64,000 bases of DNA from Actinocorallia populi (GTDB taxonomy: Bacteria; Actinomycetota; Actinomycetes; Streptosporangiales; Streptosporangiaceae), in NCBI RefSeq assembly GCF_002995495.1, contig NZ_PVZV01000007.1, positions 496,001-560,000 on the forward strand, given 5' to 3'. Under the pieces are notes generated by a model. It searched no databases. It saw only the letters and a program-made list of their open reading frames with translations, and was not told the DNA's origin. Below, piece after piece: positions 1 through 64,000 of this stretch. The stretch's first letter is position 1. Every line of letters begins with the position of its first letter. A program made the position numbers and the translations under genes.

Positions 1-190
1 GCGCGCTGAGCACGACGGCCGCGACGACCAGCCTGCCGAGGGTCAGGGGGCCCGGTCCGAAGTCGTCGCCGAGGTCGCGGATCGCCACGAACGCCGAGGC
101 CCAGGCCGCGACGGTGAAGGCCACCGCGCCGAAAGCGAGGCGGTTCGCCCGTGTCGTGCCGGGGCCGCCGGAGAGCTGTGTTTCTGTCAC
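1..190 (-). CDS. EamA/DMT-family transporter, N-terminal fragment
   Basis: This is the start of a minus-strand gene cut by the window edge; about 63 residues are visible from a GTG at 190. After a short polar N-terminus come two likely membrane helices around a loop with LGDDFGPGPLTLGR. The pattern AFVAIRDLG followed by GPLTLGRLVVA is typical of the first repeat of EamA drug/metabolite exporters. Substrate unknown. The gene starts about 87 nt from the 3' end of the oxidoreductase on the same strand. The family call rests on one short segment. Confidence 0.6.
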   Translation of the reverse strand, partial: MTETQLSGGPGTTRANRLAFGAVAFTVAAWASAFVAIRDLGDDFGPGPLTLGRLVVAAVVLSA

Positions 191-276
191 GCCCCAACGG
201 TAGATCAGATGTCGAATACTTTTTCGACCACGAGCGCCGGAGCTGGGCGTCCGCCCAGAGCGACGTCCGAAAACCG

Positions 277-1296
277 CTACCTGCCGGCCGCGGAGCGCAG
301 CGCGGCCTCGACGACCTCCAGCCCCGCGACGGCGTCCTCCAGCGGCACCGGAGGCGGTCCGCCGTGCTCGAGCGCGTTCACCACCCCGGCGTAGAACTCC
401 TGCCACGCGCCCGGGTCGGTGCGGACGGGGCGGGACTGGCCGGGCACGCCCAGGAAGCCGAAGGTCTCCGGCGGCATCTGGCCCCAGCCGGGCTCGCGCG
501 GGGTGCGGCCCGCGCGCAGCGCCTCCTCCTGGCCGTCCATGCCGTGGGTGACGTAGGAGGCCCTGTCGCCCAGCACCCGGAACCGGGGGCCGAGGTCGGC
601 GGCGGCCGCGCTCATCCACAGGTGGGACCGGACGCCGTTCTCGTGGGTCAGCGCCAGGAAGGCGTCGTCGGTGGTGGCCGCGCCCGCCCGCCGGGTGTCG
701 AGTTCGGCGTAGACGTGCGTCGGCGGGCCGAACAGGCAGATCGCCTGGTCGATGAGGTGGGTGCCCAGGTCGTAGACGATGTTCCCTGCGTCGGCGGGGT
801 CGGCCGACTCCTTCCAGGAGGACTTGACCCGGGGCCGCCACCGCTCGAAGCGCGACTCGAACCGCCCGACCTCGCCCAGCGCGCCCTCGGCCATGAGCCG
901 CCGGAGCGTGCGGAAGTCGCCGTCCCAGCGGCGGTTGTGGTACGGGAACACCGGCGGCCCGATCCGGCCCAGCGCCAGCGCCTGCTCCGACGTCACCGCG
1001 ACCGGTTTGTCGAGCACGACCGGCAGCCCGGCCTCCAGCGCCCGGGTCGCCAGCGGCACGTGGGTGCGGTTCGGGGTGGTGATCACCATGAGGTCGCAGT
1101 GCGCCGGGTCGTTGAACACCGGCGCCGGATCGGGCAGCACCGCCACCCCCGGGTAGCGCCGCCGCACCTCCTCCTGCCGTTCGGGGTTCCCCGTCACCAC
1201 GGCCGTCAGGACCAGGCCGGGCACCGAGGTGATCAGCGGGGCGTGGAAGACCGAGCCACCGGTCCCGTAACCGAGGAGCACCACACGCAACGTCAT
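277..1296 (-). CDS. Gfo/Idh/MocA-family NAD(P)-dependent oxidoreductase
   Basis: The product is a 339-residue dehydrogenase. The N-terminal Rossmann fold begins at residue 2 with a glycine-rich loop (GYGTGGSVFHAPLI). It continues with VVITTPNRTHVPLA and the EAGLPVVLDKPVA motif, whose lysine is a conserved active-site residue of the family. The C-terminal half is the mixed alpha/beta substrate domain, with the DLGTHLIDQA signature. Members oxidise or reduce sugars, inositols or bile pigments; the substrate here cannot be told. The start at ATG 1296 gives the full Rossmann strand, and an upstream extension of the frame runs into the neighbouring gene and is not conserved-looking. CATGAT lies 6 nt before the ATG, so a leaderless start is possible. 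Confidence 0.88.
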   Translation of the reverse strand: MTLRVVLLGYGTGGSVFHAPLITSVPGLVLTAVVTGNPERQEEVRRRYPGVAVLPDPAPVFNDPAHCDLMVITTPNRTHVPLATRALEAGLPVVLDKPVAVTSEQALALGRIGPPVFPYHNRRWDGDFRTLRRLMAEGALGEVGRFESRFERWRPRVKSSWKESADPADAGNIVYDLGTHLIDQAICLFGPPTHVYAELDTRRAGAATTDDAFLALTHENGVRSHLWMSAAAADLGPRFRVLGDRASYVTHGMDGQEEALRAGRTPREPGWGQMPPETFGFLGVPGQSRPVRTDPGAWQEFYAGVVNALEHGGPPPVPLEDAVAGLEVVEAALRSAAGR

Positions 1297-1369
1297 GTCA
1301 CGATCATGGCAAACGGCTCGGGACCCGGTCGGATCCGGGGTCTCACCAGGCACGTTCGGGCGGGGCCGC

Positions 1370-2290
1370 TCAGGGCAGGCGCAGCTCGGCGTACACGGCG
1401 CGGTGGTCGCTGCCCGGCAGGTCGTGGACCGAGTAGTCCAGGACGGCGATCCGGCGGTCGGCGAAGACGTGGTCGATGACGATGCCGGGCGTCGACCATC
1501 CCGCGGTGGGCCAGGTGGCGTGCAGTCCCGCGCCGCGGACCTCGGCGGCGTCGCGGTAGCCGGTGGAGAGCAGACCGCGCAGGCTCGCGTGGTCGAGGGT
1601 GGCGTTGAAGTCCCCGGCCAGGATCCGGAGCTCGCCCTCGGGCGTGGCGGCGGGCAGCTCGGCCTGCGCGGCGCGCCAGCAACGGCCGAGGCCGGGGTGC
1701 AGGGGGGCGCAGGTGTGCACGGCCATGAACTCGGTCCGCTGCGCCGAGCCGGGGACGTCCAGCACCGCCCGGACGGCGCCCGCCGGGGCGACCCTGGCCT
1801 GGAAGGGGTGGCGCGAGTACAGCGTGGTGTCGTGCGTGCCGTTCGCGGTGTGCGGGAACAGGTCGAGGATGCCCTTCTCCTCCAACTTCTGGCGGGTTCC
1901 AGGCGGTAGCTCCTGGACCGACAGCACGTCGGCGCGCAGTTCCCGCGCCAGGCCGAGCAGCCGGTCGGGCGGGGTGAGACCGAACCGGATGTTGGCGCTG
2001 AGCACCCGCAGCACCGGCCCCTTCGCCTCGGGTTGCCCCTCCTCCAGCAGCCGAGGGAGGACGAGGCCGCCGAGCACCACCGCGACGGCCAGCCCGGCCA
2101 CCGCCGGCACCCGGCGGCGCAGCAGCAGCGCGGCGACCGGCACGGCGAACGCCGCACCCGCCACGTAGGGGGTGAAGGAGACCAGCTGGATCCACCGGAA
2201 GCCGGCGTCGATCCCGGAGAGCCGCAACACCGTCCACATGAGGAAGGGCGCCACCAGCGCCCAGGCGAGGACCGTTCTCCATCGACCCAT
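1370..2290 (-). CDS. Membrane-anchored endonuclease/exonuclease/phosphatase (EEP) family protein
   Basis: The 306-residue product has about three N-terminal hydrophobic helices (residues 1-85), then a DNase I-like EEP domain. Visible metal and catalytic motifs are LSANIRFG, VLSVQELP (catalytic Glu), ILAGDFNAT (Asp/Asn) and GSDHRAV near the C-terminus (Asp-His). Proteins of this shape (vancomycin-resistance VanJ-like and related phosphatases) place the catalytic domain outside the membrane and cleave phosphoesters. Whether the substrate is a lipid diphosphate, nucleotide or DNA is not visible. ATG 2290 is chosen because it precedes the first helix. The gene diverges from the NADAR gene across 120 nt. 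Confidence 0.8.
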   Translation of the reverse strand: MGRWRTVLAWALVAPFLMWTVLRLSGIDAGFRWIQLVSFTPYVAGAAFAVPVAALLLRRRVPAVAGLAVAVVLGGLVLPRLLEEGQPEAKGPVLRVLSANIRFGLTPPDRLLGLARELRADVLSVQELPPGTRQKLEEKGILDLFPHTANGTHDTTLYSRHPFQARVAPAGAVRAVLDVPGSAQRTEFMAVHTCAPLHPGLGRCWRAAQAELPAATPEGELRILAGDFNATLDHASLRGLLSTGYRDAAEVRGAGLHATWPTAGWSTPGIVIDHVFADRRIAVLDYSVHDLPGSDHRAVYAELRLP

Positions 2291-2397
2291 GCTCAGTCCT
2301 CCCGATCGGCGGGTGAGCGGCGTCCGGCGCCCCGGAGCCGCGACCGGAGCGAGTTTAACGGTCCGAAAACCCCTGGGATCGCGGCGTCCGCGGCTCC

Positions 2398-2411
2398 TAA
2401 GGTGTCGCCCA
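2398..2411 (+). promoter_or_regulatory. -10 element of a probable leaderless promoter (NADAR gene)
   Basis: TAAGGT (2398-2403) lies 7 nt before the ATG at 2411, and no Shine-Dalgarno lies between. Transcription would start at or next to the start codon. The -35 is weak (TGGGAT near 2374). Confidence 0.5.
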
Positions 2412-2950
2412 TGGAACCGCGCAGCGTGGAAGACCTCCGGAAGGCGCAGGCGGCCGACGCCGCCCTGAAGTACCTCTTCTTCTGGGGGCACCGGCCGCAC
2501 CCGAGCGGCAGGCACGTGCTGAGCCAGTGGTTCGAGCACGACTTCGAGGCGGACGGGCAGGTCTACCGCAGCGCCGAGCACTACATGATGGCGGGCAAGG
2601 CGCGGCTGTTCGGCGACGCGGAGACCGAGGCGCTGGTCCTGGCCTCGGGGCATCCGGACGAGGCGAAGAGGCTCGGCCGCCGGGTGCGGGGCTTCGACGA
2701 CAGGACCTGGGCCGAGCACCGGTTCGAACTGGTCGTCCAGGGCAATGTGGCGAAGTTCGGCGCCGACCCCGGACTGCGCGGCTACCTGCTGGGCACCGGT
2801 ACCCGGGTCCTGGTCGAGGCGAGCCCGCTCGACCGGATCTGGGGCATCGGGCTGGCCGCCGACGACGAGCGCGCCGCCGACCCGGCCCGCTGGAGGGGGC
2901 TCAACCTGCTGGGTTTCGCGTTGATGGAGGCGCGCGCCCGGCTGCGGTAA
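2411..2950 (+). CDS. NADAR-family (YbiA-like) ADP-ribose glycosidase
   Basis: The 179-residue product has the NADAR fold across its full length. Visible motifs are FFWGHRP, LSQWFEHDFEADG, YRSAEHYMMAGKA, the central ALASGHP-like segment and WGIGLAADD near the C-terminus. The family includes N-glycosidases acting on riboflavin-pathway intermediates and enzymes that remove ADP-ribose from guanine bases in DNA (partners of DarT1). The ATG at 2411 is preferred because a leaderless -10 precedes it. It runs co-directionally into the RNA ligase gene with 40 nt between them, so a role in nucleic-acid repair is plausible. That role is inference from context; the fold call is strong. Confidence 0.85.
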   Translation: MEPRSVEDLRKAQAADAALKYLFFWGHRPHPSGRHVLSQWFEHDFEADGQVYRSAEHYMMAGKARLFGDAETEALVLASGHPDEAKRLGRRVRGFDDRTWAEHRFELVVQGNVAKFGADPGLRGYLLGTGTRVLVEASPLDRIWGIGLAADDERAADPARWRGLNLLGFALMEARARLR

Positions 2951-2954
2951 ATCG

Positions 2955-2991
2955 TTCGACGGAGCCGTCCGCACCGCGTACAACGGTGGCA
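2955..2991 (+). promoter_or_regulatory. Probable internal promoter of the RNA ligase gene
   Basis: TTCGAC (about 2955-2960), 18 nt, then TACAAC (2979-2984), with the ATG 6 nt later. The spacing fits a leaderless sigma-70-type start inside the NADAR-ligase gap, though GGTGGC just before the ATG could also act as a weak Shine-Dalgarno. Confidence 0.35.
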
Positions 2992-3779
2992 TGATCCGCA
3001 AATACCCCCGTACTCCACATCTGCAGGGGTCGCGGCTCCAGCCGGGCGACCACGATCTGGCGGCGGTGCCGTTCCGGGACGTGGCCGGCCGGTACCTGGT
3101 CGTGGAGGAGAAACTCGACGGGGCCAACTGCGGCATCAGCTTCGACGCGGACGGCGGGCTGCGGCTGCAGTCGCGCGGCCATTACCTGGCCGGCGGCCCG
3201 AGGGAACGGCAGTTCGCGCCGCTCAAGGCCTGGGCGTCGGCAGTCTCGCACCTGCTGTGGCCGGTGCTGGGCTCCCGGTATGTCGTATACGGCGAGTGGA
3301 TGTACGCCAAGCACACCGTCTTCTACGACGCCCTTCCCCACTATTTCTGCGAGTTCGACGTCTACGACCGCGATGAGGACGTGTTCCTCTCCACCGCCGC
3401 GCGCCGGGAACTGCTCGCGGGCACTCCCGTCCACTCCGTCCCGGTGTTGCGTGAAGGGAAGGTCGCCCGGTTGGAGGAGCTGACGTCGCTCGTCGGTCCG
3501 TCCACGTGCCGGACCGGGCGTTGGCGGGAGGCGCTGGATGCGGCCGCGCTGGCCGCCGGGCTCGATCCCGGGCGGGTGCGGGCCGAGACCGACTCCGCCG
3601 ACGAGATGGAGGGCCTCTACCTCAAGGTCGAGGAAGGCGGGCGGACGGTCGACCGGTTCAAGTGGGTGCGCTCGAGCTTCCTGACCGCCATCCTCGACGC
3701 CGGAAGCCACTGGCAGGACCGGCCGATCGTCGCGAACGGGCTGGCCGACCCGGAGGTGCTTTATGCGGGTGTTCGCTGA
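2991..3779 (+). CDS. RNA ligase (nucleotidyltransferase superfamily)
   Basis: The 262-residue product carries the ordered motifs of covalent polynucleotide ligases. Motif I is EEKLDGANCG, with K41 as the AMP-accepting lysine. A downstream LQSRGHYL follows, then motif III YFCEFDVYD (around E121), motif IV EGLYLK (207-212) and motif V FKWVR (223-227). It should use ATP to seal 3'-OH and 5'-PO4 RNA ends. It lacks a large C-terminal domain, as in small Rnl-type enzymes found beside end-healing kinases. Its 3' end overlaps the HD-Pnk gene by 17 nt, which indicates translational coupling and a joint role. The exact Rnl subfamily is not determined. Confidence 0.9.
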   Translation: MIRKYPRTPHLQGSRLQPGDHDLAAVPFRDVAGRYLVVEEKLDGANCGISFDADGGLRLQSRGHYLAGGPRERQFAPLKAWASAVSHLLWPVLGSRYVVYGEWMYAKHTVFYDALPHYFCEFDVYDRDEDVFLSTAARRELLAGTPVHSVPVLREGKVARLEELTSLVGPSTCRTGRWREALDAAALAAGLDPGRVRAETDSADEMEGLYLKVEEGGRTVDRFKWVRSSFLTAILDAGSHWQDRPIVANGLADPEVLYAGVR

Positions 3780-4884
3780 ACTCTGCCCGCGGCCGCCGCA
3801 CTGGCGGCTGGACTGGGCGGCCGTCCGTGAACGGTTCCCCTGGATCCGGGAGCTCGCGGGCGTCGCGCAGGATCCGGTGCACCACGCCGAAGGCGACGTC
3901 GAGACGCACACGCGCCTGGCGTGCGAGGCGCTGGCCGCGCTGCCGCGCTGGCGGGAGCGCCCGGAGGACGAGCGCACGAGGCTCTTCACCGCGACGCTCC
4001 TGCATGACGTGGCCAAACCCCGGTGCACCAAGGAGGAGGACGGCCGGATCACCGCGCACGGCCACTCCCGCCACGGCGACCTGATGGCCCGCCGGATCCT
4101 GTGGGAGCTCGGCGTTCCGATCGCCTGGCGCGAGCACGTGACCGCGCTCGTCCGCCACCACCAGGTGCCGTTCTGGGGGTTGGAGCGCCCCGACCTGCGG
4201 CGGACGGCCTTCCGGGTGAGCCTGCTCGCCGCCAACGCCGACCTCGTCCTGCTCGCCGAGGCCGACCTGCGCGGCAGGGAGTGCGGCGACCTCCCCGGGA
4301 TGCTGGAGAACGTCGCCCTGTACGAGGAGTACTGCGCCGAGGAGGAATGCCTGGACGGGCCGCGGGCCTTCCCCTCCGACCACGCCCGGTTCCAGTACTT
4401 CCGCACGCCCGGCCGCGATCCCTCCTACGCGGCCTACGACGACACCCTCCTGACGGTCACCGTGCTGTCGGGGCTGCCCGGCGCGGGCAAGGACACCTGG
4501 ATCGCCGCGCACCGCCCGGACCTGCCGGTCGTCAGCCTCGACCGGCTGCGCGCCGAGCTGGGCGTCTCCCCTGCTGCCGACCAGGGGCCGGTCGTCGCGG
4601 CAGCCTTCGAGCAGGCCAGAGGCCACCTGCGGGCGGGCCGCCCGTTCGTCTGGAACGCCACCAACGTGTCACGGCAGCTGCGGGACCGGTGCATCGGCCT
4701 CGCCGCCGCCTACCGGGCCAGGATCGAACTGGTGTCGCTGGAGGCGGCTCCGGCCGTTCTGCGCGCCCGCAACCGCGCCCGCCCCTCTCCCGTCCCGGAC
4801 GCGGTCATCACCCGGCTGGCCGCCCGCTGGGAGACCCCCGACCCGACCGAGGCGCACACCGTCACCCGGCTCGATCTGACGTGA
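3763..4884 (+). CDS. HD-Pnk: HD phosphoesterase fused to 5'-OH polynucleotide kinase
   Basis: The 373-residue product has two domains. Residues about 25-220 form an HD hydrolase: HHAEGDVETH, LLHDVAKP (H81-D82), GHSRHGD and VRHHQVP. Residues about 228-373 form a P-loop kinase: LSGLPGAGKDTW (236-246), SLDRLR with D260 placed as the catalytic base, and WNATNVSRQLRD as the lid/arginine segment. The same architecture is the characterised Runella HD-Pnk, which removes 2',3'-cyclic or 2'-phosphates and phosphorylates 5'-OH ends. Together with the overlapping ligase it forms a complete healing-and-sealing RNA repair pathway for breaks made by ribonucleases. The ATG lies inside the ligase gene. Convergent with the next gene, 7 nt apart. 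Confidence 0.9.
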   Translation: MRVFAELCPRPPHWRLDWAAVRERFPWIRELAGVAQDPVHHAEGDVETHTRLACEALAALPRWRERPEDERTRLFTATLLHDVAKPRCTKEEDGRITAHGHSRHGDLMARRILWELGVPIAWREHVTALVRHHQVPFWGLERPDLRRTAFRVSLLAANADLVLLAEADLRGRECGDLPGMLENVALYEEYCAEEECLDGPRAFPSDHARFQYFRTPGRDPSYAAYDDTLLTVTVLSGLPGAGKDTWIAAHRPDLPVVSLDRLRAELGVSPAADQGPVVAAAFEQARGHLRAGRPFVWNATNVSRQLRDRCIGLAAAYRARIELVSLEAAPAVLRARNRARPSPVPDAVITRLAARWETPDPTEAHTVTRLDLT

Positions 4885-4891
4885 ACGCGCG

Positions 4892-5554
4892 TCAGAGCCC
4901 GCCCACGACCTGCCAGCGTCCCCGGCTCAGCTCCAGGCGCAGCAGTCTGCCGGAGACGGGAACACGCGCCTTGTCCCCGTCGATCCGGGCCTCGCCCAAT
5001 CGCAGGGGCTCCACCAGATCGAGGGTGAGATCGTCCTGGACGAAGCTCACCTCCGGCATCCGCTCGGAGAGCTCCCGCTTGAGGCCGCGGTCGAGCGGAC
5101 GGTCGGCGCACTCGCCACGCAGCGGGCAGACCTGGTCCAGGATCCGCAGAGGACGGGCCTTTCTCAGGTCGTCGTTCGTCCCTTCCTTCAGGAAGGCGTC
5201 GATCGCGGCCTCGTAGACGGCGGCGGACCCCGCCGAACGACCCGAGGCGAGGGCCTCCGGAGCGGAATCACCCAGGGAGTACGCCTCTCCCGACTTCTCC
5301 CGCAGCTTCTGGCCTTCGAGCGGACCGCTCGCCGGTTTGGCCGCCGAGCTGTCCGACTGCAGGGCGCTCTCGTGCTGGAGCACGACCGGGACGGCGATCG
5401 CCACGGCGGCGGCCAGGGCGAGGCCGCCCGCGGCGGCCTTCCATCGGCGGCGCGTCCGGGTGCGGCGGGCCCGCGCGACGACCTCGTCGGCCAGGCCGGG
5501 CCGCGGTGCGGGCGCCTCGGCGGCCAGCAGGCCCAGCAGTTCCCTGTCATCCAC
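4892..5554 (-). CDS. Single-pass membrane protein linked to an ECF sigma factor (possible anti-sigma role)
   Basis: The 220-residue product has a short cytosolic N-terminus (about residues 1-38, basic end RARRTRTRRRW), one membrane helix (about 40-60) and a polar exported C-terminal domain with two Cys in CPLRGECAD. It overlaps the sigma factor gene by 8 nt, so it is translationally coupled. In the SigE family of ECF factors, a downstream membrane protein of this layout is common and is often assumed to regulate the sigma factor. No recognisable zinc anti-sigma motif (HxxxCxxC) is present, so the anti-sigma role is only inferred. Confidence 0.6.
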   Translation of the reverse strand: MDDRELLGLLAAEAPAPRPGLADEVVARARRTRTRRRWKAAAGGLALAAAVAIAVPVVLQHESALQSDSSAAKPASGPLEGQKLREKSGEAYSLGDSAPEALASGRSAGSAAVYEAAIDAFLKEGTNDDLRKARPLRILDQVCPLRGECADRPLDRGLKRELSERMPEVSFVQDDLTLDLVEPLRLGEARIDGDKARVPVSGRLLRLELSRGRWQVVGGL

Positions 5555-6050
5555 GGGCCTCCCCCTCCACTGCCAACCCGTAGGCCTCCCGCAGTTTCTC
5601 CAGGCCGCGCAGCGTCTGGCTGCGGACCGTCCCGGCCGAGCACCCGAGCAGTTCGGCGACCTCGGCGACCTCCAGGCCCACCCAGTGCCGCAGCACCACG
5701 GCGGCCCGCTGCCGGGACGGCAGGGACGCCAGCGCGGAGCGCAGCCGGACGTTGCCGTCGATCCCGGCGTACGGGTCGGTCCCGTCGACGGTCTCGGGCA
5801 GCGCCTCCATCGCGGTCTCGTGCCTGCGGTGGGCCCGCCTGCGCTCGTCGGCGGCCACCGTGACCAGGACGCGCCGCACGTAGGCCTCGGGATTGCTCTC
5901 GATGTTCCGCCATCGAAGATACGCCTTGACCAGGGCGTTCTGCACCAGGTCCTCCGCGCCCGCGCGGTCGGCGGTCAGCAGGTAGGCCAGCCGGAGCAGC
6001 GCGGCGGAGCGTTCGGCCACGAACCGCCGGAACGCCTCCTCCTCGGCCAA
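5547..6050 (-). CDS. SigE-family ECF RNA polymerase sigma factor
   Basis: The 167-residue product has both sigma regions. Region 2 covers about residues 5-70 (LLRLAYLLTADRAGAEDLVQNALVKAY in two pieces, then RRVLVTVAADERRR). Region 4 covers about 105-160 (LASLPSRQRAAVVLRHW, then the helix-turn-helix LLGCSAGTVRSQTLRGLEKL). The start is probably TTG at 6050: GGAGG sits 5 nt upstream, and no ATG/GTG in frame gives a normal family length. A likely self-recognised promoter lies just upstream. It should direct RNA polymerase to a small regulon, probably including itself; the inducing signal is unknown. Confidence 0.85.
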   Translation of the reverse strand: MAEEEAFRRFVAERSAALLRLAYLLTADRAGAEDLVQNALVKAYLRWRNIESNPEAYVRRVLVTVAADERRRAHRRHETAMEALPETVDGTDPYAGIDGNVRLRSALASLPSRQRAAVVLRHWVGLEVAEVAELLGCSAGTVRSQTLRGLEKLREAYGLAVEGEARG

Positions 6051-6083
6051 GGAAACCTCCGATGGGGGATGGGGGGCGACCAG

Positions 6084-6109
6084 CGTCGCACGCTTCGCGC
6101 CGCGGTTCC
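6084..6109 (-). promoter_or_regulatory. Putative autoregulatory ECF promoter
   Basis: On the minus strand GGAAC (6109-6105), 16 nt, then CGACG (6088-6084), about 34 nt before the TTG start of the sigma gene. GGAAC -35 boxes are typical of ECF factors, and autoregulation is common. The -10 is only a partial match. Confidence 0.4.
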
Positions 6110-6120
6110 AACCCGGCGCG

Positions 6121-6780
6121 TCAGCGGGCGGGGACCTGCCAGACGGTGGTGCGCCGGTGGCGGGAGGCCTCGGGGGTGCGGCTGACCGGGACGTCGTAGC
6201 GGGCGAGGGCGGTGAACGCGCCGCGCGGCAGGTACCGCCGCCCGGGGTCGCCGACGAGCACCAGTGCGCCGGAGGCGGCGGCATCGCGCAGGAACGGCTC
6301 GATCCGGCGGGACAGCGCCTTGTCGTAGAAGACGTCTCCGGCCAGCACGACGTCGCAGGCGGGCGGGCGGGAGTCCAGAAGGTCCGCGCAGAGGGCGGTG
6401 ACGCGCGCCCCGTTGGCCTCGGCGTTGGCGCGGATGGCGGCGGCCGCGTACGGGTCGATCTCGCAGGCGGTGACCTCGCGGGCGCCCGAGCGAGCCGCGG
6501 CCAGCGCCGCCACGCCCGAGCCGGCGGCCACGTCCAGGACGGTGCGGCCGCGGACCAGTTCGGGCACGTCCAGCACGTGCCGGGCCAGCGCCAGGCCGCC
6601 CGCCCAGGCGAAGGACCAGTAGGGCAGGCCCGTGTCCTCGATGTGCTCTCCCAGGCCGTACGGGTCGTCGGCCTGGTGGAGGCGGAGCTCGGGGAGGTAG
6701 GGGACTGTTCTCAGCCGCGTGTGGTCACGGACGAACGCCTCTTCTGGCGCCTTGCAGAGCGGCGGGGGGTCGGGCTGCAC
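6121..6780 (-). CDS. Class I SAM-dependent methyltransferase (COG3897-like)
   Basis: The 219-residue product has a seven-strand methyltransferase core. Motif I is LDVAAGSGVAALAAA, followed by an acidic CEIDPYA that should bind the SAM ribose, then LCADLLD and VVLAGDVFYD. The tract YWSFAWAGGLALARHVLD before motif I matches the nicotinamide N-methylase-like/ETFB-lysine methyltransferase group, whose members methylate proteins or small molecules. The substrate is unknown. It lies in line with the upstream Ala-rich gene but has about 120 nt of AT-richer DNA before it, so it probably has its own promoter. Confidence 0.8.
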   Translation of the reverse strand: MQPDPPPLCKAPEEAFVRDHTRLRTVPYLPELRLHQADDPYGLGEHIEDTGLPYWSFAWAGGLALARHVLDVPELVRGRTVLDVAAGSGVAALAAARSGAREVTACEIDPYAAAAIRANAEANGARVTALCADLLDSRPPACDVVLAGDVFYDKALSRRIEPFLRDAAASGALVLVGDPGRRYLPRGAFTALARYDVPVSRTPEASRHRRTTVWQVPAR

Positions 6781-6903
6781 CTTGATGACCTTAATCCGCG
6801 ATTCCTTACAGCGCCATTTCCCGGGGTCAGCAAAGGCAATGTAAATTTTTTACCGCCAGAGTAGAGACAGGGGAACGATCCCCCGGCGGCGCTGCGGCGG
6901 GCG
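6781..6903. other. AT-richer intergenic segment with a short palindrome
   Basis: The stretch between two minus-strand genes is unusually AT-rich for this window. It contains GTAAATTTTTTAC (6841-6853; 5-3-5 inverted repeat) and a GGGG/CCCC hairpin near 6878-6893. It probably holds the promoter of the methyltransferase and the terminator of the preceding gene. No gene is seen. Confidence 0.4.
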
Positions 6904-8076
6904 TCAGGACGTGCGGCGGAAGGCGCGTGCCCCGGTGCTCCTGGCGGCGCTGACCGCGATGCGGGGGACGGTGGCGGGGACCAGGCGGAAGGAGACCCGG
7001 ACCGCCAGTCCGGCGGCGGCCTCCCGGGCGGGGTCCGCGATCAGGCGGGCGATGCGGGGGGCGGTGTCCGGCTCGGACGGGGGCGGGGGCCGCTCGTCCA
7101 GCAGGACGGCGACCGCGCGGGTCCAGGCCTGGCGGACGGACTCGCGGGCGATGTCGCGCATCAGGTCGCGCAGGGCGGTGCGGACGACCTCCTCGGCCAT
7201 GGCGGTCAGCGCCCGGCCCAGATCGGTGCGGGCGGCCCAGCCCGCGGCGCCGAGCGCGCCCCTGGCCGTCAGTTCCGGGACACCGAGCCGTTCGGCGGCG
7301 CCGGCCGCCTCCCCGGCGGTGCGGGCGGCCCGGCGGACCGGTTCGCTGCGCGCGGCGCCGCCCGTCCAGTCCGCGGCTGCGGCCGGGAGCGGGCCGAGCT
7401 CCCCGGCGGCCGAGCCGAGCCCGGCCAGGCCCGCCCGGACCGTCCCCGCCAGATCGGCCGCGGTCTGCCTGGCGGCCTCCTCGGCGATCTCCAGGGCGAG
7501 TTCGGGGCCGAGCTCCAGCACCACGTCCAGCACGACGTCGGCGACGACGTCGACCACCGGTTCCAGCGTGGCCCCGGCGGCGGCCCTGGCCAGGCCGGTG
7601 CCCGCGGCGCGCTCGGTCAGCCCCACGAGGTTGGCGGTGGTGGCGCGGGCCAGGGGGTTGCGCAGGGCGAGCCGCCGCGCGGCGCGCGACCACGGGTGGT
7701 CGGCGGCGCGGCCCGCCGCGCCCAGGGCCGCCGCGGCCACCGGGTTGCCCGTGGCGGCCGCGGCCAGCTCGCCCGCGAGCCGGTCGGTGAGGGAGGCGGC
7801 GATGCGGGCCGCGGCGTGGCGGGCGGCCTGCTCCACCGGGCCGCGGACGGCGGGCTGCTCCAGCGCCCGCTCCAGTCCCGTCCTGGCCAGGTGGACGGCG
7901 ACGTCGCGGCCCAGGTCGCGTACGGGCGCGGTGAGCAGCAGGCCCAGGCCCGCCAGGTCCCACAGTTCGGCGACCAGGCCCTCCTCGGGCCGATCGCCCC
8001 TCTCCCCGTCCACCGCCGCCCCGCCCTCGCCGTTTCGCGCACTCCGGTCGGACTCACGGTAACCGCTGTTCCGCAC
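6904..8076 (-). CDS. Alanine-rich hypothetical protein
   Basis: Unrecognised protein of 390 residues from GTG 8076; a GTG at 8013 would give 369 and is equally defensible. It is extremely rich in Ala, Arg, Leu and Val and poor in aromatic residues. Repeating amphipathic helices are predicted by eye, for example VVDVVADVVLDVVLELG and repeated RAARTAGEAAGAAE-type segments. The N-terminal part (LWDLAGLGLLLTAPVRDLG) is the most hydrophobic. No catalytic motif, clear transmembrane segment or signal peptide is seen. It may be a coiled or helical-bundle structural protein. It diverges from the pirin gene, with the start codons 70 nt apart. Confidence 0.55.
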   Translation of the reverse strand: MRNSGYRESDRSARNGEGGAAVDGERGDRPEEGLVAELWDLAGLGLLLTAPVRDLGRDVAVHLARTGLERALEQPAVRGPVEQAARHAAARIAASLTDRLAGELAAAATGNPVAAAALGAAGRAADHPWSRAARRLALRNPLARATTANLVGLTERAAGTGLARAAAGATLEPVVDVVADVVLDVVLELGPELALEIAEEAARQTAADLAGTVRAGLAGLGSAAGELGPLPAAAADWTGGAARSEPVRRAARTAGEAAGAAERLGVPELTARGALGAAGWAARTDLGRALTAMAEEVVRTALRDLMRDIARESVRQAWTRAVAVLLDERPPPPSEPDTAPRIARLIADPAREAAAGLAVRVSFRLVPATVPRIAVSAARSTGARAFRRTS

Positions 8077-8133
8077 CAGGTCACCCGGCGGACGCCGGTC
8101 CGGGCGGAAACGATCGCCCCCGCCGGCGGCGAG

Positions 8134-8146
8134 TACCGTGAGGGCA
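8134..8146 (+). promoter_or_regulatory. -10 element before the pirin gene
   Basis: TACCGT (8134-8139) is 6 nt before the ATG at 8146. A leaderless start is possible, although GAGGGC in the gap could serve as a Shine-Dalgarno. Confidence 0.35.
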
Positions 8147-9108
8147 TGAGCAATCTGGAGACGCATCCGGTGCCGAACCTGGTCGGCGGCACCGCCGCCG
8201 TGGCCGCCGAGCCGGTGCTGGAGCCGCTGCCGGTCAAGGAGGTGTGGCTCGGGGAGAGCCGGGTCCGGCGGCTGCTGCCGACGCTGGGGCGGCGGATGGT
8301 CGGCGCCTGGTGCTTCCTCGACCACTACGGCCCCGACGACGTCGCCGACGAGCCCGGCATGCAGGTCGCCCCGCACCCGCACATCGGGCTGCAGACGGTC
8401 AGCTGGCTGCACGCCGGGAACGTCCTGCACCGCGACAGCCTCGGCAGCCTGCAGACCATCCGGCCGGGCGAGCTGGGGCTGATGACGGCGGGACGGGGCA
8501 TCGCGCACTCGGAGGAGTCTCCCGTCCCGCACGACCCCGTCCTGCACGGAGCGCAGTTGTGGGTGGCGCTGCCCGACTCCCACCGGCACACCGCCCCCGC
8601 CTTCGCCCACCACGCCGACCTGCCGGTGGTGGCCGCACCGGGGCTGCGGGCGACGGTGTTCCTCGGCGAGCTGGACGGCACCGTCTCGCCCGGCCGGGCC
8701 TTCACCCCGATCACCGGCGCGGACGTGGACCTGGACGACGGCGCGCGCGCCCGCCTGCCGCTGGAGGCCGACTTCGAGTACGCGGTGCTCACGATGTCCG
8801 GAGACGTGCGGGTGGAGGGCTCCCCGGCGCCCGTCGGCCGCCTGCTCTACCTGGGCTGCGGACGCGACGATCTGCGGCTGGAGGCCGATTCGGCGGCCAG
8901 GGTCATCCTGCTGGGCGGGGTGCCGTTCGAGGAGCGCCTGGTCATGTGGTGGAACTTCGTGGCCCGCACCGGCGAGGAGATCGAGGCCGCGCGTGAGGCG
9001 TGGGCGACGGGCGACTCCCTGGGCGTCGTCCACGGCTACCACGGGCCGCGCATCCCCGCCCCCGAGCTGCCGCCGGTCCCCCTGAAGGCGCGGGGCCGGG
9101 TCCGCTGA
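8146..9108 (+). CDS. Pirin family protein
   Basis: The 320-residue product is a bicupin. The N-terminal cupin shows the pirin signature: CFLDHYGPDDV, then HPHIGLQTVSWL with two metal-ligand histidines, then GLMTAGRGIAHSEESP with the third His and the Glu. The C-terminal cupin (about 200-300) ends with LLGGVPFEERLVMWWNFVAR, typical of the family. Pirins bind Fe(II); some have quercetin dioxygenase activity and others act as redox-responsive regulators. Which applies here cannot be told. It converges on the ABC-F gene across a strong hairpin. Confidence 0.9.
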   Translation: MSNLETHPVPNLVGGTAAVAAEPVLEPLPVKEVWLGESRVRRLLPTLGRRMVGAWCFLDHYGPDDVADEPGMQVAPHPHIGLQTVSWLHAGNVLHRDSLGSLQTIRPGELGLMTAGRGIAHSEESPVPHDPVLHGAQLWVALPDSHRHTAPAFAHHADLPVVAAPGLRATVFLGELDGTVSPGRAFTPITGADVDLDDGARARLPLEADFEYAVLTMSGDVRVEGSPAPVGRLLYLGCGRDDLRLEADSAARVILLGGVPFEERLVMWWNFVARTGEEIEAAREAWATGDSLGVVHGYHGPRIPAPELPPVPLKARGRVR

Positions 9109-9113
9109 GGCGC

Positions 9114-9150
9114 GGCGCCCGGGGCGCGCCGCCGCGCGGCCCCGGGCGCC
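9114..9150. terminator. Bidirectional hairpin between pirin and ABC-F genes
   Basis: Perfect 11-bp inverted repeat GGCGCCCGGGG (9114-9124) and CCCCGGGCGCC (9140-9150) lying between two convergent stop codons. There is no U-tract. Confidence 0.7.
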
Positions 9151-9163
9151 GGCCCGCACGGGG

Positions 9164-10783
9164 TCACATCTCCCGCAGTTCGCCCTCGCGCAGCTCGATC
9201 CTGCGGTTCACGCCGATCCGGTCGAGGAACCGCTCGTCGTGGCTCACGACGACGAACGCGCCCTCATAGGCGGTGAGGGCGTTCTCCAGCTGGCCGACGC
9301 CGACCAGGTCGAGATTGTTGGTCGGCTCGTCCAGCAGCAGGAGCTGGGGCGCGGGCTCCGCGCACAGCACGCACGCCAGGGTGGCGCGCAGCCGTTCGCC
9401 GCCGGAGAGCACGCCGACCGGGAGGTGGGCGCGCTGTCCGCGGAAGAGGAAGCGCGCGAGCAGGTTCATCCGGTCCGGCTGGGGCATCGCGGGCGCGAAG
9501 GCCGCCAGGTTCTCGGCCACTGTGCGGTCGAGGTCGAGCAGGTCCAGCCGCTGCGACAGGTGGGCGATGCGCCCGTCGGCCCGCTGGATGCGGCCCTCCT
9601 CGGGTTCCAGGTCGCCGTTCACCACGCGGAGCAGCGTCGACTTCCCGGATCCGTTGGGGCCGGTCAGGGCGATGCGCTCGGGTCCCCTGACGGCCAGGTC
9701 CACGCCGTTCCCGGCGAAGACCTCCCGGTCGCCGAGGCGCACCTTGATCCCTTCACCGAGGAAGACCGTCCGTCCCGCCGGGACGTTCGTTTCCGGCAGC
9801 CGCAGGCTGAGCTTCTGGTCCTCCCGCAGGGCGCGGCCCGCCTCGTCGAGCCGGGCCCTGGCGTCGTCGACCCGCGCGGCGTGCACCTGCCCGGACCTGC
9901 CCGCCGACTCCTGGGCGCCCCGTTTCATGTTGCCGGCGAAGATGCGCGGCAGACCGGCGTTCTTGAGGTTGCGGGCGGCGTTGCCCGCCCGCCGCTCGGC
10001 CCGTTCCCGGGCCTGCTGCAGCTCCCTCTTCTCACGCTTGAGGTCCTGCTCGGCACTTCGGATGTTCTTCTCCGCGACGTCCCGCTCGGCCTCAACGGCC
10101 TCCTCGTAGGCGGTGTAGCCGCCGCCGAAGAAGCGGACCGAGCCCCGGTCGAGTTCGGCGATGCGGTCCATGCGGTCGAGGAGCTCGCGGTCGTGGCTGA
10201 CCAGCAGCAGGCAGCCCTTCCACTCCTCGAGCACGGCGTACAGCCGGCGGCGGGCGTCGAGGTCGAGGTTGTTGGTCGGCTCGTCGAGGAGGAGCACGTC
10301 GGGACGGCGGAGGAGCAGCCCGGCGAGGCCGAGGGAGATCGCCTGGCCGCCGCTGAGGGTGTGCAGGGGCCGGGTGAAGGAGAGATGGCCGAGGCCGAGC
10401 CGGTCCAGCTGGGCGCGGGTGCGCTCCTCGATGTCCCAGTCGTTGCCGATCGTGGTGAAGTGCTCCTCGGCGGCGTCGCCGGACTCGACGGCGTCGATCG
10501 CCGCGATCACCGGCGCGACGCCGAGGACCTCGGCGACGCTCAGGTCGCCCGCGAAGGGCAGGCTCTGCGGGAGGTACCCGAGCTCGCCCTCCACGGTCAC
10601 GGTGCCGCGGGCGGGCCGGTACTCCCCCGCGATCAGCTTCAGCAGGGTGCTCTTGCCCGCGCCGTTCGGCGCGACGAGGCCGGTGCGGCCGCCGCCCACG
10701 GTGAAGGACAGGCCGTCGAAGACGGGGGTGTCGTCGGGCCAGGAGAAGGAAAGGTCGGAACAGACGATGAAGGTGCGGGACAT
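9164..10783 (-). CDS. ABC-F family ATPase (ribosome-protection/translation-factor type)
   Basis: The 539-residue product has two ATP-binding cassettes and no membrane domain. Walker A motifs are APNGAGKST and GPNGSGKST. Signature motifs are LSGGQAIS and LSGGERLR. Walker B motifs are VLLLDEPTNN and LLLLDEPTNN. Between them lies a long charged helical linker (about 225-320, rich in Arg, Lys and Glu), the element that reaches the ribosomal peptidyl-transferase centre in ABC-F proteins. Roles in the family are antibiotic resistance by target protection or resolving stalled ribosomes. A short ORF with its own Shine-Dalgarno precedes it, which would suit antibiotic-responsive attenuation. The drug class cannot be read from sequence. 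Confidence 0.88.
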   Translation of the reverse strand: MSRTFIVCSDLSFSWPDDTPVFDGLSFTVGGGRTGLVAPNGAGKSTLLKLIAGEYRPARGTVTVEGELGYLPQSLPFAGDLSVAEVLGVAPVIAAIDAVESGDAAEEHFTTIGNDWDIEERTRAQLDRLGLGHLSFTRPLHTLSGGQAISLGLAGLLLRRPDVLLLDEPTNNLDLDARRRLYAVLEEWKGCLLLVSHDRELLDRMDRIAELDRGSVRFFGGGYTAYEEAVEAERDVAEKNIRSAEQDLKREKRELQQARERAERRAGNAARNLKNAGLPRIFAGNMKRGAQESAGRSGQVHAARVDDARARLDEAGRALREDQKLSLRLPETNVPAGRTVFLGEGIKVRLGDREVFAGNGVDLAVRGPERIALTGPNGSGKSTLLRVVNGDLEPEEGRIQRADGRIAHLSQRLDLLDLDRTVAENLAAFAPAMPQPDRMNLLARFLFRGQRAHLPVGVLSGGERLRATLACVLCAEPAPQLLLLDEPTNNLDLVGVGQLENALTAYEGAFVVVSHDERFLDRIGVNRRIELREGELREM

Positions 10784-10879
10784 CGGTGGAACCTCGATGC
10801 GACGCGGGCGCGCCTGGGGCGCCCGGGAAACGGGCAGAGGGAACGACGAAGAACCGCGACGGCGCGTGCGCGCCGGCGG

Positions 10880-10924
10880 TCACTCAGCTCCGGGTATTCC
10901 GGAGATGTCGACGTCACCTGCCAC
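10880..10924 (-). CDS. Possible 14-residue leader peptide upstream of the ABC-F gene
   Basis: On the minus strand a GTG at 10924 opens a 14-codon frame (MAGDVDISGIPGAE, stop TGA at 10882-10880) that ends about 97 nt before the ABC-F ATG. GGAGGAG lies 8 nt upstream of the GTG, a better Shine-Dalgarno than most in the window. A GC-rich palindromic segment (around 10861-10877) follows the stop. Inducible ABC-F genes often carry such ribosome-sensing leaders. Whether this peptide is translated is unknown. Confidence 0.4.
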   Translation of the reverse strand: MAGDVDISGIPGAE

Positions 10925-10960
10925 GTTGGGTCTCCTCCACAGAGAGATGCCTGCCCTCCG

Positions 10961-10966
10961 ACTATA
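10961..10966 (-). promoter_or_regulatory. -10 element of the ABC-F promoter
   Basis: TATAGT on the minus strand, about 37 nt before the leader-peptide GTG. No good -35 is seen. A transcript from here would include the leader ORF and a leader of about 170 nt. Confidence 0.4.
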
Positions 10967-11011
10967 ACCGCTCTCGCGGCGTGAAGCCGGAAGATCCCGC
11001 CGCCGCGGTGA

Positions 11012-12016
11012 TCAGGACCGCGCGCGGGCCCTGGCGGACGGGCGGCTCTGCGGGCGCCGTCCGCGGTTGCGGCCCGCCGCGCGCTGCGGCCTCCGTGCCG
11101 CCCTGCCCTTCCCGGCTCCGCGCGAGGTCCGGTGGCCGGGGGCACCGAGCGCGCCCGCCGCGGCCACGACGAGAGCGCCGCCCAGGATCAGCAGCGGGAC
11201 GGTGGAGGCGAGCACGGACCCGCGCAGCAGCAGGACGTGCTCGCCGCTGTCCGGGGACAGCGGCAGCACCGTGTCGGCGATCTCGAGCAGGAAGTCCCGG
11301 CCGAGCACGTCCCCCAGCCCCAGGACCAGGGCGGGCAGCCCGCAGACCAGGGGGGCGACGGCCGGCAGGTGCCCGGAGCCGGCCGTCCAGCCGAGCAGGA
11401 AGGCCGCCACGCACGTCAGCACCAGCCACGGTCCGGTGCCCCTGGCCCCCGCCTCGAACAGGCAGCCCCAGGCCGCGAGCATCGCCAGCAGGCCCGCCCC
11501 GGCGGCGGGCAGCGCGCGCCGCCGCTCGCGCGGCGGGTGCTGCGCCCACAGCGCGGCGGCCAGCAGCGTGCCGCCGACGAGCAGGCAGAGCCCCTGGCCC
11601 AGGTAGGTCGCCGTGCCCGCCCGCAACTGCCCGGCGCTGACGTCGGGGCCCCCGGCGAGGGAGAGCACCTTCAGCGCCCCGGTCAGGTCGCGCGCGTTCT
11701 GCGCCGAGAGCATCCCGTACACGCCCGCGGCGGTCAGCGGAAGGCCCACGAGGACCCCGAACGCCGGGCGCCGGGCCGTCCCCGCCAGGGCGATGCCGAG
11801 GACGACCGCGGCGAGCACCAGCGTGATCGCGGCGTGCGCCGTCCAGTCCGGCGGGTTCAGCAGCGCCGCCGCCTCGGACGGGCCGCCGTCCAGGGAGCCG
11901 GACGCCCCGTAGCGCGTCTGCGCCCGCCACCAGTAGAGCCCGCCGAGCGCGGGCAGGTACCACAGCAGCAGGAGCGCGGGCAGGGCTGCGAGCACGCCGG
12001 CGAGCCGGTTCGACAA
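11012..12016 (-). CDS. Multi-pass membrane protein of unknown function
   Basis: Not recognised. The 334-residue product has a hydrophobic N-terminus (ALPALLLLWYLPALGGLYWW) and about seven to eight predicted membrane helices up to about residue 295. It ends in a very basic cytosolic-looking tail (RTSRGAGKGRAARRPQRAAG). It follows the DUF4253 gene by 16 nt on the same strand and is probably co-transcribed with it. No transporter or enzyme motif is visible. Confidence 0.6.
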   Translation of the reverse strand: MSNRLAGVLAALPALLLLWYLPALGGLYWWRAQTRYGASGSLDGGPSEAAALLNPPDWTAHAAITLVLAAVVLGIALAGTARRPAFGVLVGLPLTAAGVYGMLSAQNARDLTGALKVLSLAGGPDVSAGQLRAGTATYLGQGLCLLVGGTLLAAALWAQHPPRERRRALPAAGAGLLAMLAAWGCLFEAGARGTGPWLVLTCVAAFLLGWTAGSGHLPAVAPLVCGLPALVLGLGDVLGRDFLLEIADTVLPLSPDSGEHVLLLRGSVLASTVPLLILGGALVVAAAGALGAPGHRTSRGAGKGRAARRPQRAAGRNRGRRPQSRPSARARARS

Positions 12017-12032
12017 GTCGTTCTCCTTGCGG

Positions 12033-12872
12033 TCAGTCCCACCAGAAGGACCAGGCGTTGCGGCCGACGAGTTCCGTCGCGTAGGCCTCGAGGGTGCCGG
12101 CGCCCTGCACGATGACGTCGGGGCAGAACGCCCAGTGCTCGGCGGCGATGTGCACGGCGTGCTCGGCGTCCCGGGGCGGGGCCGAGACGCTGAACTCCAG
12201 TGTGTTGAACCCCACGCGCACCAGCCGGACCCCGAACCTGTCCTCCCAGCTGCGCACGACCGCCGCCAGCGGGGCCGTCCACTGGTTGTGGTTGAGCGCG
12301 CCCTGCCAGCCCATGACGGCCAGCGCGTCGGCGCTGCGCGCGGCGGCCACCAGGCCCAGCAGCGTGGTCCGGCCGTCGCCGAGCTGCCCGGCGTACCAGT
12401 CGGCGGCCTCCTGCGGCTCGGCCATCGGGACCCCGGGCGGGGCCAGGCCGGGGCAGTACTTGCCGAACGGCGCCAGGTCCTCGAAGTCGTCGCCGTAGCG
12501 CAGCCTCGGCTCGATCATGTCCTGCCAGACCTCGGCCATGAAGAACGCCGGGTCGTACACGTCGATCTCGGTCTCCGGCTCGGGCGCCACCTGCCCCGCC
12601 GACCACGGCTGGGCCGACTCGTCCAGCAGCAGCGGCCACAGCCCCGAGTAGGGGTGCTCGGCCGCGAGCTCGCACCAGACGTCGCCGGTGACCGGCGCGT
12701 CGCTCAGCCAGAACGCCGGGCGCGTCACCACGTGGTCCCTGCGGTAGGTGCGGTCGGGCCACACCACCGCCCCGTCGGGCAGCGGCACGTTGAGCGTGCG
12801 GCCGCTGCCTCCGTCGGCGAACAGCCGGTAAACACCCGCCGGCAGCGCCCTGCCGCGCCGGTGATCGTCCAT
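12033..12872 (-). CDS. DUF4253 domain-containing protein
   Basis: The 279-residue soluble protein ends with the DUF4253 signature: an acidic-aromatic segment (HWAFCPDVIVQG), then YATELVGRNAWSFWWD at the C-terminus. The region ALAVMGWQGALNHNQ followed by VVRSWEDRFGVRLV is also characteristic of the family. Function is unknown; members occur widely in actinobacteria, often as immunity-like or housekeeping small-domain proteins. The N-terminal half (about 1-140) is less conserved. It is the first gene of a probable two-gene operon with the membrane protein. Confidence 0.75.
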   Translation of the reverse strand: MDDHRRGRALPAGVYRLFADGGSGRTLNVPLPDGAVVWPDRTYRRDHVVTRPAFWLSDAPVTGDVWCELAAEHPYSGLWPLLLDESAQPWSAGQVAPEPETEIDVYDPAFFMAEVWQDMIEPRLRYGDDFEDLAPFGKYCPGLAPPGVPMAEPQEAADWYAGQLGDGRTTLLGLVAAARSADALAVMGWQGALNHNQWTAPLAAVVRSWEDRFGVRLVRVGFNTLEFSVSAPPRDAEHAVHIAAEHWAFCPDVIVQGAGTLEAYATELVGRNAWSFWWD

Positions 12873-12991
12873 GGTCGACCACTCCGATTTAGCCCGTACC
12901 TAAGGGAGGATCTTGGCCTATTCCAGGACCCTTCTGCCACTCATGTGCCCGGTTTGACACCCTCGGTCGCCGGCGTGCGACGATCGGTGCC

Positions 12992-13777
12992 GTGACCCGT
13001 ACGGCCCCGCCCTCCCCCACCCTGCCCTCCCGCCGCGTTCTGGGCCAGGAGATCTGGCTCGTGTTCGCGTTGTCCCTGGGCGCTTCGGGGGTGGCGGCGG
13101 TCATCTCCTTCCTCGGCTCGGTGACGGCGCCCAGCGCGCTGAACGACCAGACGGCCTCGCTGGTCACCGACTCCGCGCCGGGCCGCCCCTGGCTCGGCCT
13201 GGCCTGGCAGCTGTTCTCCGTGGCCTCGGCGCTGGTGCCGGTCGCGCTGGTGGCGCACCTGATGGCCCGCTCGGACGAGCCCATGGGCCGCACCCTGGGC
13301 GCCGTCTGGCTGCCGCGCGGCCGCGACCTGGGATTCGGCGCCGCCGTCGCGGCGTTCATCGGCGGCTCCGGGCTGGTGCTCTACCTGCTGGCGCAGGCCA
13401 CGGGGGCCAACCTCACCGTGGTGCCCACCACGCTGGGCGACGTGTGGTGGCGCATCCCGGTGCTGGTGCTGTCGGCGGTCGAGAACGCGGTCGTCGAGGA
13501 GGTCATCGTCCTGGGCTACCTGCTGCACCGGCTGGGGCAGCTGGGCTGGCCGGACTGGAAGGCCGACCTCACCAGCGCCGCCGTCCGCGCCTCCTACCAC
13601 CTGTACCAGGGCATCGGCGGGCTGGTCGGCAACTTCGTGATGGGCCTGATCTTCGCCCGGCTGTACCGCCGCTGGGGCCGGGTGATGCCGCTGCTGGTGG
13701 CGCACGCCCTCATCGACATCGTGGCCTTCGTGGGCTGGGTGCTGCTCGCCGGCAAGGTGAGCTGGCTCCCCCGCTGA
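12992..13777 (+). CDS. CPBP-family intramembrane metalloprotease
   Basis: The 261-residue product has about seven to eight membrane helices. The CPBP (Rce1-like) motifs are visible. Motif 1 is VENAVVEEVIVLGYLL with the paired glutamates. Motif 2 is around ASYHLYQG with a histidine. Motif 3 is LLVAHALIDIVAF with His and Asp. Members cleave membrane-embedded substrates or process CAAX-like or bacteriocin peptides; no substrate gene is adjacent. GTG at 12992 is the only start that keeps the N-terminal helix at a normal distance. Convergent with glpK, 11 nt apart. Confidence 0.82.
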   Translation: MTRTAPPSPTLPSRRVLGQEIWLVFALSLGASGVAAVISFLGSVTAPSALNDQTASLVTDSAPGRPWLGLAWQLFSVASALVPVALVAHLMARSDEPMGRTLGAVWLPRGRDLGFGAAVAAFIGGSGLVLYLLAQATGANLTVVPTTLGDVWWRIPVLVLSAVENAVVEEVIVLGYLLHRLGQLGWPDWKADLTSAAVRASYHLYQGIGGLVGNFVMGLIFARLYRRWGRVMPLLVAHALIDIVAFVGWVLLAGKVSWLPR

Positions 13778-13788
13778 CCTCCGGGGGG

Positions 13789-15264
13789 CTACTCGGCCCA
13801 GCCGAACGTGCGGGTGACGGCCTTGCGCCACCGGGTGTGCTCGGCGTGCCGCTCCTCGGCGGTCATCGCCGGCTCCCAGCGGCCGTCCTCCTTCCAGTGG
13901 GCGCGCAGCTCCTCCTTGTCGCTCCAGAAGCCGACGGCCAGGCCCGCGGCGTAGGCGGCGCCCAGCGCGGTGGTCTCCTTGACGCCGGGACGCACCACGG
14001 GGACGCCCAGGACGTCGGCCTGGATCTGCATGAACAGCTCGTCGACGACCATGCCGCCGTCGGCCTTCAGGCACTCCAGCGCGATCCCGGCGTCGGCGTT
14101 CATCGCGTCGACGATCTCGCGGGTCTGCCAGGCGGTGGCCTCCAGGACCGCCCGCGCCAGGTGGCCCCGGTTGACGAAGCGGGTGAGGCCGACGATCGCG
14201 CCGCGCGCGTCCGACCGCCAGTAGGGCGCGAACAGGCCGGAGAAGGCGGGCACGAAGTAGCAGCCGCCGTTGTCGTCGACCGTGCGGGCCAGCGCCTCGA
14301 CCTCCTCCGCCGACGAGATCAGGCCGAGGTTGTCGCGCAGCCACTGCACCAGCGCCCCGGCGATCGCGATGGAGCCCTCCAGCGCGTAGACCGCCGGCTC
14401 GTCCCCGATGCGGTAGCCGACGGTCGTCAGCAGCCCGTGCCGGGAGACGACCGGCTTCGTCCCGGTGTTCTGCAGCAGGAACGCGCCCGTCCCGTAGGTG
14501 TTCTTGGCCTCGCCCTCGGCGAAGCAGCACTGGCCGAACAATGCGGCCTGCTGGTCGCCCAGCGCCGAGGCGACCGGCACGCCCTCCAGCACGCCGCGGG
14601 CGGTGCCGTAGACCTCCGCCGACGAGCGGATCTCCGGCAGCATCGCCGCGGGGACGCCGAAGGCCTCCAGGGTGCGCGGGTCCCAGTCGAGGGTGCGCAG
14701 GTTCATGAGCATGGTGCGCGAGGCGTTGGTGACGTCCGTGACGTGCTCTCCGGTGAGCTTCCAGATCAGCCACGAGTCGATCGTGCCGAACAGCACCTCG
14801 CCGCGTTCGGCGCGCTCGCGCAGGCCCGGCACCTCGGCCAGCAGCCAGCGCAGCTTCGGCCCGGAGAAGTAGGTGGCCAGCGGCAGCCCGCAGGAGTCCA
14901 GGAAGCGGTTCTGGCCCACCGCGCCCTGCAGCTCGCGGCAGACGCGGTCGGTGCGGGTGTCCTGCCAGACGATCGCGTTGTGGACGGGCTCGCCCGTCTC
15001 CGCGTCCCACACCACGGTGGTCTCGCGCTGGTTGGTGATGCCGACGGCCGTCAGGTCCGAGGCCGTCAGGCCGCCGCTCTCCAGCGCCCGCGCCACGACC
15101 GCCTCGACCGACGACCAGATCTCCGCCGCGTCGTGCTCCACCCAGCCGGGGCGCGGCAGGATCTGGGTGAACTCCTGCTGGGCGTCGGCGACCACCCGCC
15201 CGGCACTGTCGAACACCAGACAGCGGCTGGAGGTGGTGCCCTGGTCGATCGCGGCGATGTACAC
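13789..15264 (-). CDS. glpK: Glycerol kinase
   Basis: The 491-residue FGGY kinase phosphorylates glycerol with ATP to sn-glycerol 3-phosphate. It begins with the phosphate-binding [11 protein letters not shown]. It carries the [11 protein letters not shown] and IVWQDTRTD motifs, the [14 protein letters not shown] substrate segment, [12 protein letters not shown], and the FGGY signature 2 region ([20 protein letters not shown], then [13 protein letters not shown]). Length is near the usual 500. GTG at 15264 is chosen because GGAAGG lies about 8 nt upstream. No facilitator or glycerol-3-phosphate dehydrogenase gene is adjacent. A small palindrome lies upstream at 15296-15307. Confidence 0.95.
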
Positions 15265-15295
15265 GGCGGGTCCTTCCGGCGTCGCGGGTGTCGCG

Positions 15296-15307
15296 GGTTA
15301 TGTAACC
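15296..15307. promoter_or_regulatory. Short palindrome upstream of glpK
   Basis: GGTTATGTAACC, a 5-2-5 palindrome 32 nt before the glpK start and inside the short gap to the upstream gene. It could be an operator, but no regulator is adjacent. Confidence 0.25.
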
Positions 15308-15311
15308 GCGG

Positions 15312-16064
15312 TCACAGCGGATTATCCCCGCCGTCGTCCGGCCAGGGCGTGGTGCCCGGGGTCGGGCCGGTCCCCGGGCCGGTGGGGACCGGGGTGGTGC
15401 CGGACGGGTCGGGCGTGGGCGGGCCGGAGCTGCCCGAGGGGCCGGGCGAGTCCGTGGGGGAGCCCGGCTCGGTGGTGGTGAGGGTGGGCACCGGCTCGAC
15501 CGGCAGCTCCGCGGGCTGGGAGCGCAGCAGCCACACCAGCAGCACCACGACCCCCGCCAGCAGCAGCGCCAGGATGAGCAGCGCCAGCACGGCCAGCGCC
15601 CGGCTCGCCGCCGGGGACAGCGTGCCGTCGGTGCTCCAGCCGCCGGATCCCGGCGAACCGGTGAAGGTGGGGTACTCGGCCTTCTTCTTTCCGTCCTGCC
15701 CGGCGTGCCGGCCCGTGGGGAAGGCCGGGTCCTCTCCCCGTCCCGCCCAGTGGTGCAGGAACTGCGGCCCACCCGGCCCCCCGGCCTCGCCGCGCAGCAG
15801 CACCGGCTCCAGCAGGCCCGCGAGACCGCCGGTGCCGATCACCCACGGCCCCTGGTCGTCGGTGTCGGCCGCCAGCACCTCGGGACCGAAGGAGCGCACC
15901 GCCGCGGCGAACCTGTCGCGGGCCGCCGGGTCGGAGGCCGCTCCCCTGGTCAGCAGCGCCACCTGGACCGGACGCCCCGCCGGGTCGAGCGCGGCGTACA
16001 CGATACCGGCGGGCGAGGACAGGATCCTGGCCGTCAGCCGGAACGGGCCGAGTGGGGCGGTCAT
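15312..16064 (-). CDS. Single-pass membrane protein with a kinase-like N-terminus and Pro/Thr-rich tail
   Basis: Not a recognised family. The 250-residue product has an N-terminal cytosolic domain (1-150) that starts GPFRLTARILSSPAGIVYAA. This resembles the glycine-loop and ATP-lid strands of Ser/Thr protein kinases (the N-lobe YRLLRRLGxGGxGxVYxA pattern) with key residues lost, and it has no catalytic loop. One strong helix (about 155-180) follows, then an exported Pro/Thr/Gly/Ser-rich tail. It diverges from the MoxR operon across 103 nt and may act with it. The start follows TAGGGT by 6 nt, suggesting a leaderless message. Confidence 0.55.
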   Translation of the reverse strand: MTAPLGPFRLTARILSSPAGIVYAALDPAGRPVQVALLTRGAASDPAARDRFAAAVRSFGPEVLAADTDDQGPWVIGTGGLAGLLEPVLLRGEAGGPGGPQFLHHWAGRGEDPAFPTGRHAGQDGKKKAEYPTFTGSPGSGGWSTDGTLSPAASRALAVLALLILALLLAGVVVLLVWLLRSQPAELPVEPVPTLTTTEPGSPTDSPGPSGSSGPPTPDPSGTTPVPTGPGTGPTPGTTPWPDDGGDNPL

Positions 16065-16076
16065 GCCCGCACCCTA
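16065..16076 (-). promoter_or_regulatory. -10 element of a probable leaderless promoter
   Basis: Minus-strand TAGGGT (16076-16071), 6 nt before the ATG at 16064, with no convincing Shine-Dalgarno. Confidence 0.5.
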
Positions 16077-16167
16077 CTGTGATCTCTGTGCTCGTGTCGG
16101 CTCCGTGGCGAGGGGTAATTCACGTAGGGTCGGACGGGTACTTCGATTTTCGGGTGAAGGGGCCGGT

Positions 16168-17166
16168 GTGACTGTCGCCGACGACATGAAGCAGGCTTCG
16201 GTGCTGCTCGAACGGGCTCTCGCCGAGGTGAAGAAGGTCATCGTCGGCCAGGAGCACATGGTCGAGCGGCTCGTGGTGGCCCTGCTGGCCGGCGGACACT
16301 GCCTGGTGGAGGGGGTGCCGGGCGTCGCCAAGACCCTGGCGGTCAGCTCGCTGGCCCAGGTGACCGGCGGCACCTTCGCGCGGGTGCAGTTCACGCCCGA
16401 CCTGGTGCCCTCCGACATCGTGGGCACCCGCATCTACCGGCCCTCCAGCGAGTCCTTCGACGTGGAGCTCGGGCCGGTGTTCGCCAACTTCGTGCTGGCC
16501 GACGAGATCAACCGCGCACCCGCCAAGGTGCAGTCGGCGCTGCTGGAGGTCATGGCCGAGCGGCAGGTGTCGCTGGCCGGGCGCACGTTCCCGCTGCCCA
16601 GGCCGTTCATCGTGCTGGCCACCCAGAACCCGATCGAGTCCGAGGGCGTCTACCCGCTGCCCGAGGCGCAGCGCGACCGCTTCCTCATGCGCATCAACGT
16701 GACGTACCCCGACGCCCACGACGAGCTGCGCATCCTGCGCCGGATGAGCGCCACGCCCCCGGTGCCCGAGCAGGTGCTCGACCCGGACCTGCTGCAGGAG
16801 CTGCAGCAGACCGCCGCCCGGGTGACGGTGCACGAGCTGGTCGCCGACTACATCGTCCGGCTGGTCATGGCCACCCGCGAGCCGGGCGCCTACCGCATGC
16901 CCGACCTCGTGCCGCTGATCGAGATCGGCGCCAGCCCGCGCGCCACCCTCGGCCTGGTGTCCTCCTCGCGCGCGCTGGCGCTGCTGCGCGGCCGGGACTT
17001 CGTGCTGCCCGAGGACGTGCACGACGTGGCGCGCGACGTGCTCGTCCACCGGCTGGTGCTGTCGTTCGACGCGGTCGCCGACGGCGTCTCGGCCGGAGAG
17101 CTCGTCGCCCGGGTCCTGGCCTGCGTGCCGCCGCCGCGCGTCGTCTGGAACCACGGCCCCGCCTGA
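16168..17166 (+). CDS. MoxR-family AAA+ ATPase
   Basis: The 332-residue product begins at GTG 16168, preceded by AAGGGG. Walker A is EGVPGVAKT, Walker B is FVLADEINRAP, sensor 1 is LATQNPIE, and PLPEAQRDRF lies before the C-terminal lid. MoxR ATPases work as chaperones that mature protein complexes, and they pair with VWA proteins whose MIDAS site binds the substrate. The stop codon overlaps the ATG of the DUF58 gene by one base, and a VWA gene follows, so this is the standard MoxR-DUF58-VWA operon. The client complex is unknown. The frame stays open far upstream, but only the part after 16168 is protein-like. Confidence 0.92.
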   Translation: MTVADDMKQASVLLERALAEVKKVIVGQEHMVERLVVALLAGGHCLVEGVPGVAKTLAVSSLAQVTGGTFARVQFTPDLVPSDIVGTRIYRPSSESFDVELGPVFANFVLADEINRAPAKVQSALLEVMAERQVSLAGRTFPLPRPFIVLATQNPIESEGVYPLPEAQRDRFLMRINVTYPDAHDELRILRRMSATPPVPEQVLDPDLLQELQQTAARVTVHELVADYIVRLVMATREPGAYRMPDLVPLIEIGASPRATLGLVSSSRALALLRGRDFVLPEDVHDVARDVLVHRLVLSFDAVADGVSAGELVARVLACVPPPRVVWNHGPA

Positions 17167-18050
17167 TGCGCATCCCCGAGGACAGGCTCCGCAGGCTGGA
17201 GCTGAAGGTGACCGGAAAGCTGGACGGGCTGCTGGGCGGCGAGCACATGGGGCTGCTGCCGGGTCCGGGCAGCGAGCTGGCCGAGGCCCGCGCCTACCAG
17301 CCGGGCGAGGACGACGTGCGGCACATGGACTGGTCGGTGACGGCCCGCACCGCCGTCCCGCACGTGCGCGACCTCATCGCCGACCACGAGCTGGAGGCCT
17401 GGGCGCTGGTCGACCTGACCGCCAGCATGGACTTCGGCACCGCCGACTACGCCAAGCGCGAGCTGGCCGTGGCGGCGCTGGCCGCCGTCGGGTTCACCGC
17501 CACCCGCCTGGGCGACCGGGTCGGCGCCTACCTCATGCAGCGGGACGGGCTGCGCCGCCGCCCCGCCCGCACCGGCAGGTCCGGCCTGTACGCGCTGCTG
17601 CGCGAGGTCGAGCGCACCGACATCGGCCGCGGCTCGATGGGGCTGGCCGCCGCGATCACCGCGCTCGACCGCGGGCAGCGCCGCCGCGGCCTGCGGGTGG
17701 TCATCAGCGACTTCCTCGACCGCTCGGCCTGGGAGGCGCCGATCCGCCGCATGGCGGCCCGGCACCAGACCCTCGCCGTGGAGATCATCGACCCGCGGGA
17801 GCTGGACCTTCCCGCCGGGGGCGGCCTGATGGAGCTGACCGACCCGGAGACCGGGGAGATCCAGGAGATCATGCTCACCCCCCGGGTGGCCGCCGCCTAC
17901 CGGCAGGCCGCGCTCGAGCAGAGGGCGGCGAACGCGGCGGCGCTGCGCCGCGCCGGAATCGCCCACCTGGTGCTGCGCACCGACCGTGACTGGGTCATCG
18001 ACATCGCGCGGTTCGCCTTGCGCCGCCGCCGCCTCGGGAGCCGTACATGA
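17166..18050 (+). CDS. DUF58 domain-containing protein
   Basis: The 294-residue product has the DUF58 signature near its N-terminus (EARAYQPGEDDVRHMDWSV, residues about 38-56), then ALVDLTASMDFG, a degenerate MIDAS-like strand of a von Willebrand fold. No membrane helices are predicted, unlike longer DUF58 proteins. It is translationally coupled to the MoxR gene upstream (TGATG) and to the VWA gene downstream (4-nt ATGA overlap), so the three proteins are made together. DUF58 members are thought to be adaptors or structural partners of MoxR ATPases. Confidence 0.9.
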   Translation: MRIPEDRLRRLELKVTGKLDGLLGGEHMGLLPGPGSELAEARAYQPGEDDVRHMDWSVTARTAVPHVRDLIADHELEAWALVDLTASMDFGTADYAKRELAVAALAAVGFTATRLGDRVGAYLMQRDGLRRRPARTGRSGLYALLREVERTDIGRGSMGLAAAITALDRGQRRRGLRVVISDFLDRSAWEAPIRRMAARHQTLAVEIIDPRELDLPAGGGLMELTDPETGEIQEIMLTPRVAAAYRQAALEQRAANAAALRRAGIAHLVLRTDRDWVIDIARFALRRRRLGSRT

Positions 18051-18994
18051 CCTTCCTCTCCCCCCAGTGGTTGCTCCTCCTGCTGCTGGTGCCGCTCTTC
18101 CTGGTGCTGTACGTGCTGCGGCAGCGCGGCGTCAAGCGGTTCGCCGTCCCCTTCACCAACCTGCCGACGCTCGCGCAGGTGGCGCCCAAGCGCCCCGCCT
18201 GGCGCAAGCACCTGGTGGCGGGGCTGTTCCTGACCATGCTCGCGCTGCTGGTGATGGGCGTCGCCCAGCCCGCCGCGCCGGTCAAGGTTCCGCGGGAACG
18301 GGCGACGATCATGGTCGCCGTCGACGTGTCGTTGTCGATGGAGGCCACCGACGTCGAGCCGTCCCGGTTCGAGGCCGCCAAGGTCTCGGCCAAGACGTTC
18401 ATCGAGGGCCTGCCCGAGCGCTTCAACGTCGGGGTCGTGGCGTTCGCCGGCACCGCCACCGTCGTGGCCCCGCCCACCTCCGACCGGGGTTCGGCGCTGC
18501 GCTCGGTGGACAACCTCGTGCTGGACCGCCGCACCGCCATCGGCGAGGCGGTGTTCGCCTCCCTGCAGGCCATCCGCTCGTTCGACTCCAGCAGCGGCGA
18601 CGACCCGCCGCCCGCCCACATCGTGCTGCTGTCCGACGGCGACAACACCTACGGGCGCTCCATCAGCGAGGCGGTCATGGCGGCGCGCGACGCCAAGATC
18701 CCGGTCTCCACGATCGCCTTCGGCACCCCGTACGGCACCGTCACCATCGAGGGCGAGACCACCACCGTGGACGTCAACAAGGTGGTCCTGCGCGCCCTGG
18801 CCGAGCAGACCGACGGGCACGCCTACGAGGCCGAGGACTCCGCGCAGCTCTCCGAGGTCTACCAGAGCATCGGCACCTCGCTGGGCTGGCGCGTGGAGGA
18901 CAAGGAGGTCACCTCGACCTTCACCCTGCTGGCCGCCCTGCTGGCGATGGCCACCGGGGCCCTGTCCCTGCTGTGGTTCTCCCGCCTGCCCTGA
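18047..18994 (+). CDS. BatA-like von Willebrand factor A membrane protein
   Basis: The 315-residue product has two N-terminal membrane helices (about 5-25 and 58-76), a VWA domain (about 85-280) and a C-terminal helix (about 291-310). The MIDAS metal site is visible as VAVDVSLSMEATDV, with the conserved DxSxS pattern and a downstream LLSDGDNTYG. Members form membrane complexes with MoxR and DUF58 proteins and have been linked to stress tolerance and complex assembly. It is the last gene of the operon. The next gene starts about 50 nt later from its own promoter. Confidence 0.88.
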   Translation: MTFLSPQWLLLLLLVPLFLVLYVLRQRGVKRFAVPFTNLPTLAQVAPKRPAWRKHLVAGLFLTMLALLVMGVAQPAAPVKVPRERATIMVAVDVSLSMEATDVEPSRFEAAKVSAKTFIEGLPERFNVGVVAFAGTATVVAPPTSDRGSALRSVDNLVLDRRTAIGEAVFASLQAIRSFDSSSGDDPPPAHIVLLSDGDNTYGRSISEAVMAARDAKIPVSTIAFGTPYGTVTIEGETTTVDVNKVVLRALAEQTDGHAYEAEDSAQLSEVYQSIGTSLGWRVEDKEVTSTFTLLAALLAMATGALSLLWFSRLP

Positions 18995-19029
18995 TCTTCC
19001 GGGAGGTCGGAGGGGCCCCGGGTTCCCAC

Positions 19030-19044
19030 TAGGCTGGTCGGCCG
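19030..19044 (+). promoter_or_regulatory. -10 element of a probable leaderless promoter
   Basis: TAGGCT (19030-19035), 8 nt before the GTG start at 19044, with no Shine-Dalgarno. Confidence 0.5.
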
Positions 19045-19646
19045 TGGGGGATCACTACTTCTCGGCCGAGCCCGGGGCCGCCAGCAGGCCGGGAACGGTC
19101 GATCTGGTGCTGCGCGACCTGCATCTGCGCCTGGAGACCGACCGGGGGATGTTCTCGCCCGACCGGGTCGACGCGGGGACGCGGATCCTGCTGGACACCG
19201 TCCCGGCGCCGCCGCGGCGGGGGAACCTGCTGGACCTGGGGTGCGGGTACGGGCCGATCGCGCTGGCCATGGCGAGCCGGGCGCCGGAGGCGACCGTCTA
19301 CGGGGTCGATGTGAACCTGCGGGCGCTGGAGCTGGCGCGGCGCAACGCCGAGAGCGCGGGCCTGGCCAACGTGAAGTTCCTCACCGCCGAGGAGGTGCCG
19401 CCCGAGACGGCCTTCGCGGCGATCTGGTCCAACCCGCCGATCCGGATCGGCAAGCAGGCGCTGCACGAGCTGCTGGAGGCCTGGCTGCCGCGGCTCGAGC
19501 CGGGCGGCCTCGCCCATCTCGTCGTGCAGAAGCACCTGGGCAGCGACTCGCTGCAGCGCTGGCTCACCGACTCCGGCCTGCCCGCCGCCCGGCTGGCCTC
19601 CCGTTCGTCCTACCGCATCCTGGAGGTCCAGGCCCGTGTCCGCTGA
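19044..19646 (+). CDS. RsmC-like class I SAM-dependent methyltransferase
   Basis: The 200-residue product matches the catalytic half of RsmC/RlmG-type rRNA guanine-N2 methyltransferases. It contains DRVDAGTRILLD, motif I LLDLGCGYGPIALAMA, the SAM-binding YGVDVNLRALELA, and motif IV WSNPPIRIG, an NPPF/Y-type catalytic loop as used for exocyclic base amines. The N-terminal inactive duplicate domain of E. coli RsmC is absent, as is usual in actinobacteria. Probable target is 16S rRNA guanine; this is inferred from the family. It overlaps the following SpoU-type gene by 11 nt, so both likely act on RNA. Confidence 0.82.
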   Translation: MGDHYFSAEPGAASRPGTVDLVLRDLHLRLETDRGMFSPDRVDAGTRILLDTVPAPPRRGNLLDLGCGYGPIALAMASRAPEATVYGVDVNLRALELARRNAESAGLANVKFLTAEEVPPETAFAAIWSNPPIRIGKQALHELLEAWLPRLEPGGLAHLVVQKHLGSDSLQRWLTDSGLPAARLASRSSYRILEVQARVR

Positions 19647-20196
19647 GCCCGCCAACCCCCCCGTCCGCAGGCAGCTGCGGCCCACCGACGTCAAGCGGCT
19701 CAACCGCACCTGGCGGCGCAACACCACCGGGCGGCTCGGGCTGCTGGTGGAGTCGGTCACCCAGCCCTTCAACATCGGCTCGATCTTCCGCAGCTCGGCG
19801 GCGTTCGGCGTCGACCACCTGTGGCTGGCGGGCAACGCCACCGAGCCCACCCACCCCCATGCCCAGAAGACCGCGCTGGGCACCGACCGGCTGGTGCCCT
19901 GGAGCCACGCGGGCACGCCCGCCGAGGCGGTCCGGCAGGCGCGCAAGGAGGGCTTCCGGATCGTCGCGCTGGAGCTGACCACCGACGCCGTGCCGCTGCA
20001 CGAGGCGCCCCTGGACGGCGACGTCTGCCTGGCCGTCGGCGGCGAGGACCACGGCTGCTCCCCGGCCCTGCTGGCGGCCTGCGACGCCGTCGCCTACATC
20101 CCGCAGACCGGCCGGGTCGGCTCCCTCAACGTGGCCGTCGCCACAGCCGTGGCGCTGGCCGAGATCCGCCGCAGGGAGTGGGCCGGGCGGGACTGA
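19636..20196 (+). CDS. TrmH/SpoU-family RNA 2'-O-methyltransferase
   Basis: The 186-residue product is a SPOUT enzyme. Motif 1 is QPFNIGSIFRSSAAFGV with the catalytic arginine. Motif 2 is CLAVGGEDHGCS. Motif 3 is IPQTGRVGSLNVAVATAVAL with the conserved Asn of the knot. It should methylate a ribose 2'-OH in tRNA or rRNA; similarity to the TrmH tRNA Gm18 group is plausible but the target is not certain. It is translationally coupled to the upstream methyltransferase (11-nt overlap). Confidence 0.88.
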   Translation: MSAEPANPPVRRQLRPTDVKRLNRTWRRNTTGRLGLLVESVTQPFNIGSIFRSSAAFGVDHLWLAGNATEPTHPHAQKTALGTDRLVPWSHAGTPAEAVRQARKEGFRIVALELTTDAVPLHEAPLDGDVCLAVGGEDHGCSPALLAACDAVAYIPQTGRVGSLNVAVATAVALAEIRRREWAGRD

Positions 20197-20199
20197 CCC

Positions 20200-20213
20200 C
20201 ATACTGGGTAAGG
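20200..20213 (+). promoter_or_regulatory. -10 element before the GDPD gene
   Basis: CATACT (20200-20205), 7 nt before the GTG at 20213. Spacing fits a leaderless start, although GGGTAAG lies in the gap. Confidence 0.35.
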
Positions 20214-20989
20214 TGCGCTACGCGTTCCTCGATCACGACGGCCCCCTCGCCTTCGCCCACCGCGGCGGTGCCCTGGGCGCGCCGGAGAACACGATGGCCG
20301 CCTTCCAGCGGGCGGCCGACCTGGGCTACCGCTATATCGAGACCGACGCCCAGGCCACCGCGGACGGCGTCCTGCTGGCCTTCCACGACCCCCACCTCGG
20401 CCGGGTCACCGACCGGCGGGGGCTGATAGCCCGGCTGCCCTACCGCGAGGTGAGCGGCGCGCGGGTGGCCGGCACCGAGCCGATCCCGCTGCTGGAGGAG
20501 GCCCTCGGCTCGTTCCCCCGGATCCGCTTCAACATCGACATCAAGGACGAGCCCGCGATCGGCCCGCTGGTGCGGGTGCTGCACCGCACCCGGGCGTGGG
20601 ACAGGGTGTGCATCACCTCGTTCTCCACCCGGCGGCTGGCGCAGCTGCGGGTGCGGGCGGCGCTGTTCACCCGGGAGCCGGTCTGCACCGCGCTGGGCCC
20701 CCGCGGGGTCGCCGCGATCCGGTTCGGCGGCGCGCCCGCCCGTGCCGCCGCCGCGGGTGTGGCCTGCGCCCAGATCCCGCACAGCCTGGGCCCGGTGCCC
20801 TTCGCCACCACCTCCTACATCGCCCAGGCCCACGCGCTGGGCCTGGCGGTGCACGCCTGGACGGTCAACGACGCCGCCACCATGGAGCGCCTGCTCGACG
20901 CGGGCGTCGACGGGATCATGACCGACGACCTGGAGGCGCTGCGCGGCGTGCTGGCCGGACGGGGCCTGTGGCACGCCGCGGTCGGCTGA
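20213..20989 (+). CDS. Glycerophosphodiester phosphodiesterase
   Basis: The 258-residue TIM-barrel enzyme hydrolyses glycerophosphodiesters to glycerol 3-phosphate and an alcohol. Active-site motifs are FAHRGGALGAPENTMAA (first catalytic His, Arg and the metal Glu), YIETDAQATADGVLLAFHD (Glu-Asp metal ligands and second catalytic His), and NIDIKDE. The C-terminal VHAWTVNDAATMERLL and GVDGIMTDD segments close the barrel. No signal peptide is seen, so it is probably cytosolic. It lies 16 nt after the SpoU gene. Downstream comes the rbpA promoter region. Confidence 0.92.
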   Translation: MRYAFLDHDGPLAFAHRGGALGAPENTMAAFQRAADLGYRYIETDAQATADGVLLAFHDPHLGRVTDRRGLIARLPYREVSGARVAGTEPIPLLEEALGSFPRIRFNIDIKDEPAIGPLVRVLHRTRAWDRVCITSFSTRRLAQLRVRAALFTREPVCTALGPRGVAAIRFGGAPARAAAAGVACAQIPHSLGPVPFATTSYIAQAHALGLAVHAWTVNDAATMERLLDAGVDGIMTDDLEALRGVLAGRGLWHAAVG

Positions 20990-21043
20990 CCGGACGGACC
21001 GCAACACGCCGACAACTCACAGGATTGGAAACGCCTCCGGGCG

Positions 21044-21069
21044 GGAATCTTGTGACCGGATCCAGCGTT
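21044..21069 (+). promoter_or_regulatory. Sigma-R (thiol-oxidative stress) type promoter of rbpA
   Basis: GGAAT (21044-21048), exactly 18 nt, then GTT (21067-21069). This is the consensus of actinobacterial SigR/SigH promoters (GGAAT-N18-GTT). Transcription would begin near 21075, about 35 nt before the rbpA ATG. In Streptomyces rbpA is a known SigR target, which supports the call. Confidence 0.75.
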
Positions 21070-21110
21070 GGTCACATCAGGACCGCAAGCCGTCTGGGAG
21101 GCGTTTTTCG

Positions 21111-21455
21111 ATGGCAGAGCGCGCACTTCGTGGCACGAGACTCGGAGCGACGAGCTACGAGAACGACCGCAACACCGACCTGGCGCCCCGCCAGGAGGTG
21201 TCCTACACCTGCCCGAAGGGCCACCACTTCACCGTCACCCTCGCCACCGAGGTGGAGGTGCCGATGACGTGGGACTGCCGGAGCTGCGGCGTCCCCGCCC
21301 TGCTCATGGACGGCGAGGTCCCGGTGGCCAAGAAGGGCAAGCCCCCGCGCACCCACTGGGACATGCTCCTCGAGCGCCGTTCCATCGAGGATCTCGAGGA
21401 GGTGCTCGCCGAACGCCTGGCGATCCTGCGCGCGGGACGCCGCAAGAGCGCCTGA
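21111..21455 (+). CDS. rbpA: RNA polymerase-binding protein RbpA
   Basis: The 114-residue actinobacterial transcription activator stabilises RNA polymerase containing the principal sigma factor at promoters. It shows the family order: basic N-terminal tail (ALRGTRLGATSYENDR), a core with YTCPKGHHF and WDCRSCG, a basic linker (AKKGKPPRTHWDMLLERR) that touches DNA, and the sigma-interaction helix (IEDLEEVLAERLAILR). The core keeps three cysteines. The sigma-R promoter just upstream predicts induction by thiol oxidation. A perfect 15-bp hairpin follows. Confidence 0.97.
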   Translation: MAERALRGTRLGATSYENDRNTDLAPRQEVSYTCPKGHHFTVTLATEVEVPMTWDCRSCGVPALLMDGEVPVAKKGKPPRTHWDMLLERRSIEDLEEVLAERLAILRAGRRKSA

Positions 21456-21474
21456 CACCTACCACCAGATCCGC

Positions 21475-21522
21475 CGCGAGAGGGCGGGGCCGCCCGTGCC
21501 GGGCCGTCCCCGCCCTCTCGCG
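21475..21522. terminator. Bidirectional hairpin after rbpA
   Basis: Perfect 15-bp inverted repeat (21475-21489 with 21508-21522; arm CGCGAGAGGGCGGGG) between convergent rbpA and fxsA. A second GC-rich inverted repeat (21563-21584) lies closer to fxsA. Confidence 0.75.
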
Positions 21523-21603
21523 TGCGCGGCCCTCGCCCGCCGTACGCCCTCCGCAGGCGGGAGGCGAGGGCCTCGGCCCTCGCCCGGCCACCGTGTCGAG
21601 GGC

Positions 21604-22161
21604 TCAGGGCTCCAGTCTTCGGTCCTGGCCGTCCTTGCGGGCCGGGTCGTCCGCGGGGGCGGCGGGGCCCTCGCCGTCGTCCTCGATGACCTCTCCCTTG
21701 ATCACGCCCGTGCCGCGGGGGCGCTGGGGGTGCTCGGCGAAGGGGCCGCCGGAGGGGGCGGTGGGGAAGCCTGGGAAGCCGGGCAGGCCCGTGGTGGTCG
21801 CGCGGCGTTCGGCCCAGGCGAGCAGGCGGCCCCGGGCCAGGGAGCGGGTGAAGGGCAGCAGGAGGACCAGGGCGGGCAGGTCGGTCAGGAAGCCGGGCAG
21901 GGCCAGCAGGACGCCGCCCAGGAGGATCAGCGCGGCGTCGCCGGTGCCGCGCTCGGGGGTGCGGCCGGCCGCCAGTGTCTCGTTCAGCCGCCGCCAGGCC
22001 CGGCGGCCCTCGTGCTTGACGATCCACGAGCCCAGCACGCCCTGGACGACCAGGGCCAGCGCCACCCACCAGCCGCCGACCGCCCGTCCCAGCCAGAGCA
22101 TCAGCAGGATCTCCAGCACGGGCAGGACCAGGAACGACAGGAGGGTGACCGGCGGGCGCAT
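21604..22161 (-). CDS. fxsA: FxsA family membrane protein
   Basis: The 185-residue product has about three to four helices in its first 125 residues: LLSFLVLPVLEILLMLWLG, WWVALALVVQGVLGSWIV, then ALILLGGVLLALPGFLTDLPALVLLLP, here given in pieces. The order and the PGFLTDLPAL motif are those of FxsA, a cytoplasmic-membrane protein that in E. coli counters phage T7 exclusion by F plasmid. Its normal cellular role is unknown. A charged, Pro-rich cytosolic tail follows. ATG 22161 places the first helix at the N-terminus; upstream in-frame codons look non-coding. Confidence 0.82.
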   Translation of the reverse strand: MRPPVTLLSFLVLPVLEILLMLWLGRAVGGWWVALALVVQGVLGSWIVKHEGRRAWRRLNETLAAGRTPERGTGDAALILLGGVLLALPGFLTDLPALVLLLPFTRSLARGRLLAWAERRATTTGLPGFPGFPTAPSGGPFAEHPQRPRGTGVIKGEVIEDDGEGPAAPADDPARKDGQDRRLEP

Positions 22162-22462
22162 GCCTCCATCATGGCCGATCCGGCGGCCTGTTCGACCGTT
22201 CCCGCGGCTGAGATCTCCACCCCCTTTTCTCACCTTTATCGATAAAAATTGACAAAGGTTGACAAAGACCGGCCTTCCGGTAGGTTAGGCCGTCTGGTCC
22301 AGCACCAGAAGGACTGGGCCCGGGCACCCTATAGACAACGGACGACCTCAGCTCACGTCCTGTGGGCGGGCGCCCGGCCCGACGGGTGTCCGGGCCCCTT
22401 CTGAACTACCGGTAACGTCTCACCGTCGGATGAATCCGGGTGGACGGCTGGAGAGACGTTTG
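22162..22462 (+). promoter_or_regulatory. Intergenic region with tandem -35 boxes and a structured lnt leader
   Basis: Two TTGACA boxes (22249-22254 and 22259-22264) precede TAGGTT (22281-22286); the second has a 16-nt spacer and is the best sigma-70 promoter in the window. A leader of about 170 nt follows, with GC-rich hairpins such as GTCC/GGAC (about 22296-22315), GGACG/CGTCC (about 22339-22360) and GCCCGG/CCGGGC (about 22370-22395). No riboswitch class or gene was recognised here. Confidence 0.6.
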
Positions 22463-24085
22463 ATGCAGGACACCGCGGCGGACACGGAAACGGCGGGCGC
22501 CGGCTCCGGCGGGTCCGCCTCCTCCCCTCCCCCGGCACCAGCCCCGCCGCGCCGTCTCGTGCGCCTGGCCGCGGCCGTCACCGCCGGCCTGATCATGTAC
22601 CTGGCGTTCCCGCCGAGCGTGCTGGGGCCCGCGGAGGGCAGCGCCTCGGGCCTGTGGCCGCTGGCGCCGGTCGGGGTGGCGCTGTTCACCGTGGCGGTGC
22701 GGGGCCTGGGCGCGTGGACCGCCGCGCTCGCCGGGCTGCTGTGCGGCCTCGCCTTCTTCCTGCCGGTACTGCCCGGCGTCCGGCCCATCGGCACCGACGT
22801 CTGGCTGGGGCTGAGCGTCACCGAGGCCCTGTACTTCGCGCCGATGGGCGCCGCGATGGCGCTGGCCTCCCGCAGCCGCCTGTGGCCGTTCTGGATCGCC
22901 GCGCTGTGGGTGACCCAGGAGCTCGTGCGCGGCAGGTTCCCGCTGGGCGGTTTCCCGTGGGCGCGGCTGGCGTTCTCCCAGACCGACACCCCGCTGACCG
23001 CCTACGCCGCGCTCGGCGGCGCCCCGCTGGCGAGCTTCGCCACCGCGCTGATCGGCACCCTGCTGGCCTACGCCGTCCTGGTGCACCGCGTGCGGGCCGC
23101 CGCCCTCGGCCTGGCCGGGGCGCTGGCGGTCCCGCTGGCCGGCGTCCTGATCCCCACCGGCTCCGGGACGGCCGGTGCGGGCGAGAAGGAGATCACCGTC
23201 GCGGTGATCCAGGGCAACGTGCCCCGCTCGGGCATGGACTTCCTCGGCCAGCGCCAGGCCGTCCTGAACAACCACGTGGCGCGGACCAGGGAGCTGGCCG
23301 CCCAGGTGAGGGCCGGGCAGGTGCCCCGGCCCGACCTGGTGGTCTGGCCGGAGAACTCCAGCGACATCGACCCCTACCGCGACGCCGAGGCCTACGCGAT
23401 CATCGACGCGGCCGTCAGGGACGTGGGCGTGCCGGTCCTGGTGGGCGCGCTGACCGCCACCCCCGACAACACCGAGGTGGAGAACCGCGGCATCGTCTGG
23501 GACCCCGAGACGGGCCCCGGCGACCACTACACCAAGCGGCATCCCGTGCCCTTCGGCGAGTACGTGCCCTTCCGCGACCTGCTGACGCGGTTCATCTCCC
23601 GGCTCGAGCGGGTGCCGAGGGACTTCGCGCGCGGCAGCAGGGACAACCAGCTGGCGATGGGCCCCGCCGTGGTCGGCGACGTGATCTGCTTCGAGGTGGC
23701 CTACGACGGCATCGTCCGGGACGCCGCGAAGGACAGCGGGATCCTGGTCGTCCAGACCAACAACGCCACCTACGGCTACACCAGCCTGCCCTGGCAGCAG
23801 CTCGCCATGTCCCGGATGCGCGCGGTGGAGCACGACCGCACCGTCCTGGTCGCGGCCACCAGCGGGATCAGCGCGATCATCACCCCCGACGGGCGGATGG
23901 TGCGGCGGTCCCGCGAGTTCACCCCCGACATCCAGGTCGCCACCGTCCCCGTCCGCACCTCGGCCACGGTCGGCGACCGGCTCGGCGGGATCCCCGAGTG
24001 GCTTCTGGCCCTGGCGGGCATCATCGGTACGGGGACCGCGGTGCGTGCCCGGAGGCGTGCCGCCCCGGACACCCTGGAGGGATGA
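22463..24085 (+). CDS. lnt: Apolipoprotein N-acyltransferase
   Basis: The 540-residue enzyme adds the third acyl chain to the N-terminal cysteine of lipoproteins. After a Pro-rich N-terminus there are about six membrane helices (35-230), then a nitrilase-type CN-hydrolase domain (about 244-505) and a final helix. The catalytic triad is visible as E297 (VVWPENSSD), K358 ([16 protein letters not shown]) and C409 ([10 protein letters not shown]). The ATG at 22463 follows GGAGAGA by 6 nt and is preferred to 22430. The next gene starts 1 nt after the stop. In M. tuberculosis the two activities are fused as Ppm1; here they are separate coupled genes. Confidence 0.94.
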
Positions 24086-24086
24086 G

Positions 24087-24818
24087 ATGAGCTCCCTGGA
24101 CTCCGTCATCGTGATCATTCCCACGTACAACGAGCGGGAGAACCTGCCCCGCATCGTCTCGCGGGTCCGCGCGGCGACCCCCGGGGCCGACGTCCTGGTC
24201 GTCGACGACAACAGCCCCGACGGCACCGGGGAGCTCGCCGACGGGCTGGCCGCGGCCGACGAGCGCGTCCACGTGCTGCACCGCACCGCCAAGGACGGGC
24301 TGGGCGCCGCCTACCTCGCCGGTTTCGCCTGGGCGCTGGACCGCTGCTACGACGTCGTGGTCGAGATGGACGCCGACGGCTCCCACCAGCCCGAGCAGCT
24401 GCCCTCGCTGCTGTCGGCGCTGGCGGGCGCGGACCTGGTGATCGGCGCCCGCTGGATCCCCGGCGGGCGGGTGCGCAACTGGCCCAGGCACCGCGAGTTC
24501 CTCTCCAGGGGCGCCAACATCTACACCCGGCTGCTCCTCGGCATCCCGCTGCACGACGCCACCGGCGGCTACCGGGCCTTCCGCCGCGAGACGCTGGAGA
24601 AGATCGACCTGGAGAGCGTCGACTCGCGCGGGTACTGCTTCCAGGTCGACCTGGCCCTGCGCTCGCTGCGGGCGGGCCTGCGGGTGGCCGAGGTGCCCAT
24701 CACCTTCGTGGAGCGGGTGCACGGCTCCAGCAAGATGAGCCAGGGCGTCATCATCGAGTCGATGGTCAAGGTCGCCCGGTGGGGCCTGCGCGACAGGCTC
24801 CGCGCCCTGCGCGGCTGA
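24087..24818 (+). CDS. ppm1: Polyprenol monophosphomannose synthase
   Basis: The 243-residue GT2 glycosyltransferase transfers mannose from GDP-mannose to polyprenol phosphate, giving the donor for protein O-mannosylation and lipoglycans outside the cell. Motifs: [11 protein letters not shown] at the N-terminus, [30 protein letters not shown] with the DxD metal site, and [11 protein letters not shown]. There are no membrane helices, as in the bacterial catalytic domain; membrane attachment may depend on Lnt. GGAGG lies 6 nt before the ATG, overlapping the end of lnt, so the pair is translationally coupled. Confidence 0.93.
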
Positions 24819-24874
24819 GGCGCCGGCACGGCTTCCCCGGGACACCGGGCCATCCACTCTGCCATGGTTCGTCC

Positions 24875-25138
24875 ATGATGACTTATAAAGGGCCTGCGAC
24901 CCTCTACAGCAGCGACGGCGAGCAGTTCCTCGTGGAGGCCTTCCTGAGACCCGACGGCTCCCGTTCGAAGATCGAGTGGCGGGGGACGATCGTCCCGCTG
25001 GGCCCGCACCCCGTCCCGCACGGCCGGTACGACATCCGGCTCGAGGACGGGTGCGCGGGCGTGCTGGACGTCATGGCGATGACACCCACGCACCAGTGGC
25101 AGGTGGCCGGTGTCGGCGGCCCCCCGTGGGCCGGGTAG
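24875..25138 (+). CDS. Small hypothetical protein
   Basis: Unrecognised protein of 87 residues (86 if the second ATG is used). Beta-rich by eye: TYKGPATLYSSDGEQFLVEA, then IEWRGTIVPLG, YDIRLEDGCAGVLDVMAM and WQVAGVGGPPW. The regular alternation of strands and a Gly/Pro end suggests a small barrel such as those fused to or encoded near actinobacterial housekeeping genes. It starts 56 nt after ppm1 and may be co-transcribed. Function unknown. Confidence 0.6.
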   Translation: MMTYKGPATLYSSDGEQFLVEAFLRPDGSRSKIEWRGTIVPLGPHPVPHGRYDIRLEDGCAGVLDVMAMTPTHQWQVAGVGGPPWAG

Positions 25139-25159
25139 CCCGGCCCGTCCTCCCGCCGC

Positions 25160-26344
25160 TCAGACCAGGGTCACCATCAGCCGCTCGGGCCTGCGCACGC
25201 CGCTGCCCTCCTGCCAGGTGACGGGCTCGCCGGTCAGGCGGGCGCCCGGGTGGCGGGCGGCCAGTTCGGACAGCACGCAGCGCAGGACCGCGACCCCCAG
25301 GTTCCTGCCCAGGCACACATGGGGTCCCGCTCCGAACGACAGGTTCTCGTCGGCGTCCGGCCTCGCGAGGTCGACGGCGTCGGGGTCGGGGAACCTGGCG
25401 GCGTCCCGGTTCGCCGCGTCCTTGGCCACCAGGACGATCGTTCCGGCGGGGATCTCCACGCCGCCGAGGACGACGTCCCGGGTGGTGCGGCGGGCCGGGC
25501 CGTCGTCGCTGCCCGCGGCGCGGGTGCGCAGGAGCTCGTGGACGGCATTGTCGGCCAGCGCCGGGTCGGCGACGAGGCGCTCCCACTGGTCGAGGTGGGT
25601 GAGCAGGTAGTGGACCATGCTGGTGATGAGGCCGGCGGTGCTCTCCCAGCCGGCGACGATCACGGCCATGCCCACCATCGCCGCCTCCTCGCCGCTGACG
25701 CGCAGGCCGTGCTCGGTGTGCACGTAGCGCGACAGGAGGTCGGAGGCGGGGCCCGCCGCCCTGCGCCGCTCCAGGGCCTCGGCGATGTAGGCGCACATCT
25801 CCCGGGCGGCCCGCTCCGCCTCCCCCAGGTCGGTGAGGTCGACGTACCGGTCGCCCCAGTCGGCGAACAGGTGCCGGTCGTCCTCCGGCACGCCGAGGGT
25901 CTCGCCCAGGACCGCCAGCGTCAGGGGGAAGGCGAACTCGGAGACGAGGTCGACCGGACGGCCCCGCGCGGCCAGGGCCTCCAGCCGGCCGGCGACCTGG
26001 GCGCCGATGCCGGGCAGGCGCTCGCGGACGGCGTGGGCGGTGAAGGAGGCGACGGCGGGGCGGCGGACGCGCCGGTGGTCGGACCCCCACATGCCCAGCA
26101 GGGTGCCCTGGACGGGAGGGATGCCGGGGATGTTCTCCTCCAGCGGCCGGAACGTCGCCTCGTCCTCGAACACCTGCCTGAGCAGCGCGTAGTCGGTGAC
26201 CATGAAGGCGTCCAGGCCCGCCTGGACCATGCGGACGCGGTGGACGCCGGGCCCGAGCGCGCCGTAGAGGGGGTGCAGGTCCTCACCTGATTTGCCCTGG
26301 TCAAAAGGGTAGGAGGGGGAACAGGTCTCAACATCTTGCAACAT
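25160..26344 (-). CDS. Cytochrome P450 monooxygenase
   Basis: The 394-residue soluble P450 shows all core motifs. The I-helix is IVAGWESTAG (229-238) with the acid-alcohol pair as Glu-Ser/Thr. The K-helix ExxR is HELLRTR (E270, R273). The haem loop is FGAGPHVCLGRN with C344 as the iron ligand. Bacterial class I P450s need ferredoxin and reductase partners; none is encoded nearby. The substrate is unknown. ATG 26344 follows GGAGAAGG by 10 nt and gives a normal length. The gene faces away from lnt/ppm and lies behind the terminator of the NgcEFG-like operon, so it is probably independent. Confidence 0.92.
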   Translation of the reverse strand: MLQDVETCSPSYPFDQGKSGEDLHPLYGALGPGVHRVRMVQAGLDAFMVTDYALLRQVFEDEATFRPLEENIPGIPPVQGTLLGMWGSDHRRVRRPAVASFTAHAVRERLPGIGAQVAGRLEALAARGRPVDLVSEFAFPLTLAVLGETLGVPEDDRHLFADWGDRYVDLTDLGEAERAAREMCAYIAEALERRRAAGPASDLLSRYVHTEHGLRVSGEEAAMVGMAVIVAGWESTAGLITSMVHYLLTHLDQWERLVADPALADNAVHELLRTRAAGSDDGPARRTTRDVVLGGVEIPAGTIVLVAKDAANRDAARFPDPDAVDLARPDADENLSFGAGPHVCLGRNLGVAVLRCVLSELAARHPGARLTGEPVTWQEGSGVRRPERLMVTLV

Positions 26345-26473
26345 GCAGCGAAAGCCTTCTCCAAGAGCGACTGATTCGTTACATAGTGCAATGTCGGCGG
26401 CGTCCGCGCCCTCGGGATAAGGTCGGCCTCCCCGAAAGGACAGACGACCATGGCGTAACCGTGACAACCGCAA

Positions 26474-26510
26474 GGTCCCGCGCCGCCTCACCCCTGGGCG
26501 GCGCGGGACC
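26474..26510 (-). terminator. Hairpin after the NgcEFG-like operon
   Basis: Perfect 14-bp inverted repeat: GGTCCCGCGCCGCC (26474-26487) and its complement (26497-26510), 17 nt beyond the permease stop. Confidence 0.75.
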
Positions 26511-26526
26511 CGCGTGCCGTGCCGTC

Positions 26527-27429
26527 CTACTTGACGGCGCCGGCGGTCAGCCCCGCCTGGATCTGGCGCTGGAAGATCACGTAGACGATGGCCACCGGGA
26601 TGATCGCCGTGCTCAGGGCGGCCATCAGGCCCGGCCAGTCGGCCTCGTAGCCGGCGCTGGTGCTGATGTTGGTGATGCCCTGGGTGAGGACCCACTTGTC
26701 CTCGTCCGCGGGCATGAGCACCAGGGGCAGCAGGTACTGGTTCCACTGGCCGATCACGTTGAAGATCGTGATGGAGACCAGGCCCGGCTTCGCCATCGGC
26801 AGCATGATCCGGAAGAACGTGCGGGTGTGCCCGCAGCCGTCGATGAACGCCGCCTCGGCCACCGAGGTGGGCAGCGTCTTGAAGAACGCCGACAGGAAGA
26901 AGACGGTGAACGGCAGCGAGTAGGCGACGTACACCAGGATCAGGCCGTGGAAGGTGTTGAGCATCCCGAGGTTCTGGACCACCTTGAACAGCGGGACCAG
27001 CGCCAGGAAGACCGGGAAGGTCATGCCCGACACGAACATGAGGTAGATCAGCCGGTTGCCGCGGAAGGTGTAGCGGGCCAGCACGTAGGCCGCCATGGAG
27101 CCCAGCAGCATGGTCAGGAACGTGCTCACGCCGACCACCATGACGGTGTTGAGCAGGTAGCGCCCGACGTTGGCCTTGGCCCAGGCGCGCGTCCAGGCGT
27201 CCAGGTGCCAGGTGTCCGGCAGCGACCAGGCGTCGCCGAAGATCTCGTCGTTGGTCTTGAACGCCGCGACGAACGTCCACACCAGCGGGACGATCACCAG
27301 CAGCGCCCAGACGGCCAGCGCCAGGTGGGACAGGCCGGTGAACACGCCGGAGGCGGCGCTCCGGCGGGAGCGGGCGGTGGCGCGGGACGGGCGCGCCGCC
27401 GTGGTCTTTCCTACGGTCTCGGTCGTCAT
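26527..27429 (-). CDS. Carbohydrate ABC transporter permease (MalG/NgcG-like)
   Basis: The 300-residue inner-membrane subunit has six helices after a basic N-terminus. The EAA loop that docks the ATPase is VAEAAFIDGCGHTRTFFRI (residues about 207-225). The final residues IQAGLTAGAVK are the MalG-type end (consensus G.TAGAVKG). It pairs with the upstream permease and the NgcE-like binding protein in a probable N-acetylglucosamine/chitobiose importer. ATG 27429 lies 10 nt after the previous stop; an overlapping GTG-type start at 27459 is less likely. No ATPase gene is in the operon. Confidence 0.9.
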   Translation of the reverse strand: MTTETVGKTTAARPSRATARSRRSAASGVFTGLSHLALAVWALLVIVPLVWTFVAAFKTNDEIFGDAWSLPDTWHLDAWTRAWAKANVGRYLLNTVMVVGVSTFLTMLLGSMAAYVLARYTFRGNRLIYLMFVSGMTFPVFLALVPLFKVVQNLGMLNTFHGLILVYVAYSLPFTVFFLSAFFKTLPTSVAEAAFIDGCGHTRTFFRIMLPMAKPGLVSITIFNVIGQWNQYLLPLVLMPADEDKWVLTQGITNISTSAGYEADWPGLMAALSTAIIPVAIVYVIFQRQIQAGLTAGAVK

Positions 27430-27439
27430 CGTCGCCGCC

Positions 27440-28438
27440 CTAGAACTCGATGCGCTCACGGCGGGTGACCCGCAGGGTGAGCGCCGCGAAAGTGATCGTC
27501 ATGAAGAACAGCACCACGCCCATCGCCGAGGCGTAGCCGTACTCGGAATAGGTGAAGGCGTTCCGGTAGATCTCCAGCGCCACGACGGTGGTGGAGTTGT
27601 CCGGGCCGCCGCGGTCCACCGAGAGCACCTGCACGATCGCGAACATGTCGAACGCGATGATGCCCAGGTAGACCCAGCCGACCTGCAGGGTGTCCCACAG
27701 CAGCGGGAGGGTGACGCGGAAGAAGACCGTGAACCTGCTCGCGCCGTCCAGCGCCGCGGCCTCGAAGAGCTCCTTGGGGATGGAGGCCATGCCCGCGGAG
27801 AAGAGCACCACGTAGAACCCGACGCTCTGCCAGACCACCACCGCGATGATCGACCACAGGGCGATGTCCGGATCGTTCAGCCACTGCACGGGGGCGATGC
27901 CCACCCGGTCCAGCAGGCCGTTGATCATGCCGCTGGAGGTCGGCCGGTATATCGACTGGAACAGCACGCCGACGATCGCCACGGCCAGGACCTGCGGCAG
28001 GAAGAAGACGACCTTGTAGAAGGACGATCCCCTGACTCCGCCGGGCCCGCCGCTCTTCGCCTTCCCGCCGACGTTCAGCAGGAAGGCGAAGAACAGCGCG
28101 ATCGCGACGGTGGCCAGCGGCAGGGCGATCAGGATCCACAGGTGGTGCCACAGCGCCGACTTGAAGGCGTCGTCCTCGAAGAGCTCCGTGAAGTTCTCGA
28201 GGCCGATGTAGTTCGGCGCCTTGAGCCCCCTCCAGTCGGTCAGCGCGATCTGGAACGCCTGCAGATAGGGTCCGATCACGAAGACCGCGTAGAGGAGGAC
28301 GGGCGCGGCGAGGAACCCGATGACGAACGGGTACTCGTTCCGGCCCCGCCGCCTCCTGGGCGGCCGGCCCTCGCTTGTCCGGGACTTCCGCACGGGGCCC
28401 GGCCCTTTGTTGATCTTGATGGTGTCGCCCTGCCGCAT
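27440..28438 (-). CDS. Carbohydrate ABC transporter permease (MalF/NgcF-like)
   Basis: The 332-residue permease begins with a basic cytosolic tail (PPRRRRGRNEYPF), then six helices. The docking loop is LFEAAALDGASRFTVFFRV. The N-terminal helix and the GPYLQAFQIALTDWRG motif are typical of MalF-type CUT1 permeases. It follows the binding-protein gene by 33 nt and precedes its partner permease by 10 nt, so the three are one transcription unit. It should form the heterodimeric channel for an oligosaccharide released by chitin breakdown; the substrate is inferred from the binding protein. Confidence 0.9.
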   Translation of the reverse strand: MRQGDTIKINKGPGPVRKSRTSEGRPPRRRRGRNEYPFVIGFLAAPVLLYAVFVIGPYLQAFQIALTDWRGLKAPNYIGLENFTELFEDDAFKSALWHHLWILIALPLATVAIALFFAFLLNVGGKAKSGGPGGVRGSSFYKVVFFLPQVLAVAIVGVLFQSIYRPTSSGMINGLLDRVGIAPVQWLNDPDIALWSIIAVVVWQSVGFYVVLFSAGMASIPKELFEAAALDGASRFTVFFRVTLPLLWDTLQVGWVYLGIIAFDMFAIVQVLSVDRGGPDNSTTVVALEIYRNAFTYSEYGYASAMGVVLFFMTITFAALTLRVTRRERIEF

Positions 28439-28471
28439 GGCCAGGTGCCTCCGGTGTCGCTGGAGAGTGAA

Positions 28472-29920
28472 CTAGACGGTGCGCTTCTGGATGTCGTCGC
28501 CCGCGTCCTTCTTGGCCTTGTCCGCGGCCTTCTGCATCTCGTCGCAGAACTTCTGGGCGTCGATGCGGCCGAACATCAGGTTGTTGGTCTGGCGGCGCAG
28601 CTCGGTCTCGAGCTCCTTGTACCAGTTCTCGAACAGGCTGTTGGTGACGACGTTGTCGCCGGCGGCCTTCTGCGCGGCGGCCACGGAGGTCAGGCCGGGG
28701 GACATGGACAGGCCGTCGGTGGCGTCCTTGACGATGGTCAGGGACCCGGACTTCTCGGTGAAGCCCTTCGCGCCTTCCTTGGAGAGCATGATGCGGAAGT
28801 ACTCCAGGCCGCCCTGCGGGTTGGTGCCCTTGGCCGAGACGAAGTAGTACTCGCCCGCCGCGACGCGCAGCGCCTCGTAGGGCATCTTGTCGGCGGCGGT
28901 GACCGACGGGGTGGGGGCGATCGCGTACTTGAAGGACGCCGGGGTGGACTTGGCCTGCTCGTTCTCCAGCCAGGACCCGGACGGGTAGAAGGCGATCTTG
29001 CCCTTGTTCTGCTCGGTCTGGACCTCGGTGTGGATGAGGCCCTCGAAGGACTTGTCGGAGTACTTGGTGTTGATCTCCGCCCAGGCCGCGGCCGCCTGCT
29101 TGACCGCGTCGTGCTGCCAGGCGCCGTCCTCGAGGTTGTCGATGTTGACCAGCACCTCGTTGCCGCCGACCTTGGCGGCGGAGATGAGGATCATCCAGTA
29201 GGCGTAGTAGGAGGCGTTCTTGCCGGCGTAGGCGAAGGGGGTGATGCCCTTGGCCTTGATCTGCTCGGCGAGGGTCTTGAACTCCTCGAAGGTCTTCGGC
29301 GCGGTCCAGCCGTTGGCGGCGAACAGCTCCGAGTCGTACCAGAGGCCGTAGGTGGAGGACACGTACGGCAGCAGGAGGGGCTTGCCGAGGACCTCGCCGG
29401 TGCTCGGGGCGGAGGCCAGGACGACCTCGCGGACCTTCTTCTTCGGGTCGTCCAGCGAGGGGGCGTCCCACAGCGCGGTGAGGTCCTGCAGGTGGCCGGC
29501 CTCGGCGAGCGCGCCGGTGTCCATGAGGTCGGATCCGGCGTTGGCCACCACGTCGGGGATGTTGCTCCCGCTGGAGAAGCGCGGCTGCAGCGTCTTGTTG
29601 ATCTCCACGATGCCCTCGTGGTTGATCTTCACGCCCGTGAACGCCTTGGCGTACATCGGCTCGTGCACCTGGGTGGCGTAGTCGTCGCCCAGGCCGCCCT
29701 TGAAGATCACGACGCTGAGCGGCTTGCTCCCGTCGACGCCGAAGGGGTTCTTGGCGTCCTCGCCGCTGACGTCGTTCTCCTTGGTCTCGCCTTCGCCACC
29801 GCCGGTGGCGCAGGCGCTGAGCAGGGACAGGCCGGGGACGGCCGCGGCCGTCAGCCCGAGGCGCTTGAGGACGTCGCGCCGGTCCACGCCTGCGGTCTCC
29901 CGCGGGTCCTGCTGGGCCAT
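28472..29920 (-). CDS. NgcE-like N-acetylglucosamine/diacetylchitobiose-binding lipoprotein
   Basis: The 482-residue substrate-binding protein has a twin-arginine signal (VDRRDVLKRLGLTAAA) ending in a lipobox LLSAC, with C37 as the lipidated residue. It should therefore be exported folded and anchored outside. The order of motifs (PLSVVIFKGGLGDDYA, LQPRFSSGSNIPDV, LDDPKKKVREVVL, GSWLENEQAKSTPA) follows the NgcE family of Streptomyces, which binds GlcNAc and chitobiose. It is first in the ngcEFG-like operon, 83 nt after the ROK regulator. Sugar specificity is inferred from family. Confidence 0.88.
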   Translation of the reverse strand: MAQQDPRETAGVDRRDVLKRLGLTAAAVPGLSLLSACATGGGEGETKENDVSGEDAKNPFGVDGSKPLSVVIFKGGLGDDYATQVHEPMYAKAFTGVKINHEGIVEINKTLQPRFSSGSNIPDVVANAGSDLMDTGALAEAGHLQDLTALWDAPSLDDPKKKVREVVLASAPSTGEVLGKPLLLPYVSSTYGLWYDSELFAANGWTAPKTFEEFKTLAEQIKAKGITPFAYAGKNASYYAYWMILISAAKVGGNEVLVNIDNLEDGAWQHDAVKQAAAAWAEINTKYSDKSFEGLIHTEVQTEQNKGKIAFYPSGSWLENEQAKSTPASFKYAIAPTPSVTAADKMPYEALRVAAGEYYFVSAKGTNPQGGLEYFRIMLSKEGAKGFTEKSGSLTIVKDATDGLSMSPGLTSVAAAQKAAGDNVVTNSLFENWYKELETELRRQTNNLMFGRIDAQKFCDEMQKAADKAKKDAGDDIQKRTV

Positions 29921-29970
29921 GTGAGCACTCCTTGGAATGAGGTGTTTTCTTCGAGGGGGGTCTGGTGCCT

Positions 29971-30002
29971 CGGCCGGTCCGGTGGACAGACCGTACCGGC
30001 CG
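29971..30002. repeat. Inverted repeat between ROK gene and ngcE-like gene
   Basis: CGGCCGGT (29971-29978) and ACCGGCCG (29995-30002) form an 8-bp stem at the end of the ROK gene, 50 nt before the binding-protein start. It may be a processing site or weak terminator that sets different levels for regulator and transporter. Confidence 0.4.
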
Positions 30003-30003
30003 C

Positions 30004-31194
30004 TCAGGGCGGCACCGTGGAGCCGAAGAGCTCCTCGCGGGTGAGTTCCAGGCCGTGTTCGACGGCCCCGGTGAGGACGGGATTGCCCTCGATGACCGAC
30101 AGCCGCAACGGCGGCCGCGGGATCGTCATGCGGTGGAGCTCGTGTTCGACGAGCTCGCGCAGGGGTTCGCCGCCTGCGAGGAGGATGTCTCCGGTGAGGA
30201 CGACGAGTTCGGGGTCCAGGACCGCGGTGACCGCGGCCAGTCCGGTGGCGACGCGGATCGCGATGTCGCGCAGCGCCTCCTGCCCGGCGGGTTCGGCGGC
30301 CTTGGCCGCGGCGGAGCGGACGGCCGCGGTGGTGTTGGCGCCGCGGAAGCCGTGGGAGCGCAGGACCGTCCGCACCGCGGCGCCGCCCGCCAGCGCCTGC
30401 AGCCCGTGGTTGGCGAAGCGGCCGGTGTCGCGGGCGGTGGGCGCGCCGGGCACGGGCAGGTAGCCCAGCTCGCCGGCCCCGCCGCTCGCGCCCCGGTGCA
30501 GCCGGCCGCCGAGCACCAGCGCCATGCCGATGCCCGAGCCGCCCCACAGCACCACGAAGTTCTCATAGCCCTGGGCGACGCCGTGGGCGGCCTCGGCCAG
30601 CGCGGCGAGGTTGACGTCGTTCTCGATCTCGATCCGGGTGCCGACCCTGGCCTCGACGTCGCCGACCAGGTCGGTGAAGTGCCAGCCGGGCAGGTGCCGC
30701 GAGTAGTTCAGCCGCCCGGTGGCCGGGTCGACCGCGCCCTGGACGCCGACCACGATCCGCGACAGCTCGGCCGAGACGATCCCGGCGGCGCTGCAGGCCC
30801 CGGCGACCGCGCTGCAGATCTCCTCCGCGGCCTTGACGCCGGCCCGGGAGGGGGCGGGCAGCCGGTACTCCCCGGCGATCCCGCCCGCCAGGTCGGCCAC
30901 CACGGTCTGGATGCGATTGGTGGTGATGTCCAGCCCGCAGACGAACGCCGCGCGGGGGTTGATGGCGTACTCCTCGGCGGTCCGGCCGAGGCTGCCGCCG
31001 CGGCGGCCGTGCAGGATGACCAGGCCCGCCTCGCGCAGCCGGGTGAGCAGCTGGGAGGCGGTGGGCTTGGACAGGCCGATGAGGTCGCCGAGCTCGGGCC
31101 GGGTCAGCGGGCCGTGCTCCAGCAGGGCGCGCAGGGCGGCGCGGTCGTTGATGGCGCGCAACAACTGGGGGGTGCCCGGGATGTGCTCCGCCAT
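30004..31194 (-). CDS. ROK-family transcriptional repressor
   Basis: The 396-residue regulator has an N-terminal winged helix (about 10-75, LTRPELGDLIGLSKPTASQLL) and a sugar-kinase-like ROK domain. The ROK metal/sugar motifs are partly kept: NDVNLAALAE, then the glycine-rich GGSGIGMALVLGGRLHRGASG with GAGELG. The zinc CxCGxxGC motif is absent, as in many actinobacterial members. It sits directly upstream of the importer operon and has a perfect palindromic operator before its own start, so it probably represses itself and the transporter until an aminosugar binds. AAGGTGG precedes ATG 31194. Confidence 0.9.
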   Translation of the reverse strand: MAEHIPGTPQLLRAINDRAALRALLEHGPLTRPELGDLIGLSKPTASQLLTRLREAGLVILHGRRGGSLGRTAEEYAINPRAAFVCGLDITTNRIQTVVADLAGGIAGEYRLPAPSRAGVKAAEEICSAVAGACSAAGIVSAELSRIVVGVQGAVDPATGRLNYSRHLPGWHFTDLVGDVEARVGTRIEIENDVNLAALAEAAHGVAQGYENFVVLWGGSGIGMALVLGGRLHRGASGGAGELGYLPVPGAPTARDTGRFANHGLQALAGGAAVRTVLRSHGFRGANTTAAVRSAAAKAAEPAGQEALRDIAIRVATGLAAVTAVLDPELVVLTGDILLAGGEPLRELVEHELHRMTIPRPPLRLSVIEGNPVLTGAVEHGLELTREELFGSTVPP

Positions 31195-31223
31195 CGTCCA
31201 CCTTCTCGTCCGCGCCATCAATT

Positions 31224-31242
31224 ATTAGGAAACTGTCCTAAT
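31224..31242. promoter_or_regulatory. ROK operator
   Basis: Perfect 7-5-7 palindrome ATTAGGA-AACTG-TCCTAAT, 30 nt before the ROK start codon. TTAGGAAA/TTTCCTAA-type palindromes are the usual ROK sites in actinobacteria. No second copy lies before the importer genes. Confidence 0.8.
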
Positions 31243-31416
31243 GAAAGGGAAGGTAGAGAGTGCGTCAGGTCACGTCAACCCCGGACGGGCCCCGGCGACG
31301 AGTTCGCAACCATTCCGTGATCGATCTCCTCCCCCGGACCCATGAGATGCCTTGCGAACCCCCCTCCCGCCTGCGAAGATCCGACTTCGCCGCGCACCGG
31401 CGACGGAACCGGAACG

Positions 31417-31453
31417 GCGAAGGCCCCGCTCGCCGCAGCGAACGGGGCCTCGC
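31417..31453 (-). terminator. Hairpin after the DUF2252 gene
   Basis: AGGCCCCG (31421-31428) pairs with CGGGGCCT (31443-31450), extended outward by GCG/CGC across one bulged base and inward by TCGC/GCGA. It lies about 50 nt past the stop. The rest of 31243-31501 shows nothing else. Confidence 0.65.
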
Positions 31454-31501
31454 AGACGCGCCGGGCGTCTCAGCATGTGGAATTATTTCGGGGAGGTTTC
31501 C

Positions 31502-32857
31502 TTACTCGGCCGCGGGCGCCGACGGCTGGAGCCCGGGGATGAGCCCCTCCCGGAACGCGTCGACGAAGAGCCGGTGGTCCTCGCGCACCACCGCGGCGTA
31601 GCCGTGCCCGAACGCGACCATGGCGGCGACGAAGTCCGCCGCGTCGGGCCCGATCGCCGCGTCGATGGCGTCCTCCACCTGGAACGGCACCAGCGCGTGG
31701 TCGGAGTCGCCGTCGGAGACGCAGTGGATCTTCGCGGTGGCCCGGCCCAGGTCGGCCAGCAGCTCGATCATCTCGTCGGGCTCGGTCAGCCCCGACCAGT
31801 CCAGGTCCGCCTCGTACGGCGAGAGCTCCTGCACCACGAAGCCGACCCCGCCGATCTCGGTGTGGCCCAGCCACGGGTCGGCGTTGGCCTGCAGCGCCCG
31901 CCGGGAGACCGCGGTGCGGTGCCCGTGGTGGTGGAAGTAGGCGGCGATCCGCGGGTCGGTGACGACCCGGGACGGCGCGGCGACGTTGCCCTGCTTGAGC
32001 GAGAGGATGACGTCGTTCTCCAGCGCCTGGCTGTGGCCCTCCACCAGGATGTTGTAGGCGGTCAGCCCGGCCGAGCCGATGCCGAACCCGGACGCGCCGA
32101 CCACGTCCTTGATCTTGTAGGTGAGGCTGCCGGAGAACCGCTTGTCCTGCGGGATGGTCTCCAGGTACCGCTCGTAGGCGGCCTCGACCGCGGCCCGCTC
32201 GGCCTCGTCCAGGTCGCGGATGCCGGGGCGGCGGCGCATCCGCCGCTGGTGGGCGTCCACGACGGTCAGCGCCGACAGCAGGTCCACCCGGGTGGAGGAC
32301 AGCGCCTCGATCAGCACGTCGCGCACGTGCCCTGAGGCGGTGTCCAGGGTCAGCGCCCAGGAGTCGTTCTCGGCGCGCGCGTAGGCGCGCACCTGGTCGA
32401 CGTAGGCCCGCACGTAGGACTCGATCATGCGGGTGATGTCGGCGTCGGAGATCGCCTTGGTCCAGGCCATCAGCGCGACGCTGGCCACCAGCCGCTTGAC
32501 GTCCCAGGTGAAGTGCCCGACGTAGGCCTCGTCGAAGTCGTTGACGTCGAAGACGAACACCCCGTCGTCGCTCATGTAGGTGCCGAAGTTCTGCGCGTGC
32601 AGGTCGCCCTGGATCCAGACGCGGCCGGTGCGCTCGTCGGCCCAGGGGTCGGCGTCGTGGACGATGTCGGCGTAGAAGATCGGCGCGCTGCCCCGGTAGA
32701 AGGCGAAGGGGTCGGAGGCCATCTTGCGGAACCGGCGGCGGAACTCGGCGGGGCTGCGCTCCATCAGCGGGGCGAACGCCTCCACCAGCACGTCCACCAG
32801 CTGCGCCTGGCGTTCCTTGGGGTCCTTGGCCTGCAGGGAGGCGACGAGATCGGTCAT
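31502..32857 (-). CDS. DUF2252 family protein
   Basis: The 451-residue soluble protein has a kinase-like (APH/HipA-type) fold as described for DUF2252. Visible conserved motifs are FRRRFRKMASDPFAFYRGSA (in two parts), IQGDLHAQNFGTY (resembling the HxDxxxxN catalytic loop), VFDVNDFDEAYVGHFTWDVKRL (DFD-like metal motif), and FVVQELSPYEADLDW. These look like a working phosphotransferase site, but no substrate is known. It begins about 73 nt after the MazG-like gene on the same strand. Confidence 0.82.
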   Translation of the reverse strand: MTDLVASLQAKDPKERQAQLVDVLVEAFAPLMERSPAEFRRRFRKMASDPFAFYRGSAPIFYADIVHDADPWADERTGRVWIQGDLHAQNFGTYMSDDGVFVFDVNDFDEAYVGHFTWDVKRLVASVALMAWTKAISDADITRMIESYVRAYVDQVRAYARAENDSWALTLDTASGHVRDVLIEALSSTRVDLLSALTVVDAHQRRMRRRPGIRDLDEAERAAVEAAYERYLETIPQDKRFSGSLTYKIKDVVGASGFGIGSAGLTAYNILVEGHSQALENDVILSLKQGNVAAPSRVVTDPRIAAYFHHHGHRTAVSRRALQANADPWLGHTEIGGVGFVVQELSPYEADLDWSGLTEPDEMIELLADLGRATAKIHCVSDGDSDHALVPFQVEDAIDAAIGPDAADFVAAMVAFGHGYAAVVREDHRLFVDAFREGLIPGLQPSAPAAE

Positions 32858-32929
32858 GAAGAGGGATTCCTTTCGGGTTTACCCCTGATCATCCCGCTTC
32901 GAGGTGGCCTACGGCAGAAGAACCGCTGT

Positions 32930-33250
32930 TCAGGAGGCGTCCAGATAACGGGCGTCCACCGCCTCGATCTTGGCGCGCAGCGCGCCCTCGGGATCGTCGC
33001 TGAAGGAACACAACGCGATCATCGCGGTGATCACCACGTCGCACAGCTCCTCGGCCACGTCCTCCCGGGTGTGGCTGACGCCCTTGCGGGGGTTCTGGCC
33101 GAGCATCCCGATGTACGCCTCGGCGACCTCCCCGACCTCCTCGGAGAGCTTCATCAGGCGCAGTGCCCGCTCGTGGTCGGAGGTGCCGTTGACGTCGTCG
33201 AGATGGGCCGAGAACCGCCGGACGCTGGGCCAGGGATCGAAGTCCGTCAT
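32930..33250 (-). CDS. MazG-like nucleotide pyrophosphohydrolase
   Basis: The 106-residue all-alpha protein has the MazG metal site: LSEEVGEVAEAYIG (EExxE) followed by EDVAEELCDVVITAM (ExxD). Small MazG-like proteins hydrolyse nucleoside triphosphates to monophosphates, cleaning abnormal or excess nucleotides. The start follows a TAGGGT element by 8 nt without a Shine-Dalgarno. Its substrate preference is unknown. It is followed by the DUF2252 gene and may be co-transcribed with it. Confidence 0.82.
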   Translation of the reverse strand: MTDFDPWPSVRRFSAHLDDVNGTSDHERALRLMKLSEEVGEVAEAYIGMLGQNPRKGVSHTREDVAEELCDVVITAMIALCSFSDDPEGALRAKIEAVDARYLDAS

Positions 33251-33264
33251 GGGGCAGCACCCTA
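33251..33264 (-). promoter_or_regulatory. -10 element of a probable leaderless promoter
   Basis: Minus-strand TAGGGT (33264-33259), 8 nt before the ATG at 33250. Confidence 0.45.
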
Positions 33265-33357
33265 GCGCCGGGACGCGCGTAAGCAGCCACTTTCAAGGTC
33301 TGCTATCTATGGGGACTCCGGCATTACCCCCTTACTCCTGCCCCGGAGGGCGAGCAG

Positions 33358-34563
33358 ATGATCGAGTGGTCCGAGGAAGAGCTCATGATCCGCGACGCGG
33401 TGCGCGACTGGATCACCAAGGAGGTGCGCCCGCACCTGGACGAGCTGGACTCCGGGGAGTTGTCGCCGTACGGGATCATCCGCGACCTGTACAGGACGTT
33501 CGGCATGGCCGACATGGCCGCCGCCCAGTTCGACAAGAACATCGCACGGGAGAAGGCCGGCGAGGCCCCCAAGCCCAAGAAGGAGGGCAAGGGCGACCCC
33601 GGCGCGGCGATGTCGATGCTGCCGATCATCGAGCTGTGCAAGGTCGCGCCCGGCCTGGTGACCGCGATGGGCGTGTCGCTCGGCCTGGCCGCCGGCACCA
33701 TCATGAAGCGCGGCACCGTCGAGCAGAAGGAGCGCTGGGGCCGCGACCTGCTGACCTTCGAGAAGGTCGGCGCCTGGGCCATCACCGAGCCCGACTCCGG
33801 CTCCGACGCCTTCGGCGGCATGAAGGCCTCGGCCAGGCCCGACGGCGACGGCTGGATCCTCAACGGCAACAAGACGTTCATCACCAACGGCCCCGCCGCC
33901 GACACGATCGTCTTCTACGCCAAGCTCGACGACGGCCGCCCGGTGCGCGAGCGCGAGATCCTGTGCTTCGTGCTCGACAGCGGCATGCCCGGCCTGGAGC
34001 AGAGCAAGCCGCTGCGCAAGATGGGCTGCCACTCCTCCCCCACCGGCGAGCTGTTCCTGCAGGACGTGCGGGTCGGCCCGGACCGGCTGCTGTCGGGCGG
34101 CGGCAGCGGCAAGGAGTCGGCCAAGCAGAACTTCACCGCCGAGCGCTCGGGCGTGGCGGCGATGGCGCTGGGCGTCATCGAGGAGTGCATGCGCCTGTCG
34201 ATCGACTACGCCAAGTCCCGCCAGGCCTGGGGCAAGCCGATCGCCGACTACCAGCTGATCCAGCTCAAGCTCGCCAAGATGGAGGTCGCCCGCCTCAACG
34301 TGCAGAACCTGGTGTTCCGCTACGTCGAGATGCAGAAGACCGGCCGCTCCATGACCCTGGCCGAGGCCAGCGCCATGAAGCTGTACTCCGCCCAGGCCGC
34401 CGCCGAGGTCTCCATGGAGGCCGTCCAGCTGTTCGGCGGCAACGGCTACATGTCGGAGTTCCGCGTCGAGCAGCTCGCCCGCGACGCGAAGGTCTTCCAG
34501 ATCTACGCCGGCACCGACGAGCTCCAGATCACCCACATCGCCCGCGACCTCCTCAACCGCTGA
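33358..34563 (+). CDS. Acyl-CoA dehydrogenase family protein
   Basis: The 401-residue flavoenzyme has the family signatures AWAITEPDSGSDAFG (residues 139-153, FAD/substrate) and QLFGGNGYMSEFRVEQLARDAKV (about 357-379, in two parts). It should introduce an alpha-beta double bond into an acyl-CoA and pass electrons to ETF. The usual catalytic Glu of the YEGT motif is Ala here (IYAGTDELQ, A384). E262 in NFTAERSGVAA lies where isovaleryl- and long-chain-type enzymes carry theirs. A Lys/Pro-rich insertion (about 64-82) interrupts the N-terminal helical domain. GGAGGGCGAG precedes the ATG. No other beta-oxidation gene is adjacent. Confidence 0.9.
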   Translation: MIEWSEEELMIRDAVRDWITKEVRPHLDELDSGELSPYGIIRDLYRTFGMADMAAAQFDKNIAREKAGEAPKPKKEGKGDPGAAMSMLPIIELCKVAPGLVTAMGVSLGLAAGTIMKRGTVEQKERWGRDLLTFEKVGAWAITEPDSGSDAFGGMKASARPDGDGWILNGNKTFITNGPAADTIVFYAKLDDGRPVREREILCFVLDSGMPGLEQSKPLRKMGCHSSPTGELFLQDVRVGPDRLLSGGGSGKESAKQNFTAERSGVAAMALGVIEECMRLSIDYAKSRQAWGKPIADYQLIQLKLAKMEVARLNVQNLVFRYVEMQKTGRSMTLAEASAMKLYSAQAAAEVSMEAVQLFGGNGYMSEFRVEQLARDAKVFQIYAGTDELQITHIARDLLNR

Positions 34564-34570
34564 CGCGGCC

Positions 34571-34603
34571 GGCGGGCGGCCCGGCCTCGCCGGACCGCCC
34601 GCC
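34571..34603 (+). terminator. Hairpin after the acyl-CoA dehydrogenase gene
   Basis: GGCGGGCGG (34571-34579) pairs with CCGCCCGCC (34595-34603), with CCGGC/GCCGG continuing inside. It lies 8 nt past the stop and has no U-tract. Confidence 0.75.
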
Positions 34604-34713
34604 TCCGGTACCCACCCGCGATCAAGATCGGGTGATATGTACCACATCGTGGACTCCATGCCCTGGAGCTGCGGGTGGTCCCGCCGGACCGCCCGCCCCG
34701 GTTCGCACCGCGC

Positions 34714-34896
34714 CGGCTCAAGCGGGATCATAGGTGCAGCGGCCGCGGACGGCGGTCACGCCGTGGCCGGCGGATCCTGCGGGGGAGTCCTCCGCAGGGC
34801 GCCTGAGCCGTCGACCTGGAAACATTCCTCTTCCCCACGGAATAAGAACGGTCCGCCGCACCGCTGATCGGAGGGCGCCGGGGCCTCCCCCGGCGC
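34714..34896 (+). promoter_or_regulatory. Structured leader (riboswitch/attenuator candidate) of the efflux pump gene
   Basis: Part of a 382-nt gap. CGGCTCA (34714-34720) pairs with TGAGCCG (34804-34810), closing two hairpins: CGGCC/GGCCG (34740-34744, 34765-34769) with an inner CGGCG/CGCCG, and CCTGCGG/CCGCAGG (34776-34782, 34792-34798). A 9-bp terminator-like hairpin follows (34875-34883, 34888-34896), 50 nt before the GTG. GGGGGAG (34781-34787) and CCTCCG (34789-34794) of the last hairpin are complementary to CTCCCCC (34885-34891) and CGGAGG (34869-34874) at the terminator, so alternative folds are possible. No known riboswitch class was recognised. Confidence 0.4.
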
Positions 34897-34945
34897 TGAC
34901 GCTTGTCCAGCCCGCACATCCGGGCGCTCAAGATGGGATCCACAC

Positions 34946-36481
34946 GTGAGTTCTTCAGCCCCCCCGGAGGTCAACGCCGCCCCCGCCGGCAAACCCGACG
35001 ACGGCGGTGGCGGCGGCCTCGACCGCGGTGTGCTCGCCGTCGCCATGGTCGTGGTCCTCGGCGCGATCATGTCGATCCTCGACGTCACCGTGGTCCACAT
35101 CGCCGTCCCCGCGCTGTCCCAGGAGTTCGGCGCGCCGCTGTCGCAGATCCAGTGGGTCGCGACCGGCTACACCCTGGCGCTGGCCACCGTGATCCCGGTG
35201 ACCGGGTGGGCGGCCAGCCGGTTCGGCACCAAGCGGCTCTACATGATCTCGCTCGGGCTGTTCGTGATCGGCTCGGCGCTGGCCGGCATGGCCTGGTCGG
35301 TGGAGTCGCTGATCGCCTTCCGGGTGCTGCAGGGCCTGGGCGGCGGCATGATCATGCCCGCGGGCATGACGATCCTGACCCAGAAGGCCGGTCCCCAGCG
35401 GGTCGGCCAGGTGATGAGCGTCGTCGGCATCCCGATGCTGCTCGGCCCCATCAGCGGACCGATCCTCGGCGGCTGGCTGGTCGACGACGTCTCGTGGCGC
35501 TGGATCTTCTACATCAACGTGCCGGTCGGCGTGTTCTCGCTGTTCCTCGCCTGGAGGATCCTGGACCGTGACAGGCCGCAGCCCGGCGAGCGGCTCGACC
35601 TGCTCGGCCTGCTGCTGCTCTCGCCCGGTCTCGCCGCGCTGATCTACGGCCTGGCGACCGGCGCGGAGAAGGGCGCGTTCGACTCCGCCGAGGTGATCGG
35701 GTTCACCGCGGTCGGCGCGGTCCTGGTCGCCGGGTTCGTGGTGCGGGCGCTGCGCGCCGAGGTGCCGCTGATCGACCTGCGGCTGTTCAAGCGCCGCTCG
35801 GTCGCCGCGGCGTCCGGGACGATGGTGCTGTTCGGCCTGGCGTTCTTCGGCGCGATGTTCCTGATGCCGATGTACTACCAGGTGGTGCGGGGCGAGAGCG
35901 CCTTCCACACCGGCCTGCTGCTGATCCCGCAGGGCCTGGGCGCGATGCTCACGATGCCGGTCGGCGGCAAGCTCACCGACAAGATCGGTCCGGGCCGCGT
36001 GGTCCTGGCCGGGCTGGTGTTCATCGTCGCGGGCATGATCGGCTTCACCACCCAGATGGACGTCGACACCTCCAAGGCGGTGCTGGGCGTCGCGCTGTTC
36101 GTCATGGGCCTCGGCATGGGCATGACGATGATGCCGACCATGTCGGCCGCGATGCAGTCCCTGGGCCACGACGAGGTGCCGCGGGCCAGCACCGCGCTGA
36201 ACATCATCCAGCAGGTCGCCGGGTCGATCGGCACCGCGGCCATCTCGGTGATCCTCACCAACGAGCTCGCCGACAGGATGCCCGGCGGGGGCGGCGGCGG
36301 TCTCGGCGCGACGGCGGAGGTGCCGCCGGAGGTGATGGCGCAGCTGGCCCCGAAGATGGCCGAGTCGTTCAGCGCCACCTTCTGGTGGGCGATCGCCCTG
36401 CTCGCGCTGGCCTTCGTCCCGGCGCTGCTGCTGCCGCGGCACCGCCCGGAGAACAAGGTCGAGGTCATGCCGCTGCACTAG
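34946..36481 (+). CDS. DHA2-family (EmrB/QacA-like) MFS drug exporter
   Basis: The 511-residue proton-driven exporter has 14 predicted helices. Family motifs are LDVTVVHIAVPALSQEF in helix 1 (LDxTVxNVALP type), GTKRLYMISLGLFVIGSA after helix 2 (motif A region), LQGLGGGMIMPAGMTIL and PMLLGPISGPILGGWLVD (motif C, which marks antiporters). A poly-Gly stretch (GGGGGGL) lies in the last extracellular loop. Substrate is unknown; no regulator gene is adjacent. A structured leader upstream may control it instead. GTG start at 34946. Confidence 0.92.
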   Translation: MSSSAPPEVNAAPAGKPDDGGGGGLDRGVLAVAMVVVLGAIMSILDVTVVHIAVPALSQEFGAPLSQIQWVATGYTLALATVIPVTGWAASRFGTKRLYMISLGLFVIGSALAGMAWSVESLIAFRVLQGLGGGMIMPAGMTILTQKAGPQRVGQVMSVVGIPMLLGPISGPILGGWLVDDVSWRWIFYINVPVGVFSLFLAWRILDRDRPQPGERLDLLGLLLLSPGLAALIYGLATGAEKGAFDSAEVIGFTAVGAVLVAGFVVRALRAEVPLIDLRLFKRRSVAAASGTMVLFGLAFFGAMFLMPMYYQVVRGESAFHTGLLLIPQGLGAMLTMPVGGKLTDKIGPGRVVLAGLVFIVAGMIGFTTQMDVDTSKAVLGVALFVMGLGMGMTMMPTMSAAMQSLGHDEVPRASTALNIIQQVAGSIGTAAISVILTNELADRMPGGGGGGLGATAEVPPEVMAQLAPKMAESFSATFWWAIALLALAFVPALLLPRHRPENKVEVMPLH

Positions 36482-36495
36482 CTCCGGCGGACGCA

Positions 36496-36521
36496 GGGCC
36501 CGTCGCGTTCGCGGCGGGCCC
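36496..36521 (+). terminator. Hairpin after the MFS gene
   Basis: GGGCCCG (36496-36502) and CGGGCCC (36515-36521), with CGC/GCG inside and a TTCG tetraloop-like GTTC; followed by TTCGTCC. It lies 14 nt past the stop. Confidence 0.7.
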
Positions 36522-36573
36522 TTCGTCCCTGCGGGCCGCGGCCCGGCGCGCCCGGCGGCGACCGGCCCTCCGC

Positions 36574-36610
36574 TGGACATGGCTCAAGTTGATCTGAATA
36601 CTCACGTCTA
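36574..36610 (+). promoter_or_regulatory. Leaderless promoter of the DUF1707-FHA gene
   Basis: TGGACA (36574-36579), 17 nt, AATACT (36597-36602), then 7 nt to the ATG at 36610. Both hexamers and both spacings are good, and no Shine-Dalgarno is present. Confidence 0.65.
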
Positions 36611-37149
36611 TGGACGGACCGCCCGCATTCCCGGTACGGGCCTCCGACGCGCAGCGCGATCGGATCATCGAGGAGCTCCGCGACCGGGTCGTGGAGGGCC
36701 GGATGTCGCCGCAGACCTACGAGCAGCGCGTGGAGCAGGCGCTGTGCGCCCGCAGCGAGGCCGAACTGCAGGACCTGCTGCGGGACCTGCCCCCGCGCGG
36801 TCGGCTGATCCGCCGGGTGACCGGGGCGATCGCGTCGTTGTCGTCCGCCACCGCGCGCATCGAGTCGGCCTGGCGCACGCCGCGCCTGCCGCGGTTCCTG
36901 CTGCCGCCGCGCCAGCAGCAGCGCGTCCTGGTGGGCAGGGCGCCCGGCTGCCAGTTCGTGCTCACCGACCTGACGGTCTCGCGGTTCCACGCCGAGATCC
37001 GCACGGAGGACGGCGGCTGGACGATCAGCGACCTGGGGTCGATGAACGGCACCAAGGTCAACGGCTGGCGGCTGACCGGCCCGGCGGTCCTGCGGCCGGG
37101 CGACCAGGTCGCCTTCGGCGACTGCACGTTCGTGGCGGCGGCGCCCTGA
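36610..37149 (+). CDS. DUF1707 and FHA domain-containing protein
   Basis: The 179-residue product has DUF1707 at the N-terminus (about 9-60: VRASDAQRDRIIEELRD then GRMSPQTYEQRVEQAL), a short basic linker and an FHA domain (about 100-178). The FHA phosphothreonine-binding residues are visible as VLVGRAPGC, TVSRFHAEI (SxxH) and LGSMNGTKVNG. It should bind threonine-phosphorylated partners of Ser/Thr kinases such as PknA or PknB. DUF1707 is an actinobacterial domain of unknown role often found at the N-terminus of membrane or regulatory proteins. Convergent with the Lrp gene, 7 nt apart. Confidence 0.88.
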   Translation: MDGPPAFPVRASDAQRDRIIEELRDRVVEGRMSPQTYEQRVEQALCARSEAELQDLLRDLPPRGRLIRRVTGAIASLSSATARIESAWRTPRLPRFLLPPRQQQRVLVGRAPGCQFVLTDLTVSRFHAEIRTEDGGWTISDLGSMNGTKVNGWRLTGPAVLRPGDQVAFGDCTFVAAAP

Positions 37150-37156
37150 GCGCCCC

Positions 37157-37597
37157 TCACAGTTTGGGCGGGCGGCCCTCGTAGGGGGTGCTGAGCACGA
37201 TGGTGGTGCGGGTGTTGACGTTGGCCGCGGAGCGGATCTGCTGCAGGAGGTCCTCCAGTTCGCGGGGGCTGGCCACCCGGACCTTCAGGATGTAGTTCTC
37301 GTCGCCGGCCACCGAGTGGCAGGCCTCGATGGACTCGATGTGGGCCAGCCGCTCGGGCGCGTCGTCGGGGGCGGCCGGGTCGATGGGTTTGATCGAGATG
37401 AACGCGGTCAGGGGCAGCCCGATCTGCTCGGCGTCCAGCTGCGCGCTGAACCCCTGGATCGCGCCGCGCTTCTCCAGCCGCCGTACGCGCTGATGCACGG
37501 CGGACACCGAAAGGCCGGTCTCCTTCGCCAGGTCGGTGAAGCTCATGCGGCCGTCGCGGGCGAGCAGGAGCAGGATCTGGCGGTCTGTGTCCTCCAC
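37157..37597 (-). CDS. Lrp/AsnC-family transcriptional regulator
   Basis: The 146-residue regulator has an N-terminal winged helix-turn-helix (about 2-60: RQILLLLARDGRMSFTDLAKETGLSVSAVHQRVRRL, in pieces) and a C-terminal RAM ligand-binding domain (about 65-140: CHSVAGDENYILKVRV and VNTRTTIVLSTPYE). Such proteins form octamers that respond to amino acids. The target is unknown; no amino-acid gene is adjacent. The GTG start is 7 nt after TAGGTT, so the message is probably leaderless. Confidence 0.9.
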   Translation of the reverse strand: MEDTDRQILLLLARDGRMSFTDLAKETGLSVSAVHQRVRRLEKRGAIQGFSAQLDAEQIGLPLTAFISIKPIDPAAPDDAPERLAHIESIEACHSVAGDENYILKVRVASPRELEDLLQQIRSAANVNTRTTIVLSTPYEGRPPKL

Positions 37598-37610
37598 GGG
37601 GAGAAACCTA
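37598..37610 (-). promoter_or_regulatory. -10 element of a probable leaderless promoter
   Basis: Minus-strand TAGGTT (37610-37605), 7 nt before the GTG at 37597. It overlaps the 3' end of the lacI-type gene. Confidence 0.5.
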
Positions 37611-38648
37611 CCGTGAGCGCCCTGTTCGCACCGAACCGGTGACCGGACCGCAACTTGCCCGCACCATCAGCTCGGTCGCCAGCACCACCGGACGTCCCGG
37701 TGAGCGCGCCGGGACCCCGGCCGAGGCGCGCAGCAGAAGCTCGCAGGCGCGGTAGCCCAGGTCGCGCGCCGGGTGCGCCACCGCGGTCAGCGGCGGGTCG
37801 CACAGCTCCGACCAGGGCACGTCCTCGACGATGGCGATGGAGACGTCGGCGGGGACGCGCAGGGTGAGTTCGCGGGCGGCCAGGACGGCGGCCTCGCCGA
37901 GCCGGTGGCCGCCCGCGACGACGGCGGTGAGGTCGGGGCGGCGCTGGAAGAGGCTCGCCGCGGCGGCGTAGGCGCTGTCGGCGGTCGGTCTGGCGCGGGC
38001 GAAGAACTCCTCCTCCACGGCCAGCCCGAGGGCGGCCAGGGTGGCGCGGAAGGCCTCCTCGCGCACGGCGGGCCCGTCCGTGCCCCGGCCGCCCAGAAAA
38101 CCGATGCGCCGGTGGCCCAGGCCCGCCAGGTACTCCACCACCGAGCGCACTCCCCCGGCCTCGTCGGCCAGCACGCAGGGCGCCGAGGGCAGCCCGGGGA
38201 CCGTCCGCCCGGCGAAGACCACGGCCGTGCCGAGCCGCATGAGCGCCTGCCAGGGCCGCGGGTCGCGCCCGGCCGGCATCGCGATGACGCCCTCGACCCG
38301 CTGCTCGGCCAGCCGCTCGAGCAGCTCGGCCTCCACGTCCGGGTCCTCTCCGGTGGCGTCGAGCACGACGTGGCCGCCCTGGCTGCGGGCGCACGCCAGG
38401 ACCCCGGCCGTGAGCTCGGCGCAGAACGGGTCGGTGACGTCGGGGACGAGCAGGCCTATGGCGCCGGTGCTCCGGGTCTTCAGGCCGCGCCCCAGGGCGC
38501 TGGGGCGGTACTCCAGCGCCTTCGCCGCGGCCAGGACGCGCTGCCGGGTGGCCTCGCTGGCCGGGCCGGAGCCCGACAGCACCCGGGAGACCGTCGCGAT
38601 CCCCACCCCCGCGGCCGCCGCCACGTCCTTGATGGTCGCCCCGCCCAT
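37608..38648 (-). CDS. LacI-family transcriptional repressor
   Basis: The 346-residue regulator has the LacI helix-turn-helix ([21 protein letters not shown], residues about 4-23, with hinge helix [12 protein letters not shown]) and a periplasmic-binding-protein-like sensor domain. The hinge and recognition helix are of the type that binds GGAAACGTTTCC operators, and two perfect copies lie just upstream. It probably controls itself and the divergent sugar ATPase gene, with release by a sugar. GGGAGGAGG lies 3-4 nt before ATG 38648. Confidence 0.93.
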
Positions 38649-38692
38649 CGGCCTCCTCCCGTTCCGGCCATCCTGCCATGCCCGCGCCGGAG

Positions 38693-38706
38693 TGGAAACG
38701 TTTCCA
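38693..38706. promoter_or_regulatory. LacI operator 1
   Basis: Perfect 14-bp palindrome TGGAAACGTTTCCA, 45 nt upstream of the lacI-type gene start. Confidence 0.85.
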
Positions 38707-38842
38707 TCCCCTCTCCACCCCCACCGGCTGCCGGTTCCACCCCGTCCAGGACTGGACAAGCCACCCCACCAGGCTGCACAGTAGGGGCAGAACGGACGGC
38801 GGGGGCACCCTCATGCCCACCCCGTCCCGGCATCCCCCACAG

Positions 38843-38856
38843 TGGAAACGTTTCCA
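38843..38856. promoter_or_regulatory. LacI operator 2
   Basis: Identical TGGAAACGTTTCCA, 23 nt before the ATPase start. Centre-to-centre distance from operator 1 is 150 bp, which suits cooperative looping or separate control of the two divergent genes. Confidence 0.85.
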
Positions 38857-38878
38857 CTTTCCGGCAGAGAGGAAGACG

Positions 38879-40138
<1,260 letters not shown>

Positions 40139-40143
40139 CCGGC

Positions 40144-40191
40144 GCGTCCCGGCGCCCGACCCGCCCGAGGGCCGGACGGGCGCCGGGACGC
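40144..40191. terminator. Bidirectional hairpin between ATPase gene and importer operon
   Basis: Perfect 15-bp inverted repeat (40144-40158 with 40177-40191; arm GCGTCCCGGCGCCCG) between two convergent stops. Confidence 0.85.
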
Positions 40192-40195
40192 GGCG

Positions 40196-41038
40196 TCACT
40201 TGACCGAGCCCGCCAGCACCCCCTGGACGAAGTAGCGCTGGAAGGCGAAGAAGACGGCCAGCGGGACGATCAGGGACAGGAACGAGCCGGCGGAGATCAC
40301 GTCGACGCTCGAGGCGAACGAACGCGTCTGCTGCTGCAGCGCCACCGTCAGGGGCTGGGAGTCCCGGTCGGCGAAGATCAACGCGATGAGCAGGTCGTTC
40401 CACACCCATAGGAACTGGAAGATCCCCAGCGAGGCGATGGCCGGGAGGCCCAGCGGGAGGATCACCCGGAAGAAGATCGTCCAGTCGCGCCCGCCGTCGA
40501 TGCGGGCCGCCTCCAGCAGGGAGGCGGGGATGGCGGCGAAGAAGTTGCGCAGCAGGAAGATGGCGAACGGCAGGCCGAACGCCACGTGGAACAGCACCAC
40601 CCCGGTGACCGTCCCCATGATCCCCAGCGTGCCGAACAGCTCCGACAACGGGATCAGCCCGATCTGCACCGGGACGACCAGCAGCGCCACCACGCCGAGG
40701 AACAGCCAGTCGCGGCCGGGGAACTCCAGCCAGGCGAAGGCGTAGGCGGCCAGCGCGGCGATCCCCACCACCAGCAGCGTAGAGGGCACCGCGATGAGCA
40801 CCGTGTTGACGAACCCGTCGAAGATCGACTCGTTCTTCACCAGGTTCTCGTAGTTGTCCAGGGTGAGCTGCGCGGGCCTGGTGAAGACCGTCCACCAGCC
40901 GCCGGAGTTGTTGTCGGGCGCCGATCTCAACGAGGTGAGGAACAACCCGAACGTCGGCACCAGCCACACCAGCGCGACCACCACGAGGAGGGCGTGCAGG
41001 AAGCCGCGGCCGAGCAGCCGCACCAGCCTGGCGCTCAT
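40196..41038 (-). CDS. Carbohydrate ABC transporter permease (MalG-like)
   Basis: The 280-residue permease has six helices. Its EAA docking loop is LLEAARIDGGRDWTIFFRV (about 185-203) and its C-terminus VQGVLAGSVK is MalG-like. It overlaps the upstream permease by 4 nt (ATGA). It forms the channel with that subunit and receives sugar from the lipoprotein encoded first in the operon. The sugar is unknown; alpha-glucoside-type systems are the nearest by eye. Confidence 0.9.
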   Translation of the reverse strand: MSARLVRLLGRGFLHALLVVVALVWLVPTFGLFLTSLRSAPDNNSGGWWTVFTRPAQLTLDNYENLVKNESIFDGFVNTVLIAVPSTLLVVGIAALAAYAFAWLEFPGRDWLFLGVVALLVVPVQIGLIPLSELFGTLGIMGTVTGVVLFHVAFGLPFAIFLLRNFFAAIPASLLEAARIDGGRDWTIFFRVILPLGLPAIASLGIFQFLWVWNDLLIALIFADRDSQPLTVALQQQTRSFASSVDVISAGSFLSLIVPLAVFFAFQRYFVQGVLAGSVK

Positions 41039-42351
41039 GTGTTCTCCCTCCGGAAGCGGCGGATGTTGAAGATCATCGCGGGCAGCACCAGCAGGAACAG
41101 CACGATCGCGATCGCGCTGCCCAGCCCCTGGTCGGAGTCGCTGCCGCCGAAGGAGCGCACGTACATCTGCAGGGCCAGCACGCTGGCGTCCTGCTGCACG
41201 GGCCCCGGCGCCAGCACGTACACCAGGTCGAAGATCTTCATCACGTTGATGACGAGGGTGACCACCACCACGACGAGCACCGGCGCCAGCATCGGCACCG
41301 TGATCTTGCGGAAGACCTGGAACTCGCTCGCCCCGTCGGTGCGCGCCGCCTCCAGCACGTCGCGGTCGATGGCGGCCAGGCCCGCGCCGATGAGCACCAT
41401 CGCGAAGCCCGCCCACATCCAGACGTAGGCGCCGATGATGGACGGGGTGACCAGGCCGGGGCCGAGCCATTCGACGCCGCCGTAGCGGGGCGCGAAGTTC
41501 TCGGCCGGCAACCGGATCTGCGCGTCGCCCGAGACGCCCGCCAGCCGGAACGTGCCGTCGGGACCGGTCGTGGCCGAGGCGACGACCTTCCCGCCGGCGA
41601 CGGCCTGGACCACGACGCCCTTCATGCCCTTCTCGCCGGGGTCGATCCGGCCGGGCTCGCCCGCCCCGCCGGGGGCGAAGTCCACCCACACGGTGCCGGT
41701 CAGCGCGCCGGGCTCCGGCGCGGCCGGAGCGGCGGCGCGCAGCCCGTCCTGCGTCTCGGGGCTGACGGCCACCAGCGGCAGCAGCGCCGCCTCACCCGGC
41801 CGGGCGGAGGCCTCGGCGCCCCCGCCGGACGCCTTCAGCGGCCCGCCCTCCCGCGGCCTCGCGCCCGGATAGGGCGAGGGCGCCTCCCAGGTGTCGTGGA
41901 CGCCGGTGGCGATGGCGTTGAGCACGCCCTTCTCGGGCGCGTGGTCGTAGACGAGGGTGAAGATGACGCCGGCGGCCAGGAACGAGATGGCCATCGGCAT
42001 GAACATGATGGTCTTGAACGCCGTCCCCCAGCGCACGCGCTCGGTGAGGACGGCGAAGACGAGGCCGAGGACGGTGATGACCGAGGGGGCGACGACCACC
42101 CAGACGACGTTGTTGCGCAACGCCGTGTAGGTCGCCCCGTCGGTGAACATCTCGGCGTAGTTGTCGAGGCCGACGAACGCCGTGCCGTCGGCGTCGAAGA
42201 GGCTGCGCCAGGCGGTGTACCCGATGGGGTACACCACCAGCAGGCCCAGCAGCACCAGGGCCGGGAGCAGGAAGCCCGCGCGGGTGAGGCCCGCCCGGCC
42301 GCGGTGCGCGGCCGGGCGGGCGGGCGCCCCCTTGGTCACGGGGTTCGCCAT
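41035..42351 (-). CDS. Carbohydrate ABC transporter permease with an inserted extracytoplasmic domain
   Basis: The 438-residue protein is about 140 residues longer than a normal MalF-type permease. Helices at about 25-45, 80-105 and 110-135 are followed by an insertion (residues about 155-297). The insertion contains an Ala/Pro-rich linker and a compact beta domain: GTVWVDFAPGG, GMKGVVVQAVAGGKVVASA and TTGPDGTFRLAGV, a CNA-B/SdrD-B or carboxypeptidase-regulatory-like pattern. The permease core then resumes with IIGAYVWMWAGFAMVLIGAG and the EAA loop VLEAARTDGASEFQVFRKI. The insertion lies in an outside loop and may touch the binding protein or cell wall. Stop of the upstream gene overlaps the ATG. 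Confidence 0.88.
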   Translation of the reverse strand: MANPVTKGAPARPAAHRGRAGLTRAGFLLPALVLLGLLVVYPIGYTAWRSLFDADGTAFVGLDNYAEMFTDGATYTALRNNVVWVVVAPSVITVLGLVFAVLTERVRWGTAFKTIMFMPMAISFLAAGVIFTLVYDHAPEKGVLNAIATGVHDTWEAPSPYPGARPREGGPLKASGGGAEASARPGEAALLPLVAVSPETQDGLRAAAPAAPEPGALTGTVWVDFAPGGAGEPGRIDPGEKGMKGVVVQAVAGGKVVASATTGPDGTFRLAGVSGDAQIRLPAENFAPRYGGVEWLGPGLVTPSIIGAYVWMWAGFAMVLIGAGLAAIDRDVLEAARTDGASEFQVFRKITVPMLAPVLVVVVVTLVINVMKIFDLVYVLAPGPVQQDASVLALQMYVRSFGGSDSDQGLGSAIAIVLFLLVLPAMIFNIRRFRRENT

Positions 42352-43667
42352 TACTCGTAGGCCTTGGCCGCGGCCTTCTCCAGGGCCTCGGCGGCGCCGT
42401 CCACGTCGGCCGGGTTCTTCAGGAAGTCCTGCAGGATCTTCCACTCGCCGGCGCCCTTGGTGCCGCCGAAGGAGGCAGGGGCCAGGTCGGACATGTCGAA
42501 GCGGACGTTGTCGCCGGCGTCGATGACGGACTTGGCGATGGAGCGCTGGATCTCGTCGGGGTAGACCGCCAGGTCGAGGTTCTTGTTCGGCGAGACCATG
42601 CCGCCGTTCTCGGCCCACAGCTCGGCCGCCTCGGGCGAGGCCAGGTACTCCACGAGCTCCTGGGCGCCCTCGCTGTCCTTGAGGACGACGGCGGCGTCGC
42701 CGCCGCTGACCACCGGGGCCGTCGAGCCGACCGCGGGGAACGGGAAGAACAGCGCGTCGGTGCCGACCTTCGCGTCGGTGTTCTCGCCGATGACGCCGGA
42801 GACGAAGTCGCCCTCGTAGACCATCGCGGCCTTCGCCGGGTCCTTGAAGGTGTTGACGACCGAGGTCGGGAAGTCCGTGGACAGCGCGCCCGGCTGGCCG
42901 CCGTTGATGAACTCCTTCTTGCCCCACAGCTCGGCGAGCGTCTTCAGCGCGGTCTTGACGGTGCCGTCGGTCCACGGGATCTCGTGCTTGGCCAGCTTGT
43001 CGTAGTTCTCCGGCCCGGCCTGGGAGAGGTAGACGTTCTCGAACCAGTCGGTCAGCGTCCAGCCGTCGGCGCCGGCGATCGACAGCGGCGCCACGCCGGA
43101 GTCGGCGATCGTCTGCGCGGACTTCACCCAGTCGGCCCACGTGGCGGGCGGCTGGACCCCGGCGTCCTCGAACGCCTTGGGCCGGTACCAGACGGTGGAC
43201 TTGTTGGCGGCCTTGAAGTACACCGCGTACTGGGTGCCGTCGACGGTGCCCAGCGTCTTCCAGATCGGGGCGAAGTTCTCGTCCGTGGCCTTCTGCGCGT
43301 CCTGCGCCAGCGGCTTCAGCCAGCCCTTCTTTGCGAAGTCGTTGATGGCGCCCTGGTTGGGCATCATCGCGACGTCCGGCTGGCCGCCGCCGGGGATCTT
43401 GGAGGACAGGACGGTGATGAGGGTGTCGCCGTTGGAGGTGAAGTTGACCTTCGCCCCGGTCTTGGCGGCGAAGCCGTCGAGGACCTTCTGGAAGTTGGTC
43501 TGCTCACCGCCGCCGGCCGACCATGGGCCGGCCACCTCGAGCGTCACGCCCTTGAGATCGGCGGAGGCGGTCTCCTCACCGCCGTCGTCGCCGCCTCCGC
43601 ATGCCGCGGTGGCCGAGAGAACGAGACCTGCGACGAGAGACACGCCGACGAAACGGGGGGTGCGCAT
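42351..43667 (-). CDS. Sugar-binding lipoprotein of an ABC importer
   Basis: The 438-residue extracellular solute-binding protein (family 1) has a Sec signal peptide with basic MRTPR, a hydrophobic core and a lipobox ending at C23 (SATAAC). The mature part starts GGGDDGGEETAS. Conserved two-lobe motifs include NFQKVLDGFAAKTGAKVNFTS, PDVAMMPNQGAIND and VYFKAANKSTVWYR (parts). It leads the operon, one base overlapping the inserted-domain permease. Substrate unknown. The upstream region (43668-43790) holds its promoter, but no LacI operator was found there. Confidence 0.9.
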   Translation of the reverse strand: MRTPRFVGVSLVAGLVLSATAACGGGDDGGEETASADLKGVTLEVAGPWSAGGGEQTNFQKVLDGFAAKTGAKVNFTSNGDTLITVLSSKIPGGGQPDVAMMPNQGAINDFAKKGWLKPLAQDAQKATDENFAPIWKTLGTVDGTQYAVYFKAANKSTVWYRPKAFEDAGVQPPATWADWVKSAQTIADSGVAPLSIAGADGWTLTDWFENVYLSQAGPENYDKLAKHEIPWTDGTVKTALKTLAELWGKKEFINGGQPGALSTDFPTSVVNTFKDPAKAAMVYEGDFVSGVIGENTDAKVGTDALFFPFPAVGSTAPVVSGGDAAVVLKDSEGAQELVEYLASPEAAELWAENGGMVSPNKNLDLAVYPDEIQRSIAKSVIDAGDNVRFDMSDLAPASFGGTKGAGEWKILQDFLKNPADVDGAAEALEKAAAKAYE

Positions 43668-43790
43668 GCTCTTGCTCCTCTGGTTCGGGTGGGTTCCGGC
43701 TCAGTACCCTCCCTACCGGTGAGTCACACGATCTCTCTTTACCACCCCCTTATTCGTGAGGAGATCGTTACGGACGAGATCATGAAGAAC

Positions 43791-43819
43791 GGCGGGCCCC
43801 CGAAGCGCAAGGGCCCGCC
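43791..43819 (-). terminator. Hairpin after the Xaa-Pro peptidase gene
   Basis: GGCGGGCCC (43791-43799) pairs with GGGCCCGCC (43811-43819), 22 nt past the peptidase stop; on the minus strand it is followed by GTTCTTC. Confidence 0.7.
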
Positions 43820-43840
43820 GTGACAAAAACCCCTCCCGTC

Positions 43841-44965
43841 TCATCCGTCCACGACGACGAGCTCCCGGGGCGTGGTGTTCATGCGCTCGGCGCCGTCCTC
43901 GGTGCACACCACGATGTCCTCGATACGGGCGCCGTGCGCGCCGGGATAGATGCCGGGCTCCACGGAGAACGCCATGCCGGGCTCCAGCGGCTCGGTGTTC
44001 CCGCTGACGATGTAGGGGTGTTCGTGGGTCTGCAGGCCGATGCCGTGGCCGGTGCGGTGCACGAAGTACTCCCCGTACCCGGCGGCGGCGATGAGGTCGC
44101 GGGCGGCGGCGTCCACCGCCTCGGGCGCCGCACCCGGCCGCACCGCGCGCACCGCGGCCTCCTGCGCCTCCAGCAGCACCCCGTAGTACTCCTGGAAGTC
44201 CCGCGGCGGCGCCCCGACGCTGTAGTTGCGGGTGGAGTCGGAGCAGTAGCCGCTGGGCATGGTGCCGCCGATGTCGACCACGACCGGGTCGCCGGACCCG
44301 ATGACCCGGTCGGACAGCTCGTGGTGCGGGCTGGCCCCGTTGGGCCCGGAGCCGACGATGACGAAGTCGACGCTCACGTGCCCCTCGGCCAGGATCGCCT
44401 CGGCGATGTCCCGGCCGACCTCCCGCTCGGTGCGCCCGGCCCGCAGCAGCCGCGGCACCAGGGCGTGCACCCGGTCGATGGCCGCGCCCGCCTCGCGCAG
44501 CGCCTCGACCTCCGCGGCGCTCTTGCGCATCCGCAGCCGCCGCATCACCTCGCCCGCCGCGACCTGCCGCACCCCCGGCATGGCCTCCCGCAGCCGCAGC
44601 ACCATCATCGCCCACATCTGGTCGGCGACGGCGACCGTCCCCGTACCGGGCAGCCGCGCGGCGACCAGCGCGTACGGGTCCTCCGTCTCCTCCCAGGGCA
44701 CGAACTCCAGCCCCAGGCCCCCCGCCGGGGACGCCTGCACCGTGGGCAGCTCCAGCCGCGGCACCACCATGAACGGCTCGCCCTCGGCCGGAACGGCCAG
44801 GCACGTCAGCCGCTCCATGGCGTGCGCGTGGTACCCGCTGACATATCTCAGGTCGGCTCCGGGGGTGAGCAGCACCGCTCCCAGCCCCGCCTCCGCCACG
44901 GCCTTGCGCACCTCGGCCAGCCGCTCCGCCGGGTACAGGCGCCTCATCAGGTCATCGTCGATCAT
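43841..44965 (-). CDS. Xaa-Pro dipeptidase/aminopeptidase P-like metallopeptidase (PepE-like)
   Basis: The 374-residue creatinase-fold peptidase (M24) has an N-terminal domain (1-135) and a catalytic pita-bread domain. All five metal ligands are visible: VVVDIGG (Asp), YCSDSTRNY (Asp), HRTGHGIGL (His), SVEPGIY (Glu) and ARIEDIVV (Glu). It removes N-terminal residues before proline or splits Xaa-Pro dipeptides with Mn or Co. Its place next to the exonuclease and helY-tat-paf block matches M. tuberculosis pepE (Rv2089c). Its start codon lies only 30 nt from that of the divergent exonuclease. Confidence 0.92.
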   Translation of the reverse strand: MIDDDLMRRLYPAERLAEVRKAVAEAGLGAVLLTPGADLRYVSGYHAHAMERLTCLAVPAEGEPFMVVPRLELPTVQASPAGGLGLEFVPWEETEDPYALVAARLPGTGTVAVADQMWAMMVLRLREAMPGVRQVAAGEVMRRLRMRKSAAEVEALREAGAAIDRVHALVPRLLRAGRTEREVGRDIAEAILAEGHVSVDFVIVGSGPNGASPHHELSDRVIGSGDPVVVDIGGTMPSGYCSDSTRNYSVGAPPRDFQEYYGVLLEAQEAAVRAVRPGAAPEAVDAAARDLIAAAGYGEYFVHRTGHGIGLQTHEHPYIVSGNTEPLEPGMAFSVEPGIYPGAHGARIEDIVVCTEDGAERMNTTPRELVVVDG

Positions 44966-44971
44966 TCCCCC

Positions 44972-44988
44972 AAGCTAACCGCTAGGGT
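44972..44988. promoter_or_regulatory. Back-to-back -10 elements of two divergent leaderless genes
   Basis: Minus-strand TAGCTT (44977-44972) is 6 nt before the peptidase ATG (44965). Plus-strand TAGGGT (44983-44988) is 7 nt before the exonuclease ATG (44996). Only 5 nt separate the hexamers, so each -35 would fall at the other gene's start codon. Confidence 0.5.
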
Positions 44989-44995
44989 GGGGCGC

Positions 44996-45910
44996 ATGCC
45001 CGCCGGACGCCTGATGCTGCTGGACACGCCCTCTTTGTACTTCCGCGCGTTCTTCGGGGTGCCCGAGTCGGTGAAGGCTCCCGACGGCACACCGGTGAAC
45101 GCCGTGCGGGGCCTGCTCGACATGATCGCCAGACTGGTCTCCGAGCGGCGGCCCACGCGGCTGGTGTGCTGCTTCGACGCCGACTGGCGCCCGGAGTTCC
45201 GGGTCGCGGCGATCCCCTCCTACAAGGCGCACCGCGTCGCGGAGGAGACGCCCGAGGGGTCGGTGGAGGAGACGCCCGACACGCTCACCCCGCAGCTGCC
45301 GGTCATCGACGCGGTGCTGGACGCGCTGGGGCTGGCGCGCACGTCCGTGCCCGGCTACGAGGCCGACGACGTCATCGGCACGCTCGCCGCCCGCGACCCG
45401 GGACCGGTGGACGTGGTGACCGGCGACCGCGACCTCTTCCAGCTCGTCGACGCCGACCGCGACGTCCGCATCCTCTACACCGCCAAGGGCATCCGCAACC
45501 TGGAGGTCTTCGGCGAGCAGGAGGTCGCCGCCAAGTACGGCATCCCCGGCCGCGCCTACGCCGACTACGCGATCCTGCGCGGCGACCCCAGCGACGGCCT
45601 GCCGGGCGTCACCGGCATCGGGGAGAAGACCGCCGCCACGCTCATCTCCCGCTTCGGGTCGCTGGCCGGACTGCTGGAGGCACTGGACGCCGGGGTCACC
45701 GAGGGCCTTCCCCCCGGCAACCGCAGGCGCCTGGAGGCCGGACGCGCCTACCTGGGCCCGGCCGAGCTGGTGTGCCGGGTCGCCACGGACCTGCCGATCC
45801 AGGTCGACGACACGCTGCCGTCGGCGCCCAAGGACCCCGCGGCCCTGGACGCGCTGGCCGAGCGCTGGAACCTCGCCTCACCGGTGAAGCGGCTCCTCGC
45901 GGCGTTGTAA
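44996..45910 (+). CDS. 5'-3' exonuclease (PolI N-terminal-like)
   Basis: The 304-residue flap/5'-3' exonuclease resembles the N-terminal domain of DNA polymerase I. Acidic metal-site motifs are LLDTPSLYFRAFFG, CCFDADWRPEFR (with SYKAHR), GYEADDVIGTLA, VTGDRDLFQLV and GDPSDGLPGVTGIGEKTA with the helix-hairpin-helix. It should remove RNA primers or flaps. It corresponds to M. tuberculosis Rv2090, in the same order between pepE and helY. The ATG is preceded by TAGGGT at 7 nt, with no Shine-Dalgarno. Confidence 0.92.
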   Translation: MPAGRLMLLDTPSLYFRAFFGVPESVKAPDGTPVNAVRGLLDMIARLVSERRPTRLVCCFDADWRPEFRVAAIPSYKAHRVAEETPEGSVEETPDTLTPQLPVIDAVLDALGLARTSVPGYEADDVIGTLAARDPGPVDVVTGDRDLFQLVDADRDVRILYTAKGIRNLEVFGEQEVAAKYGIPGRAYADYAILRGDPSDGLPGVTGIGEKTAATLISRFGSLAGLLEALDAGVTEGLPPGNRRRLEAGRAYLGPAELVCRVATDLPIQVDDTLPSAPKDPAALDALAERWNLASPVKRLLAAL

Positions 45911-45916
45911 CGGTCC

Positions 45917-45934
45917 CTGTGTCACCGGGCACAG
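45917..45934. promoter_or_regulatory. Possible Crp/Fnr-type binding site
   Basis: CTGTG-N8-CACAG, an imperfect palindrome about 90 nt before a two-gene unit that ends in a Crp/Fnr-family gene. Shape and position suit autoregulation, but only the outer half-sites match. Confidence 0.3.
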
Positions 45935-46021
45935 ATCTCCTGGGCAGGCAGGCGCAACCTTTCTTCGCGTGCGGGTGTTCCCTGGCAAGGGATGACCCCT
46001 GACGCTCCCGGAAGGCACCCG

Positions 46022-46429
46022 ATGACCGTCCTGCACAGCCCCCGCCCCCTGCCCTTCACCGACGCCTCCGACGCCGAGCTCGCCCGTTGCGTCCAGCGCT
46101 CCAACCACGACACGGCGCTGGCCGGGTGGGCGGTCACCACGATGGCCCTGGGCCTGCTCGTCCAGGCGGTGCTGCTCGCGCAGGCGCCGCCGTCCCCCGC
46201 CCAGGCCGTCCTGGCCGCCCTGGGCGTGCCGCTGCTGGCCGCCGGCACCCGCATCGTGCTGCTGCTGGACCACGCCTCGACGTCGATCGGCTCGGCCGCC
46301 GACCGCGTCCAGCTCCTCGCCGGGATCGAGACCCGGCGGTTCTGGACCTTCCGCGCCCGCCTGTGGACCCTGGGCACCGGCGCGGCGTTCGCCCTCTGGA
46401 CCGTGGCCGTCCAGCTGGTGGCGCACTGA
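46022..46429 (+). CDS. Small membrane protein of unknown function
   Basis: The 135-residue product has an N-terminal cytosolic segment with a conserved-looking DASDAELARCVQRSNHDTALAG (in parts), then about three membrane helices: VTTMALGLLVQAVLLAQA, VLAALGVPLLAAGTRIVLLL and a C-terminal LGTGAAFALWTVAVQLVA. No family is recognised. GGAAGG lies 7 nt before the ATG. It ends 10 nt before the Crp/Fnr-type gene, so the two are probably one unit, and it may be the membrane partner or target of that regulator. Confidence 0.6.
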   Translation: MTVLHSPRPLPFTDASDAELARCVQRSNHDTALAGWAVTTMALGLLVQAVLLAQAPPSPAQAVLAALGVPLLAAGTRIVLLLDHASTSIGSAADRVQLLAGIETRRFWTFRARLWTLGTGAAFALWTVAVQLVAH

Positions 46430-46439
46430 ACGGAGGACC

Positions 46440-47126
46440 ATGACCGACTCCCCTCCCACGACGTTCTGGAGCAGCCTGGAGCCGCCCGCCCGCGAGGCCC
46501 TGCTGCGCGGCGGGCGGCTGCGCCGGTACCGCTCCGGCGAGCACCTGTGCTACCAGGGCGAGCCCGCCGACCACGTACTCGTCCTGCGCGAGGGCTGGGT
46601 CAAGGTCTGGATGACCGACGAGGACGGCCACGAGTGCGTGATCGCGGTGCGCGGCCCCGGCGACCTGCTCGGCGAGGCGGGGCCGCTCACCGGCACCGCC
46701 CGCACCGCGACCGCCACCGCGCTGCACGGGGTGATCGCGCTGTCGGTCCCCCTGGCGCGGTTCAACGCCTTCCTCGGCGAGCACCCCGGCGCCTGGCCGA
46801 AGGTGTTCGGCTCGATCAACCGGCGCCTGAACCAGTCCGACGCGCGCATCATGGCGCTGGGCGGCCGGTTCGGCGCCGCCCGGCTGGCGCTGTTCATGCT
46901 GCGGCTCGCCGCCGACAGCGGGCGGGCCCGCCCCGGCGGCGGGGTGAGCATCCCTCCGCTGTCGCAGGCCGAGCTGGGCAGCTGCGTGGACTCCTCCCGC
47001 GAGACCGTCGCCCGCGCGCTGCGCGAGTGGCGGACGCTGGGATTCGTGGAGACCGGCTGGCGCCGCACCACGATCCTGGACCCCGAGGGCCTGCGCGCCC
47101 ACGCCGAGACCTACGAGGGCTCCTGA
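46440..47126 (+). CDS. Crp/Fnr-family transcriptional regulator
   Basis: The 228-residue regulator has an N-terminal cyclic-nucleotide-binding fold (about 10-125: LCYQGEPADHVLVLREGWVKV, then GPGDLLGEAGPLTGTARTATATA, parts), a dimer helix (about 125-160) and a winged helix (about 170-220) with LSQAELGSCVDSSRETVARALREW as the recognition region. The phosphate-binding GE..L..AP..ATATA pattern is kept, but direct cAMP binding is unproven. It has no Cys cluster, so it is not an FNR iron-sulphur sensor. Its stop lies in a terminator hairpin. Confidence 0.9.
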   Translation: MTDSPPTTFWSSLEPPAREALLRGGRLRRYRSGEHLCYQGEPADHVLVLREGWVKVWMTDEDGHECVIAVRGPGDLLGEAGPLTGTARTATATALHGVIALSVPLARFNAFLGEHPGAWPKVFGSINRRLNQSDARIMALGGRFGAARLALFMLRLAADSGRARPGGGVSIPPLSQAELGSCVDSSRETVARALREWRTLGFVETGWRRTTILDPEGLRAHAETYEGS

Positions 47127-47142
47127 CCGCCGGGAGCCCTCG
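47114..47142. terminator. Hairpin overlapping the end of the Crp/Fnr gene
   Basis: CGAGGGCTC (47114-47122) pairs with GAGCCCTCG (47134-47142); the stop codon lies in the stem-loop. It separates two convergent genes. Confidence 0.65.
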
Positions 47143-47172
47143 CCTTGACGCAGTAAGGTCACTTGCGGGCGG

Positions 47173-49902
47173 TCAGGCGACGCTCGAGTACGCCACCACA
47201 CCGCGGCGCATCGCGTCCGCCGCCTTGCGCGCGGTGTCCCTGACCGGCCCCGGGCCCGCGGCGTCCGCGATCTGCCCGAGCAGGTCCATCAGCTGCTTGA
47301 TCGCCCGCACGAAGTCACCGGCGGTCATGCCCGCCTCGGTGAGCACCTCGTCCAGGTCCTCGCCGCCGGTCCACCGGTAGGCCGCCCACGCGAACCCCAG
47401 GTCCGGCTCCCGCTGGAAGGAGACCTGGTTGTCCTTCTCCACGCCCTCCAGCTCGCCCCACAGGCGCACCATGCGGGTCAGCACGTCCCGCGTGCCCGGC
47501 GGGATCTTCGGCGGCGCCGCGTCGTCCGGCTGCCGCGACTCGTACACCAGCGCCGACACGCACGCCGCCAGCTCCGCCGGGCCCAGCCCGTCCCACAGGC
47601 CCTCCCGCAGCGACTCGGCCGTCAGCAGGTCCAGCTCCGAGTAGATGCGGCCCAGCCGCCTGCCCTCGTCGGTGACCCGCCCGTCCTTGAGGTACTCCAG
47701 CTGCTCCAGCACCGAGCAGACCCGGGCGAACGTGCGGGCGATGACCTGCGAGCGCGACTCCACCCGGCGCCGCAGCCCCGAGGTCTCCCGCTCGGTGCGG
47801 AAGTAGCGCTCCGCCCAGCGGGCGTGGTCCTCGCGCTGGTCGCAACCGTGGCACGGGTGCTGCTTGAGCCGCGTGCGCAGCCGCTGGATCTCCGCGTCGT
47901 CGCCGTCGGCGCCGCCGCCGCGCGTCCGGTGCCGCTTCACCTCGCCGTGCGGCACCTTCTCGCGCAGCGTCGCCGCCATGTCCTTGCGGTGCTGGGGGTT
48001 GCGCGGGCTGAACCACTTGGGGATCTTGATCCGCTCGACGGGCTCGGCCGGGGCGGTGAAGTCCGCCATCGTCAGGCGCTTGACCTGCCGGCTGTCCAGC
48101 AGCACCAGCGGGGCCGGGCCGTCGGAGCGCTTGGCCACCCCGGTGTCCAGGATCAGCGCCGCACCCGCGCTGCGGCCCGTCGGCACCACCACCACGTCCC
48201 CCGGACGCAGCCGCTCCAGCGAACGCGCCACCTCCAGCCGCCGCGCCCCCGCCCGCTCCCGCGACAGCGCCGACTCGGCGTCCGACAGGGCGCGGCGCAG
48301 GCCCGCGTACTCCATGAAGTCGCCCAGATGGCACTCGGCGGCCTCGCGGTACCCGGCCATCGCCTCCTCGGCCTTGCGCAGCTGCCGCGCCAGCCCCACC
48401 ACGGCCCGGTCCGCCTGGAACTGCGCGAACGACTCCTCCAGCAGCGTCGCCGCCCGCTCCCTGCCGACCGCGCCGACCAGGTTCACCGCCATGTTGTAGG
48501 ACGGGCGGAAACTGGAGTTCAGCGGGTAGGTGCGGGTCGAGGCCAGCCCGGCGACCGAACCGGGGTCCATGCCCGGCTGGTACAGCACCACCGCGTGGCC
48601 CTCGACGTCGATGCCGCGCCGGCCCGCGCGGCCCGTCAGCTGGGTGTACTCCCCCGGCGTCAGGTCGACGTGCTGCTCGCCGTTCCACTTGTCGAGCTTC
48701 TCGATCATCACGGTCCGGGCCGGCATGTTCACGCCGAGCGCCAGGGTCTCGGTGGCGAACACCGCCTTGATGAGGTTGTCGGCGAACAGGTCCTCGACGA
48801 CCTCCTTGAACACCGGCAGCATGCCCGCGTGGTGGGCGGCGATGCCGCGCTCCAGGCCGGCGAGCCAGTTGTGGTAGCCCAGGACCAGCTTGTCGGCCTC
48901 GGGGATGTCGGCGGTGCGCTCCTCGGCCCGGCGGCGGATCAGCTGGGCGTCCTCCCGCGAGGTCAGCCGCAGCCCCGACAGCAGGCACTGCTCCACCGCG
49001 GCCTCGCACCCGGCCCGGCTGAAGATGAACGTGATCACCGGCAGCAGCCCTGCCCGGTCCAGCCGCTGGATCACGTCAGGGCGCGGCGGCGGCCGGAACC
49101 GCACCGGGCGGTGGTCGCGGCGCCGCCCCGAGCGGCGGCTGTTGTTGATCTTGGATTTGCGCACGTCGTCCAGCGAGATCCGGCGCAGCTCCGGATTGAC
49201 CTTCGGGCGGCCCTCCCGGCCGTCGTCCACGAACAGGTCGTGCAGCCGGGTGCCCACCATCATGTGCTGCCACAACGGCACCGGCCGGTGCTCGTCCACG
49301 ATCACCGTGGTGTCGCCGCGCACCGCCTGCAGCCACTCGCCGAACTCCTCGGCGTTGGACACCGTCGCCGACAGCGCCGCCACCCGCACCGAGTCCGGCA
49401 GGTGGATGATCACCTCTTCCCAGACCGCGCCGCGGAACCTGTCGGCCAGGTAGTGGACCTCGTCCATCACCACGTAACCCAGCTGCGCCAGGGTCTGCGA
49501 CCCCGCGTACAGCATGTTCCGCAGCACCTCCGTCGTCATCACGACGATCGGGGCCTCGCCGTTGACGGAGTTGTCACCCGTCAGCAGGCCGACCCGCGAG
49601 GCGCCGTAGCGCTTCTGCAGATCGCTGAACTTCTGGTTCGACAGCGCCTTGATCGGGGTCGTGTAGAAGCATTTACGGCCCTCGCGCAGCGCCAGGTGGA
49701 CGGCGAACTCCCCCACCACGGTCTTGCCCGATCCGGTGGGCGCCGCGACCAGGACCCCGTGCCCCTGCTCCAGGGCGCGGCAGCCCCTGAGCTGGAACTC
49801 GTCGAGGTCGAAGTCGTACAGGCCCTGGAACTCCCGCAAGGCGGGCCCGTTCTGCGAAACCTGTCTCCTGTGGGCCGCATAGCGCTCGGCGGGACTGCTC
49901 AT
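47173..49902 (-). CDS. helY: HelY, Ski2/Mtr4-like DEAD/DEAH RNA helicase
   Basis: The 909-residue superfamily 2 helicase has a Q-motif-like DLDEFQLRGCRALEQ, motif I AAPTGSGKT, Ia TTPIKALSNQK, II VVMDEVHYL (DEVH), III LSATVSN, IV/V GIAAHHAGMLP and FATETLALGVNMPA, and VI QLTGRAGRRGID. The C-terminal part (about 560-900) has DSHCT-like helices and a CxxC pair in HPCHGCDQ. The order of motifs matches M. tuberculosis HelY (Rv2092c), and so does the location beside tatC and the exonuclease. It probably unwinds structured RNA during decay. ATG 49902 is used; a GTG two codons upstream is possible. Confidence 0.93.
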   Translation of the reverse strand: MSSPAERYAAHRRQVSQNGPALREFQGLYDFDLDEFQLRGCRALEQGHGVLVAAPTGSGKTVVGEFAVHLALREGRKCFYTTPIKALSNQKFSDLQKRYGASRVGLLTGDNSVNGEAPIVVMTTEVLRNMLYAGSQTLAQLGYVVMDEVHYLADRFRGAVWEEVIIHLPDSVRVAALSATVSNAEEFGEWLQAVRGDTTVIVDEHRPVPLWQHMMVGTRLHDLFVDDGREGRPKVNPELRRISLDDVRKSKINNSRRSGRRRDHRPVRFRPPPRPDVIQRLDRAGLLPVITFIFSRAGCEAAVEQCLLSGLRLTSREDAQLIRRRAEERTADIPEADKLVLGYHNWLAGLERGIAAHHAGMLPVFKEVVEDLFADNLIKAVFATETLALGVNMPARTVMIEKLDKWNGEQHVDLTPGEYTQLTGRAGRRGIDVEGHAVVLYQPGMDPGSVAGLASTRTYPLNSSFRPSYNMAVNLVGAVGRERAATLLEESFAQFQADRAVVGLARQLRKAEEAMAGYREAAECHLGDFMEYAGLRRALSDAESALSRERAGARRLEVARSLERLRPGDVVVVPTGRSAGAALILDTGVAKRSDGPAPLVLLDSRQVKRLTMADFTAPAEPVERIKIPKWFSPRNPQHRKDMAATLREKVPHGEVKRHRTRGGGADGDDAEIQRLRTRLKQHPCHGCDQREDHARWAERYFRTERETSGLRRRVESRSQVIARTFARVCSVLEQLEYLKDGRVTDEGRRLGRIYSELDLLTAESLREGLWDGLGPAELAACVSALVYESRQPDDAAPPKIPPGTRDVLTRMVRLWGELEGVEKDNQVSFQREPDLGFAWAAYRWTGGEDLDEVLTEAGMTAGDFVRAIKQLMDLLGQIADAAGPGPVRDTARKAADAMRRGVVAYSSVA

Positions 49903-49954
49903 ACCCACCAGCCTATGGTTTCAGCAGGACCGATTCCCACCGAGTTTTCTGATC

Positions 49955-50821
49955 TTAACGGCGTTCCTCGAGGGGCGCGGGCTCCCCGATGTCGAACGGC
50001 TCGTCCTCGATCGCCGAGGCCTCGTCGTCCGACAGGCCCTCGTACAGCGACGGACGCGACGCCCGCCGCCTGTCCACCAGATAGGCCACGCCGTCGGAGA
50101 CGGTGAACAGCACCACCACCGGCAGCGCCAGCGAGACCATCGTGAACGGGTCGGCGCTGGGCGTGGCGGCCGCCGCGAACACGAAGATGCCGAAGATGAT
50201 CATCCGGCGCCACTTCTTGATCGTGGCGTGTGACAGGGCGCCGGCCAGGTTCAGGATCGTCACGATCAGCGGCAGCTCGAACGCCAGTCCGAACACCAGC
50301 AGCATGGTGACCAGGAACCTGAGGTACTCGTCGACGGTGATCAGCGCCGCGACGTCATCGGGCGTGAAGCCCAGGAACAGCGCCAGGCCCCGCTCGATCG
50401 TGAAGTACGCCAGGAACGAGCCCGCCAGGAACAGCGGCAGCGCCAGCGACAGGAACAGCACCGTCCAGCGCTTCTCCTTGCGGAGCATGCCGGGCGCCAC
50501 GAACGCCCACAACTGGTACAGCCACACCGGCGAGGAGGCGATCGCGCCGACCATGAACGCGATCTTCAGGTTCAGGAAGAAGGACGAGAAGATCCCGTTG
50601 ACCACCATCGAGCAGGCATCGCCCCGGAGGTCCTTGGACTGGGGAACCTCGCAGAACGGCTCCTTGAGGACGTCCCAGACCTCCTCCTTGACCATCCAGC
50701 CCAGCACCATGCCCGCCACCAGGCCCAGCAGCGCCTTGAGCAACCTGTTGCGCAGCTCACGCAGGTGGTCGAGAAGGGGCATGCGGCCCTCGGGATTTTC
50801 CGGACGCCTGCTCATCCTCAT
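49955..50821 (-). CDS. tatC: Twin-arginine translocase subunit TatC
   Basis: The 288-residue receptor of the Tat export system has six helices. The N-terminal cytosolic RMPLLDHLRELRNRLLKA contains the conserved HLxELRxRL motif and glutamate that binds twin-arginine signals; the middle has FVAPGMLRKEKRW; the fifth-sixth helices read FGLAFELPLIVTILNLAG. An acidic C-terminal tail (DDEASAIEDEPFDIGE) follows. It lies 49 nt after tatA. At least one Tat client (the NgcE-like lipoprotein) is encoded in this window. Confidence 0.96.
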   Translation of the reverse strand: MRMSRRPENPEGRMPLLDHLRELRNRLLKALLGLVAGMVLGWMVKEEVWDVLKEPFCEVPQSKDLRGDACSMVVNGIFSSFFLNLKIAFMVGAIASSPVWLYQLWAFVAPGMLRKEKRWTVLFLSLALPLFLAGSFLAYFTIERGLALFLGFTPDDVAALITVDEYLRFLVTMLLVFGLAFELPLIVTILNLAGALSHATIKKWRRMIIFGIFVFAAAATPSADPFTMVSLALPVVVLFTVSDGVAYLVDRRRASRPSLYEGLSDDEASAIEDEPFDIGEPAPLEERR

Positions 50822-50870
50822 CCTCGCGTCGGTTCAGTTGGGACAGGGACCGCGGCCGGGCCCCGGCAGA

Positions 50871-51149
50871 TCAGGAGGCGCTGTGCTTCTGGTCCTTGCT
50901 GACCGGCACGCCGTTCAGGGTGGTCCCGTCACCCTGCTGGCCGGCGGGCAGCTGCTGCGGGGCCGCCGCGGGCGCGGGCTGCTCCGGGCTCTCCGCCTTG
51001 TCCTCGTTCACCAGGCCCTTGGTCTCGGACTTGAAGATCCGCAGCGAACGGCCCAGGGACCGTGCCGCGTCCGGCATCTTCTTGGAACCGAACAGCACCA
51101 GGATCACAACAGCGATGAGCAGGAGCTCAGGCCAACCCAACGAACCCAT
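50871..51149 (-). CDS. tatA: Twin-arginine translocase subunit TatA
   Basis: The 92-residue pore subunit has one N-terminal helix ([19 protein letters not shown]), the FGxKKLP-like hinge [10 protein letters not shown], and an amphipathic helix ([17 protein letters not shown]), then a Pro/Gln-rich tail. It oligomerises to allow folded proteins across the membrane. No tatB is seen here; actinobacteria usually encode it elsewhere. The order pafC-small protein-tatA-tatC-helY follows mycobacteria. Confidence 0.95.
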
Positions 51150-51291
51150 GGAATCCTCATTTCAGCAGGTCTACTCGCACCGATGCTACGCCCACCCAAA
51201 GGTAATACAGCGTGGCCGACCGGTAAATCCTACGTTTTCTTCGCCAAGCGCCCTATACCGCGGCCGAAACGCACGCCCCGGACGCGAACCG

Positions 51292-51504
51292 TCACCGATT
51301 CCCCGCCCTGGACCGCAATCCGTCCACCCGGCGCCGCAACTCGCGCTGCCGCGGCTCCAGCCTCCGGCGGGTGCGCTCCAGCTCCCGACCGAGCCCCCTG
51401 GCACCCAGGAACACCCGGAAGGCCGCGTACGACAACGCGCCCAACCCCACGAAACCCAGCACCACCGACACCATCGCCCAAGCCACACCCGAACGGTAGC
51501 GCAC
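51292..51504 (-). CDS. Small membrane-anchored protein between pafC and tatA
   Basis: The 70-residue product has one N-terminal helix (GVAWAMVSVVLGFVGLGALS) followed by a basic amphipathic tail (RELERTRRRLEPRQRELRRR) that could form a coiled coil. It starts at GTG 51504 or GTG 51486. Position and shape recur in actinobacterial tat-paf regions, but no function is known. The 140 nt between it and tatA hold the tatA promoter. Confidence 0.55.
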   Translation of the reverse strand: MRYRSGVAWAMVSVVLGFVGLGALSYAAFRVFLGARGLGRELERTRRRLEPRQRELRRRVDGLRSRAGNR

Positions 51505-51540
51505 CCCTGCGGCCCCCGGGATCAGACCCGCGACACCGCC

Positions 51541-52497
51541 TCAGGCGTACAGCGCCAGCGCCCGCTCGGCGTCCCGGCGGATCCCCTCGGCCAGCTCCAC
51601 CGGAGCCACCACCCGGCCCTGCTCCCCCAGCCGCAGCGCCAGCGAACGCACCCACCGCGCGTCCGACGTCAGCAGCACCACCCGCAACCGGCCCTCACCC
51701 AGCTCCTCCACCCGCTCGCACGGGTAGTAGTCCGCCACCCAGCGGCCCGACGGAGTCAGCTCCAGCGTCGCCCGAACATCACTGGCCGACCCCTGGAACA
51801 GGCCGCCGTCCAGATCCCTGCGCTCGGCGCCCGCCGGAACCTCCGCCGGCAGCTCCAGCACCTCCGCCTCCAGGATCTGGTCCATCCGGAACAGGCGCAC
51901 CGCCTCCGCCCGCCGGCACCAGCCCTCCAGGTACGTACGGCCGTCCACCACCAGCACCCGCATCGGATCGACGTCCCGCTCGGTGTTCTCGTCCCGGCCC
52001 GCCACGTAGTACACCAGCCGCAGCCGGCGCTCCTCGCGCAGCGCCCGCTGCACCACGCCCAGCGACCCCGTCCGCGGATCCACGTCCACCGACAGCTGCC
52101 GCGCCGCCGCGGCGGCCTCCCCCGCCGCCGCCTCCAGCTTGGCGACCAGCCGCGTCAACGCGTCGCGCTCGGCCGACCCCGGCAGCTCCGCCAGCATCCG
52201 CAACGCCACCAGCAGCGCCGCCGCCTCGTCCGCGCCCAGCCGCAGCGGCCTGCTGATCGACTCCGCCTCGCTGACCGTGATCTCCCCGCCCTCGTACGAC
52301 AGGTCGATCGGGCAGTACGGATCCGGCGAACGCAGCTCCAGGCACCACAGCAGGTTCAGGTCGTCCTGAAGCTGGCGCTCGGAGACCCCGAACGCCTCCG
52401 CGGCCTCGGACATGCTCACCGTCTCCCGCGCCACCACGTACGGCACCAGCGCCAGCAACCGCGTCAACCTGTCCGCCGACGTCGACGACGACCTCAC
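51541..52497 (-). CDS. pafC: PafC, WYL-domain transcriptional regulator
   Basis: The 318-residue regulator has an N-terminal winged helix (about 8-60: LTRLLALVPYVVARETVSMSEAAEAFGVSERQLQDDL, in parts), a WYL sensor domain (about 150-230: LRLVYYVAGRDENTERDVDPMRV, then YLEGWCRRAEAVRLFRMDQI, parts) and a C-terminal WCX extension. PafB and PafC act as a heterodimer that activates the RecA/LexA-independent DNA-damage response in mycobacteria. GTG start overlaps the pafB stop by 4 nt. Confidence 0.92.
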   Translation of the reverse strand: MRSSSTSADRLTRLLALVPYVVARETVSMSEAAEAFGVSERQLQDDLNLLWCLELRSPDPYCPIDLSYEGGEITVSEAESISRPLRLGADEAAALLVALRMLAELPGSAERDALTRLVAKLEAAAGEAAAAARQLSVDVDPRTGSLGVVQRALREERRLRLVYYVAGRDENTERDVDPMRVLVVDGRTYLEGWCRRAEAVRLFRMDQILEAEVLELPAEVPAGAERRDLDGGLFQGSASDVRATLELTPSGRWVADYYPCERVEELGEGRLRVVLLTSDARWVRSLALRLGEQGRVVAPVELAEGIRRDAERALALYA

Positions 52498-53435
52498 GAC
52501 AACACCCCCTTCAACTGCCGGATCACTGCCTCCCGCAGATCCGGCGGGTCCACCACCAGCACATCATCGGCGAACCGCGCCAGACTCGCCGCCAGGAACT
52601 CCACGTCCCACACGTGCAGCTCGGCCTCGTCCCACGCCTCGTCCACCCCGGCGACCGACACCGCCCACCGCCGCACGCCCAGCGCCCTGCCCCGGCGCAG
52701 GCGCACCCGCGCCGACCGGCGCTCCGCGGGCCGCTCCTCGCGCTCGAACGCGATCTTCCGGATGTCGACGTCCTCGGGCACCCGCACCGCGCCCTCCGGC
52801 CCCTGCGCCACGACCTCGCCCAGCACACGGCTCAACCGGAACACCCGCGGCGCCCGGCGCACCCGGTCGTACCCCACCAGGTACCAGCGGCCGCGGCCCG
52901 AGGTCAGCCCCCACGGCTCCACCAGGCGGCGCTGCGGCTCGCTGCGGCCCATCGCCCGGTAGTCGAACGACACCACGCGGCCGTCCCGCACCGCCTCGTA
53001 CAGGGCGGGGAACGCCGGCTCGTCCGTGCCCACCCGCGGCTCCAGCACCGAGGACCCCTCGGGATCCGTCTCGATCCCCGCCGCCCGCAGCTTGAACAGC
53101 GCACCCGAAGCCGCCTCGGCCAGGTTCGTCTGCTTCCACACCCGCGCCGCCAGGCCCAGCACCGCCGCCTCGTCCGACGTCAGGTGCAGCTCCGGCAGCT
53201 CGTAGGCCTGCGGCGGGATCCGGTACCCCGTCTCGTCCTCCTCGGCCCCGACCTCCAACGGAATGCCCAGCTCGCGGAGCTCCTCCTTGTCGCGTTCGAA
53301 CATCCGTTTGAACGCCTCGTCGGACTCCGGATAACCGGGGACCGCCTGCCTGATCTGCGCCGCCGTCAGATACCGCCGGGTCGCCAGCAGGCACACCACC
53401 AGATGCAGCAGACGGTCGGTCTTTCGCCGTGACAT
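52494..53435 (-). CDS. pafB: PafB, WYL-domain transcriptional regulator
   Basis: The 313-residue partner of PafC has an N-terminal helix-turn-helix (RRYLTAAQIRQAVPGYPESDEAFKRMFERDKEEL, in parts), a WYL domain (VVSFDYRAMGRSEPQRRLV and GRWYLVGYDRVRRAPRVFRLSRV, parts) and a WCX tail. ATG 53435 is preceded by GGGAGGTGG. PafBC senses DNA damage, probably by single-stranded DNA binding to the WYL domain, and the name reflects only its place beside pafA. The two genes overlap and are translated together. Confidence 0.92.
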   Translation of the reverse strand: MSRRKTDRLLHLVVCLLATRRYLTAAQIRQAVPGYPESDEAFKRMFERDKEELRELGIPLEVGAEEDETGYRIPPQAYELPELHLTSDEAAVLGLAARVWKQTNLAEAASGALFKLRAAGIETDPEGSSVLEPRVGTDEPAFPALYEAVRDGRVVSFDYRAMGRSEPQRRLVEPWGLTSGRGRWYLVGYDRVRRAPRVFRLSRVLGEVVAQGPEGAVRVPEDVDIRKIAFEREERPAERRSARVRLRRGRALGVRRWAVSVAGVDEAWDEAELHVWDVEFLAASLARFADDVLVVDPPDLREAVIRQLKGVLS

Positions 53436-53464
53436 TCCGCACCACCTCCCTCGCACCGAAACGC

Positions 53465-53478
53465 TACCGTCTACAACG
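53465..53478 (+). promoter_or_regulatory. -10 element of a probable leaderless promoter
   Basis: TACCGT (53465-53470), 7 nt before the GTG at 53478, with no Shine-Dalgarno. Confidence 0.5.
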
Positions 53479-54554
53479 TGATCCGATGGCGCAAAGGCAG
53501 AGTGGAAGAGATCCGGCGCACCTGGCCCGGAGCGGTCGAACTGCGGGTGACGATCGACGGGGAGGACGCCAGGGCCCTGGCCTACCCCGCCCTCGTCGGC
53601 CGCCCCGAGCCCGGCGACACCGTCCTGCTCAACACCACGGCCCTGGCGATGGGCCTGGGCACCGGCGGCTACGCCATGGTCGTGGCCGTCCCCGACCGGC
53701 TCCCGCCCGACCCCACAGGCCCCGGCCACCTCGTCAAGGCCCGCTACACCCCCCTGCAGGCCACCGTCCTGGGCGCCGACGAACAGGACTCCCCCCACCA
53801 CGACCTGCTCGCCGAAGCCGACTCCCTGCACGGCATGCCCGTCCTCGTCGCCGACCTCCACTCGGCGCTGCCCGCCCTGCTGTCCGGCCTCCTGCTGGAA
53901 CGGCCCGGCACCCGCGTCGTCTACGTCATGCCCGACGGCGGCGCGCTGCCGTCCTGGTTCTCCATGTCCATCGCCCAACTCAAGGAGGCCGGCGCCCTCG
54001 CCGCCTGCGTCACCACCGGACAGGCCTTCGGCGGCGACCTCGAGACCGTCACCGTCCACACCGGGCTGCTCGCCGCCCGCCTCATCCTGGACGCCGACGT
54101 CGCCGTCCTCGCCCAAGGCCCCGGCAACCTCGGCACCGGCACCCGCTGGGGCTTCTCCGGCGTCACCGCCGGAGAAGCCGTCAACGCCGCCGCCACGCTC
54201 TCCGGACGGCCCGTCGCCTCACTGCGCGTCAGCTCCGGCGACGCCCGGCAGCGCCACCAGGGCGTCTCCCACCACAGTCTCACCGCCTACGGGCGGGTCG
54301 CCCTCACCCGCGCCGACGTGCCCGTCCCCGAACTCCCCGGCGAGTTCGGCGCCCGGGTCGCCCGGCAGGCCGAGGCCCTCCGCGAACGCCACACCCTCGT
54401 CCCCGTGCCCGTCGACGGCCTCGAAGACGCCCTGCGCGCCGACGAGAAGGCGTGGGGCGTGCGGATGTCCACCATGGGCAGGCGGCTCGACGGCGACCTG
54501 GAGTACTTCCTCACCTGCGCCGCCGCCGGCCGCCACACCGCCTCACTGCTGTGA
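53478..54554 (+). CDS. DUF3866 family protein
   Basis: The 358-residue protein of unknown function is typical of actinobacterial pafB-pafA regions. Visible family segments: RWRKGRVEEIRRTWPGAVELRV at the start (parts), VLLNTTALAMGLGTGGYAMV, HLVKARYTPLQ, LVADLHSALPAL, VYVMPDGGALPSWFS and VAVLAQGPGNLGTGTRWGFSG. The conserved polar Gly-rich segments look enzymatic, but no known catalytic set is seen. It is transcribed against its neighbours, diverging from pafB by 42 nt. Confidence 0.82.
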   Translation: MIRWRKGRVEEIRRTWPGAVELRVTIDGEDARALAYPALVGRPEPGDTVLLNTTALAMGLGTGGYAMVVAVPDRLPPDPTGPGHLVKARYTPLQATVLGADEQDSPHHDLLAEADSLHGMPVLVADLHSALPALLSGLLLERPGTRVVYVMPDGGALPSWFSMSIAQLKEAGALAACVTTGQAFGGDLETVTVHTGLLAARLILDADVAVLAQGPGNLGTGTRWGFSGVTAGEAVNAAATLSGRPVASLRVSSGDARQRHQGVSHHSLTAYGRVALTRADVPVPELPGEFGARVARQAEALRERHTLVPVPVDGLEDALRADEKAWGVRMSTMGRRLDGDLEYFLTCAAAGRHTASLL

Positions 54555-54559
54555 GACCG

Positions 54560-54584
54560 GGCCCGGGCGCCCCGCGCCCGGGCC
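54560..54584. terminator. Bidirectional hairpin between DUF3866 and FKBP genes
   Basis: Perfect 11-bp stem GGCCCGGGCGC (54560-54570) and GCGCCCGGGCC (54574-54584) with a 3-nt loop, ending just before the FKBP stop. Confidence 0.8.
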
Positions 54585-54586
54585 GC

Positions 54587-55516
54587 TCAGTACACGCCCA
54601 GGACGTCGATCACGTACACCAGGGTGTCGTCGGCCTTGATCCCGTACTTCGGCAGGCCCTTCACCTTCAGGTCCGCGTCCCCGTACGCCTTGTCCGGCGG
54701 AGCCACCACCATCAGCCGGCTGCCCGCCGTCCTGCCCACCAGCGCCTCGTCCCAGCCCTTGATCACCAGGCCCTGGCCGATCACCGAGGCGTACACCCTG
54801 CCGTCCGACCACGACGAGGAGAACACCTTGCCGTCCCGCCACAACGCGCCCACGTACTGGATCGCCACCAGGCGGCCCGGCCGGATCTCCGCGCCCGGAC
54901 CGCGCTTGACGGTCTCCACCACCAGCTCCTCGGGGGCCGGGCCGTCCGGCACCGCCACCCCCGGCACCGCACCCGCCGTCACCTTCGGCAGACCCGCCTT
55001 CTCCAGGCCCTGATCCGACTCCACCGTCGCGCTCTTGGCATGCGCGGCGACCACGTCCAGCACGTAGACCAGCGAGTCCTCACCGCCGATCTGCAGCCGC
55101 GGGGCGCCCTTGTCCCCGTAGCCGTCCTCCGGCGGGATCACCGCGACCACCCGCGACCCGACCTTCGCCCCCACCAGCGCCTTCTTCAGGCCCTTCACCA
55201 GATTCCACGTCGGAAACGACGAAGGCACCCCGCCCTGATAGCTGCTGCCGATCAGCGTCGAAGTGCCGCCCTTCTTCCAGACGTAACCCGCGTAGTCCGC
55301 GACGACCAGATCACCGTCGCCGACCTCCCGGCCCGAACCCTCGATCCGGGTCTCCACCTGGAACACCTCCGGCGGCGCCTCGCCCTTGGGGAACTCCACC
55401 TCGGGCCGCTGCCCGAACTCCCCCTCCACCGCCACACCCGGCTCGTCCCCCCCGCAGGCGGTCAACGACACGGCCAACAACACGGAGACGGCCAGCGACC
55501 CGGCAAAACGACGCAT
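54587..55516 (-). CDS. Lipoprotein with two FKBP-type peptidyl-prolyl isomerase domains
   Basis: The 309-residue exported protein has a signal peptide with a lipobox ending at C21 (SLTACG). Domain 1 (about 60-170) and domain 2 (about 185-308) each show FKBP strands: VADYAGYVWKKG, VGSRVVAVIPPEDGYGDKG and LVYVLDVV in the first; VAIQYVGALWRDGKVFSSSW, VIKGWDEALVGRTAGSRLMV and LVYVIDVLGVY in the second. It should catalyse prolyl isomerisation of exported proteins at the membrane surface. ATG 55516 is preferred over the TTG before it. It is transcribed after pafA but has a folded region between. Confidence 0.9.
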   Translation of the reverse strand: MRRFAGSLAVSVLLAVSLTACGGDEPGVAVEGEFGQRPEVEFPKGEAPPEVFQVETRIEGSGREVGDGDLVVADYAGYVWKKGGTSTLIGSSYQGGVPSSFPTWNLVKGLKKALVGAKVGSRVVAVIPPEDGYGDKGAPRLQIGGEDSLVYVLDVVAAHAKSATVESDQGLEKAGLPKVTAGAVPGVAVPDGPAPEELVVETVKRGPGAEIRPGRLVAIQYVGALWRDGKVFSSSWSDGRVYASVIGQGLVIKGWDEALVGRTAGSRLMVVAPPDKAYGDADLKVKGLPKYGIKADDTLVYVIDVLGVY

Positions 55517-55545
55517 CAATGGATACCTCGGAGATCACAAAGGAA

Positions 55546-55616
55546 GGACGGGCTGTAACCCTACCGGTCCGTAACTCTTTGAACGAGGGTTACAACCCGG
55601 TAAAAACAGCCCGTCC
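55546..55616 (-). terminator. Long folded repeat between pafA and the FKBP gene
   Basis: GGACGGGCTGT (55546-55556) pairs with ACAGCCCGTCC (55606-55616). Overlapping it, TGTAACCCT (55554-55562) pairs with AGGGTTACA (55586-55594). Together one 17-nt arm can pair completely, with a bulge in the other arm. It lies 6 nt after the pafA stop and 30 nt before the FKBP start, so it probably ends pafA transcripts; on the minus strand TTCCTTTG follows. Confidence 0.6.
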
Positions 55617-55621
55617 CGCCC

Positions 55622-56980
55622 CTACATCCCCGCGATCAACTTGTCGACGCGCTCATCCACCGAACGGAACGGGTCCTTGCACAACACCGTCCGCTGCGCC
55701 TGGTCGTTCAACTTCAGATGCACCCAGTCCACCGTGAAATCACGGCGCTTCTCCTGGGCCTTCTTGATGAACTCCCCGCGCAGGCGCGCCCGCGTCGTCT
55801 GCGGCGGCACCGACTTCGCCTCGAAGATCGCCAGATCCTTCGTGACCCGCTCCACCGCGCCCCGCTTCTCCAGCAGGTAGTACAGCCCGCGGCCCCGATG
55901 CACATCGTGGTACGCCAGATCCAGCTGCGCCACCCGCGGACTCGACAACGGCAGATCGTACTTCCGCCGGTACCGCTCGATCAGCTGGTACTTCGTCACC
56001 CAGTCGATCTCCCGCGAGACCAGATCCAGATCCCCCGTCTCCACCGCCGTCAACGTCCGGTCCCACAGCTCCAGCACCCGCTGGACCGTCGGATCCGGAC
56101 CACGCCGGTCCATGAAGTCCTTCGCCTTGGAGAAGTACTCCCGCTGGATCTCCAGCGACGAGGCCTCCCGCCCGTTCGCCAGCCGCACCTTCCGCCGGCC
56201 CGTCATGTCATGCGACACCTCGCGGATCGCCCGGATCGGGTTCTCCAACGTCAGATCCCGCATCACCACCCCGGCCTCGATCATGCGCAACACCAGATCG
56301 GTGGCCCCGACCTTCAGCAACATCGTCGTCTCCGACATGTTGCTGTCGCCCACGATCACATGCAGCCGGCGGAACCGCTCCGCATCCGCATGCGGCTCGT
56401 CCCGCGTATTGATGATCGGACGAGAACGCGTCGTCGCACTCGACACGCCCTCCCAGATGTGCTCCGCCCGCTGCGACACGCAGTACACCGCACCCCGCGG
56501 CGTCTGCAGCACCTTGCCCGCACCGCAGATGATCTGCCGCGTCACCAGATACGGAATCAGCACATCCGCCAGCCGGCCGAATTCCCCGTGCCTGCCCACG
56601 AGATAGTTCTCATGGCAGCCATAGGAGTTGCCCGCCGAATCCGTGTTGTTCTTGAACAGATAGATGTCCCCGGCGATGCCCTCCTCCCGCAGACGCCGCT
56701 CGGCGTCCACCAGAAGACCCTCCAGGATCCGCTCACCCGCCTTGTCGTGCGTGACCAGATCGACCACGCTGTCGCACTCAGGCGTCGCATACTCAGGATG
56801 ACTGCCGACGTCCAGATAGAGCCGCGCCCCGTTCCGCAGGAACACGTTGCTACTCCGGCCCCATGACACCACCCGGCGGAACAGATAACGCGCCACCTCA
56901 TCAGGTGACAACCGCCGCTGCCCGCGGAAGGTGCAGGTGACCCCGTACTCGTTCTCGAGCCCGAAAATGCGCCTGTCCAC
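55622..56980 (-). CDS. pafA: Pup-protein ligase PafA
   Basis: The 452-residue glutamine-synthetase-like enzyme uses ATP to join the C-terminal Glu of Pup to substrate lysines. Motifs are FGLENEYGV (nucleotide/metal), [15 protein letters not shown] with the catalytic Asp, [31 protein letters not shown] and [19 protein letters not shown]. The typical C-terminal domain ends with [14 protein letters not shown]. The GTG start lies 6 nt after TAGGGT. It is separated from prcA by 166 nt that hold a T-tract terminator and G-rich DNA. Confidence 0.97.
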
Positions 56981-56992
56981 ACCTCGACCCTA
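56981..56992 (-). promoter_or_regulatory. -10 element of a probable leaderless pafA promoter
   Basis: Minus-strand TAGGGT (56992-56987), 6 nt before the GTG at 56980. GAGGT in the gap is too close to act well as a Shine-Dalgarno. Confidence 0.45.
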
Positions 56993-57044
56993 TGCGCCCC
57001 CAGCCCTAAATGGCAGCCTCCCGCACCCACCATTCTCATGACCG

Positions 57045-57071
57045 CCCCCCGCTTCCCCCAAAAATCCCCCC
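57045..57071 (-). other. G-tract cluster (possible G-quadruplex) upstream of pafA
   Basis: On the minus strand runs of 6, 5 and 6 guanines (57071-57066, 57059-57055, 57050-57045) are separated by short A/T-rich loops. It lies between the prcBA terminator and the pafA promoter. Folding is inferred. Confidence 0.35.
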
Positions 57072-57082
57072 GAAAACCACCA

Positions 57083-57121
57083 GAAAAAACACAGCGGGAC
57101 CGCCCCGACGGAAAACCCCGC
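57083..57121 (-). terminator. Intrinsic terminator of the prcB-prcA unit
   Basis: Minus-strand GCGGG (57121-57117) pairs with CCCGC (57098-57094), followed within a few bases by TGTGTTTTTT. A T-tract terminator is unusual among the hairpins in this window. The stem is short, so strength is uncertain. Confidence 0.5.
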
Positions 57122-57146
57122 CAGGACGGCCCCACCCGCGAAACCC

Positions 57147-57860
57147 TCAGCCCTCCGCGGCGGCGTCCCCCCGCGAAGAAGCCAGCAACTCATCGATCCG
57201 CGACGCCGGCAACCGCCGGAACAGACGGCGATCCCGGTTGCGATCCAGCACCGCCACCTCCAGCTTCTCCGCCTCCAGCACCCGCTCCGCGTCCTGCTGC
57301 TGCAACGCGTACACCGCGACCTGCATCGCCTCCGACAGGGACTCCCCGTCCCGGTAACGCTCCTTCAGCGCCGTCGCCACCGCGTCCGCGGCACCGCCCA
57401 TCGCCACGAAACCATGCTCGTCCGCCACCGAACCGTCGAACGTCAACCGGTAGATCTGGTCGCCGTCCGCGTCCTCGCCCACCTCCGCCACGACCAGCTC
57501 CACCTCGTACGGCTTCGTCTGCTCCGTGAAGATCGCACCCAGGCTCTGCGCGTACGCGTTCGCCAACCCCCGCGCCGTCACATCCGAACGGTCGTACATG
57601 TACCCGTTCACATCCGCGTACCGCACACCCGCGAGACGCAACTGCTCGAACTCGTTGTACTTGCCCACCGCCGCGAACGCGATCCGGTCGTAGATCTCCG
57701 AGATCTTGTGCAACGCCCGCGACGGGTTGTCCGCCACGAACAGGATCCCGTCGTCGTACTGCAGGACCACCACCGAACGGCCCCGCGCGATCCCCTTCCG
57801 CGCGTAGTCCGCGCGGTCCTTCATCTGCTGCTCTGGCGCGACGTAGAACGGCATCGTCAT
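57147..57860 (-). CDS. prcA: 20S proteasome alpha subunit PrcA
   Basis: The 237-residue alpha-ring subunit begins [20 protein letters not shown], the gate-forming N-terminus of actinobacterial PrcA. It continues with [39 protein letters not shown] and a C-terminal acidic tail. Alpha subunits are not proteolytic; they form the rings that dock Mpa through its C-terminal GQYL. GGAGG precedes the ATG. It lies 33 nt after prcB. Confidence 0.97.
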
Positions 57861-57893
57861 CTTCTCGACCTCCTTGGGGGAATACCGGAACCG

Positions 57894-58736
57894 TTAACGC
57901 AGCGGGGCGTTCGGACCGCCCGGCGCACCATGCCGGGCCTCCACCACCGCCCGCGCCAACTCACCCACATCACCGTCCGGCACCCGCCGGTACCCCTCAT
58001 CGGTGATCTCCGCCAGCACCGGGAAGATCCCCCGCGTCAGATCCGGCCCGCCCGTCGCCGAGTCGTCGTCCGCCGCGTCGTACAGCGCCTGCACGCACAC
58101 CAGCGCCGCGTCCTCACGCGACAGATCCGGCCGCCACAACTTCTTCAACGCGCCCCGCGCGAACACCGAACCCGACCCGATCGAGTGGAAGTCGTGCTCC
58201 TCGTACCGGCCGCCCGCGGCGTCGTACGAGAAGATCCGCCCCGCGCCCCGCTCCAGGTCGTAACCCGCGAACAACGGCACCACCACCAGGCCCTGCATCG
58301 CCATCCCCAGGTTCCCCCGGATCAGCGTCGCCAGCCGGTTCGCCTTCCCCTCCAGGGACAGCAGCCGGCCCTCCATCTTCTCGTAGTGCTCCAGCTCCAC
58401 CTGGAACAGCCGCGTCATCTCCAGGCCGATGCCCGCGGTCCCCGCGATCGCCACCGCCGAGTACTCGTCCGCCGGGAACACCTTCTCGATGTCCCGCTGC
58501 GCGATCACGTTCCCCGCCGTCGCACGGCGGTCGCCCGCCATGATCACACCGCCCGGGAACGTCACCGCCACGATCGTCGTCGCGTGCGGGATGTCCAACC
58601 GCTCCGCACCCCCCTGCACCGTCCGGTTCCCCGGAAGCATCTCGGGCCGGTAGGCCCCCAGAAAGTCAGCGAAAGACGACGACCCCGAGTTCATGAAGAC
58701 CCCCGGAAGACCACCGCTCATCGGCACGGACGCCAT
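57894..58736 (-). CDS. prcB: 20S proteasome beta subunit PrcB
   Basis: The 280-residue precursor has a propeptide of about 52 residues. Cleavage before T53 in HATTIVAV exposes the nucleophilic threonine. Other catalytic residues are in [12 protein letters not shown] (Asp and the following segment) and [11 protein letters not shown] with the active-site lysine. [15 protein letters not shown] is also conserved. ATG 58736 is chosen for its strong GGAAGGAG Shine-Dalgarno; an ATG at 58787 would add 17 unlike residues. It follows the endonuclease gene by 41 nt. Confidence 0.97.
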
Positions 58737-58777
58737 GCGACTCCTTCCCCAGCACGCCGGTAGAACCTGCCTCGACC

Positions 58778-59641
58778 CTACTGACATTTGACCTCTGTGC
58801 GCATGCCGCGAGATCTTCCCCCAGTCCGCTCACGGCGAACCACCCGTAACCGCAGGAGCCCTTCCGCAACCGGAATGTGACCCAACTTGTGCCACAGCAG
58901 GTACGACCGCGCCCGCTCCAGCCGCCTCCAGCAGTCGCCCGCCTTCCCGAGCAACGTGTTGCAGTTGAAGCAGAGCAGCTCCCGCACCTCGCCCGTCTCA
59001 TGGTCGTGGTCGACGTGCTCGGCGGGCCCCTCGCAGCAGATCGCGCACAGCCCGTCCTGGAACTCGAACATCTTCCGCACGTCCTCGGGCGTCAGCCCGT
59101 AGGAGCGCTTCAGGTGGTCGCGAGCGCCCCGCTCCTTCCGGCACGCCTTGCACGCCGACGCCAGGCCATCCTTCGTCTGTCGGTTCTTGTCCCATCTCTC
59201 ATGCGGCACCGCCTGCTCGCACGAGGGGCACCACTTGAAGCCCTCGGGCACCTCGACACGTTCGCGGATCTTCCGGCCCTCCCGTTCGGCCCTCTCCCGG
59301 TAGGTGCGGTTCGACCGGACCCGCGTACAGGGTTTGCAGTAGAAGCCATGCCCGTCGGGATATCCCTTGTTTCGCCCGAATTCCTCGGACGCCTTAACCT
59401 CTCCACAGTCCGGGCACTTCTTTCCGTTTGCGATGACTTCTTCTGGCGAGATCGGCTTCCGAATCTCCTTCCCCAACGCGGCCAGTCGCTTCTCACGACG
59501 AGCACGCGCCGCCGCACTGGTGCACGGCCTGCACCGGCGCGAGAGATTGTCCCGCTGACTCAGATCGACGCTGAAATCCAAAAGCGGTTTGTCCAGTTCG
59601 CACCCTGGGCAGCGCTTTGTGCGCAGTTCCTGTTCGTTCAT
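58778..59641 (-). CDS. Endonuclease VII-like HNH protein with zinc-ribbon repeats, inside the Pup-proteasome operon
   Basis: The 287-residue product has three CxxC...CxxC zinc modules: CPGC/CRPC (about 11-41), CPDC/CKPC (about 75-105) and CPSC/CKAC (about 135-162). A recombination endonuclease VII domain follows (about 185-245): [20 protein letters not shown] with the HNH-type His/Asp residues, then [11 protein letters not shown]. Related enzymes in phage T4 cut branched DNA. It lies between pup and prcB on the same strand and with close spacing. The start ATG 59641 is the first in good codon context; upstream reading is not protein-like. Role in pupylation or in DNA repair is unknown. Confidence 0.82.
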
Positions 59642-59757
59642 GCCCGGAAGAGTAAACCAAAGCACAAGGCCCGCACAGGGATTCGAAAGATTTCCCCGTG
59701 CGAGCCTTGGAAGATAAGGGAGCGGCAATAACATCCGAATCAATTCGGACTTTTGCC

Positions 59758-59967
59758 TCACTGGCCCCCTTTTTGGACATAACTCCGAATGAAGTCCTCG
59801 GCATTCTCCTCGAGGACCTCATCAATCTCATCGAGAATTGCGTCGACATCGTCCGAGAGCTTCTCGTGGCGCTCCTGAACTTCGGAAGAGGCATCGGTGG
59901 TGGTCTCTTCGACCTCTTCGGTCTGGCGGGTGGTCTGCTTCTGTCCGCCGGTGTCCTTGGTGGCCAT
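59758..59967 (-). CDS. pup: Prokaryotic ubiquitin-like protein Pup
   Basis: The 69-residue disordered tag begins MATKDTGGQKQ and has an acidic helical middle (VQERHEKLSDDVDAILDEID) that Mpa coiled coils grip. It ends YVQKGGQ. The C-terminal Gln must be deamidated to Glu by Dop before PafA can use it. GGGAGGAG precedes the ATG. It has its own promoter, separated from dop by a 15-bp hairpin. Confidence 0.97.
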   Translation of the reverse strand: MATKDTGGQKQTTRQTEEVEETTTDASSEVQERHEKLSDDVDAILDEIDEVLEENAEDFIRSYVQKGGQ

Positions 59968-59988
59968 TGGGGCTCCTCCCGTACGTGC

Positions 59989-60013
59989 CGCGTTACGCCG
60001 TCGCGTTACGCCG
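59989..60013. repeat. Tandem 12-bp direct repeats in the pup leader
   Basis: CGCGTTACGCCG occurs at 59989-60000 and again at 60002-60013, one base apart. On the minus strand these lie just after a TAGGGT element (60019-60014) and 22 nt before the pup start, so they fall at the start of the leader. Confidence 0.6.
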
Positions 60014-60019
60014 ACCCTA
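60014..60019 (-). promoter_or_regulatory. -10 element of the pup promoter
   Basis: Minus-strand TAGGGT, about 47 nt before the pup ATG. The -35 is weak. It begins a transcript separate from dop. The remaining 60020-60224 shows no gene. Confidence 0.4.
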
Positions 60020-60224
60020 CCCGCGGCCTTCACGCGGTAGTAGGCACGTGCTTCCGCCCTTAGCGGAGTGGCCCGGAGGGTCCTTACGGTTATCGCCTTC
60101 CGCTGCGATTCCGAAACGGGCAAAGTGACCAGGAGTTCGGCGGGGCCTCAGCGTCCCCGTGGGGGCCTGGGCGCGCGGACGGCGGGAACGGGTGTTCGAC
60201 GCCGCGTGCGGGGCTCTGGGACGG

Positions 60225-60259
60225 CTCAGGGCCCCGTACGGGTGGTACGGGGCCCTGAG
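60225..60259 (-). terminator. Hairpin after dop
   Basis: Perfect 15-bp stem (60225-60239 with 60245-60259; arm CTCAGGGCCCCGTAC) and 5-nt loop, 27 nt past the dop stop. Confidence 0.8.
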
Positions 60260-60285
60260 GGGCGGTGCGGGGTGCGGAGGGCGGC

Positions 60286-61806
60286 TCAGCCGTCCTCTCC
60301 GGCGAGGACGGCGAGGAGCTCGGCCGCGGTGCGGCAGCGGTCCAGGAGGGCTCCCACGTGGGCCCTGGTGCCGCGCAGGGGCTCGAGGGTGGGGACGCGC
60401 TGGAGGGAGTCGCGGCCGGGGACGTCGAAGATGACGGAGTCCCAGCTGGCGGCGGCGACGTTGTCGGCGTACTGGGCGAGGCAGCGGCCGCGGAAGTAGG
60501 CGCGGGTGTCCGCGGGCGGGTTCTCGATGGCGTCGGTGATCTGGTCCTCGGTGAGGATGCGCTCCATGCGGTCGCGGGCGACGAGGCGGTTGTAGAGGCC
60601 TCGGTCGGGGCGGATGTCGGAGTACTGGAGGTCGACGAGGTGGAGGCGGGCGTGGGACCAGTCGAGGCCGTCGCGGCTGCGGTAGCCCTCGAGGAGTTCG
60701 AGTTTGGCGACCCAGTCGAGTTCGCGGGAGAGCTGCATGGGGTCGTCGCCGAGGCGGGTGAGGACGGATTCCCAGCGGTCGAGGACGTCCTTGGTCATGT
60801 CGTCGGTGTCGGCGCCGTATTTGTCCTCGACGTATTTGCGGGCTTGTTCGAGGTATTCCATCTGCAGTTGGACGGCGGTCATCTTGCGGCCGTCCCGGAG
60901 GGTGATCTGGTGTTTGCAGGTGGGGTCGTGGGAGATGGCGCGCAGGGTGGCGACGGGGGCTTCGATGGAGCGGTCGGCGGTGAGGAATCCGTCTTCGATC
61001 ATGGCGAGGACGAGGGCGGTGGTGCCGGTTTTGAGGTAGGTGGAGATCTCGCTCATGTTGGCGTCTCCGATGATGACGTGGAGGCGCCGGTATTTCTCGG
61101 GGTCGGCGTGGGGTTCGTCGCGGGTGTTGATGATGGGGCGTTTGAGGGTGGTCTCGAGGCCCACTTCGACTTCGAAGAAGTCGGCGCGCTGGCTGATCTG
61201 GAAGCCGTGGCCGCGGCCGTCGGCGCCGATGCCGACGCGGCCGGCGCCGGTGACGACCTGGCGGGTGACGAAGAAGGGGGTGAGGTGTTTGACGATGTCG
61301 GAGAAGGGGGTGCTGCGCTGCATGAGGTAGTTCTCATGGCAGCCGTAGGAGGCGCCTTTTCCGTCGGTGTTGTTCTTGTAGAGCTGGATGGGGTGGGTGC
61401 CGGGGACGTGGGCGGCTCTGCGGGCGGCGTCGGCCATGACGCGTTCGCCCGCTTTGTCCCAGAGCACGCAGTCCCGGGGGTTGGTGACCTCGGGTGTGGA
61501 GTACTCGGGGTGGGCGTGGTCGACGTACAGGCGCGCACCGTTGGTGAGGATGACGTTGGCGAGGCCGAGGTCCTCGTCGGTGAGCTGGGTGGGGTCGGCC
61601 ACTTCTCTGGCGAGGTCGAACCCGCGCGCGTCGCGCAGGGGGTTCTCCTCCTCGAAGTCCCAGCGGGCCTTCCTGGCCCGCGCCGCCGATGCCGCGAGGT
61701 ACGCGTTGACGACCTGGCTGGAGGTCACCATCGCGTTGGCACCGGGCTGCCCCGGTACGGAGATGCCGTACTCGGTCTCTGTTCCCATGACCCGCCGAAC
61801 GCTCAT
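60286..61806 (-). CDS. dop: Pup deamidase/depupylase Dop
   Basis: The 506-residue PafA paralogue deamidates the C-terminal Gln of Pup and also removes Pup from substrates. Motifs are [13 protein letters not shown], the Dop-specific loop before [10 protein letters not shown], the catalytic [32 protein letters not shown] and [22 protein letters not shown] 61806 follows TAGGCT by 6 nt without a Shine-Dalgarno. It lies 155 nt after mpa, past a terminator, so it is transcribed separately. Confidence 0.97.
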
Positions 61807-61818
61807 GCTTCGAGCCTA
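61807..61818 (-). promoter_or_regulatory. -10 element of a probable leaderless dop promoter
   Basis: Minus-strand TAGGCT (61818-61813), 6 nt before the ATG at 61806. Confidence 0.5.
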
Positions 61819-61890
61819 GTGGGCGAGGGCGCCGGGTCGGTGATCGGCGCCAAGATCTTGGCCGGTTCAGGTTGCGGGTGTGTGAACGCG

Positions 61891-61926
61891 GTGAACGGCG
61901 GGCACCGTGGGGTGCCCGCCGTTCAC
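61891..61926 (-). terminator. Hairpin after mpa
   Basis: Perfect 16-bp stem (61891-61906 with 61911-61926; arm GTGAACGGCGGGCACC) with a GTGG loop, 35 nt past the mpa stop. Confidence 0.85.
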
Positions 61927-61961
61927 CGTGTGCATGGAGTTGTTGGTGGAGTCTTGCCGGT

Positions 61962-63722
61962 TTAGAGGTACTGGCCGGTGTTGGCGACGGTGTCGATGGA
62001 GCGGCCCGCCTCGGCGCCCTTGGTGCCGGAGACGAGGGTGCGGATGTAGACGATCCGCTCGCCCTTCTTGCCGGAGATCCGTGCCCAGTCGTCCGGGTTG
62101 GTGGTGTTGGGCAGGTCCTCGTTCTCGGAGAACTCGTCGACGCAGGCGTCGAGGAGGTGCTGGACGCGCAGGCCCTTCTGGCCGGTGTCGAGGAACTGCT
62201 TGATGGCCATCTTCTTGGCCCGGTCGACGATGTTCTGGATCATGGCGCCGGAGTTGAAGTCCTTGAAGTACAGGACTTCCTTGTCGCCGTTGGCGTAGGT
62301 CACCTCGAGGAAGCGGTTCTCCTCGGTCTCGGTGTACATGCGCTCGACGGTCCGCTGGATCATGGCGTCGACGGTCTGCGTGGGGTCGGCGCCGTGCTCC
62401 TTGAGGTCGTCGGGGTGCAGCGGCAGGTCGGTGACGAGGTACTTGGAGAAGATGTCCTTGGCGGCCTCGGCGTCGGGCCGCTCGATCTTGATCTTGACGT
62501 CGAGGCGGCCGGGCCGCAGGATCGCCGGGTCGATCATGTCCTCGCGGTTGGAGGCTCCGATGACGATGACGTTCTCGAGGCCTTCGACGCCGTCGATCTC
62601 CGACAGCAGCTGGGGCACGATGGTGTTCTCGACGTCGGAGGAGACTCCGGAGCCGCGGGTGCGGAAGATGGAGTCCATCTCGTCGAAGAAGACGATGACC
62701 GGGGTGCCGGCCGACGCCTTCTCGCGGGCGCGTTGGAAGACCAGGCGGATGTGCCGTTCGGTCTCGCCGACGTACTTGTTGAGGAGCTCGGGTCCCTTGA
62801 TGTTGAGGAAGAAGGACTTGCCCTCCTGCCCGGTCTTCTCGGCGACCTGCTTGGCGAGGCTGTTGGCGACGGCCTTGGCGATGAGCGTCTTGCCGCAGCC
62901 GGGCGGGCCGTAGAGCAGGACGCCCTTGGGCGGCCGGAGCCGGTGCTCGCGGAAGAGCTCGGCGTGCAGGTAGGGCAGTTCGACGGCGTCGCGGATCAGT
63001 TCGATCTGCGAGCTCAGGCCGCCGATCTCCTCGTAGGAGATGTCGGGGACCTCTTCCAGGACGAGTTCTTCGACCTCGGCCTTGTGGATCTTCTCGTAGA
63101 CGTATCCGGAGCGGGTGTCGAGCATGAGCGAGTCGCCTGCGCGCAGTGTCATGCCGCGCAGCGGTTCGGCCAGCCGGACCACGCGTTCTTCGTCGGCGTG
63201 GGCGACGACCAGGGCGCGTTCGCCGTCGGCGAACACCTCCTTGAGCGCCACCACTTCGCCCTGTCGCTCGAATTCGAGGGCCTCGACCACGTTGAGGGCC
63301 TCGTTGAGCATGACCTCCTGTCCGACCTGGAGATCGTCGATCTCCACGGCCGGGCTGACGTTCACCCGGAGCTTGCGGCCCCCGGTGAAGATGTCGACGG
63401 TGCCATCCTCGCGGGCGTTGAGGAAGATGCCGTAGCCGGACGGCGGTTGCGCCAGCCGGTCGACCTCCTCCTTGAGCGCGATGATCTGCTCTCGCGCCTC
63501 CCTGAGTGTGGACACCAGTCGCTCGTTCTGGCCGGTCACCGCGGCCAGATTCGCCTGTGCCTCGTGCAGGCGCTCCTCGAGCACCCGCGTCTGGCGGGGG
63601 GATTCCGCGAGCTTCCGACGCAGGACGGAGATCTCTTCCTCCAGGAAAGAGAGCTGCGTCTGGAGGTCACGAACCTCCTTGTCATGCGCCTTTCGCCCCG
63701 CGGCGTCATCACGAGCGGCCAC
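61962..63722 (-). CDS. mpa: Mpa/ARC proteasomal AAA+ ATPase
   Basis: The 586-residue unfoldase feeds pupylated proteins to the proteasome. An N-terminal coiled coil (about 15-90, [21 protein letters not shown] in parts) recognises Pup. Two OB domains follow (about 95-235), then the AAA+ module with Walker [15 protein letters not shown], Walker [12 protein letters not shown] and arginine finger region [11 protein letters not shown]. The C-terminus TGQYL docks into the PrcA ring. GTG 63722 is preceded by a near-perfect GGAGGTGA. Upstream is a 13-bp inverted repeat. Confidence 0.97.
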
Positions 63723-63752
63723 GCCCCGTCACCTCCTCACGAAGAGCCGACG

Positions 63753-63859
63753 ACCTACTCTGACCCTACCTATCTGGCGGGGTTCCGTAACCTGACTATT
63801 GCGTTTCCGTACCGCTGTCGATCCGTTACCGGTTGTTGTCTTCGCAGGTCAGAGTAGGT
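63753..63859. repeat. 13-bp inverted repeat flanking the mpa promoter region
   Basis: ACCTACTCTGACC (63753-63765) and GGTCAGAGTAGGT (63847-63859) are perfect inverted copies 81 nt apart, 31 nt upstream of mpa. They may be paired operator sites or duplicated -10 regions. Confidence 0.6.
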
Positions 63860-63925
63860 TCAGGCGTCAAAAGAAACACCACCGAAACAGAAAAATCACG
63901 GCGTGTCGCGGGGAGGACCGGCCGG

Positions 63926-64000
63926 TTACGCCGGAGGCGAACCAAATCCGGATTCTTCGCCCGAAGTGTCCGCGGAACCATTGTCATTACCCCGGGTGAG
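63926..64000 (-). CDS. Possible C-terminal end of an upstream gene
   Basis: On the minus strand a frame open from the window edge ends with TAA at 63928-63926. It would encode 24 residues rich in Gly, Ser and acidic residues (ending SGFGSPPA), like a disordered protein tail. In other actinobacteria a tRNA methyltransferase gene often precedes mpa, but nothing here identifies it. Confidence 0.3.
   Translation of the reverse strand, partial: LTRGNDNGSADTSGEESGFGSPPA

Follow-up and report, generated by a model that had tools for sequence, protein, structure and literature searches.

A ligase and HD-Pnk gene pair, probably inserted downstream of a resident NADAR gene in Actinocorallia populi

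The HD-Pnk of Runella slithyformis is reportedly a two-domain protein, with an HD and a kinase domain, and is said to have an ATP-dependent ligase as its neighbour. In Deinococcus radiodurans, a putative operon encodes a ligase (DRB0100), a PARG (DRB0099) and an HD-Pnk (DRB0098), according to two articles (PMC11833690; PMC1997131). The former also describes removal of ADP-ribose from guanosine in RNA by NADARs (PMC11833690). Another article states an association of NADARs with systems of RNA repair (PMC9503650). For a characterised NADAR, eight residues that contact ADP-ribose have been named (PMC11543638).

We analysed a window of 64,000 nucleotides from A. populi, which includes the following features.

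1370-2290, minus strand: EEP (Exo_endo_phos) protein, divergent neighbour; PF03372, 85.3 bits
2411-2950, plus strand: NADAR domain protein, YbiA type, 179 aa; PF08719, 171.4 bits; TIGR02464, 152.6 bits
2948-2990, plus strand: probable leaderless ligase promoter; block at 2948-2960 and TACAAC at 2979-2984, leading to ATG
2991-3779, plus strand: ATP-dependent RNA ligase family protein, 262 aa, presumed sealing enzyme; PF09414, 133.2 bits
3763-4884, plus strand: HD-Pnk, 373 aa, N-terminal HD and C-terminal P-loop kinase domains, presumed end-healing enzyme
2951-4891, no strand: pair-bearing segment of about 1.94 kb, absent from both congeners (alignment to genomes G016 and G075)

As described in the initial annotation, the NADAR, ligase and HD-Pnk genes are co-directional; all three are intact. 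NADAR and ligase are separated by 40 nt (2951-2990); ligase and HD-Pnk overlap by 17 nt (3763-3779). The divergent EEP phosphoesterase gene was likewise found. The remaining neighbours resemble, by eye, an ECF sigma factor gene with a partner gene.

The ligase has the KxDG lysine, K41, within K41-L42-D43-G44 (the PF09414 nucleotidyltransferase signature). Residues E40-K41-L42-D43-G44, G101-E102, E207-G208, K212 and K224-W225 are invariant among 29 chosen aligned sequences. These are signature residues of the ligase; motifs I-V had been read in this protein by the initial annotation. No PDB chain, as a guide to a named Rnl subfamily, matched the ligase, using either the single sequence at 0.001 or a profile at 0.1. 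The HD-Pnk matches PF01966 (27.3 bits, cut-off 22; residues 56-140 of 373) and PF13671 (76.6 bits; residues 232-359). Both active sites appear intact, as had been proposed: HD residues H40, H41, H49, H81-D82, H101, H132, H133 and D168, and P-loop residues S236-G237-L238-P239-G240 and G242-K243-D244, are invariant in 30 chosen HD-Pnk sequences. Profile matches in the PDB were to L-seryl-tRNA(Sec) kinase, to chains labelled Metallophosphoesterase (4gp7, 4jst) and to one labelled Poly A polymerase (3wfo).

The ligase and HD-Pnk genes form a conserved pair. A ligase match was located upstream of HD-Pnk, on the same strand, in 80/80 loci (80 of 326 relatives), and the earlier description of a healing-and-sealing pair is borne out to this extent. 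At one locus (L086) the match is to the ligase end only and at another (L053) the ligase is 2.6 kb from HD-Pnk. The overlap between the genes in relatives, as called by a crude gene finder, is mostly 14 or 17 nt, and 8 in some. The pair is kept together across loci while its neighbours change between lineages. In a look for third partners apart from NADAR, with this home-made gene finder, which missed genes, none was shared by all lineages. Lineage-specific neighbours, labelled by eye on the same gene calls, include a GNAT-like gene (23 loci) and a WYL/HTH-like gene (21 loci). Judged by sequence, the window pair is a further member of the known end-healing-and-sealing kind. By analogy with the families concerned, the HD domain would remove 2′,3′-cyclic or 3′-phosphates and the kinase domain would phosphorylate 5′-OH ends. 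The ligase, through K41-AMP, would then seal the healed ends of broken RNA, and perhaps DNA too.

When no more than 5 candidates were scored in each genome, HD-Pnk was detected in 91 of 341 genomes of the family, the source genome included, and two genera account for 86 of the 91. Among 396 genomes drawn from the phylum, scored in the same way at an E-value of 1e-30, it occurred only in the source genome. In a tree, the window pair and the Nocardia macrotermitis pair form a group (SH-like support 0.93). Of 51 plasmid records, 17 had a match to HD-Pnk over at least 80% of the query, as did 1 of 16 phage records; a ligase was identified by profile in 7 of 10 such neighbourhoods and a NADAR in none. 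Viral contigs yielded 23 relatives, most of them relatives of the HD domain only, with both domains matched in one (L220). Neither ligase nor NADAR was detected by profile in these 23 loci.

The initial annotation had proposed a complete three-gene cassette. Most of our evidence does not support it. Using tblastn or profiles, and flanks of up to 8 kb, NADAR was found near the pair in 0/80 loci (80 of 326 relatives). It was beside HD-Pnk in 0/80 genomes for which the positions of both were compared, a set that overlaps in species with the 80 loci. This comparison left out genomes G579, G580, G680 and G689, where HD-Pnk is partial; six others outside it were covered by a separate search for NADAR. 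Hence, NADAR was rejected as a conserved third gene. Similarly, EEP had no match at 1e-5 near the pair in the 80 loci. The lack of linkage in relatives is thus largely established, with a single exception. Genome G001 has the order ligase, HD-Pnk, NADAR, with HD-Pnk and NADAR in the same direction and 13 nt between them, on a 3.8-kb contig. In the tree of the pair, G001 and the window are on different branches. Among the loci and genomes examined, NADAR adjacency was seen solely in the window (upstream) and in G001 (downstream). By a rough estimate of our own, about 0.003 to 0.008 further adjacencies would be expected by chance, and chance hardly predicts the 13-nt closeness in G001. NADAR is also more frequent where HD-Pnk is present (79 of 87 genomes searched) than where it is absent (77 of 113), a comparison confounded by genus. 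A functional link between NADAR and the pair is possible.

The same site in two congeners, G016 and G075, has the EEP, NADAR and sigma genes without the pair (2/2), and no HD-Pnk was detected in either genome. The window aligns to both, in order, up to 2939 and from 5445; the segment at 2951-4891 does not align. The pair-free site, with NADAR in place, argues that NADAR is resident at this site and that the pair is a 1.9-kb insertion. The segment, with ends (2951 and 4891) inferred from gene ends, contains both genes of the pair and the greater part of the promoter. It lies in the gap where NADAR and an antisigma-like gene converge. Given its synteny with NADAR in the congeners, the EEP gene is, on this evidence, not part of the repair pair.

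A promoter-like element precedes the ligase. In the window, it consists of a TAAATCGTTCGAC block (2948-2960), which overlaps the NADAR stop codon, an 18-nt spacer, TACAAC (2979-2984) and 6 nt before the ATG. The motif TANA[AC]N occurs upstream of the ligase start in 83/83 regions. It ends 6-8 nt from the called ligase start in 80 of the 83 regions, against 69 of 16449 random points, and the upstream block is 18-20 nt from it in 81. The window's own upstream block is a weak match (8/13); 68 of 410 null regions do at least as well. A sigma-70 consensus scan gave no promoter at 2948-2990. We conclude that the ligase probably has its own leaderless promoter, as predicted from this conserved arrangement. 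In one genus (g37), a strict form of the pattern occurred once each in 19 of 25 genomes, always before the ligase, and 6 had no match; the reversed control pattern had 0 matches in the 25. The genus looks like Actinomadura, since promoter stretches in two of its genomes, G674 and G678, are identical to the ones at named loci L036 and L057. All strict matches in these genomes being before the ligase, no regulon sharing the promoter was seen. No terminator-like site was found between NADAR and the ligase, so read-through is possible. Thus, of the suggestion that the ligase might be transcribed solely from its own promoter, the promoter is supported by the conserved element and exclusivity is not.

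Our favoured reading, which we consider probable, is that a two-gene operon with an apparent leaderless promoter of its own was inserted downstream of a resident NADAR gene. Its arrival, most likely through horizontal transfer, would have placed it in the convergent gap that follows this YbiA-type gene, and the closeness of NADAR to the pair would be mainly positional. Unlikely, in our judgement, is a functional three-part unit, in which ADP-ribosylhydrolases, recruited repeatedly beside ligase and HD-Pnk, strip ADP-ribose off damaged RNA or DNA so that healing and sealing can follow. The two NADAR adjacencies, which differ in branch and in gene order, are consistent with this. So are the ligase-PARG-HD-Pnk operon of Deinococcus (PMC11833690; PMC1997131), the action of NADARs on ADP-ribosylated guanosine in RNA (PMC11833690) and their stated association with RNA repair systems (PMC9503650). 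However, NADAR is beside the pair in none of the 80 loci or 80 genomes (overlapping in species), nor in the 10 plasmid or phage and 23 viral loci (most of the latter HD-domain relatives only). It is also resident at the pair-free site of congeners, and a promoter-like element precedes the ligase. Also unlikely is the reading that ligase-HD-Pnk operons have acquired, time and again, one or another ADP-ribosylhydrolase of unrelated fold as a neighbour (PARG in Deinococcus; NADAR downstream in G001 and upstream in the window), because ADP-ribose on bases or ends has to go before healing and sealing. On this reading, the window and G001 NADARs would have been captured separately for one and the same partner activity.

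The case for gain of the pair over loss comes from a single tree and from three genomes in the genus. That the two congeners lost the pair, and that NADAR-ligase-HD-Pnk is the older order, is compatible with a comparison of only three genomes. We regard it as very unlikely; within the family, the pair is seldom seen beyond two genera, and that of the window groups with a Nocardia.

The window NADAR has all eight ADP-ribose contacts (E56, K63, R90, W100, R104, E136, D141 and W144, mapped by hand through an alignment), in line with its initial annotation as a NADAR. In the same mapping, E136 is at the position of Phytophthora nicotianae E125 (numbering of PMC11543638), and the YbiA-family glutamate is present. 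The protein is predicted, from its family, to be a separate N-glycosidase or ADP-ribosylguanine hydrolase. No DarT was detected in the source genome (E 0.001), G001 or G075; one match was in G016, a genome without the ligase-HD-Pnk pair. Identity with a DarT1-NADAR toxin-antitoxin system was rejected, as E136 is not Asp and DarT was not found in the source genome at that threshold. Defence against a toxin or phage, as proposed earlier, would be a putative role. An anti-phage or anti-toxin defence island including the EEP gene is highly improbable. In its favour, a PADLOC candidate family (PDC-M42C) matches NADAR with 131 bits; against it, PADLOC matches none of ligase, HD-Pnk or EEP, EEP and NADAR occur together in congeners without the pair, and the other neighbours look, by eye, like an ECF sigma gene and partner.

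The pair may be viewed as a transferable toolkit for mending RNA or DNA, and the conserved element before the ligase as a clue to when it is expressed. Should the repeated proximity to ADP-ribosylhydrolases prove functional, ADP-ribose removal would be tied to strand repair. Otherwise, this example shows that a single insertion is enough to suggest a plausible three-gene unit.

The window pair has the same HD and kinase architecture as that of Runella, with the ligase adjoining. Unlike the Runella pair, pairs of the window type have actinomycete hosts; by the crude gene finder, their genes overlap by 14 or 17 nt in most cases and by 8 in some, and a promoter-like element is conserved. As in the window, the Deinococcus genes DRB0100, DRB0099 and DRB0098 place a ligase and HD-Pnk with an ADP-ribosylhydrolase gene; PARG is inside that putative operon, whereas the window NADAR is upstream with the promoter-like element between (PMC11833690). 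DarT1-NADAR toxin-antitoxin systems share the NADAR superfamily with the window. They have Asp at the subfamily position and DarT next door, whereas the window NADAR has Glu and its genome no detected DarT. The YbiA-family proteins, E. coli YbiA and the P. nicotianae NADAR, are alike in domain, ADP-ribose contacts and stand-alone form. E. coli YbiA belongs to a LexA-controlled operon with dinG, rhlE and ybiB (PMC11125620), whereas the window NADAR adjoins a repair pair.

The window (G000:C7:496001–560000) comes from a genome of 8.25 Mb in 25 contigs, judged by its relatives to be an actinomycete. The initial annotation proposed that three co-directional genes form a possible complete nucleic-acid repair cassette. 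The distances it gave between these genes are exact, and all three frames are intact.

2411–2950, same strand as the ligase and HD-Pnk genes: NADAR gene, intact (Pfam NADAR, 171.4 bits)
2991–3779, same strand as the NADAR and HD-Pnk genes: RNA ligase gene, intact (Pfam RNA_ligase, 133.2 bits)
3763–4884, same strand as the NADAR and ligase genes: HD-Pnk gene, intact (Pfam AAA_33, 76.6 bits; HD, 27.3 bits)

Each Pfam score is above its cut-off. The NADAR also matched NCBIfam TIGR02464 (riboflavin biosynthesis intermediates N-glycosidase, 152.6 bits) and scored 23.2 against the NCBIfam anti-phage NADAR model, for which the cut-off is 240. Of NADAR, ligase, HD-Pnk and EEP (Exo_endo_phos), it alone was matched by PADLOC, as candidate family PDC-M42C (131 bits); its second PADLOC match was a type I specificity subunit (14.5 bits).

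The ligase K-L-D-G motif (K41) and other signature residues were invariant among 29 chosen sequences. Similarly, the HD residues and P-loop of HD-Pnk were invariant across 30 chosen sequences, in agreement with the claim that both active sites are intact. In searches of the PDB, no chain matched the ligase, either by single sequence at 0.001 or by profile at 0.1. In a profile search, the HD part of HD-Pnk matched chains named Poly A polymerase (3wfo), and the kinase part matched L-seryl-tRNA(Sec) kinase and chains named Metallophosphoesterase (4gp7, 4jst). We take the latter to be the kinase domain of bacterial Pnkp. For the Phytophthora nicotianae NADAR, PMC11543638 lists ADP-ribose contacts E43, K50, R79, W89, R93, E125, D130 and W133. 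All eight are identical in the window NADAR (E56, K63, R90, W100, R104, E136, D141 and W144), as mapped by hand through a sequence alignment, with chain numbering assumed to be two higher than in that source. At the E125 position, Glu is given as a mark of the YbiA family, and Asp of the DarT-linked BC4488 family, in PMC11125620 and PMC11543638.

The ligase and HD-Pnk genes are conserved as a pair. Among the best 80 of 326 HD-Pnk relatives in genome_contigs, a ligase match lay 5′ of HD-Pnk on the same strand in 80 cases, although at locus L086 it covers just the end of the ligase. This bears out the description of the two as a known healing-and-sealing pair. The same 80 loci gave no NADAR in their flanks (8 kb, shorter at contig ends), either by tblastn at 1e-5 or with a profile built from 44 NADARs (E 0.1). 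The tblastn search gave no EEP gene there either. The proposed linkage of NADAR to the pair in related genomes was mostly not borne out; adjacency was seen in the window and in one further genome, G001, alone. The NADAR, ligase and HD-Pnk cassette is not a conserved unit. In Actinomadura rifamycini (L053), the pair is itself split by ~2.6 kb (L053 5366–8000) containing ABC-F-like and TetR-like genes, labelled by eye. In Catellatospora tritici, it occurs on two contigs of one genome (L105, L106) that do not differ in the sequence preceding the ligase; a duplication or an assembly artefact may be the cause.

Across the family, HD-Pnk occurs in 91 of 341 genomes, counting the window's own, and in 7 of 68 genera. 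Two genera, which look like Actinomadura (g37) and Nocardiopsis (g46), account for 86 of the 91; for g37 the likeness rests on promoter stretches identical to those of named loci. Some species are represented both here and among the 80 loci. NADAR was present in 73 of 80 HD-Pnk genomes and 6 of 7 further ones, a comparison that covers 87 of the 91. It was also present in 77 of the 113 genomes of one draw that lack HD-Pnk; thus, NADAR is common here with or without the pair. Outside the window's genome and G001, the nearest NADAR on the same contig as HD-Pnk was ~390 kb away (tables read by eye), though many genomes are drafts, in which a contig break may hide an adjacency.

We compared the site across three genomes of the genus, the window's own and two congeners, G016 and G075, in which neither HD-Pnk nor ligase had a match. 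Both are colinear with the window at 290–2290 (an oxidoreductase-like gene and EEP), at 2475–2939 (NADAR) and from 5445 onward (antisigma-like, ECF sigma-like and methyltransferase-like genes, labelled by eye). The segment 2951–4891 had no counterpart in either alignment. Therefore, the genes native to the site are NADAR, EEP and those of the sigma group. In the congeners, the convergent antisigma-like gene ends past NADAR by ~70 nt (G016) or ~12 nt (G075, by eye). In G089, a genome with the pair elsewhere, NADAR again has a match to window 6209–6705 a few kilobases away. In a tree of 86 joined pairs, the window's pair grouped with that of Nocardia macrotermitis (L072; SH-like support 0.93), which favours transfer of the pair rather than its loss from the congeners. 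The segment has a GC content of 72.4%, compared with 71.6% for the window, and so shows no compositional break. An HxlR-like regulator (by eye) separates EEP from NADAR in both congeners (L142 7575–8033; L143) and is missing from the window.

The pair also carries a promoter-like element. For 83 upstream regions (79 of the 80 loci, the window, G001, G085 and G109; L086, which lacks the ligase start, was left aside), TANA[AC]N was found 5′ of the ligase start in every case, compared with 69 of 16449 random points in the same regions (0.4%). Its end lies 6–8 nt from the called start in 80 regions, and the remaining 3 probably have a start called too early. A second block, consensus AAAACCGGTTGGC, lies 18–20 nt further upstream in 81 of the 83, and conservation drops beyond it. 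From this spacing, we infer a leaderless promoter of a ligase–HD-Pnk operon. A strict pattern matched 19 of 25 g37 genomes, once each and always 5′ of the ligase (18 at ~0.8 kb before HD-Pnk, one at 3.5 kb), and not the other 6; the reversed pattern matched none. G682, probably of the same species as L053, has promoter letters and spacing equal to those of L053. In the window, TACAAC lies 6 nt 5′ of the ligase ATG. The upstream block overlaps the NADAR stop codon and is weak, with 8 of 13 positions, a score equalled by 68 of 410 null regions with free spacing. A σ70 consensus scan of 2290–3050 found no promoter; it found no terminator either, and some read-through from NADAR may occur.

On a 3821-base contig of G001, ligase, HD-Pnk and NADAR follow in that order on one strand, with 13 nt from HD-Pnk to the likely NADAR start. 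The G001 pair is sister, with support 0.98, to that of L032, which is the contig of the G089 pair, rather than to the pair of the window; in G089, NADAR and the pair are on different contigs. Hence, closeness of NADAR to the pair arose twice. The surroundings of the pair fall into 8 groups when loci with any common neighbour family are merged, which over-merges, or about 25 by our own reading. With round figures (1.2 NADARs per 7500 genes) and uniform insertion assumed, 0.003 to 0.008 further adjacencies are expected by chance, the number of separate surroundings being uncertain. The G001 adjacency is suggestive against a purely positional reading. A functional link of NADAR to the pair is possible but unlikely.

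Other genes were also noted. An open frame elsewhere in the window's genome (G000:C8:250167–250538; L140 1381–3372) joins a P-loop kinase to a metallophosphoesterase (DVHG, GNHE) and also covers the beginning of a ligase-like part; it is likely another end-healing enzyme, resembling bacterial Pnkp by eye. Weaker ligase matches (31–39% identity) occurred in 18 of 120 family genomes. In the one scanned (G067; L147 8303–13071), a 632-aa ligase–kinase fusion precedes a 962-aa protein whose domains are of the MJ1316, EEP, 2H phosphoesterase and poly(A)-polymerase-like types. DarT was found in the congener G016 (C42:32680–33276, L219; 186.1 bits) and not in the window's genome.

Related arrangements are known. 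PMC11833690 discusses a putative Deinococcus operon in which a PARG gene accompanies those for ligase and HD-Pnk, and reports that guanosine in RNA can be freed of ADP-ribose by NADARs. In PMC1997131, the ligase-like protein of Deinococcus accepted AMP yet showed no ligase function alone, and its partner is a 5′-polynucleotide kinase. PMC9503650 mentions NADARs associated with RNA repair systems, and PMC7824862 notes that RNA repair in a few jumbo phages involves HD-like phosphatases. No description of NADAR beside ligase–HD-Pnk was found among the papers listed, most subscription journals being outside the search. The HD-Pnk of Runella slithyformis is reported to have the same HD plus kinase build and a ligase neighbour. 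The ligase–HD-Pnk pair described here is a further case of an already known kind of pair.
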